The notes below the pieces were generated by a model that was not told the DNA's origin, ran no database searches, and saw only the letters and a list, made by a program, of their open reading frames with translations. Positions 1 through 47,608 of a stretch of 47,608 nucleotides of DNA are shown here, piece after piece (position 1 is the first letter of the stretch; each line of letters begins with the position of its first letter). This DNA is from Flavobacteriaceae bacterium (GTDB lineage Bacteria > Bacteroidota > Bacteroidia > Flavobacteriales > Flavobacteriaceae). The translations under genes were made by a program, and so were the position numbers. The stretch covers positions 1 to 47,608 of the forward strand of contig JADHML010000008.1 of NCBI GenBank assembly GCA_016780065.1, read 5' to 3'.

Positions 1-1763
1 CATGGAAGAAGAGCGTCAAAATAATCCTTTAGAACCCTATCGTTAATTTCAGGTGGTGTGATGATTTCTAAAATTTTAGGGCGTTTTGAAGGACTAAAAA
101 ACGAGTGAAGCTTCCATGAAAGGGAAAAAAGACCATTTGCTTTCTTATAAGAGCAACCATAATGATGCGCTAAATACTTGGCACTCATATTGTGACGTGT
201 TTCAAAATAACGTCTAAACGTAGGAGAATCTTTATCACCAGGTAAAATTCTAAAAATCCCTCCCCCACGATTATTGATTACAATAATTCTAAGCGAACTG
301 GGTAAGTAAGTCTGCCACAATGCATTTGTGTCATAAAAAAAACTCAAATCACCCGTAATTAAAAGCGTAGGTTGATTCGTTGCTACAGCAGCACCCACAG
401 CTGTTGAAACACTGCCTTCAATTCCACTAGTGCCACGATTACAAAAAGATTGTGTTTTTTCTGGCACTGGAAACAACATCGCGTATCGAATCGGTGTACT
501 ATTTGCCCATTGAATGTTGTAATTCTCAGGAACATTTTTCATAATAGTTCCTACAACCTTAAAATCAGAAAATGGGGCTTTTTTAAAGAAAAGTTTGTGG
601 GAATTATATCTTTTATTGGAAAGATCATTCCATCGAAGTTTGTAAGCGTTCTTGACTTGATTCGCAGGTTTCAATATTTCAAAAAACATATTTGGCTTAC
701 AAAAAACCTGCTCCACACCAATATAGTAGGTATCGTAGGGTTTCGTAGTGTCGATGTGTAAATGTTTTTCGGGTGGATAAGAACGTAAAAAAGATTTAAC
801 CTTTTTTGAGACCACCATCCCTCCTATTGTCACTAACAAATCAGGTTTTAAGGATCTAAAAACTTCGGTTTTGTTGTCTAAATTTTCTATCGGAGCAATC
901 ATCTGATCAATGAAAGGAAAGAAGTGCTTATGATATTGATTAGAAGTGATTTCTGTCAGCACAACCACACGTGGGTCGTCAGAAAGAAGTTTTTTGCTTT
1001 TTTCAGAGAGAGTATCAGGGGAAGAACAACCAATTAAAACAAGGATGGATTGAGCTTTTTCCCAGACATCTTTCACGGCAGTCAATGGGTAGTTATAATT
1101 TATATCTGGTAATTTTACGGAACGTGGCGAAATATCAGATTCATTTTGAAACTCATAGAGGGGTTCTTCCATGGGTACATTTACATGGACAGGACCTTTT
1201 CTAGTCAGTGCAGAAGCCAGTACTTTTTGTAGGAAAGCTGTATTGGTGTGGATGATTGTTTGTTGTAACTTCTCAAGTGTGTTTTGGTCGATATCTGTTG
1301 AAATCAACTCCTGACGGTTGCTTTGTAAAATAGAGTTAGTAGCGTGAGTTACATCTTGTTTCAAATTGACTTGATCAACCAACATATGCTCAAATACCCC
1401 TTCTTGCCTTAGGGTTTGTCCATCTCCTATATCAATTCGATAAGAAGGCCGATCAGCACTCATGACAATCAAGGGAATATTACTGTAAAAAGCTTCGGCT
1501 ACTGCAGGATAATAATTTAGAAGAGCTGACCCTGAAGTACATAATAAAACAACAGGCTTTTGTAGTTGTTGCGCCATACCAAGAGCGAAAAAACCAGCTG
1601 AGCGTTCATCAACAATACTATGCGTTTTAAAGAAAGGATTGCTCGTAAGTCCTAGAGTTAAAGGGGCATTTCTGGAACCTGGAGAAATGACAACATCTTG
1701 AACATCATAATCCACAAGCACCTTAAGAACTGCTTGTGCAACAGGAATTGTTGGAACCTTCAT
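1..1763 (-). CDS. menD: MenD, SEPHCHC synthase (3' end cut by window edge)
   Basis: ThDP-dependent enzyme that joins isochorismate and 2-oxoglutarate to give SEPHCHC, the first committed step of menaquinone synthesis in the cytoplasm. I translated it by hand from the ATG at 1761-1763. The N-terminus carries VISPGSRNAPL and then DERSAGFFALGMA, both typical of MenD. The C-terminal ThDP-binding part shows TGDLSFFYDTNALW and NNRGGGIFRILPG, and the last readable stretch (about SKRPKILEI to YFDALLP) matches the usual C-terminus. No frameshift was seen and 587 codons are visible, so only the last few residues and the stop should be missing. It follows menF by 33 bases on the same strand and has its own TAnnTTTG box at 1772-1779. 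Confidence 0.93.
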   Translation of the reverse strand, partial: MKVPTIPVAQAVLKVLVDYDVQDVVISPGSRNAPLTLGLTSNPFFKTHSIVDERSAGFFALGMAQQLQKPVVLLCTSGSALLNYYPAVAEAFYSNIPLIVMSADRPSYRIDIGDGQTLRQEGVFEHMLVDQVNLKQDVTHATNSILQSNRQELISTDIDQNTLEKLQQTIIHTNTAFLQKVLASALTRKGPVHVNVPMEEPLYEFQNESDISPRSVKLPDINYNYPLTAVKDVWEKAQSILVLIGCSSPDTLSEKSKKLLSDDPRVVVLTEITSNQYHKHFFPFIDQMIAPIENLDNKTEVFRSLKPDLLVTIGGMVVSKKVKSFLRSYPPEKHLHIDTTKPYDTYYIGVEQVFCKPNMFFEILKPANQVKNAYKLRWNDLSNKRYNSHKLFFKKAPFSDFKVVGTIMKNVPENYNIQWANSTPIRYAMLFPVPEKTQSFCNRGTSGIEGSVSTAVGAAVATNQPTLLITGDLSFFYDTNALWQTYLPSSLRIIVINNRGGGIFRILPGDKDSPTFRRYFETRHNMSAKYLAHHYGCSYKKANGLFSLSWKLHSFFSPSKRPKILEIITPPEINDRVLKDYFDALLP

Positions 1764-1771
1764 AGCGGTTA

Positions 1772-1779
1772 CAAATGTA
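1772..1779 (-). promoter_or_regulatory. candidate -7 promoter box for menD
   Basis: The minus strand reads TACATTTG, a full match to the Bacteroidetes TAnnTTTG element, ending 8 bases before the menD ATG and inside the 33-base gap after menF. No TTG was found at the usual -33 spacing. It may let menD be transcribed separately from menI-menF. Confidence 0.45.
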
Positions 1780-1796
1780 CGAAATGTAAAAATTGA

Positions 1797-2846
1797 TTAT
1801 TGGAATAAAATTCGTCCCATGGTATCAGCTTTTTGTAAGAGCTCTTCCCATTCAGAATGAGGATCACTTGCAGCCGTTACGCCACCTCCAACAAAAATTT
1901 CTGTTTGATGAATTCCCATTCGCATAGAACGTAAATTCACATACCATTCTGTTTTATTTTTTTGAAATGGACCAAAAAAACCTGAGTAATAGGAACGATC
2001 TAGGCTCTCATGTTTCGATATAAATTGAACTGCTTGACTCTTTGGCACTCCTCCGACAGCTGGAGTTGGATGGAGGGCTCTAGCTACTTCTAAAGAAGAG
2101 GCTTCAACCCTAGCGCTCACTTGAGTAAGTATGTGCTCAATGGCGCCTGCTACATGTGTTTGTGGCTTACCGATTGAAAGCGATTCAAACCCTGAGGGCA
2201 ATTTAGAGAGAGTGTGTTTGATTTCAGAAAGTACTATAGCTTGCTCATCAACCTCTTTTGAACCCCAAGTTGATCCACCAACCTTACGGGTACCTGCCAA
2301 TGCCATGGTTTTTAATTGTTTGCCTTCCATAGACAACAACAACTCAGGAGTCGCACCCAACCACATCCCAGACCTGGGATGTGAAAACATGAAATTAAAA
2401 GTATTATGATAGCATTCTAGTATTCGCTTAAATAAAGTTATGGGGCCTGTACGATTAGACGATGTGGTCATTGAAGTTGCCAATACCACTTTGCGCAATT
2501 CGCTCGTTTGTATTGTTTGAATGGCCTTTTCGACCAGACTGATGTGGTGGTCTCTCTTTATTTCTACATTGTCCCATTGAATATCCTTTGCGTTTGTTAG
2601 GGTTTTCTTTGGGAGAAAAAAATCTGTAGACAGGACCTTGTCATTGCGAATGGCTAATAAGGCTGAGCTGTTGTCAAATGGTGCTATCAAGAAACCATCA
2701 GAGATGGCATCAATGGGTTGGTCATTAAGGTCGTTTTGTAGAAAGGCAACAACCTTATTAGAATTGGGTTTTCGAAAAACCGCAAAAGGCAGGTCTTTCT
2801 CAAAATGAGCCTGAATATATTCAAAAAAATCAGAGGGATTCAACAC
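1797..2846 (-). CDS. menF: MenF, isochorismate synthase
   Basis: Converts chorismate to isochorismate, the entry step to menaquinone (and, in other bacteria, to siderophores). The 349-residue protein has the chorismate-binding fold signatures SELRKVVLATS, GATPELLLSMEG and TMALAGTRKVG in the middle, and a C-terminal half with HPTPAVGGVPK and FVGGGVTAASDPHSEWEE. The length is normal for the short isochorismate synthases. The start codon is GTG (2844-2846), overlapping the stop of menI as TAGTG, which suggests translational coupling. Its place between menI and menD supports a menaquinone role rather than a siderophore one (inference). Confidence 0.93.
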   Translation of the reverse strand: MLNPSDFFEYIQAHFEKDLPFAVFRKPNSNKVVAFLQNDLNDQPIDAISDGFLIAPFDNSSALLAIRNDKVLSTDFFLPKKTLTNAKDIQWDNVEIKRDHHISLVEKAIQTIQTSELRKVVLATSMTTSSNRTGPITLFKRILECYHNTFNFMFSHPRSGMWLGATPELLLSMEGKQLKTMALAGTRKVGGSTWGSKEVDEQAIVLSEIKHTLSKLPSGFESLSIGKPQTHVAGAIEHILTQVSARVEASSLEVARALHPTPAVGGVPKSQAVQFISKHESLDRSYYSGFFGPFQKNKTEWYVNLRSMRMGIHQTEIFVGGGVTAASDPHSEWEELLQKADTMGRILFQ

Positions 2847-3259
2847 TATTCAGAAAGAGTGAGGGTAGTGAGTTTACAAGAAGAAACCAGTTTACCGTCA
2901 TCGTTTTTTATTTGAATCTCCCATAGCTGCATTGTACGCCCTAAGTGTAAGGCTGTGGCGCGAGCTGTAACAAATCCGGAACGTACACCCCGAACATGAT
3001 TGGCACTAATTTCAATCCCGCGTAACATCTGCCCTTCTTGCCTGCAAAAAACAGCTGCAGCAGAGCTTCCTACCGTTTCAGCAAGAGCTGCAGTAGCTCC
3101 TCCGTGGAGAACACCATCGGGTTGATGCACGGCTGGTGTGACAGGCATCTTAGCCTCTAAATAATCATCCCCCATATCGACAAACTCAATCCCTAAAGTC
3201 TGCATAAGGGTTCCTGCATTTCTTGCGTTGATTTTTTGTAGTAACAATTCTTTTTCCAT
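2846..3259 (-). CDS. menI: MenI-like 1,4-dihydroxy-2-naphthoyl-CoA thioesterase (hotdog fold)
   Basis: Hotdog-fold acyl-CoA thioesterase that should hydrolyse DHNA-CoA in menaquinone synthesis. The 137-residue protein closely resembles E. coli YdiI/MenI from memory: GDDYLEAKMPV, QPDGVLHGGATAALAETVGS (with the likely catalytic Glu near residue 61), EISANHVRG and a C-terminal SSCKLTTLTL. I chose the ATG at 3257-3259; a GTG two codons upstream is possible but sits closer to the terminator palindrome. It is followed by menF and menD in the same direction, which strengthens the pathway call over a generic PaaI-type thioesterase. Confidence 0.85.
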   Translation of the reverse strand: MEKELLLQKINARNAGTLMQTLGIEFVDMGDDYLEAKMPVTPAVHQPDGVLHGGATAALAETVGSSAAAVFCRQEGQMLRGIEISANHVRGVRSGFVTARATALHLGRTMQLWEIQIKNDDGKLVSSCKLTTLTLSE

Positions 3260-3271
3260 AGGCACTAAAAT

Positions 3272-3303
3272 ACAAAACGCACTACGATCGTAGTGCGTTT
3301 TGT
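3272..3303 (-). terminator. perfect 32-base palindrome, dnaK terminator
   Basis: Two 14-base arms (AAAACGCACTAC with two further bases at the outer end) pair perfectly around a central GATC, giving a 32-base perfect palindrome. On the minus strand it is followed by an A/T tract ending in ATTTTAG. It lies 18 bases after the dnaK stop and 12 bases before the menI ATG, so it most likely ends dnaK transcripts and insulates the men genes. A protein-binding role cannot be excluded. Confidence 0.8.
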
Positions 3304-3321
3304 GGAGAATTAAACATCCAT

Positions 3322-5220
3322 TTATTTCACTTCTTCAAAGTCAACGTCCTGAACATCCTCGTCAGTACCCGACTCAGGTTGTGGTTCAGCACTCTCAGAA
3401 GGAGCACCTTGCTGATCTGCTTGGGCTTTGTACATTTCTTCAGAAGCATTTTTCCAGGCTTCATTAATTTTGTCCAAAGCAGGCGTGATGGCTTCTACTT
3501 CTTTTGTTTCGTAAGCCTTTTTTAGTTCAGCCAAAGCATCCTCAATCGTTTTCTTTTTGTCATCGGACAATTTATCACCAAATTCGGATAGTTGTTTTTC
3601 TGTTTGAAAAATCATATTGTCGGCATTGTTCAAAATTTCAGCTTGCTCCTTTGCTTTTTTATCAGATTCAGCATTGGCCTCTGCCTCTTTTTTCATCCGC
3701 TCGATTTCTTCCTCAGTAAGACCCGAAGAAGCTTCTATTCGAATATCTTGAGATTTGTTGGTGGCTTTATCAAGTGCTGTCACATGAATTAAACCATTCG
3801 CATCGATGTCAAAAGTCACCTCAATTTGAGGAGTACCTCTTGGTGCAGGAGGAATTCCATCAAGATGGAACCTACCTATTGTTTTGTTGTCACCTGCCAT
3901 AGGACGTTCCCCTTGAAGAACATGAATTTCAACAGAGGGTTGATTGTCTGCAGCAGTTGAAAAAACCTGTGATTTTTTGGTTGGAATCGTGGTGTTGGAA
4001 TCGATAAGTTTGGTCATCACTCCACCCATGGTTTCAATTCCTAGAGAAAGTGGAGTCACATCGAGAAGTAACACATCTTTAACATCACCTGTCAAAACAC
4101 CTCCTTGGATGGCGGCTCCTACAGCAACTACCTCATCAGGGTTAACCCCCTTGGATGGTTTTTTACCAAAAAACTTTTCAACTTCCTCTTGAATGATAGG
4201 GATTCGAGTAGATCCACCTACCAATATAACCTCATCAATATCTCCTGTAGAAAGTCCCGCGTCTTTGAGGGCATTTTGTACAGGGGTCATAGAGCGCTTG
4301 ACCAAATCTTCCGATAATTGTTCAAACTTAGCGCGTGTTAGGGTCTGCACCAAGTGTTTTGGTCCAGAAGCTGTAGCGGTTATATAAGGAAGGTTTATTT
4401 CTGTTTGGGTGGAAGATGAAAGTTCGATTTTTGCTTTTTCAGCAGCTTCTTTGAGTCGTTGCAAAGCCATCGGGTCCTGACGTAGATCTACATCTTCAGA
4501 AGACTGAAATGCATCGGCAAGCCAGCTGATAATAACCTCATCAAAATCATCTCCACCAAGGTGGGTGTCTCCATTTGTTGATAAAACTTCAAAAACACCA
4601 TCTCCTAACTCTAATACAGAAATATCAAACGTACCACCACCGAGGTCATAGACAGCGATTTTTTTGTCTTCCCCGCCTTTATCTAGCCCATATGCTAAAG
4701 CAGCAGCGGTTGGCTCATTGATAATACGGTGTACTTTAAGACCTGAAATCTCACCAGCTTCTTTAGTAGCCTGGCGTTGGGCGTCGTTAAAGTACGCCGG
4801 AACGGTGATAACCGCATCTGTCACAGTTTGGCCTAAGTAATCTTCTGCTGTTTTTTTCATTTTTTGAAGTACCATAGCAGAAAGCTCCTGTGGTGTGTAC
4901 AGTCGACCATCAATATCAACTCTAGGAGTGTCATTATCACCCTTAACTACTTTATACGGTACACGTTTTACTTCTTTGGGAGATTCAGAAAACTTATTCC
5001 CCATAAATCTTTTGATAGAGGAAATGGTTTTTGTCGGATTGGTCACCGCCTGTCTTTTGGCAGGGTCTCCTACTTTGATTTCTCCTCCTTCAACAAATGC
5101 GATAACAGATGGTGTCGTACGCTTTCCTTCTGCATTAGGAATTACAACAGGCTCGTTGCCTTCCATTACAGAAACACACGAGTTAGTGGTTCCTAAATCT
5201 ATTCCGATAATCTTACTCAT
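3322..5220 (-). CDS. dnaK: DnaK, Hsp70 chaperone
   Basis: ATP-driven cytoplasmic chaperone working with DnaJ and GrpE. The 632-residue protein has the complete Hsp70 layout: [13 protein letters not shown] at the N-terminus, the [16 protein letters not shown] and [15 protein letters not shown] ATPase signatures, [13 protein letters not shown], the substrate-binding domain starting near [15 protein letters not shown], the helical lid, and the C-terminal [11 protein letters not shown] tail. No dnaJ or grpE is adjacent, so it is a single-gene unit here, bounded by a strong palindromic terminator downstream and a 119-base divergent region shared with panB upstream. That region carries an inverted repeat (5273-5289) that may regulate it. 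The start is the ATG at 5218-5220. Confidence 0.98.
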
Positions 5221-5272
5221 TTTTTTTTAATATTTACTACTCCATTGTCAATGACCGTGCCAATCAGATACA

Positions 5273-5289
5273 CCTGACATGCTGTCAGG
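5273..5289. promoter_or_regulatory. inverted repeat in the dnaK-panB divergent region, candidate operator
   Basis: CCTGACA and TGTCAGG form perfect 7-base arms around a TGC spacer. The site lies 53 bases upstream of dnaK and 51 upstream of panB. It does not resemble CIRCE (TTAGCACTC-N9-GAGTGCTAA), so if it controls dnaK the regulator is not a classical HrcA. No T tract follows, which argues against a terminator. Confidence 0.4.
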
Positions 5290-5339
5290 ATGAAGTCAGT
5301 TTAGTCATTTAAACGTATTTTTACTCAAAATTTATAATC

Positions 5340-6158
5340 ATGTCAGCAAATCAAAAGTCCTACAAACGCATCACAACCAATAGTTTGGTTGAAATGAAGC
5401 AACAGGGTGAAAAGATATCCATGCTCACGGCTTATGATTATTCTATGGCCAAAGCAGTCGACGCTGCTAATGTGGATGTAGTCTTAGTGGGTGACTCAGC
5501 GTCCAATGTCATGTCGGGTCATGAAACAACGGTTCCAATTACCCTCGACCAAATGATCTATCATGCAGCTGCAGTTGTTAGGGCTGTTCATCGGGCTTTG
5601 GTGGTTGTTGACCTTCCTTTTGGAACTTATCAGTCTGACCCCAAAGAAGCGCTTCGTTCATCCATACGCATTATGAAAGAATCTGGAGCGCATGCGGTAA
5701 AGCTTGAAGGGGGATCTGAAGTAAAAGACTCTATCCGAAGGATTTTGCATGCTGGCATCCCGGTGATGGGTCATTTGGGACTAACACCACAATCTATCTA
5801 TAAGTTTGGCACATACACCGTTCGCGCCAAAGAAGAGAAAGAGGCACAAAAACTCATTGAAGACGCCAAACTCTTGGAAGAGTTGGGTTGTTTTGCAGTC
5901 GTATTAGAAAAAATACCAGCCGAATTGGCTCAAAAAGTTGCTTCTCAGCTAACCATCCCTGTTATTGGGATTGGTGCAGGGTCAAATGTAGATGGTCAAG
6001 TGTTGGTTCTCCATGATATGATTGGATTGACAACCGAATTTAACCCACGCTTTCTAAGACGCTACATGAATCTTTATGACGAGATGACTTCTGCTATAAA
6101 AAACTATGTTGGCGATGTGAAAAGTGGCCAATTTCCAAATCAAAACGAACAATATTAA
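5340..6158 (+). CDS. panB: PanB, ketopantoate hydroxymethyltransferase
   Basis: Adds a hydroxymethyl group from methylene-tetrahydrofolate to 2-oxoisovalerate, the first step to pantothenate and CoA. The 272-residue protein has the family pattern: [40 protein letters not shown] near the N-terminus, the metal-site region [30 protein letters not shown], and [23 protein letters not shown]. Length is normal. It is divergent from dnaK, and the next gene starts on the base right after its stop. Together with coaBC and coaE elsewhere in the window it forms part of the CoA route. Confidence 0.97.
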
Positions 6159-6839
6159 TTGTTTTCTCTCGATATAATTTATGAAGACAACCATTTATTG
6201 GTGGTCAACAAACCCGCAGGACTCCTTGTTCAAGGAGATCAAACAGGAGACCCTACCCTTCTAGATCATGCCAAAGAGTATCTAAAAAAGAAGTACAATA
6301 AACCAGGGGCGGTTTATTTAGGTTTGGTGCATAGGTTGGACAGACCGACTTCTGGAGTAATCGTTTTGGCCAGAACCTCTAAGGCATTGTCTAGACTCAA
6401 TCAACAATTCAAAGATCGAGAACCAAAAAAAACTTATTGGGCGTTGGTTGAAGGAAAGCCACAGGAGGAGACAAAACTCTTACATTTTCTAAAAAGAAAT
6501 CCCAAATTAAACAAATCATTTGCTCACAAACATGAGGTTCCAGAATCAAAAAAAGCAATCCTTGAATACAAGTGCTTAAAAACACTAAATAATTACAGTT
6601 TGCTAGAAATTGACTTACACACAGGAAGACATCACCAAATTCGAGCGCAGCTCTCAGCTGAGAGACTCTTTATCAAAGGAGATTTAAAATATGGAGCCAA
6701 ACGACCTAACTCAGATGGAAGTATCCATTTATTGGCGCGTACATTAGAAATTACTCATCCTGTTCTTAAAGACAGGCTTCTCTTCGTAGCAAAACCTCCT
6801 ACTAGCGATGGTCTATGGGATGCATGCCTATCGGATTAG
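6159..6839 (+). CDS. RluA-family pseudouridine synthase
   Basis: Predicted to isomerise uridine to pseudouridine in rRNA or tRNA; the target site cannot be read from sequence. The 226-residue protein has the catalytic motif HRLDRPTSGVIVLARTSKAL (catalytic Asp in HRLDR), an N-terminal IIYEDNHLLVVNKPAGLLVQ and a C-terminal LLEIDLHTGRHHQIRAQL, all of the RluA/RluC/RluD family. It lacks an S4 domain, so it is a minimal form. The start is a TTG placed immediately after the panB stop (TAA-TTG), with no ATG in a suitable place, which implies coupling with panB. Its 3' end overlaps the convergent gene at 6828 by 12 bases. Confidence 0.9.
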   Translation: MFSLDIIYEDNHLLVVNKPAGLLVQGDQTGDPTLLDHAKEYLKKKYNKPGAVYLGLVHRLDRPTSGVIVLARTSKALSRLNQQFKDREPKKTYWALVEGKPQEETKLLHFLKRNPKLNKSFAHKHEVPESKKAILEYKCLKTLNNYSLLEIDLHTGRHHQIRAQLSAERLFIKGDLKYGAKRPNSDGSIHLLARTLEITHPVLKDRLLFVAKPPTSDGLWDACLSD

Positions 6840-8378
6840 GGGTACTGCTTTTTCTTTTATAACACTTGCAATGGGGCGATTTTGAATTTTGGATTCTAAC
6901 CATGAAAGTATATCCAAGTAAAGGAATGCGCGTTTTTCGTAGGGGTCATTTTCATATTCTTTTAATCTGTTGTGTAAGCGTTTAAAAGCAGCCTTTAGCT
7001 CTCCAGGATAAAGATCTGTTAGACCTCTTAAAAATTTTAGCATGGCTTTTTGAACAGCTTGCAACTCGTTCATTTTGAGCAAGAATTTATAGGTCTGTTT
7101 GAGTTGTGTTTCCAATTGATAATCATATCCAGCCTCATAATGAGCAACTACGTATAAAACTCTAGAAAAACACATCAGATCTTCATGAATTACTAAGTTT
7201 TTGTTGTTGATGATTTTTTCCAAATATGCAATACATTGTTTGTAATCTTCCACTCCAAAATAGATACAAGCTATTTTATAGTACAAAACCATGATATGAT
7301 GCTGATCAATTCGATCGATATTTATATCAATTCCATGCAAAACATCGGGAATTAAATCAAGGGCATCATCAAAAGATCCGTCTAAAAAATGGAAATTTAT
7401 TTTGTTGTGATAACGACCTAAAAAAACTAAAGGTGCAATGTGTCTATTATCAGGAAAATCAATTTGTGTGAGTATTTCTTCAAATTTTATCAGAGCATCT
7501 TCAAATTTAGAGCGGTACTTTAGTAGATATAGAGCTTCAAAAAGATATTGATGACCTCGAACAAAAAAGACAGGGTGTAAGGGAATCAGTTCTGGGGTTG
7601 AATAAAACAGACCCACCCATTTGTTGGCAAACTTGTAGGCCGAAAGAAAATCTTGAATTAAAAAACCATACCACATGTTGGACTGGAAATACCATAGTTT
7701 TTCTTTAAAACCAAGTGTTGAAAAATTGACTTTTGGTAGACGTTGTTCAAAAAACTCGCTGACAGAATGAAACTCATGATCATTTTTTACATATCCAGTC
7801 CTAAGAACCATCGTGTAGAGTTCTATTGACAAATTTGACAGGCGATTGGATGTTAGGATGGCATCTGATAAGGTCTCTGACTTACGGACCAAACCTGGAA
7901 TATTCTTCTCGATATCACCAACCATGTGTTGAGATTCTATAATCTTTTCAAATTCAACAATTTGATACGCAAGATTTGTATCCTCCATGTTTAGTGCTTT
8001 AGATTTGATACGATACAACATTTTAAGACTTTGTTTGTATAGTCCCTTGTTGTACAGGATCGTAGCAAAATCTAACTGTTCTCTTAGCTCCATTGTTTTG
8101 GTTTGGGAAGAAGCCGAAAGACGTAAACTGATTAATATTTGCTTGTATAGATGTGCTTTAAGATTGGAAAGTTGTTGTCTTTTTATAAATTCAACAGAAA
8201 GCAGTTGAGCTTCATCATAAAATTTCATTTTGTCCATGAGATCAAAAAGCATCAAAAATTTAGCTTGAGCATTGCCATCAAGTCGATTTGCATACAACTT
8301 AAATTGTCTCTTTTCAGATTTTGTCAACGATTTAACCAGATTGAAGAGTGAGTCCCTATGGTTGTTTTTATTATTCAT
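6828..8378 (-). CDS. 516-residue helical protein of unknown function
   Basis: I do not recognise a named family. The protein is soluble (no signal peptide or membrane segment seen), rich in Leu, Lys, Tyr and Phe, and appears to be built from helical repeats resembling degenerate TPR units across its length (for example ALNMEDTNLAYQIVEFEKII and LYYKIACIYFGVEDYKQCIAYLEKII). The N-terminus begins NNKNNHRDSLFNLVKSLTKSEKRQFKLYA. Proteins of this look occur in Flavobacteriia as lone genes, but I cannot confirm orthology here. It is transcribed alone from a TAnnTTTG box only 5 bases before its ATG, between rluA-family (convergent) and leuA (divergent). A scaffold or protein-interaction role is only a guess. 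Confidence 0.8.
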   Translation of the reverse strand: MNNKNNHRDSLFNLVKSLTKSEKRQFKLYANRLDGNAQAKFLMLFDLMDKMKFYDEAQLLSVEFIKRQQLSNLKAHLYKQILISLRLSASSQTKTMELREQLDFATILYNKGLYKQSLKMLYRIKSKALNMEDTNLAYQIVEFEKIIESQHMVGDIEKNIPGLVRKSETLSDAILTSNRLSNLSIELYTMVLRTGYVKNDHEFHSVSEFFEQRLPKVNFSTLGFKEKLWYFQSNMWYGFLIQDFLSAYKFANKWVGLFYSTPELIPLHPVFFVRGHQYLFEALYLLKYRSKFEDALIKFEEILTQIDFPDNRHIAPLVFLGRYHNKINFHFLDGSFDDALDLIPDVLHGIDINIDRIDQHHIMVLYYKIACIYFGVEDYKQCIAYLEKIINNKNLVIHEDLMCFSRVLYVVAHYEAGYDYQLETQLKQTYKFLLKMNELQAVQKAMLKFLRGLTDLYPGELKAAFKRLHNRLKEYENDPYEKRAFLYLDILSWLESKIQNRPIASVIKEKAVPLIR

Positions 8379-8383
8379 TGTTT

Positions 8384-8391
8384 CAAACCTA
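8384..8391 (-). promoter_or_regulatory. candidate -7 promoter box for the 516-residue protein gene
   Basis: Minus-strand TAGGTTTG ends 5 bases before the ATG, so a transcript would have almost no leader. The box overlaps a small hairpin (8388-8404: CCTACT and AGTAGG around five A), so the same bases could also act as an operator. Confidence 0.4.
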
Positions 8392-8499
8392 CTAAAAAAG
8401 TAGGAGGTAATAATATGGACCGTATCAAAGAAAAAAAACGAATGTTAGTAAACATTTTTTTGAGCGATAAAATTGAGTTAAATTTGTATTTACAATTTG

Positions 8500-8507
8500 T
8501 AACTTTG
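8500..8507 (+). promoter_or_regulatory. candidate -7 promoter box for leuA
   Basis: TAACTTTG matches TAnnTTTG and lies 7 bases before the leuA ATG. A TTG at 8473-8475 is 24 bases upstream, one base beyond the usual 17-23 spacing. No leader peptide, T-box or attenuator could fit between this box and leuA. Confidence 0.5.
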
Positions 8508-8514
8508 ACGCCGT

Positions 8515-9678
8515 ATGGCAAATGATAAAGTTCATATTTTCGACACAACCCTCAGAGACGGGGAACAGGTACCTGGCTGTAAACTAAATACTGAACAAAA
8601 GCTGCTGATAGCAACACGTCTAGATCAAATGGGCGTGGATGTGATTGAAGCAGGCTTTCCTATTTCCAGTCCTGGTGACTTTAGCTCTGTTCAAGAGATT
8701 ACCAAAATCGTCAAAAACGCAACCGTCTGCGGACTCACAAGGGCTGTTCAAAAAGATATTGATGTAGCTGCTGAAGCCCTGGCTTTGGCCAAAAGACCTA
8801 GAATACACACAGGTATTGGTACTTCAGATTCACATATTCAACATAAATTCAACGCTACCAGAGAGCAAATCATAGAACGTGCCACTGCTGCTGTTAGTCA
8901 TGCAAAGAAATATGTTCAAGATGTTGAGTTTTATGCAGAAGATGCTGGTAGAACCGACAACGAATTTTTGGCTCAGGTATGTGAGGCTGTCATCAAAGCT
9001 GGAGCAACTGTCCTAAACATCCCTGACACAACAGGTTACTGTCTTCCTGAGGAATATGGTGCCAAAATCAAATATTTAGTTGATAACGTCCGCGGCATTG
9101 AAAAAGCAACCTTGTCTTGCCATTGCCACAATGACTTAGGATTGGCTACAGCAAACTCAATAGCCGGTGCCGTTAATGGTGCACGTCAGATAGAGTGCAC
9201 AATCAATGGGATTGGCGAAAGAGCTGGAAACACTTCTCTAGAAGAAGTAGTCATGATTATGCGACAGCATCCTGGTTTAAATTTGACCACGGATATCAAC
9301 ACCCAACTATTGTATGATACTTCTCAAATGGTTTCTGAAGCCATGGGTATGTACGTACAGCCCAACAAAGCAATTGTTGGAGCCAACGCATTTGCACACA
9401 GCTCTGGGATCCATCAAGATGGAGTTATTAAAAACAGAGAAACATACGAGATTATTAATCCACATGACGTAGGAGTTGAAACTTCTGCCATTGTGTTAAC
9501 TGCACGAAGTGGGCGTGCCGCTCTGGCTTATCGCGCTAAGAACATAGGCATTGAACTGACCAAACTCCAACTTGACAAAGTTTATGAACAGTTTTTGCAC
9601 TTTGCTGACGCAAAAAAAGAAATCAACGACGAAGATATACCACACATCGTCGATGCAGCCAACATAAATTCAATCTAA
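8515..9678 (+). CDS. leuA: LeuA, 2-isopropylmalate synthase (short form)
   Basis: Condenses acetyl-CoA with 2-oxoisovalerate, the first step of leucine synthesis. The 387-residue protein has the TIM-barrel signatures [15 protein letters not shown] at the N-terminus, the metal ligands in [13 protein letters not shown] (His203, His205) and [15 protein letters not shown] (about 289-303). The classical enzyme is about 500-520 residues and carries a C-terminal leucine-binding regulatory domain; here only about 70 residues follow the GIHQDG motif, so that domain is absent. Immediate linkage to leuC, leuD and leuB rules in isopropylmalate synthase over homocitrate or citramalate synthase. Confidence 0.94.
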
Positions 9679-9690
9679 CAAACGTATTTT

Positions 9691-11067
9691 ATGGGAAAAA
9701 CTCTTTTTGACAAGGTTTGGGATAGCCATGTCGTGGATCGAATTAAAGATGGTCCAGACATATTGTATATCGACAAGCATTTGATTCATGAAGTTACCAG
9801 CCCACAGGCTTTTTCTGAGCTTAAAAACAGGAACATTCCTGTCTTTAGACCAAATCAGATTGTAGCGACCGCAGACCACAATGTTCCTACACTCAATCAG
9901 CACCTACCCATACAAGACGCTTTGTCAAGAAAACAGGTGGCTCAGCTGAATGAAAATTGCGTGGAACATGGTATCGAATTGTATGGCTTAGGACACCCAT
10001 ACCAAGGAATCGTCCATGTGATAGGGCCTGAATTAGGGATTACCCAACCTGGAATGACCATGGTATGTGGTGATAGTCACACATCAACACATGGAGCATT
10101 TGGGTCGATTGCTTTTGGGATCGGAACAAGTCAAGTTGCACAAGTATTTGCAAGTCAATGTCTATTAGTTGACAAACCCAAAAGCATGCGTATTACTGTA
10201 AATGGACAATTGAGTCCAGGGGTACATCCGAAAGACGTAGTTCTGTATATCATCGCGCAATTGGGAACAGACGCTGGTACTGGGCACTTTGTTGAATTTG
10301 CTGGATCTGTATTCGAGCAAATGAGTATGGAAGGCAGAATGACCGTCTGTAATATGAGCATAGAAATGGGCGCTCGAGGTGGTATGATTGCCCCTGATGA
10401 AACGACATATAGTTATGTAAAAGGAAAAGAGTTTGCGCCTACAGGCGTTAAACTTGATCAAAAAATCGCATACTGGAAAACATTGCCCTCAGACAATGAC
10501 GCACAATTTGATCAAGAATATCGTTTTGAGGCATCAAACATTCGTCCTATGGTCACTTACGGAACCAATCCTGGTATGGGAATAGGCATAGGTGAAACGA
10601 TTCCTAATGAGTCTGGAGCATCCTTTGAAAAATCCTTATCCTACATGGGGTTCAAGAAAGGGGATTCTTTAGAAAACCTCCCCATCAATTATGTTTTTAT
10701 AGGAAGTTGCACCAACTCTCGAATAGAAGATTTTAGAGCTGCATCTGAATATATTAAAGGAAAACAAAAAGCGCCCAACGTTCATGCACTCATTGTTCCA
10801 GGTTCTCAACAAGTAGCCAAACAAATCGAAGAAGAGGGACTAAAGGATGTTTTTGAAGCTGCAGGTTTCGAAATTCGCCAAGCAGGATGCTCTGCTTGTT
10901 TAGCGATGAATGAAGATAAGATTCCAGCTGGGGAATATTGCGTTTCTACATCAAACCGAAACTTTGAAGGAAGACAAGGGCCAGGTGCTAGAACAATTTT
11001 AGCAAGCCCCATTACAGCGGCAGCGGCAGCCGTCGAAGGAAAAATAGTTGATTGCACACAAATTTGA
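9691..11067 (+). CDS. leuC: LeuC, isopropylmalate isomerase large subunit
   Basis: Large, Fe-S-bearing subunit of the aconitase-like enzyme that converts 2- to 3-isopropylmalate. The 458-residue protein begins [14 protein letters not shown] and shows [24 protein letters not shown], then the cluster cysteines in [16 protein letters not shown] and in [13 protein letters not shown]. The C-terminal [20 protein letters not shown] is standard. Length is normal. It starts 12 bases after leuA and its partner leuD begins one base after its stop, so equal translation of the two subunits is likely. Confidence 0.97.
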
Positions 11068-11068
11068 T

Positions 11069-11659
11069 ATGGAAAAATTTGAAAAGCTAAACACCCAAGC
11101 GGTACCACTAAACATCGAAAACGTAGACACCGACCAAATCATACCTGCTAGGTTTTTAAAAGCTACAGATCGAAATGGATTTGGAGATAACCTTTTTAGA
11201 GACTGGCGTTACGACTCAAACAATCAACCCATTGAAGAGTTTGTACTCAACAACCCAGATTTTTCAGGAAAAATATTGGTTGCTGGAAACAATTTTGGTT
11301 GCGGATCAAGTCGTGAGCATGCGGCTTGGGCATTGACTGACTATGGTTTTAAGGTTGTTATCTCTAGTTTTTTTGCAGATATATTTAAAGGCAATGCTCT
11401 AAACAACGGTTTACTGCCGATTCAAGTAAGCCCTGAGGTGCTAGCAAATATCTTTGAAGTTTTAGAAGAAAATCCGAAAGCTTCTTTTGTTGTTGATCTA
11501 AAGGCGCAAAAACTTTTAGTTGAAAACATTGAACTTGAAATCGATTTTGAAATCAACAACTACAAAAAGACTTGTTTACTAAATGGGTATGACGACATCG
11601 ACTACTTAGTGAGTCAAAAAGAAAAAATCGGTCAATTCGAAAACTTGAAAAATGCATAA
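11069..11659 (+). CDS. leuD: LeuD, isopropylmalate isomerase small subunit
   Basis: Swivelling small subunit that completes the LeuCD active site. The 196-residue protein has [17 protein letters not shown] near the N-terminus and the signature [21 protein letters not shown], followed by [23 protein letters not shown]. The start is set at the ATG 11069-11071, right after the leuC stop; an upstream in-frame TTG at 11048 would overlap leuC and adds residues not seen in the family. The stop overlaps leuB by 8 bases. Confidence 0.96.
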
Positions 11660-12710
11660 AAAAATTGCCGTATTGTCTGGAGATGGCATTGGACCAGAGG
11701 TAGTTTCTGAAGCCATTAAAGTACTCAACAGTGTTTCTGAAAAGTTTGGACATACTTTTGAATATGAACATGCTTTGGTAGGTGCTATAGCCATTGACAA
11801 AACCGGAGACCCATTACCTGATGAAACCCTTAAAGTATGCACCTCAAGTGATGCGGTTCTTTTTGGAGCTATCGGTGACCCGAAGTATGACAACAATCCT
11901 GATGCTAAAGTTCGACCCGAACAAGGACTGTTGGCATTGCGCAAATCACTAAACTTATTCAGCAACATACGCCCAGTGAAAGCTTATGATTCACTGATTG
12001 ACAGATCCCCTCTTAAAGAGGATCGAATTAGCGGAACAGATTTCGTAATCTATCGTGAGTTAACAGGAGGTATTTACTTTGGTGAAAAAACGCTCTCAGA
12101 AGATGGAAAAACAGCATCAGATTTGTGTTTGTACACTCAAAGTGAAATTGAACGCATTGCTCACATGGCTTTTAAAGCAGCTCGAAAGAGGAGAAATAAA
12201 ATGACTTTGATTGACAAAGCCAATGTACTCGAATCGTCGCGTCTTTGGAGACGTGTCGTGACAGAACTGCATCAAAGTGATTATGCAGATGTAGATCTTG
12301 ATTTTCTTTTTGTAGACAATGCTGCCATGCAGATGATTCTTAATCCGGCTCAGTTTGATGTTATTTTGACAGAAAATATGTTTGGTGATATCATTTCGGA
12401 TGAAGGAAGTGTGATTGGAGGATCCATTGGTTTGCTGGCTTCAGCCTCTATAGGAGGTCAATATGCAATGTTTGAACCCATTCATGGTTCATTCCCACAG
12501 GGCACCGGAAAAGGCATTGCCAATCCAATTGCGACCATTCTTTCTGCCGCAATGATGCTCGATCATTTTTCTTTGAATCAGGAAGCTGAGGCTGTTAGAA
12601 CAGCTGTTGATAAGGCGTTGCAAAATGGAGTGTGTACTCCAGAGATCAACGCAGGTGGTCAATACACAACATCAGATGTAGGAGACTACATAAGTAAATC
12701 AATCACATAA
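11652..12710 (+). CDS. leuB: LeuB, 3-isopropylmalate dehydrogenase
   Basis: NAD-dependent oxidative decarboxylation of 3-isopropylmalate to 2-oxoisocaproate, the last step before transamination to leucine. The 352-residue protein has the family pattern: [20 protein letters not shown] at the N-terminus, [21 protein letters not shown], the substrate loop [28 protein letters not shown], and the Mg/NAD region [31 protein letters not shown] and FEPIHGS. The ATG overlaps the leuD stop by 8 bases. It closes the operon and is followed directly by a hairpin terminator. Confidence 0.97.
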
Positions 12711-12736
12711 AAAAAGAGGCCATTGGCCTCTTTTTT
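12711..12736. terminator. bidirectional terminator between leuB and rpsA
   Basis: AAAAAGAGGCC and GGCCTCTTTTT are perfect 11-base arms around an ATT loop, with T tracts on either strand. It starts on the base after the leuB stop and ends 19 bases before the rpsA stop on the other strand, so it should serve both converging units. Confidence 0.88.
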
Positions 12737-12754
12737 CTTTATAAGCTTTAGCTT

Positions 12755-14590
12755 TTATTTGTCATCGCTCATCTTCTTTTTAAGATCAGCTAAGACGTCT
12801 AAATCACCTAGAGTAGAAACTTCATTTTGTTTAGCGGCTTTTTTCTTAGCCTTTTTAAAGTTTTCTTCTTCCATGGCTTTAAAGACTGCATTGTGAGACA
12901 GCACGACACGCTTGTAATCCTTGCTAAATTCAATCACTTTGAATTCAGCGGATTCACCTTTAGTCAACTTACTACCATCTTCCTTTTCAAGGTGACGGTT
13001 TGGAACAAAAGCGGTAATATCTTCGTTGAGCACTACCGTAGCGCCTTTGTCAACGACTGAATCAATTTGTCCCTCTATTACGGTCCCTTCAGCGAATTGT
13101 TTCGTGTATTTGTCCCAAGGGTTTTCTTGAATTTGTTTGTGTCCCAAACTCAATTTTCTACCCTCAACATCTAGTTCTAGTACAACAACTTCAAGTTCCT
13201 GATCTACAGAAACTACTTCTGATGGATGTTTCACTTTTTTGGTCCAAGACAAGTCTGAAATATAAATCAGACCGTCAATACCTTCTTCGAGTTCAACAAA
13301 CACACCAAAGTTTGTAAAGTTTCTGATGATTCCTTTGTGTTTAGACCCCACAGGATATTTTGCTGTAATGTCGGTCCAAGGATCTTGAGAAAGTTGCTTG
13401 ATACCAAGTGACATCTTACGCTCGTCCCTATCCAAAGTTAAAATCTGAACTTTAATCTCATCACCTACTTTCACAAAATCTTGAGCAGAGCGCAAATGCG
13501 TACTCCAAGACATCTCTGAAACGTGTACTAAACCTTCTACACCAGGAGCAACTTCAACAAAAGCTCCGTAATCGGCAATGACAGCTACTTTACCTTCAAC
13601 GACATCTCCTTCTTTGAGGTCTTCGCTAAGTGCTTCCCATGGATGCTGGCTAAGCTGCTTTACCCCTAATTGAATACGAGATTTATCATCATCAAAATCT
13701 AAAATAACTACGTTCAAGCTCTGATCGAGTTCTAAAATTTCACTCGGGTGATTGATACGATTCCAAGAAAGATCTGTGATATGTACCAATCCGTCAACAC
13801 CCCCTAAGTCGATAAAGACGCCGTAAGAAGTAATGTTTTTGACAACACCCTCTAAAACTTGACCTTTTTCAAGCTGACCGATGATCTCTTTTTTCTGTTC
13901 TTCGATATCAGCCTCAATGAGTGCTTTATGAGATACGACAACGTTTTTGAATTCATGATTGATTTTTACAATCTTAAATTCCATGTTTTTATTTACATAT
14001 TGATCGTAATCACGGATGGGCTTGACATCAATTTGAGAACCAGGTAAAAAGGCCTCAATGCCAAAAACATCAACAATCATACCTCCTTTGGTACGACATT
14101 TTACATATCCAGTAACAACTTCTCCTTTGTCATGAGCTTCATTAACACGATCCCATGCTTTGATGACACGTGCTTTTCTATGAGAAAGAATAAGTTGACC
14201 TGTTTTGTCTTCGCGTACATCTACAATAACTTCCACAGAATCACCAACCTTAAGATCAGGATTGTAACGGAATTCATTTAGTGATATAACACCTTCAGAC
14301 TTAGCATTGATATCAATGATGGCTTCTCGGTCAGTCATATGAACAACCGATCCCTCAATGACATCTGTATGCTGAGTATCAACAAAATTTTCCTGAACGA
14401 GCTTTTCAAACTCAGCTAATTTTTTGTCTTGGACAGTTTCAATACCTTCTTCGTATTTATTCCAATCAAAACTTGATAAAAATTCTTCAGGAGTGGGAGT
14501 TGGGGTGGTAGAGTCTTCAGATTCTACTTTGTTTTCTTGAAGCGCAACCTCTTGGTCTTGTACTTCGTCGTTTACATGCTCTTCAGCCAT
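12755..14590 (-). CDS. rpsA: ribosomal protein S1
   Basis: S1 binds mRNA on the small subunit and helps start translation, which matters in Bacteroidetes, where Shine-Dalgarno sequences are weak or missing. The 611-residue protein has an acidic N-terminal extension of about 65 residues and then six S1 RNA-binding repeats, for instance GDVVEGKVAVIADYGAFVEVAPGVEGLVHVSEMSW (fourth) and GSKHKGIIRNFTNFGVFVELEEGIDGLIYISDLSW (fifth). The C-terminal tail is lysine-rich. The first two repeats are more divergent, as expected for ribosome-binding S1 domains. It has its own promoter downstream of cmk and a leader of about 100 bases that could be used for autoregulation. Confidence 0.97.
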   Translation of the reverse strand: MAEEHVNDEVQDQEVALQENKVESEDSTTPTPTPEEFLSSFDWNKYEEGIETVQDKKLAEFEKLVQENFVDTQHTDVIEGSVVHMTDREAIIDINAKSEGVISLNEFRYNPDLKVGDSVEVIVDVREDKTGQLILSHRKARVIKAWDRVNEAHDKGEVVTGYVKCRTKGGMIVDVFGIEAFLPGSQIDVKPIRDYDQYVNKNMEFKIVKINHEFKNVVVSHKALIEADIEEQKKEIIGQLEKGQVLEGVVKNITSYGVFIDLGGVDGLVHITDLSWNRINHPSEILELDQSLNVVILDFDDDKSRIQLGVKQLSQHPWEALSEDLKEGDVVEGKVAVIADYGAFVEVAPGVEGLVHVSEMSWSTHLRSAQDFVKVGDEIKVQILTLDRDERKMSLGIKQLSQDPWTDITAKYPVGSKHKGIIRNFTNFGVFVELEEGIDGLIYISDLSWTKKVKHPSEVVSVDQELEVVVLELDVEGRKLSLGHKQIQENPWDKYTKQFAEGTVIEGQIDSVVDKGATVVLNEDITAFVPNRHLEKEDGSKLTKGESAEFKVIEFSKDYKRVVLSHNAVFKAMEEENFKKAKKKAAKQNEVSTLGDLDVLADLKKKMSDDK

Positions 14591-14701
14591 GTGTAATGTA
14601 TTTGTATTCTGTTGATTTGAAAACGAGGTGCATACAACAGAAGGGTTTTGTTTATCGAATCTCTAAGGCTTTTTTTCTTTAAGCACCTTCCTTAGGGAGC
14701 G

Positions 14702-14732
14702 CAAAAGTAAGTTCTTTTACGCAGTTCAACAA
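14702..14732 (-). promoter_or_regulatory. promoter of rpsA
   Basis: On the minus strand TTGTTG (14727-14732) and TACTTTTG (14702-14709) are separated by 17 bases (20 if the first TTG is counted), matching TTG-N17-23-TAnnTTTG. This is the best two-part promoter in the window. It lies between cmk and rpsA and predicts a leader of roughly 100 bases, in contrast to the very short leaders elsewhere. The early leader contains a weak inverted repeat, CTAAGG/CCTTAG (14663-14668 and 14690-14695). Confidence 0.65.
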
Positions 14733-14747
14733 ATAATGATGAATATA

Positions 14748-15419
14748 TTAGTGTAGCCTTGTTTGAATGTGATCAATTGCGATATTGAGCAAATGATCTT
14801 CAGAAGCATTTTCTGAGTTTAGTTCAATCGCATCGACTGGCTTTATCAGTGGAGAATCTTTTCTTGTAGAATCAATAGCATCTCGTTTGGCCAAGTTTTG
14901 AAATACTGCTTTTGGAGATACTCGCTCTCCCTTGTCTCTTAACTCGCGAAATCGTCTGACAGCTCTTGTTTCTGCAGAGGCAACCAAATAAAACTTCATC
15001 TCCGCATCTGGGAACACCACACTACCAATATCTCTTCCGTCCATTACAACACCCCCTTCAAGACCTAGTTCTCTTTGTTTGGCGACTAAGAATTTTCTGA
15101 AAATAGGTTCTTTAGCAATGGTGCTCACATGATCTGCAACTTCCATTGATCTGATCTCATCTTCAACCAACATTCCGTTTAAGGTGATTGAATCATTAGG
15201 GTCAAAATCTATTGAAATTCCAGGAAGTTCTTTGATAAGTTGTTCTTTATTAAAATAGTCTTCCCCTATGTATTGATTGCGAATTGCGTATAGTGTCAGC
15301 GCACGATACATAGCACCAGAATCTATGTAGGTGTAACCCATGTGATGCGCAATTCTTTTGGCAAGGGTACTTTTTCCGGTTGATGATGCACCATCAATTG
15401 TAATGGTTATTTTTTTCAA
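14748..15419 (-). CDS. cmk: cytidylate kinase
   Basis: Phosphorylates CMP/dCMP to the diphosphates in the cytoplasm. The 223-residue protein starts KKITITIDGASSTGKSTLAKRIA, with the P-loop, then IDSGAMYRALTLYAI, VVMDGRDIGSVVFPDAEMKFYLVAS and a LAKRDAIDSTRKDSPL segment, all diagnostic. The start is a TTG whose bases overlap the porQ stop (TTGA); no ATG is available that would keep the P-loop, and the family N-terminus fits this start. Linkage of porQ, cmk and rpsA is common in Bacteroidetes. Confidence 0.96.
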   Translation of the reverse strand: MKKITITIDGASSTGKSTLAKRIAHHMGYTYIDSGAMYRALTLYAIRNQYIGEDYFNKEQLIKELPGISIDFDPNDSITLNGMLVEDEIRSMEVADHVSTIAKEPIFRKFLVAKQRELGLEGGVVMDGRDIGSVVFPDAEMKFYLVASAETRAVRRFRELRDKGERVSPKAVFQNLAKRDAIDSTRKDSPLIKPVDAIELNSENASEDHLLNIAIDHIQTRLH

Positions 15420-16432
15420 TTTATTGGTTTAAAAGTAAGTCCAAAAAAATTAGAATTTCCCGCAACTGTATATCGGGTGTGGCTGAATTGAAATCTAAGT
15501 TTTCTAATATTTATACCAAATCCGAATGACAACCCAGAAAAGCTTCTTTGGTCTAAAACTTTCATTTCTGCAGCACGTAGAGAATTATATCCAATTTGTA
15601 ATGAAAAGGGACGATCTGGAAACATTTCCGCACCAAAAACTACATGTCTAGAAAACTCCTTTAGGAAGTTTACCGATTGATCTTGAGGGTTTCCATTTAA
15701 ATCAAACTGAACTTGATTTGGGTTGATATACGCCAAATCCCAACGCTGTAGTTGTTGCATACCAAAATGCCACCGAAGAGGAAGATGCTCTAACTGATTC
15801 GAAATGCCAAAATGAATATTGAACGGTAAGGGCTCATAAACTTCATCATAGGTTGTAATCTGAGTTCCCATGTTCTGAAAAACCAATGCATACCGCATAC
15901 GATTTTGCAAAGATTGATAATAAACCCCTAGATCGGCGCTCCAACCCCAAGAGTGATACTGCTCTAACTTAGAGCTGATCACACTGGCTCGAATGCCAAC
16001 ATGAAGATTGGGTGCCAAAAAATAATGGGCATATGACAACCCTATAGCAACCTCACTTCCTGTAAAAGTCCCTGTTTGTTCTCCCAACTCATTGCGAGCA
16101 TCAAAAGAACCATAATGTATATATTTTACATCAACAAGAAGTGTTTTTTGATTTTTTAGACCCAAAACATATGCTGCAGTACCACGATTTATTCCTGCAA
16201 AATAAGGCTCTACATTTAAGGTAAACTGTCCTTTAGACTGGATCGACACCAAAGCAGGGTTGGCCATACCAGAATCGATATTCAAGTCTGATAATGTAGT
16301 AGCGGTTCCTCCAAGAGCTGCAAGTCGTGGGCTAGAAACGAGTTCAAGAAAAGTATAAGTCCGCTCACCTCCAATTTGTGCGGTAGAATGTAGCACTGCT
16401 AAAAAAGCAAGAAGAAGAAGTAACGATCGCAT
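15416..16432 (-). CDS. porQ: PorQ, type IX secretion outer-membrane protein
   Basis: PorQ is a PorV-like outer-membrane beta-barrel of the type IX secretion system; with PorU, PorV and PorZ it forms the complex that attaches cargo to the cell surface (known for Porphyromonas). The 338-residue protein has a cleavable signal peptide (about residues 1-18, ending STAQ), then the typical ERTYTFLELVSSPRLAALGG and IDSGMANPALVS segments and a series of short amphipathic beta strands with aromatic ends. It lies 38 bases after lon and overlaps cmk by 4 bases. No other attachment-complex gene is nearby, as T9SS genes are usually scattered. Confidence 0.88.
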   Translation of the reverse strand: MRSLLLLLAFLAVLHSTAQIGGERTYTFLELVSSPRLAALGGTATTLSDLNIDSGMANPALVSIQSKGQFTLNVEPYFAGINRGTAAYVLGLKNQKTLLVDVKYIHYGSFDARNELGEQTGTFTGSEVAIGLSYAHYFLAPNLHVGIRASVISSKLEQYHSWGWSADLGVYYQSLQNRMRYALVFQNMGTQITTYDEVYEPLPFNIHFGISNQLEHLPLRWHFGMQQLQRWDLAYINPNQVQFDLNGNPQDQSVNFLKEFSRHVVFGAEMFPDRPFSLQIGYNSLRAAEMKVLDQRSFSGLSFGFGINIRKLRFQFSHTRYTVAGNSNFFGLTFKPIN

Positions 16433-16470
16433 AAAAATCTAATCGATTTAATAACGAAGATAAGGACTAA

Positions 16471-18927
16471 TTATTTGGTCGATGGTAAAGATTTAACAGC
16501 CGATTGGTTTGTAATCGCCAAGCGAACTACATCTAGCATGTGTTTAACGTAGTGAAAACGAAGCCCTTTCAAATACTTTTGATTGATTTCTGCAACATCT
16601 TTTTCATTGTCACTACTCAAAATAATTTCTTTGATATTGGCTCGCTTTGCGGCAAGTATTTTCTCTTTTATACCTCCAACTGGCAACACCTTACCTCTTA
16701 GGGTAATCTCTCCTGACATGGCCAACTTGCTTTTAACACGTTTTTGGGTAATAGCAGACACCAATGAAGTAAGCATCGTAATACCTGCACTAGGACCATC
16801 TTTGGGTGTGGCACCTTCAGGGACATGGATGTGAAAATTGTTTTTCTTTAGGTACTCAGCATTGATCCCCAATTGGTCTGCGTAAGATTTGATAAATTCC
16901 AGTGCTATGGTCGCTGACTCCTTCATGACTTTGCCGATATTTCCAGTTATACTTAGCCCTCCTGATCCAGGAGTGAGTAAAGATTCTATGAACAAGATGT
17001 CTCCACCCATTCGTGTCCACGCCAATCCAGTAACCACTCCGGCTACTTTATTGTTTTCATATTTATCACGCAGCAGCTTAGGAGCGCCAAGAATCGCCTC
17101 CAGATCTTCTTTAGCAACCGAAGTTTTCACTTCTTCTTCCATCGCAATACACTTGGCTGTGTGACGGACCAATTTGGCAATCTGTTTATCCAAACCACGC
17201 ACTCCAGACTCTCTAGTATATCCAGAGATTAGATGGGATAGCGCCGAGCGACTTACACTAATATCGGACTTAGAAATACCGTGTTCTTTGATTTGCTTAG
17301 GTAAAAGAAATTTTGCGCCAATATTAACTTTTTCTTCAAGTGTATATCCACTTACGTCAATGACTTCCATGCGATCTAAAAGGGCAGGCTGAATGGTTGA
17401 CAAAGTATTAGAAGTAGCAATAAACAGCACCTTAGAAAGGTCGTATTCCATTTCTAAAAAATTATCATGGAAGGCGGTGTTTTGCTCAGGGTCTAATACC
17501 TCTAATAGGGCCGATGAGGGATCGCCTTGGTAGCTTTCAGACAGCTTGTCAATTTCGTCGAGTATAAATACTGGATTTGAAGTGCCTGCTTTTTTAAGGT
17601 TTTGAATAATCCGCCCAGGCATGGCACCAATGTAGGTTTTGCGATGACCCCTAATTTCGGCCTCATCGCGCATACCTCCTAGGGATATACGCACATATTC
17701 TCTACCTAGAGCCTCAGCGATAGACTTACCCAAAGATGTTTTTCCAACACCTGGAGGTCCTGTTAAGCATAGAATAGGAGACTTCATGTCTTTTCGCAGC
17801 TTTAGGACAGCCAGATGCTCTATAATTCGTTTTTTGATTTTATCAAGTCCATAATGGTCACGGTCCAAGATGCGTTGGGCACGTTTTAAATCAAAATTGT
17901 CTTTGGAATAATGCTCCCATGGCAGATCCAAATACAATTCTAAATAATTTCTTTGGACACCGTATTCAGCCACTTGAGGATTCATACGCTCTAGTTTGGC
18001 CAACTCCTTCTGAAAATGGTCTTGAATTTTTTTGGACCATTTTTTTTCTTGAGCTCGTAAGCGCATTTCAGCAACTTCCTGATCATACGAAACACCTCCT
18101 AATTCCTCTTGAATGGTTTTGATTTGTTGGTGTAAAAAATACTCTCGCTGTTGTTGGTCTAAATCATTGCGCACACGAGATTGAATGTCATTTTTAAGAG
18201 AAAGTTTTTGAAACTCCATATCCATGTGTTTCAAACACAACAAAGCACGCTCGTTGAGATCATTGGTTTGCAGTATCTTTTGCTTATCGGCTACTTCCAT
18301 GTCCATATTCGATGAGACAAAGTTGACCAAAAAACCATCGCTCTGAATATTTTTTATGGCAAACGAAGCTTCTGATGGAATGTTGGGGCTTTGTGAAATG
18401 ATCTGAAGGGATAAATCTTTTATAGAGTCAATAGTGGCCGCAAATTCCTTGTCTTCCGAATCAGGACGGTGTTCTTTAAGCTCTGTAACAGTTGCTTTTA
18501 GATAGGGCTCTTCAGAGATATAAGACTCAATATGAAACCTCTTTTTTCCTTGAAGAATCACAGTTGTATTGCCGTCAGGCATTTGAAGAACTCTTAAAAT
18601 CCGTGCAAGTGTACCCACCCGAAATAGATCTCTTTTGTCGGGAGAGTGCACCTCTTTATCTTGCTGAGTAACAACTCCAATCAGTTTATTTGATGCATTG
18701 GCATCCTTTATCAGTTTTATCGACTTGTCACGAGATGCAGTGATAGGGATCACAACTCCTGGAAACAAAACTGTATTACGAAGCGGGAGTATGGGAATCG
18801 TTTCTGGAACGGGCTCTTTAGAAATCACCTCCTCGTCGTCGGTGGTCATCAAGGGGATGAGATCTGCATCCTCTTCCAAGTCCTCCAATGAAAGGTTGGC
18901 AAGTGAAATTAGTTTTGATTGCGCCAT
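16471..18927 (-). CDS. lon: Lon, ATP-dependent protease
   Basis: Degrades misfolded and some regulatory proteins in the cytoplasm. The 818-residue protein has the N-terminal LON substrate domain starting at IPILPLRNTVLFPGVVIPI, an AAA+ module with Walker A GPPGVGKTS (Lys396) and Walker B region VFILDEIDKL, and the C-terminal peptidase with the Ser-Lys dyad: Ser713 in PKDGPSAGITM and Lys756 in GGIKEK, 43 residues apart as in the E. coli enzyme. Its acidic N-terminal extension of about 40 residues is common in Bacteroidetes. It begins a minus-strand unit with porQ and cmk. Confidence 0.97.
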   Translation of the reverse strand: MAQSKLISLANLSLEDLEEDADLIPLMTTDDEEVISKEPVPETIPILPLRNTVLFPGVVIPITASRDKSIKLIKDANASNKLIGVVTQQDKEVHSPDKRDLFRVGTLARILRVLQMPDGNTTVILQGKKRFHIESYISEEPYLKATVTELKEHRPDSEDKEFAATIDSIKDLSLQIISQSPNIPSEASFAIKNIQSDGFLVNFVSSNMDMEVADKQKILQTNDLNERALLCLKHMDMEFQKLSLKNDIQSRVRNDLDQQQREYFLHQQIKTIQEELGGVSYDQEVAEMRLRAQEKKWSKKIQDHFQKELAKLERMNPQVAEYGVQRNYLELYLDLPWEHYSKDNFDLKRAQRILDRDHYGLDKIKKRIIEHLAVLKLRKDMKSPILCLTGPPGVGKTSLGKSIAEALGREYVRISLGGMRDEAEIRGHRKTYIGAMPGRIIQNLKKAGTSNPVFILDEIDKLSESYQGDPSSALLEVLDPEQNTAFHDNFLEMEYDLSKVLFIATSNTLSTIQPALLDRMEVIDVSGYTLEEKVNIGAKFLLPKQIKEHGISKSDISVSRSALSHLISGYTRESGVRGLDKQIAKLVRHTAKCIAMEEEVKTSVAKEDLEAILGAPKLLRDKYENNKVAGVVTGLAWTRMGGDILFIESLLTPGSGGLSITGNIGKVMKESATIALEFIKSYADQLGINAEYLKKNNFHIHVPEGATPKDGPSAGITMLTSLVSAITQKRVKSKLAMSGEITLRGKVLPVGGIKEKILAAKRANIKEIILSSDNEKDVAEINQKYLKGLRFHYVKHMLDVVRLAITNQSAVKSLPSTK

Positions 18928-19103
18928 AACTATTGTGTCATTTTGTCTGTTTTCAAAGGAAAGGGGAAAAAATGTCAGTAATTATTACCATTCTTTCTCA
19001 TCGCACCTCTGTTTACAAGTTTCTATCATTAAATTTTCAATATCCATGCCAAGCAGTGAATTAAGAATTATTTACTCAAAAAAAAAGAAAAAAAGTACTT
19101 TGA

Positions 19104-20426
19104 TTACTCGCGAATAGATTGCAATTGTTTTTTGTGCATCCTGCGCAACAACAAGGCACCAACAAAAAAGAACGCCAAAAAGAACAGTATCGAATTACGC
19201 ATACTCCCTGTTATTTGATCAATTGTTCCGTACAAAATCATTCCTATAACAATGCCTAGTTTTTCAGAGACATCATAAAAGCTGAAATATGAAGTGGTGT
19301 CTTCTGTTTCAGGGATGAGTTTTGAATAAGTAGATCTTGCCAATGATTGTATTCCTCCCATTGATAAGCCAACCAAAGCCGCTGCTATGTAAAACTGCAA
19401 AGGAGTCACTACAAAATAAGCATACAGACATAAGAAAGCCCATACAAAGTTTAAAAAAATCAATACGGGCACATTTCCAAATCTCTCCGAAAACCTGGCA
19501 GTAAGTGTTGCACCTATGATTGCTATCAATTGTATGATCATAATACTCACAATGAGTCCTATGGTTTTTTGCCCCTCACCCCATGCAACTTCTTGTTCAC
19601 CAAAATAGGCTGCCACCAACATCACAGTTTGCAGGGCCATGCTAAAAACAAAGAAAGCGCCAATGTAACGCTTGAGATGTGGTAATCCTGAAAGACTATT
19701 CCATACAGAGCGAAGTTCTCTGTATCCGTTTAGTATAACATCGTTTGTCAACAAATTGTCCTTGTTTCCACGTGGTAGAAACCTAAAAGCAATCTGACTG
19801 AAACCGATCCACCATATACCAACAGAAACAAAAGAATATTTCATGGCTTTCATGGCTGCTACTCCCTCTGTCCCTGTAATACCAAACCATGAGGGATTTA
19901 ACACCATTGCTAGATTAAACAACAAGAGCAACACACTTCCGACATATCCCATTGAATAACCCAAAGCACTTGCTCTATCCATTTGTTCTGGGTGTGCGAT
20001 ATCTGGTAGATAAGAATTGTAAAACACCAAACTCGACCAAGCGCCTACGGAAGCCAAAAAATAAAACAATAAGCCTACATAAATACTTTCTAATTCAAAC
20101 CAATAAAGACCTGCGCACGATGCCGCGCCAAGGTAACAGAAGAATTGCATGAAGCGTTTTTTATTGCCCATGTAGTCTGCAATTCCTGAAAGAATCGGAG
20201 ATATCAAAGCAACTAAAGCAAATGCCGCTGCGGTTGTATAACTAATCAATGCGGTGTTTTTCATTGAGTAACCCAAGAAATCTATGTACAAGTCGTCCCC
20301 AAATAAAGCACCATAATAGATTGGAAATACTGTTGAAGTAATCACCAAAAAATAAACAGAGTTTGCCCAATCATATGACACCCAAGCGCGAATTAGACGC
20401 TTACTACCTTTTTCTAAATGCTTCAT
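19104..20426 (-). CDS. UMF1-type MFS permease
   Basis: Predicted inner-membrane transporter of the major facilitator superfamily, UMF1/Atg22-like branch; the substrate is unknown. The 440-residue protein has about 12 hydrophobic segments and the branch signature RAWVSYDWANSVYFLVITSTVFPIYY at the N-terminus, plus LSPILSGIADYMGNKKR after the third segment and QSLARSTYSKLIPETEDTTSYFSFYDVSEKLG late in the protein. The ATG at 20424-20426 is preferred over a TTG ten codons upstream. It is followed by lon after a 176-base A/T-rich gap and is divergent from the alpha/beta hydrolase. Confidence 0.88.
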   Translation of the reverse strand: MKHLEKGSKRLIRAWVSYDWANSVYFLVITSTVFPIYYGALFGDDLYIDFLGYSMKNTALISYTTAAAFALVALISPILSGIADYMGNKKRFMQFFCYLGAASCAGLYWFELESIYVGLLFYFLASVGAWSSLVFYNSYLPDIAHPEQMDRASALGYSMGYVGSVLLLLFNLAMVLNPSWFGITGTEGVAAMKAMKYSFVSVGIWWIGFSQIAFRFLPRGNKDNLLTNDVILNGYRELRSVWNSLSGLPHLKRYIGAFFVFSMALQTVMLVAAYFGEQEVAWGEGQKTIGLIVSIMIIQLIAIIGATLTARFSERFGNVPVLIFLNFVWAFLCLYAYFVVTPLQFYIAAALVGLSMGGIQSLARSTYSKLIPETEDTTSYFSFYDVSEKLGIVIGMILYGTIDQITGSMRNSILFFLAFFFVGALLLRRMHKKQLQSIRE

Positions 20427-20508
20427 TATAGCTAGTTGCTCGACCAAAGTAACCAAAAATCATTTGCATAATGCTTAAAAATCAATTTTATTTGTTAGGT
20501 TGCTATTT

Positions 20509-21372
20509 ATGAAAAAAGAAAAAAGCTCAACTCCCTTCGAAGTACCTCCATTTATACGTTGGTGTGCACGCACTTCTGAGCGCATTTCACCGAGTCTGGC
20601 CACCCGTGTAGGTTTGCTTTTTTTCTTTAGACCTCAACGCTTTCCGACTCCCCATAGAGAGAAAGAGATGCTGGGAAAAAGTCAACAAAAAAAACTTACC
20701 ATACCATCGATAAAAAAAACCATTCATACCTATCAAATTCCCCAAAAAGGACAAAAAGTACTGCTTTTACACGGATGGAGTGGTCGAGCTACTCAGCTCT
20801 ATGCTATCGCGAAAACACTGAACGATTCTGGCATGGAAATTGTTTCATTTGATGCTCCTGCGCACGGGTCATCTGATGGTAAGACCACCAACATTGTGGA
20901 GTTTGTTGCTTGTGTTCACGAAGTTTATAAAAATTACGGGCCCTTTGATCATATTATTGGGCATTCTATGGGCGGCTTAGTGGCTCTTAATTCAGCTCGA
21001 GAAGGGTTGAAATTCAAAACCTTGACTGTGATTGGTTCAGGTGACAAGATTAAAAATGTGTTTTTAGATTACACTCGAAAAATGGAATTTACAGATCATA
21101 TTGCAGACCGTATGATTGGTGTCGTAGAAAAGCGCTTCAAAGGGTCTTTGGAGCATTATTCTGGCAGTCATTCAATAAAAAACCTTACGATTCCTGTTCA
21201 AATAGCCCATGATGAACAAGATTATGAAATCCCTGTTTCTTACGCTAAAGACCTACACAAAGCAAGTAAAAAAGGGCGCTTGACACTAACAAATGGTTTG
21301 GGTCATCGTCGCATCCTAAGAGATCGTGATTTGATAATGAAAATAACAAAGTTTATAAAATCAAACTCATGA
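20509..21372 (+). CDS. alpha/beta hydrolase
   Basis: Predicted serine hydrolase of unknown substrate. The 287-residue protein has HGWSGRATQLYAIAKTL (oxyanion-hole region), the nucleophile elbow GHSMGG, a later acid region HDEQDYEIPVSYA and the C-terminal catalytic His in GLGHRRILRD. No signal peptide is visible, although residues 25-50 (LATRVGLLFFFRPQRF) are hydrophobic and may associate with the membrane. The ATG at 20509 is chosen; a TTG three codons upstream is also open. The stop overlaps the first msrB start as ATGA, so the hydrolase and both MsrB genes look co-translated. Confidence 0.85.
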   Translation: MKKEKSSTPFEVPPFIRWCARTSERISPSLATRVGLLFFFRPQRFPTPHREKEMLGKSQQKKLTIPSIKKTIHTYQIPQKGQKVLLLHGWSGRATQLYAIAKTLNDSGMEIVSFDAPAHGSSDGKTTNIVEFVACVHEVYKNYGPFDHIIGHSMGGLVALNSAREGLKFKTLTVIGSGDKIKNVFLDYTRKMEFTDHIADRMIGVVEKRFKGSLEHYSGSHSIKNLTIPVQIAHDEQDYEIPVSYAKDLHKASKKGRLTLTNGLGHRRILRDRDLIMKITKFIKSNS

Positions 21373-21842
21373 GACTCTTATTTTACTTCATTCTTTTTGT
21401 AAGTTTTATAGGCTGCGCGCAAAGCTCCTCAACCAAAAAAAACGAATTTCCGTTAGTGAAAAGTGAAGCCCAATGGAAGGAACAACTTAGCCCAATGGCC
21501 TATTACGTGTTACGTCAGGCAGGCACTGAACGGGCGTTTAGCGGGACTTATAACAAGCATTACAAAAAAGGCACCTATCATTGTATGGGTTGCAACCAAG
21601 CCCTTTATCAATCTACAAACAAGTATGATTCAGGAAGCGGATGGCCTTCTTTTGATCGGGCGATAAAAGAAGCGGTGGTTTTTGATGTAGATTATAAAAT
21701 TGGGTATGCACGAACCGAACTGTTATGCGCTCAGTGCGGGGGACATTTAGGACATATGTTTGAAGATGGGCCCAAAAACACCACTGGTAAACGACATTGT
21801 ATCAATTCAGCCGCACTAAAATTTGTTGCTAAAAATGAGTGA
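21369..21842 (+). CDS. msrB: lipoprotein MsrB, methionine-R-sulfoxide reductase
   Basis: Reduces methionine R-sulfoxide in proteins. The 157-residue protein begins with a lipoprotein signal (residues 1-15, lipobox FIGC with Cys16), so the enzyme should sit outside the cytoplasm, anchored to a membrane. Zinc ligands are Cys72/Cys75 (CMGC) and Cys120/Cys123 (CAQC), the latter in ELLCAQCGGHLGHMFEDGP; the catalytic cysteine is Cys144 in RHCINS. The position that holds the resolving cysteine in many MsrBs is Ser90 here (SGSGWPSF). It overlaps the hydrolase before it by 4 bases and the second msrB after it by 8 bases. Confidence 0.93.
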   Translation: MRLLFYFILFVSFIGCAQSSSTKKNEFPLVKSEAQWKEQLSPMAYYVLRQAGTERAFSGTYNKHYKKGTYHCMGCNQALYQSTNKYDSGSGWPSFDRAIKEAVVFDVDYKIGYARTELLCAQCGGHLGHMFEDGPKNTTGKRHCINSAALKFVAKNE

Positions 21843-22233
21843 TTACCCTATTAAAAAAAGTGAAGAGGCTTGGAAGCTTATGCTTTCTGAGGAAGCCTAC
21901 AGAGTACTAAGAAAAAAAGGAACTGAATACCCACATACTGGTGCCTACAATCTTCATTTTGAATCAGGGACCTATGTATGTAAAGGATGTAATACGCCTC
22001 TGTTTGAAAGTAATTCCAAATTCGAAAGTGGCTGTGGCTGGCCTAGTTTTTCAGATGCCATTGATGGAAGTATTCGATATGAGATGGACAAATCACACGG
22101 GATGATTCGCACAGAAATTCTTTGTTCCCATTGTGGTGGTCATCTTGGGCATGTGTTTGACGATGGACCAACTCCTACTCACAAACGTTATTGTGTCAAT
22201 TCAGTTAGCTTGGATTTTAAAGAGTCATCATAG
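21835..22233 (+). CDS. msrB: cytoplasmic MsrB, methionine-R-sulfoxide reductase
   Basis: Second MsrB, 132 residues, without a signal peptide, so cytoplasmic. Zinc ligands are Cys49/Cys52 (CKGC) and Cys97/Cys100 (CSHC); the catalytic cysteine is Cys120 in RYCVNS. Unlike the first copy it keeps a cysteine at Cys67 (SGCGWPSF), 53 residues before the catalytic one, the place of the resolving cysteine in thioredoxin-recycled MsrBs. The start is the ATG at 21835, which overlaps the first msrB; an upstream TTG at 21823 is less likely. The two proteins align over their whole catalytic length and are probably ancient duplicates rather than a recent copy. Confidence 0.95.
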   Translation: MSDYPIKKSEEAWKLMLSEEAYRVLRKKGTEYPHTGAYNLHFESGTYVCKGCNTPLFESNSKFESGCGWPSFSDAIDGSIRYEMDKSHGMIRTEILCSHCGGHLGHVFDDGPTPTHKRYCVNSVSLDFKESS

Positions 22234-22266
22234 AATTTTAAGGTATAAAAATCGGTCTTTGTTTTG

Positions 22267-22274
22267 TACTTTTG
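22267..22274 (+). promoter_or_regulatory. candidate -7 promoter box for lpd
   Basis: TACTTTTG matches TAnnTTTG and ends 16 bases before the lpd ATG at 22291. It lies downstream of the alternative TTG at 22264, which supports the ATG start. No well-spaced TTG was found upstream. Confidence 0.5.
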
Positions 22275-22290
22275 CCGACAAACAAACTAC

Positions 22291-23682
22291 ATGAGCAAAT
22301 TTGATGTTATTGTACTTGGTAGTGGACCTGGTGGATATGTAACTGCCATACGTGCGTCTCAGTTAGGACTTAAAACTGCCATTATTGAAAAAGAAAGCTT
22401 AGGAGGTGTTTGCCTAAATTGGGGTTGTATTCCAACTAAAGCATTAATCAAATCAGCACAAGTTTTTAACTACCTCAAACATGCAGAGGATTATGGCCTA
22501 AAAGTTGAAAGCTATGATAAAGATTTTGATGCTGTAGTAAATCGCAGCCGATCTGTTGCTGATACAATGAGCAAGGGGGTTCAATTTTTGATGAAAAAAA
22601 ATAAAATTGAAGTCATTTTAGGTTTTGGAAGTTTAAGAAAAGGCAAGCAAGTTGCTGTGACTGCGGAAGATGGGACAGAAACCCTCCACGAAGCCAATCA
22701 TATTATAATTGCTACTGGAGCGCGTTCGCGCGAGTTACCCAGCCTTCCTCAAGATGGAAAAAAAGTCATTGGATATAGAGAGGCCATGACCTTGCCCAAA
22801 CAACCTAAAAAGATGGTCGTAGTTGGTTCTGGAGCGATTGGTGTTGAATTTGCCTACTTCTACAACGCAATGGGAACAGAAGTAACCCTAATAGAGTATT
22901 TACCTAGGATTGTTCCTGTGGAAGATGAAGACATATCCAAACAGATGGAACGCAGCTTTACTAAAAGCGGAATAAAGGTAATGACAAACTCTGAAGTCAC
23001 TGAAGTTGACACATCAGGAAAAGGAGTCAAAGTCTCTGTTAAAACAGTTAAAGGCAAGGAAATCATTGATGCTGATATCGTTCTTTCTGCTGTTGGAATC
23101 AAAACCAACATTGAAAATATTGGACTTGAAGATTTGGGGATTGCTACTGATCGAGACAAAATCTTGGTTAATGAGTATTACCAAACCAATCTGCCAGGGT
23201 ACTATGCTATCGGAGATGTAACTTCTGGTCAAGCATTGGCTCACGTGGCATCAGCTGAAGGGATCTTGTGTGTTGAAAAAATTGCAGGTCTTTCTGTAGA
23301 ACCTATTGACTATAACAACATTCCGGGTTGTACTTACAGTCATCCCGAAATTGCATCGGTAGGTTATACAGAGGCTCAAGCCAAAGAACAGGGCTTTGAT
23401 ATTAAAGTAGGAAAGTTTCCATTTACTGCTTCAGGAAAGGCACAGGCCGGAGGTCATACAGACGGTTTTGTCAAAGTGATTTTTGATGCCAAATACGGAG
23501 AATGGCTCGGGTGCCATATGATCGGATCTGGAGTAACTGACATGATTGCAGAAGCTGTAGTAGCTAGAAAACTTGAGACCACAGGTCACGAAATTCTTAA
23601 AGCTGTGCATCCGCATCCTACCATGAGCGAAGCGGTGATGGAAGCAGTCGCTGCAGCATATGATGAAGTGATACACATATAA
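22291..23682 (+). CDS. lpdA: dihydrolipoyl dehydrogenase (E3)
   Basis: FAD enzyme that reoxidises dihydrolipoyl groups of the 2-oxoacid dehydrogenase complexes and the glycine cleavage system. The 463-residue protein has the FAD motif VIVLGSGPGGYVTAIRA, the redox-active disulfide Cys41/Cys46 in GGVCLNWGCIPTK, the NAD-binding GSGAIGVEFAYFYNAMG, the second FAD segment YYAIGDVTSG and the C-terminal catalytic His in HPHPTMSEAV. Length is normal. No E1 or E2 gene is adjacent, so it probably serves several complexes. It has its own promoter box and a strong terminator. Confidence 0.96.
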   Translation: MSKFDVIVLGSGPGGYVTAIRASQLGLKTAIIEKESLGGVCLNWGCIPTKALIKSAQVFNYLKHAEDYGLKVESYDKDFDAVVNRSRSVADTMSKGVQFLMKKNKIEVILGFGSLRKGKQVAVTAEDGTETLHEANHIIIATGARSRELPSLPQDGKKVIGYREAMTLPKQPKKMVVVGSGAIGVEFAYFYNAMGTEVTLIEYLPRIVPVEDEDISKQMERSFTKSGIKVMTNSEVTEVDTSGKGVKVSVKTVKGKEIIDADIVLSAVGIKTNIENIGLEDLGIATDRDKILVNEYYQTNLPGYYAIGDVTSGQALAHVASAEGILCVEKIAGLSVEPIDYNNIPGCTYSHPEIASVGYTEAQAKEQGFDIKVGKFPFTASGKAQAGGHTDGFVKVIFDAKYGEWLGCHMIGSGVTDMIAEAVVARKLETTGHEILKAVHPHPTMSEAVMEAVAAAYDEVIHI

Positions 23683-23704
23683 TTCATTTTAATTTATAAT
23701 ATTG

Positions 23705-23731
23705 AAAGCAGCACCAAGTGCTGCTTTTTTT
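23705..23731 (+). terminator. terminator of lpd
   Basis: AAAGCAGCAC and GTGCTGCTTT are perfect 10-base arms around a CAA loop, followed by further T residues, 22 bases after the lpd stop. Confidence 0.88.
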
Positions 23732-23892
23732 GTTACATTTAAAGTCTCTAAGCCCAAATCTATGCAACCCCAAAGTTGGACTCGTCATCAATTGGCTGTT
23801 TTAATCTCTGAAAAAATAAAAAATCTATGATAAAATTCTTTCTGAACAAATAATGTTTAAATTTCAATGGGATAAAACCTAATTTAAAATAC

Positions 23893-24750
23893 ATGGCTAA
23901 AAACATCATTATAACAGGGGTTTCTTCAGGAATTGGTCGAGATGCTCTAAGATTACTACACATAAAGGGCTATCATATTTATGGAAGTGTTCGTAAAGAA
24001 GAAGATGCTGTTTCTTTAGCAAAAATCTACCCCAAACGTTTCACTCCGCTGATTTTTGACGTACAAGACCAAGAGGCTATGATCAAAGCCACACAAATTG
24101 TTTTTGACCAATGCACAGAACTGGTAGCTTTGATTAATAATGCTGGGATTGCTGTGCCTGGACCGTTACAACATTTATCAGAGGAGGATTTTGAAAAACA
24201 GTTAGACATCAATCTCAAAGCTGTCCGTAGGGTCACAAACCTATTTTTGCCACTACTGGGTGCAGATCATAACTTTAAGGGAAACGCTGGTCGCATTATC
24301 AATATCAGCTCGATTTCGGGACTGTTTAACTCCCCTTTTAATGGCGCTTATTCTATTTCTAAACATGCGTTGGAAAGTATGACAGACGTTTATAGACGTG
24401 AATTGAGACGTTATCACATCAAAGTAATTGCAATAGAGCCTGGTCCCATCAAAACAAAAATCTGGAAAAAAAACCTCAACAGCATGGCTCCCTACGAAAA
24501 CACTGACTACAACGACGTGTTAAAAAAAGCAAATACCATGATTGAGAATGCCGAACGTACTGCACTCCCTGTTGAACGCATTTCAAAACTCATTCTTAAG
24601 TGTATACTGGCCAATCATCCAAAAACACGTTATATTGTTCACAGAAACACTTTTGTGTTTAAACTTATGGCCTATTATTTACCTGACAAGTTGGTAGATT
24701 GGTTTGTTCACAAAACACTGACCAGCAGCAATAAACACCGACCGATTTAG
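23893..24750 (+). CDS. SDR-family oxidoreductase
   Basis: Classical short-chain dehydrogenase/reductase; substrate unknown. The 285-residue protein has the cofactor motif TGVSSGIGRDALRLL, the structural NNAG, and the catalytic Ser-Tyr-x3-Lys set in NISSISGLFNSPFNGAYSISKHALESM. After it comes IEPGPIKT, usual for this branch. The glycine motif followed by basic SVRK suggests NADP use (inference). The C-terminal 60 residues are rich in aromatic and basic residues and may contact a membrane or lipid-like substrate. It stands alone: a terminator lies upstream, and its stop overlaps the convergent aroQ by 4 bases. The 160 bases before its start contain no exact TAnnTTTG box. Confidence 0.88.
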   Translation: MAKNIIITGVSSGIGRDALRLLHIKGYHIYGSVRKEEDAVSLAKIYPKRFTPLIFDVQDQEAMIKATQIVFDQCTELVALINNAGIAVPGPLQHLSEEDFEKQLDINLKAVRRVTNLFLPLLGADHNFKGNAGRIINISSISGLFNSPFNGAYSISKHALESMTDVYRRELRRYHIKVIAIEPGPIKTKIWKKNLNSMAPYENTDYNDVLKKANTMIENAERTALPVERISKLILKCILANHPKTRYIVHRNTFVFKLMAYYLPDKLVDWFVHKTLTSSNKHRPI

Positions 24751-25166
24751 GAGGGCAAAAAACTATCTATCGCCAATCGATACACATCCAAACCAAAGCC
24801 TAATATCAAACCCTTTGCATTGGGAGTGATGTAAGAAGTATGTCTGAAATCTTCTCTAGAGAAAGTGTTAGAAATATGCACTTCGACAACAGGCGCTTGG
24901 ATGGCCTTAACGGCATCTCCTAAACCAACAGAAGTATGGGTATATGCCGCTGCATTGAGAATGATTCCATCGGACTCAAAGCCTACCCTATGCAACTCAT
25001 TTATGAGCTCTCCTTCAACGTTAGATTGATAGTAACTAAGCGTTAGATCTGGATATTGGGCAGACAATTGTTCGAAATAAGCCTCAAAATTTTGGTTGCC
25101 ATAGACTTCTGGCTCACGTGTGCCTAAAAGGTTGAGATTAGGGCCATTAATGATGGAAATCTTCAT
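24747..25166 (-). CDS. aroQ: type II 3-dehydroquinate dehydratase
   Basis: Third step of the shikimate pathway. The 139-residue protein has the family core: IINGPNLNLLGTREPEVYG with the catalytic Tyr, YYQSNVEGELINELHRV, ILNAAAYTHTSVGLGDAV, VEVHISNTFSREDFRHTSYI, and the C-terminal KGLILGFGLDVYRLA. Length is normal for the small dodecameric enzyme. It is divergent from xerD with a 60-base gap; this arrangement is common in Flavobacteriia. The 3' end overlaps the SDR gene. Confidence 0.97.
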   Translation of the reverse strand: MKISIINGPNLNLLGTREPEVYGNQNFEAYFEQLSAQYPDLTLSYYQSNVEGELINELHRVGFESDGIILNAAAYTHTSVGLGDAVKAIQAPVVEVHISNTFSREDFRHTSYITPNAKGLILGFGLDVYRLAIDSFLPS

Positions 25167-25180
25167 GTAAAAATTTTTAC
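25167..25180. repeat. 14-base A/T palindrome beside the aroQ start
   Basis: GTAAAAATTTTTAC is a perfect palindrome touching the aroQ ATG and overlapping the last base of its candidate -7 box. It may be an operator or simply A/T-rich chance. Confidence 0.35.
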
Positions 25181-25187
25181 AAAAATA
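25180..25187 (-). promoter_or_regulatory. candidate -7 promoter box for aroQ
   Basis: Minus-strand TATTTTTG ends 13 bases before the aroQ ATG. No spaced TTG was seen. Confidence 0.42.
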
Positions 25188-25215
25188 ACAAACCCAATCT
25201 TAACATTAGAAGCTT

Positions 25216-25223
25216 TATTTTTG
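25216..25223 (+). promoter_or_regulatory. candidate -7 promoter box for xerD
   Basis: TATTTTTG ends only 3 bases before the ATG at 25227. If this is the real -7 element, the first transcribed base would be at or next to the A of the start codon. The in-frame TTG at 25221 lies inside the box and is therefore unlikely as a start. Confidence 0.45.
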
Positions 25224-25226
25224 TGT

Positions 25227-26114
25227 ATGCGCTGGAAAGATGCTTTAACTGATTTTTTACACTATGTTAAACTAGAGCGTGGTCTGTCTGATAACTCTGT
25301 CCAAAACTACCGTTTTGATGTTTTAAAATTGATACGTTTCTTAACAGAACACAATATCTCTGTCAGCCCGATTGATATCAAAAGTGCAACCATCCAATCA
25401 TTTGTTTATGAATCCTCAAAAAAACTCAAAGCACCTTCCCAAGCGCGTATGTTATCTGGTTTGCGCTTATTTTTTGATTTTCTGATTTTAGAGGGTTTGC
25501 GAAAAAACAACCCGCTTGACCTAATTGAATCTCCAAAGCTTGGGTCTAACCTCCCTACTACCCTATCGGTTGAAGAAGTAGATGCTTTGATAGAGACTCA
25601 TCATTCCGAAAAGCCTTTAGAGCTTCGTAATATGGCAATCATTGAAGTATTGTACAGCTGTGGATTGCGTGTGAGTGAGTTGGTAAAGCTCCGATTGTCA
25701 GATTTGTTTTTTGAGGAAGAGTTGATAAAAGTATTAGGCAAGGGAAACAAAGAGCGGTTTGTTCCTATAGCCAATTCGGCCAGAGAATACATTTTAGACT
25801 ATCTCCAACATAGAAGAACACCTAGTAAAGGTTATGAAGATTTTTTGTTTTTAAACAATAGAGGGAAGTATCTAACGCGTGCCATGGTGTTCACTTTAGT
25901 TCGTAGGGCAGCAACTAAGGCGGGCATCACAAAAAAAATAAGCCCTCATAGTCTACGTCATTCTTTTGCAACTCATTTGGTCGAAAATGGCGCAGATATT
26001 AGTACAGTGCAACAGATGTTGGGTCATGCAAACATCACCACTACTGAACGGTACTTACACATGAGTAAAAAACACCTCAAAGAAAGTCTTATAAAATACC
26101 ACCCAAGAGGTTAA
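25227..26114 (+). CDS. xerD: tyrosine recombinase XerD
   Basis: Site-specific recombinase that, with a partner, resolves chromosome dimers at dif. The 295-residue protein has an N-terminal SAM-like DNA-binding domain (WKDALTDFLHYVKLERGLSDNSV) and a full catalytic set: Arg148 in GLRVSELVKL, the Lys in LGKGNKERFVPI, His241 and Arg244 in HSLRHSFATHL, His267 in GHANITTTERY and the nucleophile Tyr276. These positions closely match E. coli XerD. The gene lies between aroQ and a two-component system, not in an integron or phage, so it is the housekeeping recombinase. Its 3' end overlaps the response regulator by 4 bases. Confidence 0.95.
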   Translation: MRWKDALTDFLHYVKLERGLSDNSVQNYRFDVLKLIRFLTEHNISVSPIDIKSATIQSFVYESSKKLKAPSQARMLSGLRLFFDFLILEGLRKNNPLDLIESPKLGSNLPTTLSVEEVDALIETHHSEKPLELRNMAIIEVLYSCGLRVSELVKLRLSDLFFEEELIKVLGKGNKERFVPIANSAREYILDYLQHRRTPSKGYEDFLFLNNRGKYLTRAMVFTLVRRAATKAGITKKISPHSLRHSFATHLVENGADISTVQQMLGHANITTTERYLHMSKKHLKESLIKYHPRG

Positions 26115-26818
26115 GAAACCACAAGTCGAAAACCCTCTCCGTGAATGTTGGTAATTTCAATACTGGAATCTTGTTTGAGGTATTTCCGCAGTTTGGCTAT
26201 ATAGACATCCATACTACGAGAGGTAAAATAGTTGTCGTCGTGCCATATTTGTGTCAAAGCATGTTCTCTAGTTAGTAAATCATTTTTGTTTTGTACCAAC
26301 AAATACAATAGTTGACTTTCTTTAGGAGACAAACTAATAGGTGCATTTTTTTTATAACTCAACGTACGCAATCTTGAATTGAAATGAAAAGCCCCAATAT
26401 CAAAGTGAACAGCACCATTTGGTTTTAGGTTATTCGATTGAGTTCTTTTTAAAAGGACTTCTATTTTTTGAAGTAAGATATCCGAGTCAAAGGGTTTTGT
26501 CAGGTAGTCATCTGCCCCAATCTTATAGCCTTGAAGTACGTCTTCCTTCATCGATTTGGCAGTTAAAAACACCAGAGGGATTTCTTTGTTTTTGGATCTA
26601 ATTTCTCTAGCCAACGTGAAACCATCTTTATAAGGCATCATCACATCAAGCACACAAAGATCAAATTGTGATTTTCTAAACTTTTCAAAACCCTCTAGAC
26701 CATTTCTTGCCAATTGAACCTTATAGCCATTGAGTTGAAGATAATCTCTCAAAATAGATCCAAAATTTGTATCATCTTCTACAAGCAGGATGTGTTTAGA
26801 GGAAGTTTTCATATACAT
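26111..26818 (-). CDS. OmpR-family response regulator
   Basis: DNA-binding partner of the kinase upstream. The 235-residue protein has a receiver domain (HILLVEDDTNFG, phosphoacceptor Asp58 in CVLDVMMPYKDGF, LTAKSMKEDVLQGYKIGADDYLTKPFD) and a winged-helix output domain from about residue 135 (ISLSPKESQLLYLLVQNKNDLLTREHALTQIW and SRSMDVYIAKLRKYL, ending in NIHGEGFRLV). The ATG overlaps the kinase stop as TAATG; a second ATG two codons later is also possible. The regulon cannot be read from this window. Confidence 0.95.
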   Translation of the reverse strand: MYMKTSSKHILLVEDDTNFGSILRDYLQLNGYKVQLARNGLEGFEKFRKSQFDLCVLDVMMPYKDGFTLAREIRSKNKEIPLVFLTAKSMKEDVLQGYKIGADDYLTKPFDSDILLQKIEVLLKRTQSNNLKPNGAVHFDIGAFHFNSRLRTLSYKKNAPISLSPKESQLLYLLVQNKNDLLTREHALTQIWHDDNYFTSRSMDVYIAKLRKYLKQDSSIEITNIHGEGFRLVVS

Positions 26819-28395
26819 TAGTTAAGGGGAAGTTTTACGGTAAAAATACTTCCTTGTTTGCTCTCACTTTGCACAGAAATCGTGCCAGAATGTAAAGACA
26901 CAATTTGTTTTACGTACGAAAGGCCTAAACCGTGACCTTTCACATTGTGGATGTTTCCACTGGGTTCTCTGTAAAACTTGTCAAAAATCCGCTTTCTCAC
27001 AGAAGGACTCATCCCTTTACCACGATCTTTAATTTGAACTTCAAAAAAATCGTCTGAAACATGGGTGCTTACAGTCACTTCTAACTGGTCAGGAGAGTAT
27101 TTGATGGCGTTTTCTAGCAAATTCACCCAGACATTGGTCATATGAGCCTTAGAAAGATTCAGCTTAACGAGTTTAGGGTCAAAAATCTCGATGAGCGCTC
27201 CCTGTCGTTGATCAATAAGAAGTCTTATGTGATCTAAGGCTTGTTTCAAAGTTTTCATAGGGTCTATGATCTCCTTAACAAGGTCAAGTTCTTTTTTCTC
27301 CAATTGAGAAATCTGAAGAACATGTTCTACTTGCGTATTCATACGCTTGTTCTCATCACGAATCATGTTTAAATAACTCAAGGTTCTTTTTTGATCACCA
27401 GTCACTTTAGGGTTTACTAGAGCATCCAAAGCCAAATTTATGGTTGCGATTGGTGTTTTGAACTCATGAGTCATATTGTTTATAAAATCAGTTTTGATCT
27501 CCGATATCTTTTTTTGTTTTAAAATTTGCGACAGTGACATGCCAAAAACTACCAATATCACCACAATAAAAAACAATGAAAGAAGCACGGAGCCTATAAC
27601 GGAAGAAAACAAAAATCGACTTTGTTCTGGGAAAGCAAGGCGAAGCTCATATCTACTGCTGTCATCAAGCCTTAAAAACAACGGAGTTTTGAATTGATCT
27701 TGTCCTAAATATGCCAAATAATTATCTGAACCCAACAAGGTCATACGATTACCATCGAACACACGAAATTCAAAAGGAATCCGAATGTCACGAACTTGAA
27801 GCTCTTGACGTAAGAGCAATTCCAGCTCAATCGTACTCAATCGTTTTTGAATGGGTTTAATTGCTGCAAAATCCATAAAAATACTCTCGTATTTGGCTTT
27901 ATCTAAATTGGGCATTCGCTCAATTCGTTGCAAACGCTCAACCGAACTCATTCTTTCAATTTCATCCTCAAAACTTTCGTCAATAATCATCGTTGATTTC
28001 ACAGTTCTATAATCGAAAATCGGAAAAGTATCTTTTGATAAGGAATCAAATAATTGAGGGTAAATGTTATAATTATCTTCAATGATACCTTGTTGGTAGA
28101 TATAAGTTTTGTTGGTTGAAGGGCTTCGATCAATGTATTCGAAAACCTCTGTTAATTGAGATGCTTTAGGTGCACCTATGCTATCAATCATTTTCTGATA
28201 AACCGCTAAATAATCCTGAAATTCTCGCTCTTTAAGTTGTTTAGAAACATCGGCAAGTGCCAAACTCACATTCAGTTCAAACTGCCTCTCTAGGTTGTTT
28301 ATGTTGGTCTGAATCCAGAAAACCTGAACCATAATAACACCTAACATGGCCAGTGACATGGACGTGATTAGCAGCGGAAAAAAACCTCGTTTCAT
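26818..28395 (-). CDS. membrane sensor histidine kinase
   Basis: Sensor of a two-component system with unknown signal. The 525-residue protein has a first membrane segment at about residues 6-27, a periplasmic region of roughly 235 residues with no recognised sensor fold, a second membrane segment (VIGSVLLSLFFIVVILVVFGM, about 265-290), then the kinase core: His310 in NNMTHEFKTPIATIN, N-box NLLENAIKYSPD, and G-boxes KDRGKGMSPSVRKRIFDKFYR and GHGLGLSYVKQIV. There is no clear HAMP domain. It lies 16 bases after coaE and is coupled to the regulator by a TAATG overlap. Confidence 0.94.
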   Translation of the reverse strand: MKRGFFPLLITSMSLAMLGVIMVQVFWIQTNINNLERQFELNVSLALADVSKQLKEREFQDYLAVYQKMIDSIGAPKASQLTEVFEYIDRSPSTNKTYIYQQGIIEDNYNIYPQLFDSLSKDTFPIFDYRTVKSTMIIDESFEDEIERMSSVERLQRIERMPNLDKAKYESIFMDFAAIKPIQKRLSTIELELLLRQELQVRDIRIPFEFRVFDGNRMTLLGSDNYLAYLGQDQFKTPLFLRLDDSSRYELRLAFPEQSRFLFSSVIGSVLLSLFFIVVILVVFGMSLSQILKQKKISEIKTDFINNMTHEFKTPIATINLALDALVNPKVTGDQKRTLSYLNMIRDENKRMNTQVEHVLQISQLEKKELDLVKEIIDPMKTLKQALDHIRLLIDQRQGALIEIFDPKLVKLNLSKAHMTNVWVNLLENAIKYSPDQLEVTVSTHVSDDFFEVQIKDRGKGMSPSVRKRIFDKFYREPSGNIHNVKGHGLGLSYVKQIVSLHSGTISVQSESKQGSIFTVKLPLN

Positions 28396-28411
28396 GATCT
28401 AAAATTACAAA

Positions 28412-29005
28412 TTATAGCAAGTCGAACCGCGATTTAATGGACAGACAAACAGAAGACACTTGATCTCTAGTATCTTCTACAGAAACATTCTTAATTACAT
28501 AATCGGCCAAAGGAAGTGTTTTTTCTTCAGGCCATTGATTCGACATTCGAGATAGAATCTTAGCTCTTGACCAACCTTCTCTTTGTTGAATGCGACGGAT
28601 TCGATCTTCTTTTGGGGCTACTACCAAAATTACAGCGTCAAAATCGTGCTGTCTTTGATGCTCGAATATGATAGCGGCTTCATATACACAAAGCTCTGAG
28701 GTTTGTTCACTAAGCCATTTTTGATAATCTTCGGCTACAGCAGGATGCACAAGTTTATTGAGTTTTTTTAAAGCATTTGAGTCAGAAAAAACTTTTTCTG
28801 ACAAGTAAACTCGATCAGGCTTTTTACCCTTATAGCTACCAACTCCAAAACAATCAATGATGGCCTCGCGAAGTTTTTTGGAGGTTTCCATCAACTGCTT
28901 TGCTTTAAGGTCTGCAAAATACACAGGAACTCCCCGTAGCGCCAACAACTGACAAACAGTTGTTTTTCCACTGCCTATACCACCAGTAACCCCTATTTGA
29001 ATCAT
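28412..29005 (-). CDS. coaE: dephospho-CoA kinase
   Basis: Final step of CoA synthesis, phosphorylating the 3'-hydroxyl of dephospho-CoA. The 197-residue protein begins IQIGVTGGIGSGKTTVCQLLALRGVPVYFAD with the P-loop, has LSEKVFSDSNALKKLNKLVHPAV and the substrate region CVYEAAIIFEHQRQHDFDAVILVVAP, and ends with ADYVIKN, as expected. The ATG overlaps the stop of the YbbR gene by 4 bases. With panB and coaBC it gives three CoA-pathway genes in the window. Confidence 0.95.
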   Translation of the reverse strand: MIQIGVTGGIGSGKTTVCQLLALRGVPVYFADLKAKQLMETSKKLREAIIDCFGVGSYKGKKPDRVYLSEKVFSDSNALKKLNKLVHPAVAEDYQKWLSEQTSELCVYEAAIIFEHQRQHDFDAVILVVAPKEDRIRRIQQREGWSRAKILSRMSNQWPEEKTLPLADYVIKNVSVEDTRDQVSSVCLSIKSRFDLL

Positions 29006-29952
29006 TTTCTTATAAAAAATTGCACCTCTTCAGGATGGATCTTCAAAATACGTACTTGTTTCGGAGATTGCAATATCTTTAGTGGTAGCACATTGGATTT
29101 TATGTCTTCTTGGTATTCACAGGTTACCCTAAACTCACTTGGCATAAGCTGCTTAAGAGAAGATACAGGTGCACTAATACTGAGTTCAGCATATCTTGGT
29201 ATGGGTTGAATTTCAATATTGCTACCCGATTGTAAAATTTCTATAGGCACGCGCACCATATGCTCTGTGAATCTATCTACCAATCTTTGGGTCAGAACTT
29301 GACTATCAGACCATTGCAACAATCCAGAAGTGTCCGATTTTAAAAAACAGATCTCATTAAAGTTAGACGAAATGGGTGTTGTTAAATCATGAGAGACATA
29401 TGCGTAGTCTAGTGTATTTACCAAGTTCTCTGGTCCCGTAACATACAGTGAATCGGGCTTAAACGAAAAGTCAGAAACCCAATCGTAACCAGCTTCTAGT
29501 TGAATAACATCCAACATTCGTACGGCTAACAATCGACCGACTGCCTTTCGAATGGGGGTGCTAATCGCAACTGTCTTTTTTAAATCCACCTTTAAAGTTT
29601 GGTCAAAATGATTGTCAACATAGGAAACCAATGAAAGGGGGCTCAGTAAAAAATCCCCGTTTTTTGATTGTATGGTACTGGATTTAATTGATATCGTATT
29701 GGGAAACATACGGGCTAACATCAATCGAAATCCTGTTCCTGTACAGAAAACATCAATTCTTTGGGGTTCTGTGTCTTCAAGGTATTGATGTATGTCCAAT
29801 TCCACATACCTTAAATATAGAGAGACTTTGGCTGAATGTTGTTCAGACAAGGCTGTGGTCAACCATATGAACATAGAAACCAATACAAATACGGGAGCTA
29901 CTTTTGAATATTTGAGCGTTTTAAATCGCTTGTCTAGACCCCGAAATAACAT
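29002..29952 (-). CDS. YbbR/CdaR-like membrane-anchored protein
   Basis: 316-residue protein with one N-terminal membrane segment (VAPVFVLVSMFIWLTTAL, about residues 19-36) and a long extracytoplasmic part that looks like repeated YbbR beta domains, e.g. VTGPENLVNTLDYAYVSHDLTT and a final RILKIHPEEVQFFIRK. In Firmicutes such proteins (CdaR) regulate a diadenylate cyclase, but no cyclase gene is next to it here, so I do not assign that function. The ATG at 29950-29952 is chosen, 10 bases after fabI; a TTG at 29985 would overlap fabI. The placement between fabI and coaE is familiar from Flavobacteriia. Confidence 0.75.
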   Translation of the reverse strand: MLFRGLDKRFKTLKYSKVAPVFVLVSMFIWLTTALSEQHSAKVSLYLRYVELDIHQYLEDTEPQRIDVFCTGTGFRLMLARMFPNTISIKSSTIQSKNGDFLLSPLSLVSYVDNHFDQTLKVDLKKTVAISTPIRKAVGRLLAVRMLDVIQLEAGYDWVSDFSFKPDSLYVTGPENLVNTLDYAYVSHDLTTPISSNFNEICFLKSDTSGLLQWSDSQVLTQRLVDRFTEHMVRVPIEILQSGSNIEIQPIPRYAELSISAPVSSLKQLMPSEFRVTCEYQEDIKSNVLPLKILQSPKQVRILKIHPEEVQFFIRK

Positions 29953-29962
29953 GAATTGGGGT

Positions 29963-30787
29963 TTATTCGCTCTGTTGTTGTTCAAAAAGATCCATCACTG
30001 CATCACTGACCCCCATGTTTGAGAACCCACCATCATTGTATAGATTTTGAAGAGTAACTCGTTTGGTTAGGTCAGAAAAAAGAGAGACAGTATAGTTGGC
30101 ACAGTCCAAGGCCGTAGCGTTTCCGAGTGGAGACATTTTTTCAGCATAAGAGATAAAGCCATCAAAACCTTTGACTCCTTTACCAGCAGTGGTCGGAGTA
30201 GGTGACTGAGAGATGGTGTTGACGCGTACTTTTTTATCTCTACCAAAAAAGTAACCAAAGCTTCGTGCTATAGATTCTAAGTAGGCTTTATTGTCAGCCA
30301 TGTCATTATAATCAGGAAAAACACGTTGAGCGGCCATATAGCTTAAAGCAACAATACTTCCCCACTCATTCATAGCATCTTTTTTGTATAAGGTTTGCAT
30401 CAACTTGTGGAAGGAAACGGCTGAAACATCCCATCCTTTTGAAGTCCAATCGTGGTTCTGGTCAGTGTATGCCCGACCTTTGCGAACATTGACAGACATT
30501 CCGATAGAGTGTAGCACAAAGTCAAGCTTACCACCCAAAATCTCCATTGACTCATCAATGAGCTTATTTAAATCTTCAATAGAAGTCGCATCGGCTGGAA
30601 TGACTTGGGCATTTGTTTGATCGGCCAATTGTTGAATGGCCCCCATACGCATAGCGACTGGTGCATTGGTTAAAACAAAAGAACCACCTTCTTGGTGAAC
30701 GCGCAAAGCGGTTTGCCAAGCAATTGAGTTTTCATCTAGTGCTCCAAAAATGATTCCTTTTTTTCCTTCTAAAAGATTGTAAGACAT
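29963..30787 (-). CDS. fabI: FabI, enoyl-ACP reductase
   Basis: NAD(P)H-dependent last step of the fatty-acid elongation cycle. The 274-residue protein starts YNLLEGKKGIIFGALDENSIAWQTAL, the divergent SDR-type cofactor motif of FabI, and has DFVLHSIGMS, the catalytic pattern Tyr-x6-Lys in FPDYNDMADNKAYLES preceded by a second tyrosine in SYMAAQRV, and RVNTISQSPTPTTAGKGVKGF, where E. coli FabI has an SAGPIRTLA-like loop. It lies 28 bases after recN with a TAnnTTTG box in that gap. Confidence 0.95.
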   Translation of the reverse strand: MSYNLLEGKKGIIFGALDENSIAWQTALRVHQEGGSFVLTNAPVAMRMGAIQQLADQTNAQVIPADATSIEDLNKLIDESMEILGGKLDFVLHSIGMSVNVRKGRAYTDQNHDWTSKGWDVSAVSFHKLMQTLYKKDAMNEWGSIVALSYMAAQRVFPDYNDMADNKAYLESIARSFGYFFGRDKKVRVNTISQSPTPTTAGKGVKGFDGFISYAEKMSPLGNATALDCANYTVSLFSDLTKRVTLQNLYNDGGFSNMGVSDAVMDLFEQQQSE

Positions 30788-30804
30788 GAATTGAAAATTT
30801 TTGG

Positions 30805-30812
30805 CAAAGATA
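30805..30812 (-). promoter_or_regulatory. candidate -7 promoter box for fabI
   Basis: Minus-strand TATCTTTG fills part of the 28-base gap between recN and fabI, ending 17 bases before the fabI ATG. It suggests that fabI is also transcribed from its own promoter. Confidence 0.45.
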
Positions 30813-30815
30813 GCA

Positions 30816-32468
30816 CTAATTCAACAACTCTTCGGCGTGTAAACGAGCTACTTTGGTAACTTGATTGCCGTCGAGCATTTGTGCAATTTCGAGAATTCTG
30901 TCTTCACCTGTTAAAGCCTTCGCATAAGTTTTGGTAGTCGAATTGTCGGTAGATTTAAAAACCTTGATGTGAATATCGCCAGTCGCTGCAATTTGAGGCA
31001 GGTGGGTGATCCCAATCAGTTGAGTTTTTTTACTTATTTGTTTCATCAAATTTGCCATGGCTTTGGCCATTTCACCAGAAACACCTGTATCTATTTCATC
31101 CATAATAAGACATGGAAGTGTCTTATGATTGGCCATAATTGATTTGATAACCAACATGATTCGAGACAGCTCACCGCCCGAAGCAATTTTATGAAGGGGG
31201 CCAAAAGCCATCCCCTTATTAGCAGAAAACAAAAAATCTATTTTGTCTTTTCCCAAGAGTGTCAAAGATGTATTGTTTTGAAAATTAAATACAAATTGAG
31301 CATGCTCCATACCCAAAACACCCAGACCTTGAGCAATAGCCGCAGACAGTTCCGGAGCCTTTTGAGTACGTATTTTAGACAGCTGAGACGCCAACTCGTC
31401 GGCTTTTTTTTGAGCTTCGTTCATCTGATTTCTGAGCACAGCAGTCACAGACTCACTATCCTCTGCCAAAGCACAAATTTGTTCTAATTCACTTTGTTTC
31501 TCAAGCAAACCCTCTACATCTGTTACTTTATGCTTGTTTTGTAAAGCGTATAAAGTGCTCAATTTTTGACTCAGTTGATCTAAACGATTTGGGTCATGCG
31601 AAATGTTTTGATGATAATCTTCAACATGACTTGCGATGTCGTCAAGTTCATACCAAATATTTTGAATTCGAGAGGAAAGCTCCGCATATTGTTTGCCAAA
31701 GTTTTCCAGTTTGGAGAGACTGTTTTTCAGCAAATTCAATTGATCGGACAACCCCAAATTTTCTTGATTTATTATATGTTGGGCTTGAGATAATATTTGT
31801 TCAATGTCTGTTGCGTGTTGAAGTTGATTACGGGACTGCTCTAACTCTTCTTGAATTCCAGAATAGAGAGACAACTGCTGAAGCTCATCTAGTTGATATT
31901 TGTTGTACTCATGTGAGGCTTGGGCTTGTTGTTGGGCTTGCTCAAGGGTTGTAAGTTTTTTTTGAATGGAGCGAAAATCCTGTAAGGCTTCTTGATAATT
32001 ATCTCTCAACGACATGGAGTTGCTGTATGCATCAAGTAGGTCATATAAAAAATTAGATTCTGTCAGAGAAGCGGTTTGTCGCTGGGTATGGATGTCAACA
32101 AGCAAATAACCCAGATTACGCATTTGATCTAGATTAACAGGCGTGTCGTTGATAAATGCACGCGATTTTCCTGAGGGCAATATTTCTCTCCTAAAAAAAG
32201 TTTCAGGTTCATAATCAAGATCCAATTCCTCAAAAGATTTTTCAATGTTCAGTGAAGAAACTTCAAAAAGAACCTCAACAACACACTTACTTTGGGCATC
32301 TCGTACGGCAGACAAATCGGCTCGAGATCCCAAAGCCAATGAGAGAGCCTCTAGCACAATTGACTTTCCTGAGCCAGTTTCTCCTGTAATGACATTGAAT
32401 TGATTCCCAAAGGAAAGCTGTATGTCATCAATGAGCGCAAAATTCTTTATCGATATAGAACGAATCAA
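30816..32468 (-). CDS. recN: RecN, DNA repair protein
   Basis: SMC-like ATPase active in double-strand break repair. The 550-residue protein has the N-terminal half of the ATPase (SISIKNFALIDDIQLSFGNQFNVITGETGSGKS with Walker A), a long central coiled coil (about 150-350, rich in Gln, Leu and Glu), and the C-terminal half with signature FGPLHKIASGGELSRIMLVIKSI and Walker B LIMDEIDTGVSGEMA, then GITHLPQIAATGDIHIKV. The start is a TTG at 32466-32468: it gives the expected IRSISIKNFAL N-terminus and no in-frame ATG or GTG precedes it in the gap. It lies 53 bases after the PorD gene. Confidence 0.95.
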   Translation of the reverse strand: MIRSISIKNFALIDDIQLSFGNQFNVITGETGSGKSIVLEALSLALGSRADLSAVRDAQSKCVVEVLFEVSSLNIEKSFEELDLDYEPETFFRREILPSGKSRAFINDTPVNLDQMRNLGYLLVDIHTQRQTASLTESNFLYDLLDAYSNSMSLRDNYQEALQDFRSIQKKLTTLEQAQQQAQASHEYNKYQLDELQQLSLYSGIQEELEQSRNQLQHATDIEQILSQAQHIINQENLGLSDQLNLLKNSLSKLENFGKQYAELSSRIQNIWYELDDIASHVEDYHQNISHDPNRLDQLSQKLSTLYALQNKHKVTDVEGLLEKQSELEQICALAEDSESVTAVLRNQMNEAQKKADELASQLSKIRTQKAPELSAAIAQGLGVLGMEHAQFVFNFQNNTSLTLLGKDKIDFLFSANKGMAFGPLHKIASGGELSRIMLVIKSIMANHKTLPCLIMDEIDTGVSGEMAKAMANLMKQISKKTQLIGITHLPQIAATGDIHIKVFKSTDNSTTKTYAKALTGEDRILEIAQMLDGNQVTKVARLHAEELLN

Positions 32469-32489
32469 AACCTAGGGAATTACGTTCTT

Positions 32490-32497
32490 CAAATATA
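32490..32497 (-). promoter_or_regulatory. candidate -7 promoter box for recN
   Basis: Minus-strand TATATTTG ends 21 bases before the TTG start of recN, in the gap after the PorD gene. No LexA-type box was noticed. Confidence 0.45.
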
Positions 32498-32521
32498 ACT
32501 TATTCGCAGGTATTGTTTTTA

Positions 32522-33400
32522 TTAGATTTCACTCCATTTGGTTGTGAAAAAAGGAGCAACGCGGTTCAGGTCCTCTACCAGTGAATTGGTATCAAAATTG
32601 GGACCACCGCTAAAAATCTGGACAATTTCATCAGATTTGGCGTCGAAAAAATTTTGAACCACAACAAGGTTAGGGTTTCTGTCTGTCAAATCGCGAATGG
32701 ATTTAATACTCGCTGCAATGGCATTTTTACCCATATCGGGGCGATCATGCATTTGATCTAAGCCCAATCGGTGATAGTTATACAAAACCCCTCTAAACGC
32801 GTCATAGGTAGGTGACGTCAATTGATCAATGAGCCAGTATCTATTGTTTCTGTTTTCAGATTGTTTCCAACCAGAAAAACCTGTTCGCTGAGATAGATCA
32901 ACAATTTTACGTGCTTGTTCGTAAAAGTCAGCCCCTCCATTTGCAGAAAAGGTATCTGCATCCATTCCTAAGATCACATACACATAGAAACTCATCAAGG
33001 CAACAAGGTTCGTGTTGCTGTTGTTTGGGTTGTAGTTTAAAGACTCAAATTCTTGATAATCAAAGCTAAAATCATCGTCTTTTCGATTCATCACAACAGT
33101 AGTGTATGTAGAATTAAAAACAGGTCTTGAAGACTGTATCTGGAGATTGGCTTGAACATTGTTGTTTTTATAATTCTCAACCGTAACAACCATAGATATT
33201 TGAATCTTGTTATGGTCATCAGCTTTTTGATCGACCCAAGAAGTCGTGTTAACAAATTCGTTAAGATCTCGTTCAAGAGTTTCAAAAATCTGTTTATTCG
33301 TTTGGTCGATTAGGTCCGAATTGATCGTAATTTGACAATCTATAAGCTGTGCCATTATAACAAAAGGGAACAAACAAAAAGCAATTAAGAATTTATTCAT
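32522..33400 (-). CDS. porD: DUF4835 / PorD-like type IX secretion protein
   Basis: 292-residue exported protein of the DUF4835 family, which is annotated as the T9SS-linked protein PorD in Bacteroidetes; its exact role is unclear to me. A signal peptide covers about residues 1-17 (ending IMAQ). Then come LIDCQITINSDLIDQTNKQIFETLERDLNEFVNTTSW, many beta-type segments, NPNNSNTNLVALMSFYVYVILGMDADTFSANGG, and a C-terminal helical part (GPNFDTNSLVEDLNRVAPFFTTKWSEI). It overlaps coaBC by 8 bases and precedes recN, so expression is tied to housekeeping genes. The family call rests on recall of this N-terminus and gene order. Confidence 0.78.
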   Translation of the reverse strand: MNKFLIAFCLFPFVIMAQLIDCQITINSDLIDQTNKQIFETLERDLNEFVNTTSWVDQKADDHNKIQISMVVTVENYKNNNVQANLQIQSSRPVFNSTYTTVVMNRKDDDFSFDYQEFESLNYNPNNSNTNLVALMSFYVYVILGMDADTFSANGGADFYEQARKIVDLSQRTGFSGWKQSENRNNRYWLIDQLTSPTYDAFRGVLYNYHRLGLDQMHDRPDMGKNAIAASIKSIRDLTDRNPNLVVVQNFFDAKSDEIVQIFSGGPNFDTNSLVEDLNRVAPFFTTKWSEI

Positions 33401-34598
33401 TTATCAAATGGTTTATTTCATGAAGTAAATCAAGTGCAACCTCTTTTTTGGATTTTAGAGGATAGGCGTTATGACTTCCATCACTTTTGATAAAGGTAAT
33501 CTTATTTGTGTCATGTCCAAAACCGGCACCATCATCTGCCAAGCTGTTCAAAACAATCGCGTCTAAGTTTTTACGAATCATTTTTTGATGTGCATAATCA
33601 AGACCCTCTTCAGTCTCTAAAGCAAAACCTACAAGAAACTGTTTGTTTTTTTTCACACCAAGGTCATTTAATATATCAACCGTAGGCTCTAAAGAAAGTG
33701 TGTCTAAAGGAACATTCTTTTTGATCTTTGATTTTTTCGGGTTTTTGGGCTTAAAATCTGCAACAGCGGCAGCCATCACCACCACATCTGAATCCTTGTA
33801 ATACGAGAGGCATGTTCGGTGCATCTGATCTGCAGTCATTACGGACTCAAGTCGAATCTCGGGATGAAGAGTCAAATTGTCTGTTGGCCCACTCACCAAC
33901 ACAACTTCTGCGCCCCATTCAGCAGCCTGATTTGCGATTGCATAACCCATTTTACCAGAAGATTGATTGCCTATAAAACGCACAGGGTCTATGGATTCGT
34001 ATGTAGGGCCGGCAGTAATCAAAACTTTTTTACCCAACCATGGCATCTTAGACATTAAATCTTTTTCTAGAAAAGCGACGATTTCATCTGGTTCTTGCAT
34101 ACGCCCCACCCCTTCTAAGCCGCTAGCCAAAGGGCCTTCTGCTGAGGGGATATGAATGTTGGATCGACTTTCGAGTTTGGATATCGCTTCTTGGGTAGCT
34201 GGATGTTGATGCATGTCTAAATCCATCGCTGGAGCAAAATACACAGGGCATCTTGCAGACAAGTAAGTAGCCATGAGTAGATTATCGCAACTAGCTTGCG
34301 CCATTTTTGATAGAGTATTTGCTGAAGCCGGTGCAATCAACATTAGGTCAGCCCAAAGACCTAGCGACACATGGTTGTTCCATACCTCATGTTCGTCATC
34401 AACAAATTCAGTCAAGACAGGTTTGTTTGAAACGGTTGACAGGGAAAGCGGGGTCACGAATGAAGCCGCAGAAGGCGTCAAAATGACTTGTACCTCAGCA
34501 CCTGCTTTTATAAGAGCACGAACGAGAATAGGCGTTTTGTAGGCGGCTATACTACCTGAGATGCCAAGCAAAACTTTTTTGGCACGAAGGGCAGACAT
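33393..34598 (-). CDS. coaBC: CoaBC, phosphopantothenoylcysteine synthetase/decarboxylase
   Basis: Bifunctional enzyme for two middle steps of CoA synthesis. The 401-residue protein has the FMN-binding decarboxylase first (VLLGISGSIAAYKTPILVRALIKAGAEVQVILTPSA, the active-site His in WNNHVSLGLWADLMLIAPASANTLSKMA, and APAMDLDMHQHPAT), then the synthetase from about residue 185 (VLITAGPTYESIDPVRFIGNQSSGKMGYAIA, AAVADFKPK, the ATP-site Lys region). The length is standard. It starts 8 bases after rpoZ. Confidence 0.96.
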   Translation of the reverse strand: MSALRAKKVLLGISGSIAAYKTPILVRALIKAGAEVQVILTPSAASFVTPLSLSTVSNKPVLTEFVDDEHEVWNNHVSLGLWADLMLIAPASANTLSKMAQASCDNLLMATYLSARCPVYFAPAMDLDMHQHPATQEAISKLESRSNIHIPSAEGPLASGLEGVGRMQEPDEIVAFLEKDLMSKMPWLGKKVLITAGPTYESIDPVRFIGNQSSGKMGYAIANQAAEWGAEVVLVSGPTDNLTLHPEIRLESVMTADQMHRTCLSYYKDSDVVVMAAAVADFKPKNPKKSKIKKNVPLDTLSLEPTVDILNDLGVKKNKQFLVGFALETEEGLDYAHQKMIRKNLDAIVLNSLADDGAGFGHDTNKITFIKSDGSHNAYPLKSKKEVALDLLHEINHLINE

Positions 34599-34606
34599 AC
34601 AATATA

Positions 34607-34927
34607 TTATGAATTATCCGTGTGGCGGTAGTAAATCTTTTCTGCCAACCATTGTTCAATAGCCACCGCGTGAGGTTTTGGAAGTTTTTCGTAAAACTTA
34701 GAAACTTCAATCTGTTCTTTGTTTTCAAAAATTTCCTCAAGGGTTTCTAGTGGTGTAGCAAATTCTTCGAGTTTTTCGAAAAGCTCTGTACGAATTTCCT
34801 CATTGATTTGAATAGCACGCTTGGCAAGTATAGAAACCGTTTCATAGATGTTACCCGTAGGCGCATCTAGTTGATTGCGGTCATACGTTATGGTGCTGTC
34901 AGCAGCATTGGAATCTTTAATAGGCAT
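34607..34927 (-). CDS. rpoZ: RNA polymerase omega subunit (Bacteroidetes type)
   Basis: Small subunit that helps assemble and stabilise RNA polymerase. The 106-residue protein has the core TGNIYETVSILAKRAIQINEEIRTELFEKLEEFA (residues about 24-60) and a C-terminal half rich in Glu and aromatic residues (HAVAIEQWLAEKIYYRHTDNS), the form seen in Bacteroidetes. It lies between bamD (10 bases upstream) and coaBC (8 bases downstream), an arrangement expected for this phylum. A TAnnTTTG match is present inside the end of bamD at 34949-34956. Confidence 0.88.
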   Translation of the reverse strand: MPIKDSNAADSTITYDRNQLDAPTGNIYETVSILAKRAIQINEEIRTELFEKLEEFATPLETLEEIFENKEQIEVSKFYEKLPKPHAVAIEQWLAEKIYYRHTDNS

Positions 34928-34937
34928 GAGAAATCAA

Positions 34938-35744
34938 TTATTTGACTGCAAAGGTAGTGATTTCTTTGTCGACTTCATCAAACAACTTATCACAATCCTC
35001 TAAGAAGGGTGATTCTGGATATGCACGCTTAAACTCTTTGTAATAGTTTTTAGCAGCCTTTAAACGTTCTTCTTTTTTTCTGTAGACACTGTTCAGAGCT
35101 AGGATGGAGGCTGATTGAAATTGTACCACCATTGCCTCTTCTCTGTAGGGAGTTCCTGGATTATCACCAATAAAATTGTCAATCGCTTTAATGGCAGCTT
35201 TGTAGTCACGTATTTTGTGGTACTGCTTGGCGATTTCGAAAGCTTTGTGTTCGGTTTTCTCTCTCAATCCTTGCACCAAATTGTTAGCCTCTTCCAATCT
35301 TTCACTTTCAGGGTATCTATTTATATATTCTTGAAGTTTATTTAAGGCCTCGTAAGTATCCTTTTGATCCAAACTGAAAACAGGAGATACTTTACTATAA
35401 CTCAGGGCCATCATATAGTAAGCTTCTTCTAGTTTTTGACTTTTTGGATAAGCTTTGGTAAAGGATTCAAATTCATAAGCAGATGAGATATAGCTTTTGG
35501 TTTGAAATAAGCAGTTGGCATAAAAAAAAGTGATTCGCTCTGCTTGAGGTTTGCCTCTATACTTGGGCTGTAATTGTTCAAACAGGTTCATGGCGCGTCT
35601 GTAATCTTCTGACTTATAGTATTGCTTCGCTAAATCATATTTAAACTTTATATCATCACTCTTAAGTGCTTTTTGATAGGTATTGCACGAGACAAGACCA
35701 AAAAAGACCCACAAAATCAAAATATAAGAAATGGTTTTTTGCAT
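34938..35744 (-). CDS. bamD: BamD, outer-membrane assembly lipoprotein
   Basis: Essential lipoprotein of the BAM complex that inserts beta-barrel proteins in the outer membrane. The 268-residue protein has a lipoprotein signal (QKTISYILILWVFFGLVSC, with Cys as the first mature residue) followed by five TPR-like helical repeats, e.g. YKSEDYRRAMNLFEQLQPKYRGKPQAERITFFYANCLF and AYPKSQKLEEAYYMMALS. The ATG at 35742-35744 is chosen: a TTG nine codons upstream lies before the candidate -7 box and would spoil the short signal. It lies 41 bases after dapA. Confidence 0.93.
   Translation of the reverse strand: MQKTISYILILWVFFGLVSCNTYQKALKSDDIKFKYDLAKQYYKSEDYRRAMNLFEQLQPKYRGKPQAERITFFYANCLFQTKSYISSAYEFESFTKAYPKSQKLEEAYYMMALSYSKVSPVFSLDQKDTYEALNKLQEYINRYPESERLEEANNLVQGLREKTEHKAFEIAKQYHKIRDYKAAIKAIDNFIGDNPGTPYREEAMVVQFQSASILALNSVYRKKEERLKAAKNYYKEFKRAYPESPFLEDCDKLFDEVDKEITTFAVK
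34949..34956 (-). promoter_or_regulatory. possible internal -7 box for rpoZ
   Basis: Minus-strand TACCTTTG inside the last codons of bamD, 21 bases before the rpoZ ATG. As it lies in coding sequence, chance is a real alternative. Confidence 0.3.
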
Positions 35745-35748
35745 GACA

Positions 35749-35756
35749 CAAATGTA
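35749..35756 (-). promoter_or_regulatory. candidate -7 promoter box for bamD
   Basis: Minus-strand TACATTTG ends 4 bases before the bamD ATG, within the 41-base gap after dapA. It predicts a nearly leaderless bamD transcript. Confidence 0.45.
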
Positions 35757-35785
35757 CTTAAATGGTTTCAAAAAAGATTGTTTGA

Positions 35786-36670
35786 CTAATCTAAAAGATT
35801 TGTAACGGCTTGTAGCCTTTTTTGTAGATCATCCGTAGCAGAAATCAACGGCAACCTTAAATGATTTTCTAACAAACCTCTTTGATGTAAAACCGCCTTA
35901 ATCCCTGCAGGGTTACCTTCTTCGTATAATAAATCAATGACAGGGTTCATTTGATCCATCACCTCGGAAGTAATGGGTTTATCTGAACTAAGTGCTGCAT
36001 CTATCCCTTTAGAAAATGTTTTTGGAAAACCACCCGCGACAACAGAAATAACACCCTCTGCTCCTATTTCAATCAATGAAACAGCGGTAGCGTCATCGCC
36101 CGAAAGAACCAAAAAATCTTTGGGACGACCAGCAAGAATTTGAGCACCTTGTTTCAAATCACCGCTAGCTTCTTTAATTCCGATAATATTGTTGCAATCA
36201 TGTGCAATTCGAAGTGTGGTCTCCGCACTAATGTTGGAAGCCGTTCGCCCAGGAACATTATAGACAATCATGGGAAGGGGTGTTACCGCGTTTAAGGCTT
36301 TATAATGCCTGTAAATACCTTCTTGACTGGGTCTGTTGTAGTAGGGAGAAACAGACAATATGGCTTGAAAGCCATCTACCTTAGCCGTTCGAAGTGCATC
36401 TTCTAGGGCAGCCGTATGATTGCCCCCCATACCCATAACAAGTGGGACTCGGTGGTTATTGACTTGTTTAAAACAATCAAAAATTTTGATCTTCTCGTCG
36501 GTTGTGATGGTTGGCGATTCAGCCGTAGTTCCTAAAGCTACTAAATACTTGATGCCGTTATCGATTAAATAATTGATATTGTTGGCAAGGGCATCATAAT
36601 CAACAGAAAAATCTTCCTTAAAAGGAGTTACAACGGCTACTCCGGTGCCAAAAAAGTCAGTTCGGGACAT
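35786..36670 (-). CDS. dapA: DapA, 4-hydroxy-tetrahydrodipicolinate synthase
   Basis: First dedicated step of lysine and diaminopimelate synthesis, condensing pyruvate and aspartate semialdehyde. The 294-residue TIM-barrel protein starts FFGTGVAVVTPFKEDFSVDYDALANNINYLIDNGIKYLVALGTTAES, and has the active-site Tyr in PMIVYNVPGRTA and the Schiff-base lysine Lys166 in IIGIKEASGD. Length is normal. The ATG lies inside the end of the DUF6913-like gene (14-base overlap). It complements dapF elsewhere in the window. Confidence 0.97.
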   Translation of the reverse strand: MSRTDFFGTGVAVVTPFKEDFSVDYDALANNINYLIDNGIKYLVALGTTAESPTITTDEKIKIFDCFKQVNNHRVPLVMGMGGNHTAALEDALRTAKVDGFQAILSVSPYYNRPSQEGIYRHYKALNAVTPLPMIVYNVPGRTASNISAETTLRIAHDCNNIIGIKEASGDLKQGAQILAGRPKDFLVLSGDDATAVSLIEIGAEGVISVVAGGFPKTFSKGIDAALSSDKPITSEVMDQMNPVIDLLYEEGNPAGIKAVLHQRGLLENHLRLPLISATDDLQKRLQAVTNLLD

Positions 36671-37166
36671 GGGCGCTTATTTTTGAATAATATTTAGGAA
36701 ACTCTTCAGCAAATTGTTTGGGCTGAAAAACATCAGATGCCAAAATCAAATCATTGAGACGCTGGTCTACCGATGAAAAACCCACCCGAAAACCAGCTTG
36801 GATAGAAGAGGATAAAGCCAGTAATGCAAGATCACTTTTCTTAAAATAGTTCAGCATTAAATCAAATTTTTGATCTAATAATTCCGGTAAATATGGATGA
36901 AGCAGATCCCCATCCCAATGAAGATGATACCTGTTAAACTGCGGACTATAATGGGCATTGGATTTCCTTTTTCTTTTTAGGTAGTAAACAAACTGAAATT
37001 GCGGTTGTTTATCATCAAAGATAGATGCAAGGCTCAGGTTTATTTCCTCTGATGAAACTTGTGATGGATCTAACAAGCAAATTACCGATTCTACAGATTC
37101 AACCTTTACAGGTTCACGCTGTACAAACAAGTTGAGTTTTTTCTCAATAATTCTCTTTGCAAACAT
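36657..37166 (-). CDS. DUF6913-like hypothetical protein
   Basis: 169-residue protein of unknown function; the size, N-terminus (FAKRIIEKKLNLFVQREP) and position upstream of dapA suggest the DUF6913 family of Flavobacteriia, from memory. No signal peptide or membrane segment is seen. It has a central basic stretch (YYLKRKRKSNAHYSPQ) and a WDGDLLHPYLPELLDQKFDLMLNYFKKSDLALLALSSSIQAGFRVGFSS region that looks like an alternating beta-alpha core. The 98-base gap before it, after ligA, holds a TAATTTTG box and a TCTCTTAAGAGA palindrome. Confidence 0.7.
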   Translation of the reverse strand: MFAKRIIEKKLNLFVQREPVKVESVESVICLLDPSQVSSEEINLSLASIFDDKQPQFQFVYYLKRKRKSNAHYSPQFNRYHLHWDGDLLHPYLPELLDQKFDLMLNYFKKSDLALLALSSSIQAGFRVGFSSVDQRLNDLILASDVFQPKQFAEEFPKYYSKISAHVPN

Positions 37167-37183
37167 CAGATATATAAGGGATG

Positions 37184-37191
37184 CAAAATTA
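37184..37191 (-). promoter_or_regulatory. candidate -7 promoter box for the DUF6913-dapA unit
   Basis: Minus-strand TAATTTTG ends 17 bases before the DUF6913 ATG. Just upstream (37200-37211) is the 12-base palindrome TCTCTTAAGAGA, which could be an operator. This may start the long run of genes down to the two-component system. Confidence 0.45.
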
Positions 37192-37264
37192 GGGAAATCA
37201 TCTCTTAAGAGAGTTAATTTTTCTTGTTTTTTTCAAAATAAAACAAAAAGTTACAAAAATAACA

Positions 37265-40098
<2,834 letters not shown>

Positions 40099-40167
40099 AT
40101 TTAAATTTTAAAGTTTTTTACAAAAAGAGGTATAAATCATCAAAATGGTAATACAAACACTTTGATG

Positions 40168-40175
40168 TATTTTTG
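40168..40175 (+). promoter_or_regulatory. candidate -7 promoter box for ribD
   Basis: TATTTTTG ends 30 bases before the TTG start of ribD. The leader contains only A/T-rich sequence and is far too short for an FMN riboswitch. Confidence 0.42.
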
Positions 40176-40205
40176 CGATTGTAAATTACATCAATTTTTT
40201 ATTTT

Positions 40206-41255
40206 TTGGATTGGACACCTTACATGCAACGCTGTCTGACCCTGGCTTCCAAAGGCTTGGGAAACACCTACCCTAACCCATTGGTAGGAGCCGTAGTGGT
40301 TTACAACGGAAAAGTTATTGGCGAGGGGTGGCATAAGAAAGCAGGAGGGCCACATGCGGAAGTCTTCGCAATTGAATCCGTCAAAGACAAGTCCAAATTA
40401 GCCAAATCGACCTTGGTAGTCAGTCTTGAACCTTGCAGCCATTATGGTAAAACACCCCCCTGCAGCAAATTGATTGTTGAGAGTGGTATTCAACATGTGG
40501 TTGTGGGAATGAAAGATCCATTTGATGCTGTTCATGGTCGTGGGATTAAGCATCTACAAAATTGTGGAATTAAAGTTGAAGTCGGGGTTCTTGAAAATCA
40601 ATGCCGAGAATTGAATAAAAGATTTTTAAGCATTGTAGAAAAAAAGCGTCCTTATATAATATTGAAGTGGGCTGCTTGCCAAGATGGCTTTTTAGCCCCT
40701 GAGCAACATAAAGAAGGGCAACCCTATTGGATTACTGAACCCCCAGCCCAACAACTTGTACACAAATGGAGGGCGGAAGAACAAGCCATCCTTGTTGGTA
40801 GGAAAACCATTGAAGCAGACAACCCCCAACTAAACGTTCGACTTTGGTCGGGAAAACAGCCGACAAAATTGATCATAGATCCTTCTTGTAAGGTTAAAGC
40901 CGACTCAAAAATTTTTCAATCAAAAGAAAACATTTACATCTATAACAACAAAAAGCAAGAAAGCCATCAAAACATTCATCATATATTGGTTGACTTTAAC
41001 AATGAAACTTTGACTCAAATAATGAAACACCTTCATAAGGTCGGGATACAGTCATTGATCGTGGAGGGAGGCGCCGATACATTGAGACATTTTATAGACA
41101 ATCGCATTTGGGATGAAGCTCGTGTGTTGATCGGTCAAAAAAAATTGTCAAAAGGACTAAGGGAACCTAAAATCAATAAGGACTTCAAGTTTGTAAAGGA
41201 AAGCATGTGTGGGGTTGATAAGATTCGGTTTTTCAAGAATCCCACATGCGATTGA
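40206..41255 (+). CDS. ribD: RibD, riboflavin biosynthesis deaminase/reductase
   Basis: Bifunctional enzyme for the second and third steps of riboflavin synthesis. The 349-residue protein has the deaminase domain first (YMQRCLTLASKGLGNTYPNPLVGAVVV, zinc ligands in GGPHAEVFAI and EPCSHYGKTPPC), then the reductase from about residue 150 (YIILKWAACQDGFLA, WRAEEQAILVGRKTIEADNPQLNVR, VEGGADTLRHFI). The start is a TTG at 40206, six codons before the first ATG; the family usually has several residues before YMxRCL, which favours the TTG. Its 3' end overlaps the thioesterase gene by 23 bases. Confidence 0.93.
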   Translation: MDWTPYMQRCLTLASKGLGNTYPNPLVGAVVVYNGKVIGEGWHKKAGGPHAEVFAIESVKDKSKLAKSTLVVSLEPCSHYGKTPPCSKLIVESGIQHVVVGMKDPFDAVHGRGIKHLQNCGIKVEVGVLENQCRELNKRFLSIVEKKRPYIILKWAACQDGFLAPEQHKEGQPYWITEPPAQQLVHKWRAEEQAILVGRKTIEADNPQLNVRLWSGKQPTKLIIDPSCKVKADSKIFQSKENIYIYNNKKQESHQNIHHILVDFNNETLTQIMKHLHKVGIQSLIVEGGADTLRHFIDNRIWDEARVLIGQKKLSKGLREPKINKDFKFVKESMCGVDKIRFFKNPTCD

Positions 41256-41640
41256 AAAGATCTTTTGGGCAACGAATGGGTTTGCGCGAATCAGCATTTA
41301 GAAACACCAACTTAGTGTGTCCTTCTGTACAGCAAATTTGATCTTGGTTGAAGAGCTTGTAAGTAAACTCTAAGTAGTAATTAGGTTCCTTTATAAGTGT
41401 GGTCTCTAAAACCAATTCATCATCAAACATAACGGGCTTGTTAAAGGACATGGATAAGGACAAAACAGGAAGTAAGACACCAGAAGATTCAAGCGATGCA
41501 TAACTTGAACCCAGAGCACGCAACCACTCTATACGTCCCATCTCGAAATAGCGGGCATAGTTGGCATGATGAACAATACCCATTTGATCAGTTTCGCCAT
41601 AACGGACACGAAATTGAATTTGATTACTTTTCTTACACAT
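41233..41640 (-). CDS. YbgC-like acyl-CoA thioesterase
   Basis: Hotdog-fold thioesterase of the 4-hydroxybenzoyl-CoA thioesterase/YbgC group; the natural acyl-CoA substrate is not readable. The 135-residue protein has the signature QFRVRYGETDQMGIVHHANYARYFEMGRIEWLRALG with the catalytic Asp. The ATG at 41638-41640 fits the family better than an upstream TTG twelve codons earlier. In many bacteria YbgC accompanies tol-pal genes, which are not present here. It is a lone gene between convergent ribD and divergent dnaA. Confidence 0.88.
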   Translation of the reverse strand: MCKKSNQIQFRVRYGETDQMGIVHHANYARYFEMGRIEWLRALGSSYASLESSGVLLPVLSLSMSFNKPVMFDDELVLETTLIKEPNYYLEFTYKLFNQDQICCTEGHTKLVFLNADSRKPIRCPKDLFNRMWDS

Positions 41641-41839
41641 TGTAGGAATTCTTTGTCGATTTTGACAAACAAACAACCGGCAATAATATGCATAAAACTT
41701 TCTAAAAATTCAATACCAAAAACATTTTTTTTTCATTTTTTTTAACATCATATTTGTAGTGTAATTATGAAAAAATATCATTGAATTTTTTTCGTGATTT
41801 TCTAAACATAACAAACATTAATATTAAGGTCATCTATTG

Positions 41840-43267
41840 ATGCAACAAACAGCAGAAACTGTATGGGGTAGTTGCTTGGATTTTGTCCAAGACAACATTC
41901 AAAAACAAGCTTTTAAGACATGGTTTATGCCCATCGTTCCTGTTAAACTTAATGGCGCTGCACTAAGCATTCAAGTTCCAAGCAAATTTTTCTACGAATG
42001 GATTGAGGAACACTACATCAAAATTTTGAAGGTGGCTTTGACAAAAGAACTTGGCGACGAGGCTCGTTTGGTGTACATCATCAAGATGGAAAACACCTAC
42101 GGAAACAAACTTCCTTTTACTGAAAAAATTCCTAGTAAAAATCGCAATGGAATAGATATTCAAAGTGTGGATGCACCACTTCGCAACCATCCTTCTGAGC
42201 TGAAAAATCCATTTGTTATACCAGGAATTCGCAACCTTAAAATTGAATCGCAGCTCAACCCTTCATACAATTTCGAAAACTTTTTGGAAGGTGATTCAAA
42301 TCGCTTGGCAAGATCGGCTGGTATGGCTGTAGCCAACCGACCTGGCGGCACTTCTTTCAACCCTTTGCTTGTTTTTGGAGGAGTTGGCTTGGGAAAAACA
42401 CATCTCGCTCATGCAATCGGAGTCGACATAAAAGAAAAGTATCCTGAGAAAACAGTCCTTTACATTTCTGCCGAAAAGTTTACACAACAATATATCGAGG
42501 CCATCAAAAAGAACAATCGAAATGATTTTATTCACTTCTATCAACTTATAGATGTATTGATTATTGACGATGTTCAATTCTTTTCTGGAAAGTCAGGAAC
42601 ACAAGATGTATTTTTTCATGTTTTCAATCATCTACATCAAAATGGAAAACAAGTTATCTTGACCTCAGACAAGGCGCCTGTAGACATGCAAGACATAGAG
42701 CAGCGTCTTCTTTCACGTTTTAAGTGGGGTTTATCTGCTGAGCTACAACGACCTGACTACGAAACACGGGTTTCCATCTTGAAAAACAAACTCTATCGTG
42801 ATGGAGTTGAACTTCCTGAGGAGATTATTTCATATGTAGCCAAGTCGGTTAAGACCAACATACGTGAACTAGAAGGGGCCATCATATCATTGATTGCACA
42901 ATCATCTTTTAACAAACATGAAGTCACTTTAGAGCTTGCCAAACAGGTGGTTGAGAAGTTTGTTCGAAACACCAAGAGAGAGATCTCCATTGATTACATC
43001 CAAAAAGTAGTTTCTGATTACTTCCAAATGGATGTCACTACCCTACAGTCCAAGACACGCAAAAGACATATTGTACAAGCCCGTCAGTTGGCCATGTTTT
43101 TTGCTAAAAAGTTTACAAAATCTTCATTGGCCAATATTGGAAATCAAATCGGTCACAGAGATCATGCTACGGTTCTGCATGCTTGCAAAACGGTAGACAA
43201 CCTCGCATTTACAGACAAACAGTTCCGTAAGTACGTGGAAGACCTTACCAAAAAACTTTCTTCCTAG
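41840..43267 (+). CDS. dnaA: DnaA, chromosomal replication initiator
   Basis: AAA+ ATPase that opens the replication origin. The 475-residue protein has the N-terminal helicase-loading domain (WGSCLDFVQDNIQKQAFKTWFMPIVPVKL), a linker, the AAA+ core with Walker A FGGVGLGKTHLAHAIG, Walker B VLIIDDVQFFSGKSGTQ and sensor residues near LLSRFKWGLSAELQRPD, and the C-terminal DNA-binding domain with the DnaA signature GHRDHATVLHACKTV. The ATG at 41840 is preferred over the TTG one codon before it. The 199-base A/T-rich upstream region contains no recognisable DnaA box, so autoregulation or an origin there is not supported; CATATTTG at 41749-41756 is a near match to the -7 box. Confidence 0.97.
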   Translation: MQQTAETVWGSCLDFVQDNIQKQAFKTWFMPIVPVKLNGAALSIQVPSKFFYEWIEEHYIKILKVALTKELGDEARLVYIIKMENTYGNKLPFTEKIPSKNRNGIDIQSVDAPLRNHPSELKNPFVIPGIRNLKIESQLNPSYNFENFLEGDSNRLARSAGMAVANRPGGTSFNPLLVFGGVGLGKTHLAHAIGVDIKEKYPEKTVLYISAEKFTQQYIEAIKKNNRNDFIHFYQLIDVLIIDDVQFFSGKSGTQDVFFHVFNHLHQNGKQVILTSDKAPVDMQDIEQRLLSRFKWGLSAELQRPDYETRVSILKNKLYRDGVELPEEIISYVAKSVKTNIRELEGAIISLIAQSSFNKHEVTLELAKQVVEKFVRNTKREISIDYIQKVVSDYFQMDVTTLQSKTRKRHIVQARQLAMFFAKKFTKSSLANIGNQIGHRDHATVLHACKTVDNLAFTDKQFRKYVEDLTKKLSS

Positions 43268-43272
43268 CCATT

Positions 43273-43719
43273 ATGGCACATCGCATTCTGGTTGTTTGTT
43301 TGGGTAACATTTGTAGATCACCCCTAGCACATGGGATTTTTGAATCAATACTTGACGACGATTTTTTTGTTGATTCGGCTGGTACCGGAGCGTATCATAT
43401 TGGAAATCCGCCCGACTCTAGGTCCATAGCAATCGCTAAAAAAAACGGAATAGATATCAGTCATCAAAAGGCAAGACAATTCAAACCATCTGATTTTGAT
43501 CATTTTGATGCTATCTATGTGATGGATCGTCAAAATCTGAAGGATGTCAACTCATTAGCCCGGAACAACCAGGATTATCAAAAAGTGCAATTACTTTGTG
43601 ATGTAGAAGGGCTGGATGGCGTAGATATTCCTGATCCCTACTATGGTGGCGAACAAGGTTTTGAAGCTGTATTTAGACTCATACATAAAGCATGTGAGAC
43701 CCTAAAAAAAACTTTTTGA
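43273..43719 (+). CDS. low-molecular-weight protein-tyrosine phosphatase
   Basis: Cytoplasmic cysteine phosphatase, 148 residues. The P-loop CLGNICRS (nucleophile Cys9, Arg15) lies at the N-terminus and the general-acid Asp is in DIPDPYYGG near residue 120. The substrate could be a tyrosine kinase or a bacterial arginine phosphate; nothing in the window identifies it. It starts 5 bases after the dnaA stop and one base before the methylase start, so the three genes should be co-transcribed, a gene order I know from Flavobacteriia. Confidence 0.92.
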   Translation: MAHRILVVCLGNICRSPLAHGIFESILDDDFFVDSAGTGAYHIGNPPDSRSIAIAKKNGIDISHQKARQFKPSDFDHFDAIYVMDRQNLKDVNSLARNNQDYQKVQLLCDVEGLDGVDIPDPYYGGEQGFEAVFRLIHKACETLKKTF

Positions 43720-43720
43720 C

Positions 43721-44434
43721 ATGGAGTTTGGCACCCTATTTCTTGCACCAAACACACTTGGAGACACTCCGCCTCTAGAAGTAATTCCATTGTCAATTAA
43801 AAAACAACTCGAGGGGATCCATTATTTTGTCTTTGAAAAAGAAAAAGCAGGGCGTTTATTTATCAAAAATCTTTGTCCCAATATCGAACAAGGCAGTCTT
43901 TCTGTACAAACATTAAATAAGTTTACACAACCCGAAGAATTAGAGGAAATGCTTCAACCATGCACACAGGGTAATCATGTAGCTTTAATTACAGATGCAG
44001 GTTGTCCAGGTGTTGCAGATCCAGGGGCTGATTTGGTAGCACTTGCGCATCAAAAAAAAATAAAAGTGGTTCCCATGGTCGGACCATCATCCATCCTTTT
44101 GGCATTGATGGCTTCTGGGCTTAATGGTCAGAGTTTTGCCTTTCATGGATATTTGCCCATTGAGAAAGGAGCTCGCAAACAAGCAATTAAAAAATTTGAA
44201 AAATTATCTTCTTTAGGGCAACAAACTCAACTTTTTATTGAAACCCCCTATCGAAACAATGATTTACTTAAACAACTCACTCAAAACTTACTTCCAGATA
44301 CGCAATTAAGTGTGGCTTGCGATCTCACACTTCCTAGCGAGTGGATTAGAACATGTAGTGTGTCTGAATGGAAAAGCATTGATTATGATCTTCACAAAAG
44401 ACCTGCTATTTTCTCTTTTTTACGAACCCCTTAG
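43721..44434 (+). CDS. RsmI-like tetrapyrrole-methylase-family methyltransferase
   Basis: SAM-dependent methylase related to RsmI, which 2'-O-methylates 16S rRNA C1402. The 237-residue protein keeps the central LITDAGCPGVADPGADLVALAHQKKIKVVPMVGPSSILLALMASGLNGQSFAFHGYLP and IETPYRNNDLLKQL. The N-terminal motif differs from the usual GTPIGNLxD: it reads LAPNTLGDTPPLEVIP, and the EDTR box is replaced by FEKEKAGRLFIK. It is also shorter than true RsmI (about 280 residues). It is better read as a Bacteroidetes paralogue with an untested substrate. Confidence 0.85.
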   Translation: MEFGTLFLAPNTLGDTPPLEVIPLSIKKQLEGIHYFVFEKEKAGRLFIKNLCPNIEQGSLSVQTLNKFTQPEELEEMLQPCTQGNHVALITDAGCPGVADPGADLVALAHQKKIKVVPMVGPSSILLALMASGLNGQSFAFHGYLPIEKGARKQAIKKFEKLSSLGQQTQLFIETPYRNNDLLKQLTQNLLPDTQLSVACDLTLPSEWIRTCSVSEWKSIDYDLHKRPAIFSFLRTP

Positions 44435-45471
44435 CGCATGATCCCATTGCGATTGAGCCACCGAGTGTAAATGCGCTTGTTGGCAGCATGTTGAGAAAGC
44501 GTTTTGCCAAACAGGTGATATCCTGGATTGTAAGGATCTGCTACAAAATACAAATAATTGTGGCGCTCAGGTTTCAAGACCGCATCGATGGCATCGATGT
44601 CAGGCATGCATATAGGACCGGGAGGAAGACCTTTGTTTCGGTAAGTGTTATAAGGTGATTTTATTTTTAAATCTTTATATAAAACCCTTCGAATCTCTAA
44701 ATCAAAATCATTTGCTTTCTTCTTCATCGCATAGACCACCGTGGGATCAGCTTGGAGCTTCATACCACGCTTGAGTCTATTTAGATAAACCCCAGCCACT
44801 CTGGGACGCTCGTCAGGTTTTTTTGATTCTTGGTGAACAATAGAAGCTAAAGTAACAACCTCTTCCCTACTCATCTTTAATTTTTCACGAAGCATTTCTC
44901 TTTCAATATTCCAAAAACGAGCACTTTCTTTGACCATCCTTTCTGCAAACGAATCGGCATCAGTATTCCAATACATAGAGTATGTGTTGGGGATAAACAA
45001 AGAGAGAACTTGGTCACTGTTTAGTTGTTGACGATTCAAAAAATCTTTGTCTAAAAAAGCGTTTAAAAGTTCTATACAATCTGCTTCGATCTGTTGAGCG
45101 ACCCTTCCTGCAAATGCCGCCAGGGTTTCTTGATTGTTAAACACAACCTTTACTTCCTGATTCTTGGATCGGAGGGTGTTGATGAGTTGTTGATTGCCCA
45201 TACCTCGCTCCAACACATAATGTCCAGCCCTTGGATAAGCGTGATACATTTTGGCCTTAGCAGCCAATTTGAAAGTTAAATTGCTTTTTAAATATGGGTT
45301 GATGATGCTTTGGAGAGAATCAAAATTTGTTTCCGTGGGAATAAAAACAGATTGTGTTTTATTGTAGGGAACCTTGGTGTTATTGGCATAAAATATCCAC
45401 CAAAAAAGAATCGCAAGAACCAAAGCTGTTGCGGTCAAAATCAAAATAATTATTTGAAAAAACTTTTTCAA
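44431..45471 (-). CDS. mltG: MltG, endolytic murein transglycosylase
   Basis: Cuts growing glycan strands at the outer face of the inner membrane. The 346-residue protein has a cytoplasmic start KKFFQ, one membrane segment (IIILILTATALVLAILFWWIFYA, about 6-28), a LysM-like region and the YceG domain with IPNTYSMYWNTDADSFAERMVKE, the catalytic Glu in LASIVHQESKKPDERPRVAGVYLNRLKRGMKLQADPTVVYA, and YNTYRNKGLPPGPICMPDIDAIDAVLKPE near the end. The start is a TTG at 45469-45471, 5 bases after dapF; no ATG or GTG would keep the membrane anchor intact. Confidence 0.93.
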   Translation of the reverse strand: MKKFFQIIILILTATALVLAILFWWIFYANNTKVPYNKTQSVFIPTETNFDSLQSIINPYLKSNLTFKLAAKAKMYHAYPRAGHYVLERGMGNQQLINTLRSKNQEVKVVFNNQETLAAFAGRVAQQIEADCIELLNAFLDKDFLNRQQLNSDQVLSLFIPNTYSMYWNTDADSFAERMVKESARFWNIEREMLREKLKMSREEVVTLASIVHQESKKPDERPRVAGVYLNRLKRGMKLQADPTVVYAMKKKANDFDLEIRRVLYKDLKIKSPYNTYRNKGLPPGPICMPDIDAIDAVLKPERHNYLYFVADPYNPGYHLFGKTLSQHAANKRIYTRWLNRNGIMR

Positions 45472-45476
45472 AGGTC

Positions 45477-46259
45477 TTAGAGTTCAATGGTTCCAAAAAA
45501 CACCTTTTGAGCAGGCCCTCGGAGGATTACATCGGTAAATTGGCTCTCTTGATGATTAAAATCAACCTCCAACACTCCTCCCAACGTATGTACTTTAAGT
45601 TGTGTTTGGGTGGTTTTGTTGGCTAGGAAAGTTGCAATAGCAGAGGCAGTAACCCCTGTGCCACAAGACAACGTTTCGGCCTCTACACCTCGCTCAAAGG
45701 TTCGTACATCTATTTGATGGGCACTGCGAATATTAACAAAGTTGACATTAGTCCCCTCAGCACCATAGGGTTCATTGTGAGCAATTTCAGATCCATCCTT
45801 TGCAACGTCCACCGAAGAGATATCGTCTTTAAAAATTACATGATGGGGAGACCCTGTGTCCATAAAAATAGAGTCGTCTTCAATTTTCCAATGATCGACC
45901 TCGTTCATATGTAAAGAAACTTGATCATTGCTGATTTTTGCTCGGTGGAGGCCGTCAGCAGCCATAAATTGTGTTTGTTCTTGGATAATTCCTAGCTGTT
46001 TTGCAAAAGCCACAATACAACGACCACCATTGCCACAAAAGCTCCCTAAATAACCATCAGCGTTGAAATATATCATTTCAAAATCTTCAGTAGGGTGCTT
46101 GCTTAGTAAAATCAAGCCATCCGCTCCCACACCAAATCTTCGGTTACATAGCTGGGCCACTAGCTCATGATCTGTTCGAGGAAACTGACGATTGCGGTCA
46201 TCAATCATGACAAAGTCATTGCCTGTGCCCTGATACTTGTAAAATGAGATTTTTTTCAC
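45477..46259 (-). CDS. dapF: DapF, diaminopimelate epimerase
   Basis: Turns LL-DAP into meso-DAP for peptidoglycan and lysine. The 260-residue protein starts KKISFYKYQGTGNDFVMIDDRN, has the two catalytic cysteines in FCGNGGRC and LSCGTGVTASAIA, and GPAQKVFFGTIEL at the C-terminus. The start is a GTG at 46257-46259. It lies 5 bases before mltG, which joins two cell-wall steps in one unit, and is divergent from the DegP gene. Confidence 0.96.
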   Translation of the reverse strand: MKKISFYKYQGTGNDFVMIDDRNRQFPRTDHELVAQLCNRRFGVGADGLILLSKHPTEDFEMIYFNADGYLGSFCGNGGRCIVAFAKQLGIIQEQTQFMAADGLHRAKISNDQVSLHMNEVDHWKIEDDSIFMDTGSPHHVIFKDDISSVDVAKDGSEIAHNEPYGAEGTNVNFVNIRSAHQIDVRTFERGVEAETLSCGTGVTASAIATFLANKTTQTQLKVHTLGGVLEVDFNHQESQFTDVILRGPAQKVFFGTIEL

Positions 46260-46340
46260 GCAGTAAATATATTGCTTTTTTTAGCGTGGCTAAGCTGTTA
46301 AAATCTAGTTAAAATCAAAACAAATAAGATATTTATCTTT

Positions 46341-46348
46341 TACATTTG
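46341..46348 (+). promoter_or_regulatory. candidate -7 promoter box for degP
   Basis: TACATTTG ends 21 bases before the protease ATG, in the 110-base gap shared with dapF. On the minus strand TAATTTTG at 46354-46361 is a possible but distant match for dapF. Confidence 0.48.
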
Positions 46349-46369
46349 AGAGACAAAATTACTATAGCT

Positions 46370-47608
46370 ATGAATACAAATCTCAAATTTATAACCCTCG
46401 CTTTGTTTAGCGCTTGCTTGACAGTTGGTGTTTATCATTTTTTCTTGGCTCCTGAAAAATGGGTCATAACCCCAAGTCCAACCCCAATAGTCCAAACAAA
46501 CTTCAGTACAAACAACAGCCTAAGTGCTTTGGAATCTACAGATTTCACAATGGCAGCAGCAAAAACCATAGATGCGGTTGTCCACATTACCAACACAGGG
46601 TCTTATCGTTCAAATGCGCCTTCTAGCATATGGGAATATTTTAATTATGGCCGTATGAAAGAATACCCACGTATCGGAATGGGTTCTGGAGTGATTGTAT
46701 CATCTGATGGATACATCATCACCAACAACCATGTAATAGAAGGGGCCGATCAAATTGAAGTAACTACCAATAACAACATGATATTTGATGCTGAGCTAAT
46801 AGGAACTGACCCAAATTCTGATATCGCAGTCATAAAAATCATCGGAGATCAATCGTTTCCTTATGTGCGTTTTGCAGATTCTGACCAAACACAAATTGGT
46901 GAGTGGGTTTTAGCAGTCGGTAATCCATACAATCTGAATTCTACGGTCACAGCGGGGATCATCAGCGCAAAGTCACGTGATTTAGATCCTCGTGACAACC
47001 GCAATCAGTCATTTATCCAAACAGATGCAGCTGTCAACTCTGGCAACAGCGGAGGTGCTCTTGTAAATACCAATGGAGATCTGGTAGGTATCAACACAGC
47101 CATCACTAGCAATGGAATGGGAACATTTATTGGCTATTCGTTTGCTGTACCAAGCAACATTGCCCGCAAAATATATGAAGACATCATAGAGTTTGGGAAC
47201 GTCCAGAAAGCTCTATTGGGCGTAAGTGGGAACGGGCTCAATGCTCGTATTGCAGAAGAGTATAGCATAGAGATAACAGAGGGATTTTATGTAGCCACCG
47301 TTCAGGAAGAAATGGGTGCAAAAGAAGCAGGGATACAAGCCGAGGACATTATTGTAAAAATTGACAATACCCGCATCACTAAGTTTTCAGACATGAGTGG
47401 ATACCTAAGCAGCAAACGACCCGGAGACAAAGTTCAAGTAACTTATTTGCGAGATGGGGAATCTCAAACCACAAAAGTTGTCCTGAAGACAAACCCTTTT
47501 GTAGATTTCTACGGTATGTACCTGAAAAATTTAAGCGAAGAAGAAGCAAAAAAACTCGATCTGAACAATGGAGTTAAAATTTCTAGCATACGAAATGGCA
47601 GATTGTTG
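46370..47608 (+). CDS. degP: DegP/HtrA-like periplasmic serine protease (cut by window edge)
   Basis: Periplasmic protease-chaperone of the Do family that handles damaged envelope proteins. I translated it from the ATG at 46370: a signal peptide or anchor (about residues 8-27), then the trypsin-like domain with His in ITNNHVIEG, Asp in PNSDIAVIKI and the nucleophile Ser in NSGNSGGALV. A PDZ domain follows (YVATVQEEMGAKEAGIQAEDIIVKIDNTRI), and the visible part ends just inside a second region (SEEEAKKLDLNNGVKI). 413 codons are present; family members of about 450-500 residues suggest a small part is missing. It is divergent from dapF. Confidence 0.95.
   Translation, partial: MNTNLKFITLALFSACLTVGVYHFFLAPEKWVITPSPTPIVQTNFSTNNSLSALESTDFTMAAAKTIDAVVHITNTGSYRSNAPSSIWEYFNYGRMKEYPRIGMGSGVIVSSDGYIITNNHVIEGADQIEVTTNNNMIFDAELIGTDPNSDIAVIKIIGDQSFPYVRFADSDQTQIGEWVLAVGNPYNLNSTVTAGIISAKSRDLDPRDNRNQSFIQTDAAVNSGNSGGALVNTNGDLVGINTAITSNGMGTFIGYSFAVPSNIARKIYEDIIEFGNVQKALLGVSGNGLNARIAEEYSIEITEGFYVATVQEEMGAKEAGIQAEDIIVKIDNTRITKFSDMSGYLSSKRPGDKVQVTYLRDGESQTTKVVLKTNPFVDFYGMYLKNLSEEEAKKLDLNNGVKISSIRNGRLL

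Follow-up and report, generated by a model that had tools for sequence, protein, structure and literature searches.

Tandem msrB genes in a Flavobacteriaceae genome encode a predicted 1-Cys lipoprotein and a predicted 2-Cys cytosolic enzyme

The chemistry of 1-Cys MsrBs is already known from plants, ciliates and mammals. Ciliate En-MsrB2/B3, mammalian MsrB2 and the plant chloroplast form carry Ser or Thr in place of the resolving cysteine, without a substitute. Two recycling routes for 1-Cys MsrBs are given in excerpts of PMC5371997, namely direct reduction by thioredoxin, or reduction by glutathione and glutaredoxin. Human MsrB3 (6qa0, 6q9v) is located in the endoplasmic reticulum, an oxidizing compartment, and has a Ser at the position of Cys63, the usual resolving cysteine; according to excerpts of PMC7475093, it has an N-terminal CX5C resolving pair, and the MsrB of Burkholderia pseudomallei (3cez, 3cxk) has a core resolving cysteine. 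MsrBs of the E. coli 2-Cys type (6sym) display GCGWP and RYCVN motifs and a zinc site. Neisseria PilB reportedly combines MsrA and MsrB in a single polypeptide. PilB MsrAB and the pneumococcal SpMsrAB2 are Msr enzymes that work outside the cytosol with a DsbD/CcdA-type relay; SpMsrAB2, an extracytoplasmic protein in which MsrA and MsrB are joined, receives its electrons from CcdA and lipoproteins with a thioredoxin fold, and its intramolecular disulfide accumulates in donor double mutants (excerpts of PMC3914529).

This work describes a locus in a window of 47,608 nucleotides, the whole stretch of DNA that was analyzed (assembly GCA_016780065.1, contig JADHML010000008.1), from a Flavobacteriaceae genome of 1.02 Mb that is 58% complete. 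Two msrB genes on its forward strand overlap by 8 bases. The first (positions 21,369 to 21,842) encodes a predicted lipoprotein MsrB of 157 aa (PF01641, E 7.2e-48) and the second (ATG at 21,835, stop codon ending at 22,233) a cytosolic MsrB of 132 aa (PF01641, E 3.5e-51). In a profile search, both proteins scored above the curated cutoffs of TIGR00357 and PF01641 with the whole domain covered, and both have the catalytic cysteine in an RxCxN motif as well as two zinc CxxC motifs. The best named relatives of the lipoprotein belong to the Flavobacteriaceae, e.g. Winogradskyella. The locus further contains a divergent gene for an ATG22/MFS-type transporter (19,104 to 20,426, reverse strand; PF11700, E 1.1e-70; start checked), which marks the conserved locus, and the dihydrolipoyl dehydrogenase gene lpd as conserved downstream neighbor (22,291 to 23,682, forward strand; TIGR01350, 575 bits against a cutoff of 408.8).

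The cysteines of the lipoprotein are located at positions 16, 72, 75, 120, 123 and 144. Cys16 (codon 21,414 to 21,416) is the predicted lipid anchor in a lipobox (SFIGC), Cys72/75 and Cys120/123 make up the two zinc motifs, and Cys144 (21,798 to 21,800) is the catalytic cysteine in KRHCIN. The zinc and catalytic cysteines are invariant in an alignment of the lipoprotein with 17 relatives, and Cys16 is nearly invariant. The N-terminal sequence MRLLFYFILFVSFIGC combines a basic N-terminus, a hydrophobic stretch and the lipobox cysteine, in agreement with the lipobox rule. At the Cys63-equivalent position, Ser90 (21,636 to 21,638) precedes GWPS. The cytosolic enzyme has cysteines at positions 49, 52, 67, 97, 100 and 120; here Cys67 (22,033 to 22,035) precedes GWPS in GCGWPSF, and the catalytic Cys120 (22,192 to 22,194) lies in KRYCVN. 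The distance from the resolving position to the catalytic cysteine is 54 residues in the lipoprotein (Ser90 to Cys144) versus 53 in the cytosolic enzyme (Cys67 to Cys120), a difference that goes along with a loop one residue longer ahead of Cys144 (GPKNTTGKRHC) than ahead of Cys120 (GPTPTHKRYC). The reading frames, coordinates, residues and spacings of the overlapping pair thus agree with those given in a first-pass annotation of the window.

Inspection of the whole cysteine inventory of the lipoprotein revealed no Cys at the Cys63 position, no alternative free cysteine and no N-terminal CX5C pair of the human MsrB3 type. Since only lipid-anchor, zinc and catalytic cysteines are present, the lipoprotein is, judged from its sequence, a 1-Cys MsrB and a member of an already known subclass, while its partner is predicted to be a 2-Cys MsrB with Cys67 as resolving and Cys120 as catalytic cysteine. 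The first-pass annotation had reasoned that the exported enzyme cannot use the same disulfide recycling and would need another cysteine or a direct reductant. The former follows from Ser90. Recourse to another cysteine is improbable, as none is free; without a resolving or other free cysteine, the usual disulfide step is unavailable and an outside reductant would be needed.

The fold of the lipoprotein was compared with solved structures. Its AlphaFold model (mean pLDDT 92.4) is closest in fold to the MsrB of B. pseudomallei (3cez; Z 25.6, 0.9 Å over 129 residues), which differs by its core resolving cysteine. A sequence comparison ranks human MsrB3 first among solved structures (E 1.5e-39), and the model superimposes on 6q9v with Z 23.8 and 1.7 Å over 135 residues. 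The lipoprotein shares the Ser at the Cys63 position and, by its predicted export, an oxidizing compartment with human MsrB3, and differs in the CX5C pair. It resembles the ciliate, mammalian and plant 1-Cys MsrBs in its Ser and the lack of a substitute, but is distinguished from them as a bacterial lipoprotein with a His before the catalytic cysteine and a loop one residue longer than that of its tandem partner. This partner is similar to the E. coli type in its GCGWP and RYCVN motifs and zinc site, and is different in that it occurs in tandem with an exported paralogue. The window pair also differs from SpMsrAB2, in which MsrA and MsrB are fused.

Our main reading, to which we assign a probability of roughly 0.6, is that the tandem paralogues serve two jobs, with the lipoprotein as a 1-Cys enzyme that is reduced directly by a DsbD-fed envelope partner and the cytosolic protein as a 2-Cys enzyme. 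The export and activity of the lipoprotein, its recycling chemistry and the identity of its reductant we infer as follows. The product of the first gene would be a lipoprotein that repairs envelope proteins by reduction of their methionine-R-sulfoxide, and that of the second a standard 2-Cys MsrB in the cytosol. In the latter, Cys120 would be converted to a sulfenic acid, Cys67 would resolve it to a disulfide, and thioredoxin would reduce this disulfide. Cys144 of the lipoprotein would likewise become a sulfenic acid, which no cysteine of the enzyme could resolve. It would most likely be reduced directly by a DsbD-fed partner with a thioredoxin fold in the envelope, either the C-terminal domain of DsbD or a TlpA-like lipoprotein, and this would be the simplest route. 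The direct reduction of 1-Cys MsrBs by thioredoxin and the relay that serves SpMsrAB2, both cited above, are precedents for it. In a human MsrB3 double resolving mutant, mixed disulfides with thioredoxin persist but are much reduced (excerpts of PMC6488974); such weakened formation of mixed disulfides implies that direct reduction may be slow. The window pair offers a natural side-by-side comparison of a 1-Cys and a 2-Cys MsrB in one operon.

To place the pair in its family, MsrB was searched in 149 genomes (the source genome and 148 others) and was present in all 149. Seventy of the 148 genomes were used, selected from G001-G090 at ≥ 91% completeness and ≤ 3% contamination; G091-G148 and the remainder of G001-G090 were left out. 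The 137 matches in these 70 genomes and the two window genes gave 139 rows, from which two fragments without GWP motif (in G004 and G080) were dropped, leaving 137 rows. Four MsrB types were distinguished by export, by an N-terminal motif and by which residue occupies position 63, with export called by a hydropathy and lipobox rule rather than a trained predictor. The rows comprise 60 exported Thr/Ser forms (including the window lipoprotein), 28 cytosolic Cys63 forms (including the window partner), 12 exported Cys63 forms and 37 msrA-linked cytosolic forms. The last type starts with MLTWK, has Thr/Ser at position 63, and in 34 of its 37 loci lies immediately upstream of msrA. In all 37 rows of this type there is an additional cysteine at alignment column 32, ten columns ahead of the first zinc cysteine; the window lipoprotein has none in this column. 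This residue may correspond to the alternative resolving Cys31 of Xanthomonas campestris MsrB. A candidate resolving cysteine is thereby present in 65 of 65 cytosolic family rows, 28 times as Cys63 (by definition of the type) and 37 times as the extra cysteine. Downstream of cytosolic msrB-msrA, a glutaredoxin-like gene was observed in 7/37 loci and a WCPGC redoxin-like gene in 5/37 (e.g. L053, L058, L074, L077, L121); both are possible electron donors of the msrA-linked type.

Candidate partners for the lipoprotein are encoded in the source genome. They are a DsbD composed of an N-terminal, a membrane and a thioredoxin-like (CVNC) part, and a TlpA-like protein that contains WCKPC and begins with a lipobox-like sequence. 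One MsrA was found in this partial genome, and it begins right at the catalytic domain. DsbD_TM was detected in 70 of the 70 sampled family genomes, including those with an exported Cys63 MsrB, and its presence therefore does not single out the 1-Cys form; as a marker for this form, DsbD co-occurrence was discarded as uninformative. A pattern scan of the neighbors yielded no thioredoxin-like CxxC protein at lipoprotein-type loci, a result that tells slightly against the main reading. The lipoprotein could alternatively be recycled via a low-molecular-weight thiol, in which case the sulfenic acid would be converted to a mixed disulfide that a glutaredoxin-like or thioredoxin-fold protein removes. 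Although small thiols represent one of the two routes in the excerpts of PMC5371997, glutaredoxin-like neighbors were seen only at unlinked cytosolic msrB-msrA loci (the seven above) and not at lipoprotein loci, and we consider this route quite improbable. Direct reduction by a DsbD-fed partner is the reading retained below.

Among the exported Thr/Ser rows, the lipobox rule holds for 57 of 60 and the remaining three have a hydrophobic N-terminus; exactly five domain cysteines are present in 57/60, and a further cysteine after the lipobox one occurs in 1 of the 57 rows that pass the lipobox rule. A His precedes the catalytic cysteine in 55/60 of these rows versus 2/77 of the other family rows. 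The longer loop before the catalytic cysteine is found in 53/60 exported Thr/Ser rows, 4/28 cytosolic Cys63 rows and 6/12 exported Cys63 rows. That exported Thr/Ser rows have Thr/Ser is circular by the definition of the type; the findings are the shared His and their position in a tree from which the key residues were masked. In this family tree, the 58 usable exported Thr/Ser rows make up one side of a supported branch. In two larger trees the exported Thr/Ser grouping is imperfect and takes two changes in one and three in the other. All tree alignments have fewer than 135 columns, and few forks are supported. A supported set of 103 rows in the wider tree (58 exported Thr/Ser, 28 cytosolic Cys63, 9 exported Cys63 and 8 rows from a phylum sample) fits an old duplication.

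A tandem msrB pair occurs in 27 of the 70 family genomes, and 25 of these 27 show the same split into an exported Thr/Ser and a cytosolic Cys63 form, so the arrangement in the window is not due to chance. In 19 of the 29 pairs (with the window included and one genome contributing two pairs), the second gene has an ATG that lies 0-20 bases within the first. Two genomes are exceptions to the split: in G043 the first gene encodes a Cys63 lipoprotein, and in G004 (locus L036) the first gene has diverged strongly, with a score of 74 bits and without the GWP motif, and is followed by an exported Cys63 form. Among classed genes, 67/70 genomes have exactly one exported MsrB and 62/70 exactly one cytosolic MsrB. 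Just one genome has both the cytosolic Cys63 and the msrA-linked type; 26 have the former alone, 36 the latter alone and 7 neither (Fisher p 9e-12, uncorrected for kinship). Given this near-exclusion across genomes, the second gene of the tandem seems to substitute for the msrA-linked enzyme. No genome combines the two exported types, with exported Thr/Ser alone in 57 genomes, exported Cys63 alone in 12, and neither in one. The seven genomes without a cytosolic MsrB carry an exported Cys63 form (G004 also has an unclassed fragment). In L065, L068, L087, L097 and L102, exported Cys63 MsrBs stand beside the ATG22-type gene, an M48 peptidase gene and/or lpd in genomes from which the 1-Cys lipoprotein is absent, a pattern that would arise if the first gene of the tandem was lost and the second then acquired a signal peptide. 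A further observation concerns L062 (G023), where MsrA and MsrB are encoded in one frame as a lipoprotein without zinc cysteines, the sole SelR match in that genome.

These counts show, at the level of the family, which type of MsrB serves in the cytosol and which in the envelope. The gene pair is well conserved and mostly ordinary. A literature search, with most subscription journals outside its reach, returned no paper on a lipoprotein/cytosolic MsrB pair; the tandem arrangement and slot pattern may be undescribed, but are modest. In a broader and decidedly tentative reading, which we hold to be possible but doubtful, the exported MsrBs of Flavobacteriaceae would mostly form a 1-Cys class of their own, with Thr/Ser at Cys63, a His preceding the catalytic cysteine and usually the longer loop. 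This class would be adapted to having its sulfenic acid reduced directly by DsbD/TlpA-type partners in the envelope and, lacking a second cysteine, would be spared unwanted disulfides in that oxidizing compartment. Most genomes would then have one exported and one cytosolic slot, and for each slot there would be two alternative types, hardly ever found in the same genome.

Whether loss of Cys63 follows export was considered in the family and in a wider sample. A phylum search covered 99 genomes, and 89 of the listed matches were read, being the 29 top-scoring loci and 60 hand-picked roughly by score; five rows whose N-terminus could not be placed were dropped, leaving 84, one of which (L236) is from the family itself. 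Cys63 is kept in 12/72 exported forms of the family sample and in 24/53 exported rows of the phylum sample. The general rule that an exported MsrB loses its resolving cysteine was therefore rejected, and the split by location and redox chemistry that the first-pass annotation had noted for this pair is not supported as a general link. Even lipoproteins in the same gene slot retain the residue: those of G043 and L147 are 62 and 63% identical to the window lipoprotein and have a Cys at the Ser90 position, as does the exported first gene product of L157 (59% identical). All three keep the His before the catalytic cysteine. Gene conversion between tandem copies as the source of their Cys63 was set aside, as no long tract was visible by eye and the flanks are of the lipoprotein type, although a short tract is possible. 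The other 29 of the 53 exported phylum rows have neither Cys63 nor a Cys31-like residue; they contain five domain cysteines in 17 cases, four in one and six or seven in 11, and hence are not all 1-Cys. The 31 cytosolic phylum rows comprise 9 with Cys63, 15 with a Cys31-like residue and 7 with neither.

The frequency of Cys63 among exported forms, including those in the same slot, fits a reading in which the site tolerates all three residues, the choice of Ser/Thr or Cys reflects drift between lineages and has no functional bearing on export, and either form can be recycled by any donor with a thioredoxin fold. The trees leave room for it, since Cys63 and export give just 4 independent comparisons on supported branches (17 on all branches) without significance, and a test on 4 comparisons cannot reach significance. 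The distribution of the His before the catalytic cysteine, however, points to an active site that is distinctive as a whole, and the candidate resolving cysteine is retained in every cytosolic family row, yet not in the seven cytosolic phylum rows with neither residue. On balance, we regard drift as unlikely and a 1-Cys lipoprotein recycled by an envelope partner as the better reading. Together with its relatives, in which this slot carries Cys, Ser or Thr at the decisive position, the pair lends itself to studying why the resolving cysteine has been dropped in some methionine repair enzymes that work outside the cytosol.

Neighboring genes were counted within ~3 kb at 73 loci that are not msrA-linked, the window included; all counts are lower bounds, as the stretches were cut off at 3 kb or by the end of a contig. 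lpd was present at at least 50/73 loci, the ATG22-type gene at at least 42/73 and aroQ at at least 24/73, and neither lpd nor the ATG22-type gene was found at any of the 37 msrA-linked loci. As the commonest neighbor, lpd was considered as electron donor and rejected, as it also lies beside exported Cys63 forms and no other support was found. In the window, an alpha/beta hydrolase gene (20,509 to 21,372, forward strand; Pfam Abhydrolase_6, E 5.2e-12; GHSMGG motif) overlaps the start of the lipoprotein msrB by 4 bases (21,369 to 21,372), and the first-pass annotation had suggested joint repair of damaged envelope molecules. Such an envelope-repair operon, in which the hydrolase and the lipoprotein act together, could draw on this overlap, on the 8/73 loci (window included) where a hydrolase adjoins MsrB, and on six more distant hydrolases of the same cluster (single linkage), which lie downstream of unlinked msrB-msrA loci at a distance of 0.6 to 2.4 kb. 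No hydrolase was found within ~3 kb at the other 65/73 loci, however, and the N-terminus of the window hydrolase has no clear signal peptide, with a highest 11-residue hydropathy of 1.84 in its first stretch. Other genes are commoner at MsrB loci, namely those for an M48 metallopeptidase (38 loci), a small lipoprotein-like protein (29) and a DUF1572 protein (20). A conserved operon link was rejected on these counts, the hydrolase is best seen as an occasional neighbor, and we give hardly any credence to joint repair. The M48 gene is divergent, lies upstream of MsrB and is absent beside the window pair; the one member that was checked has a lipoprotein-like start. The small lipoprotein-like protein (31 proteins) is encoded mostly upstream of MsrB and often contains a short collagen-like GPPG run (e.g. 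L123, L127, L129, L141).
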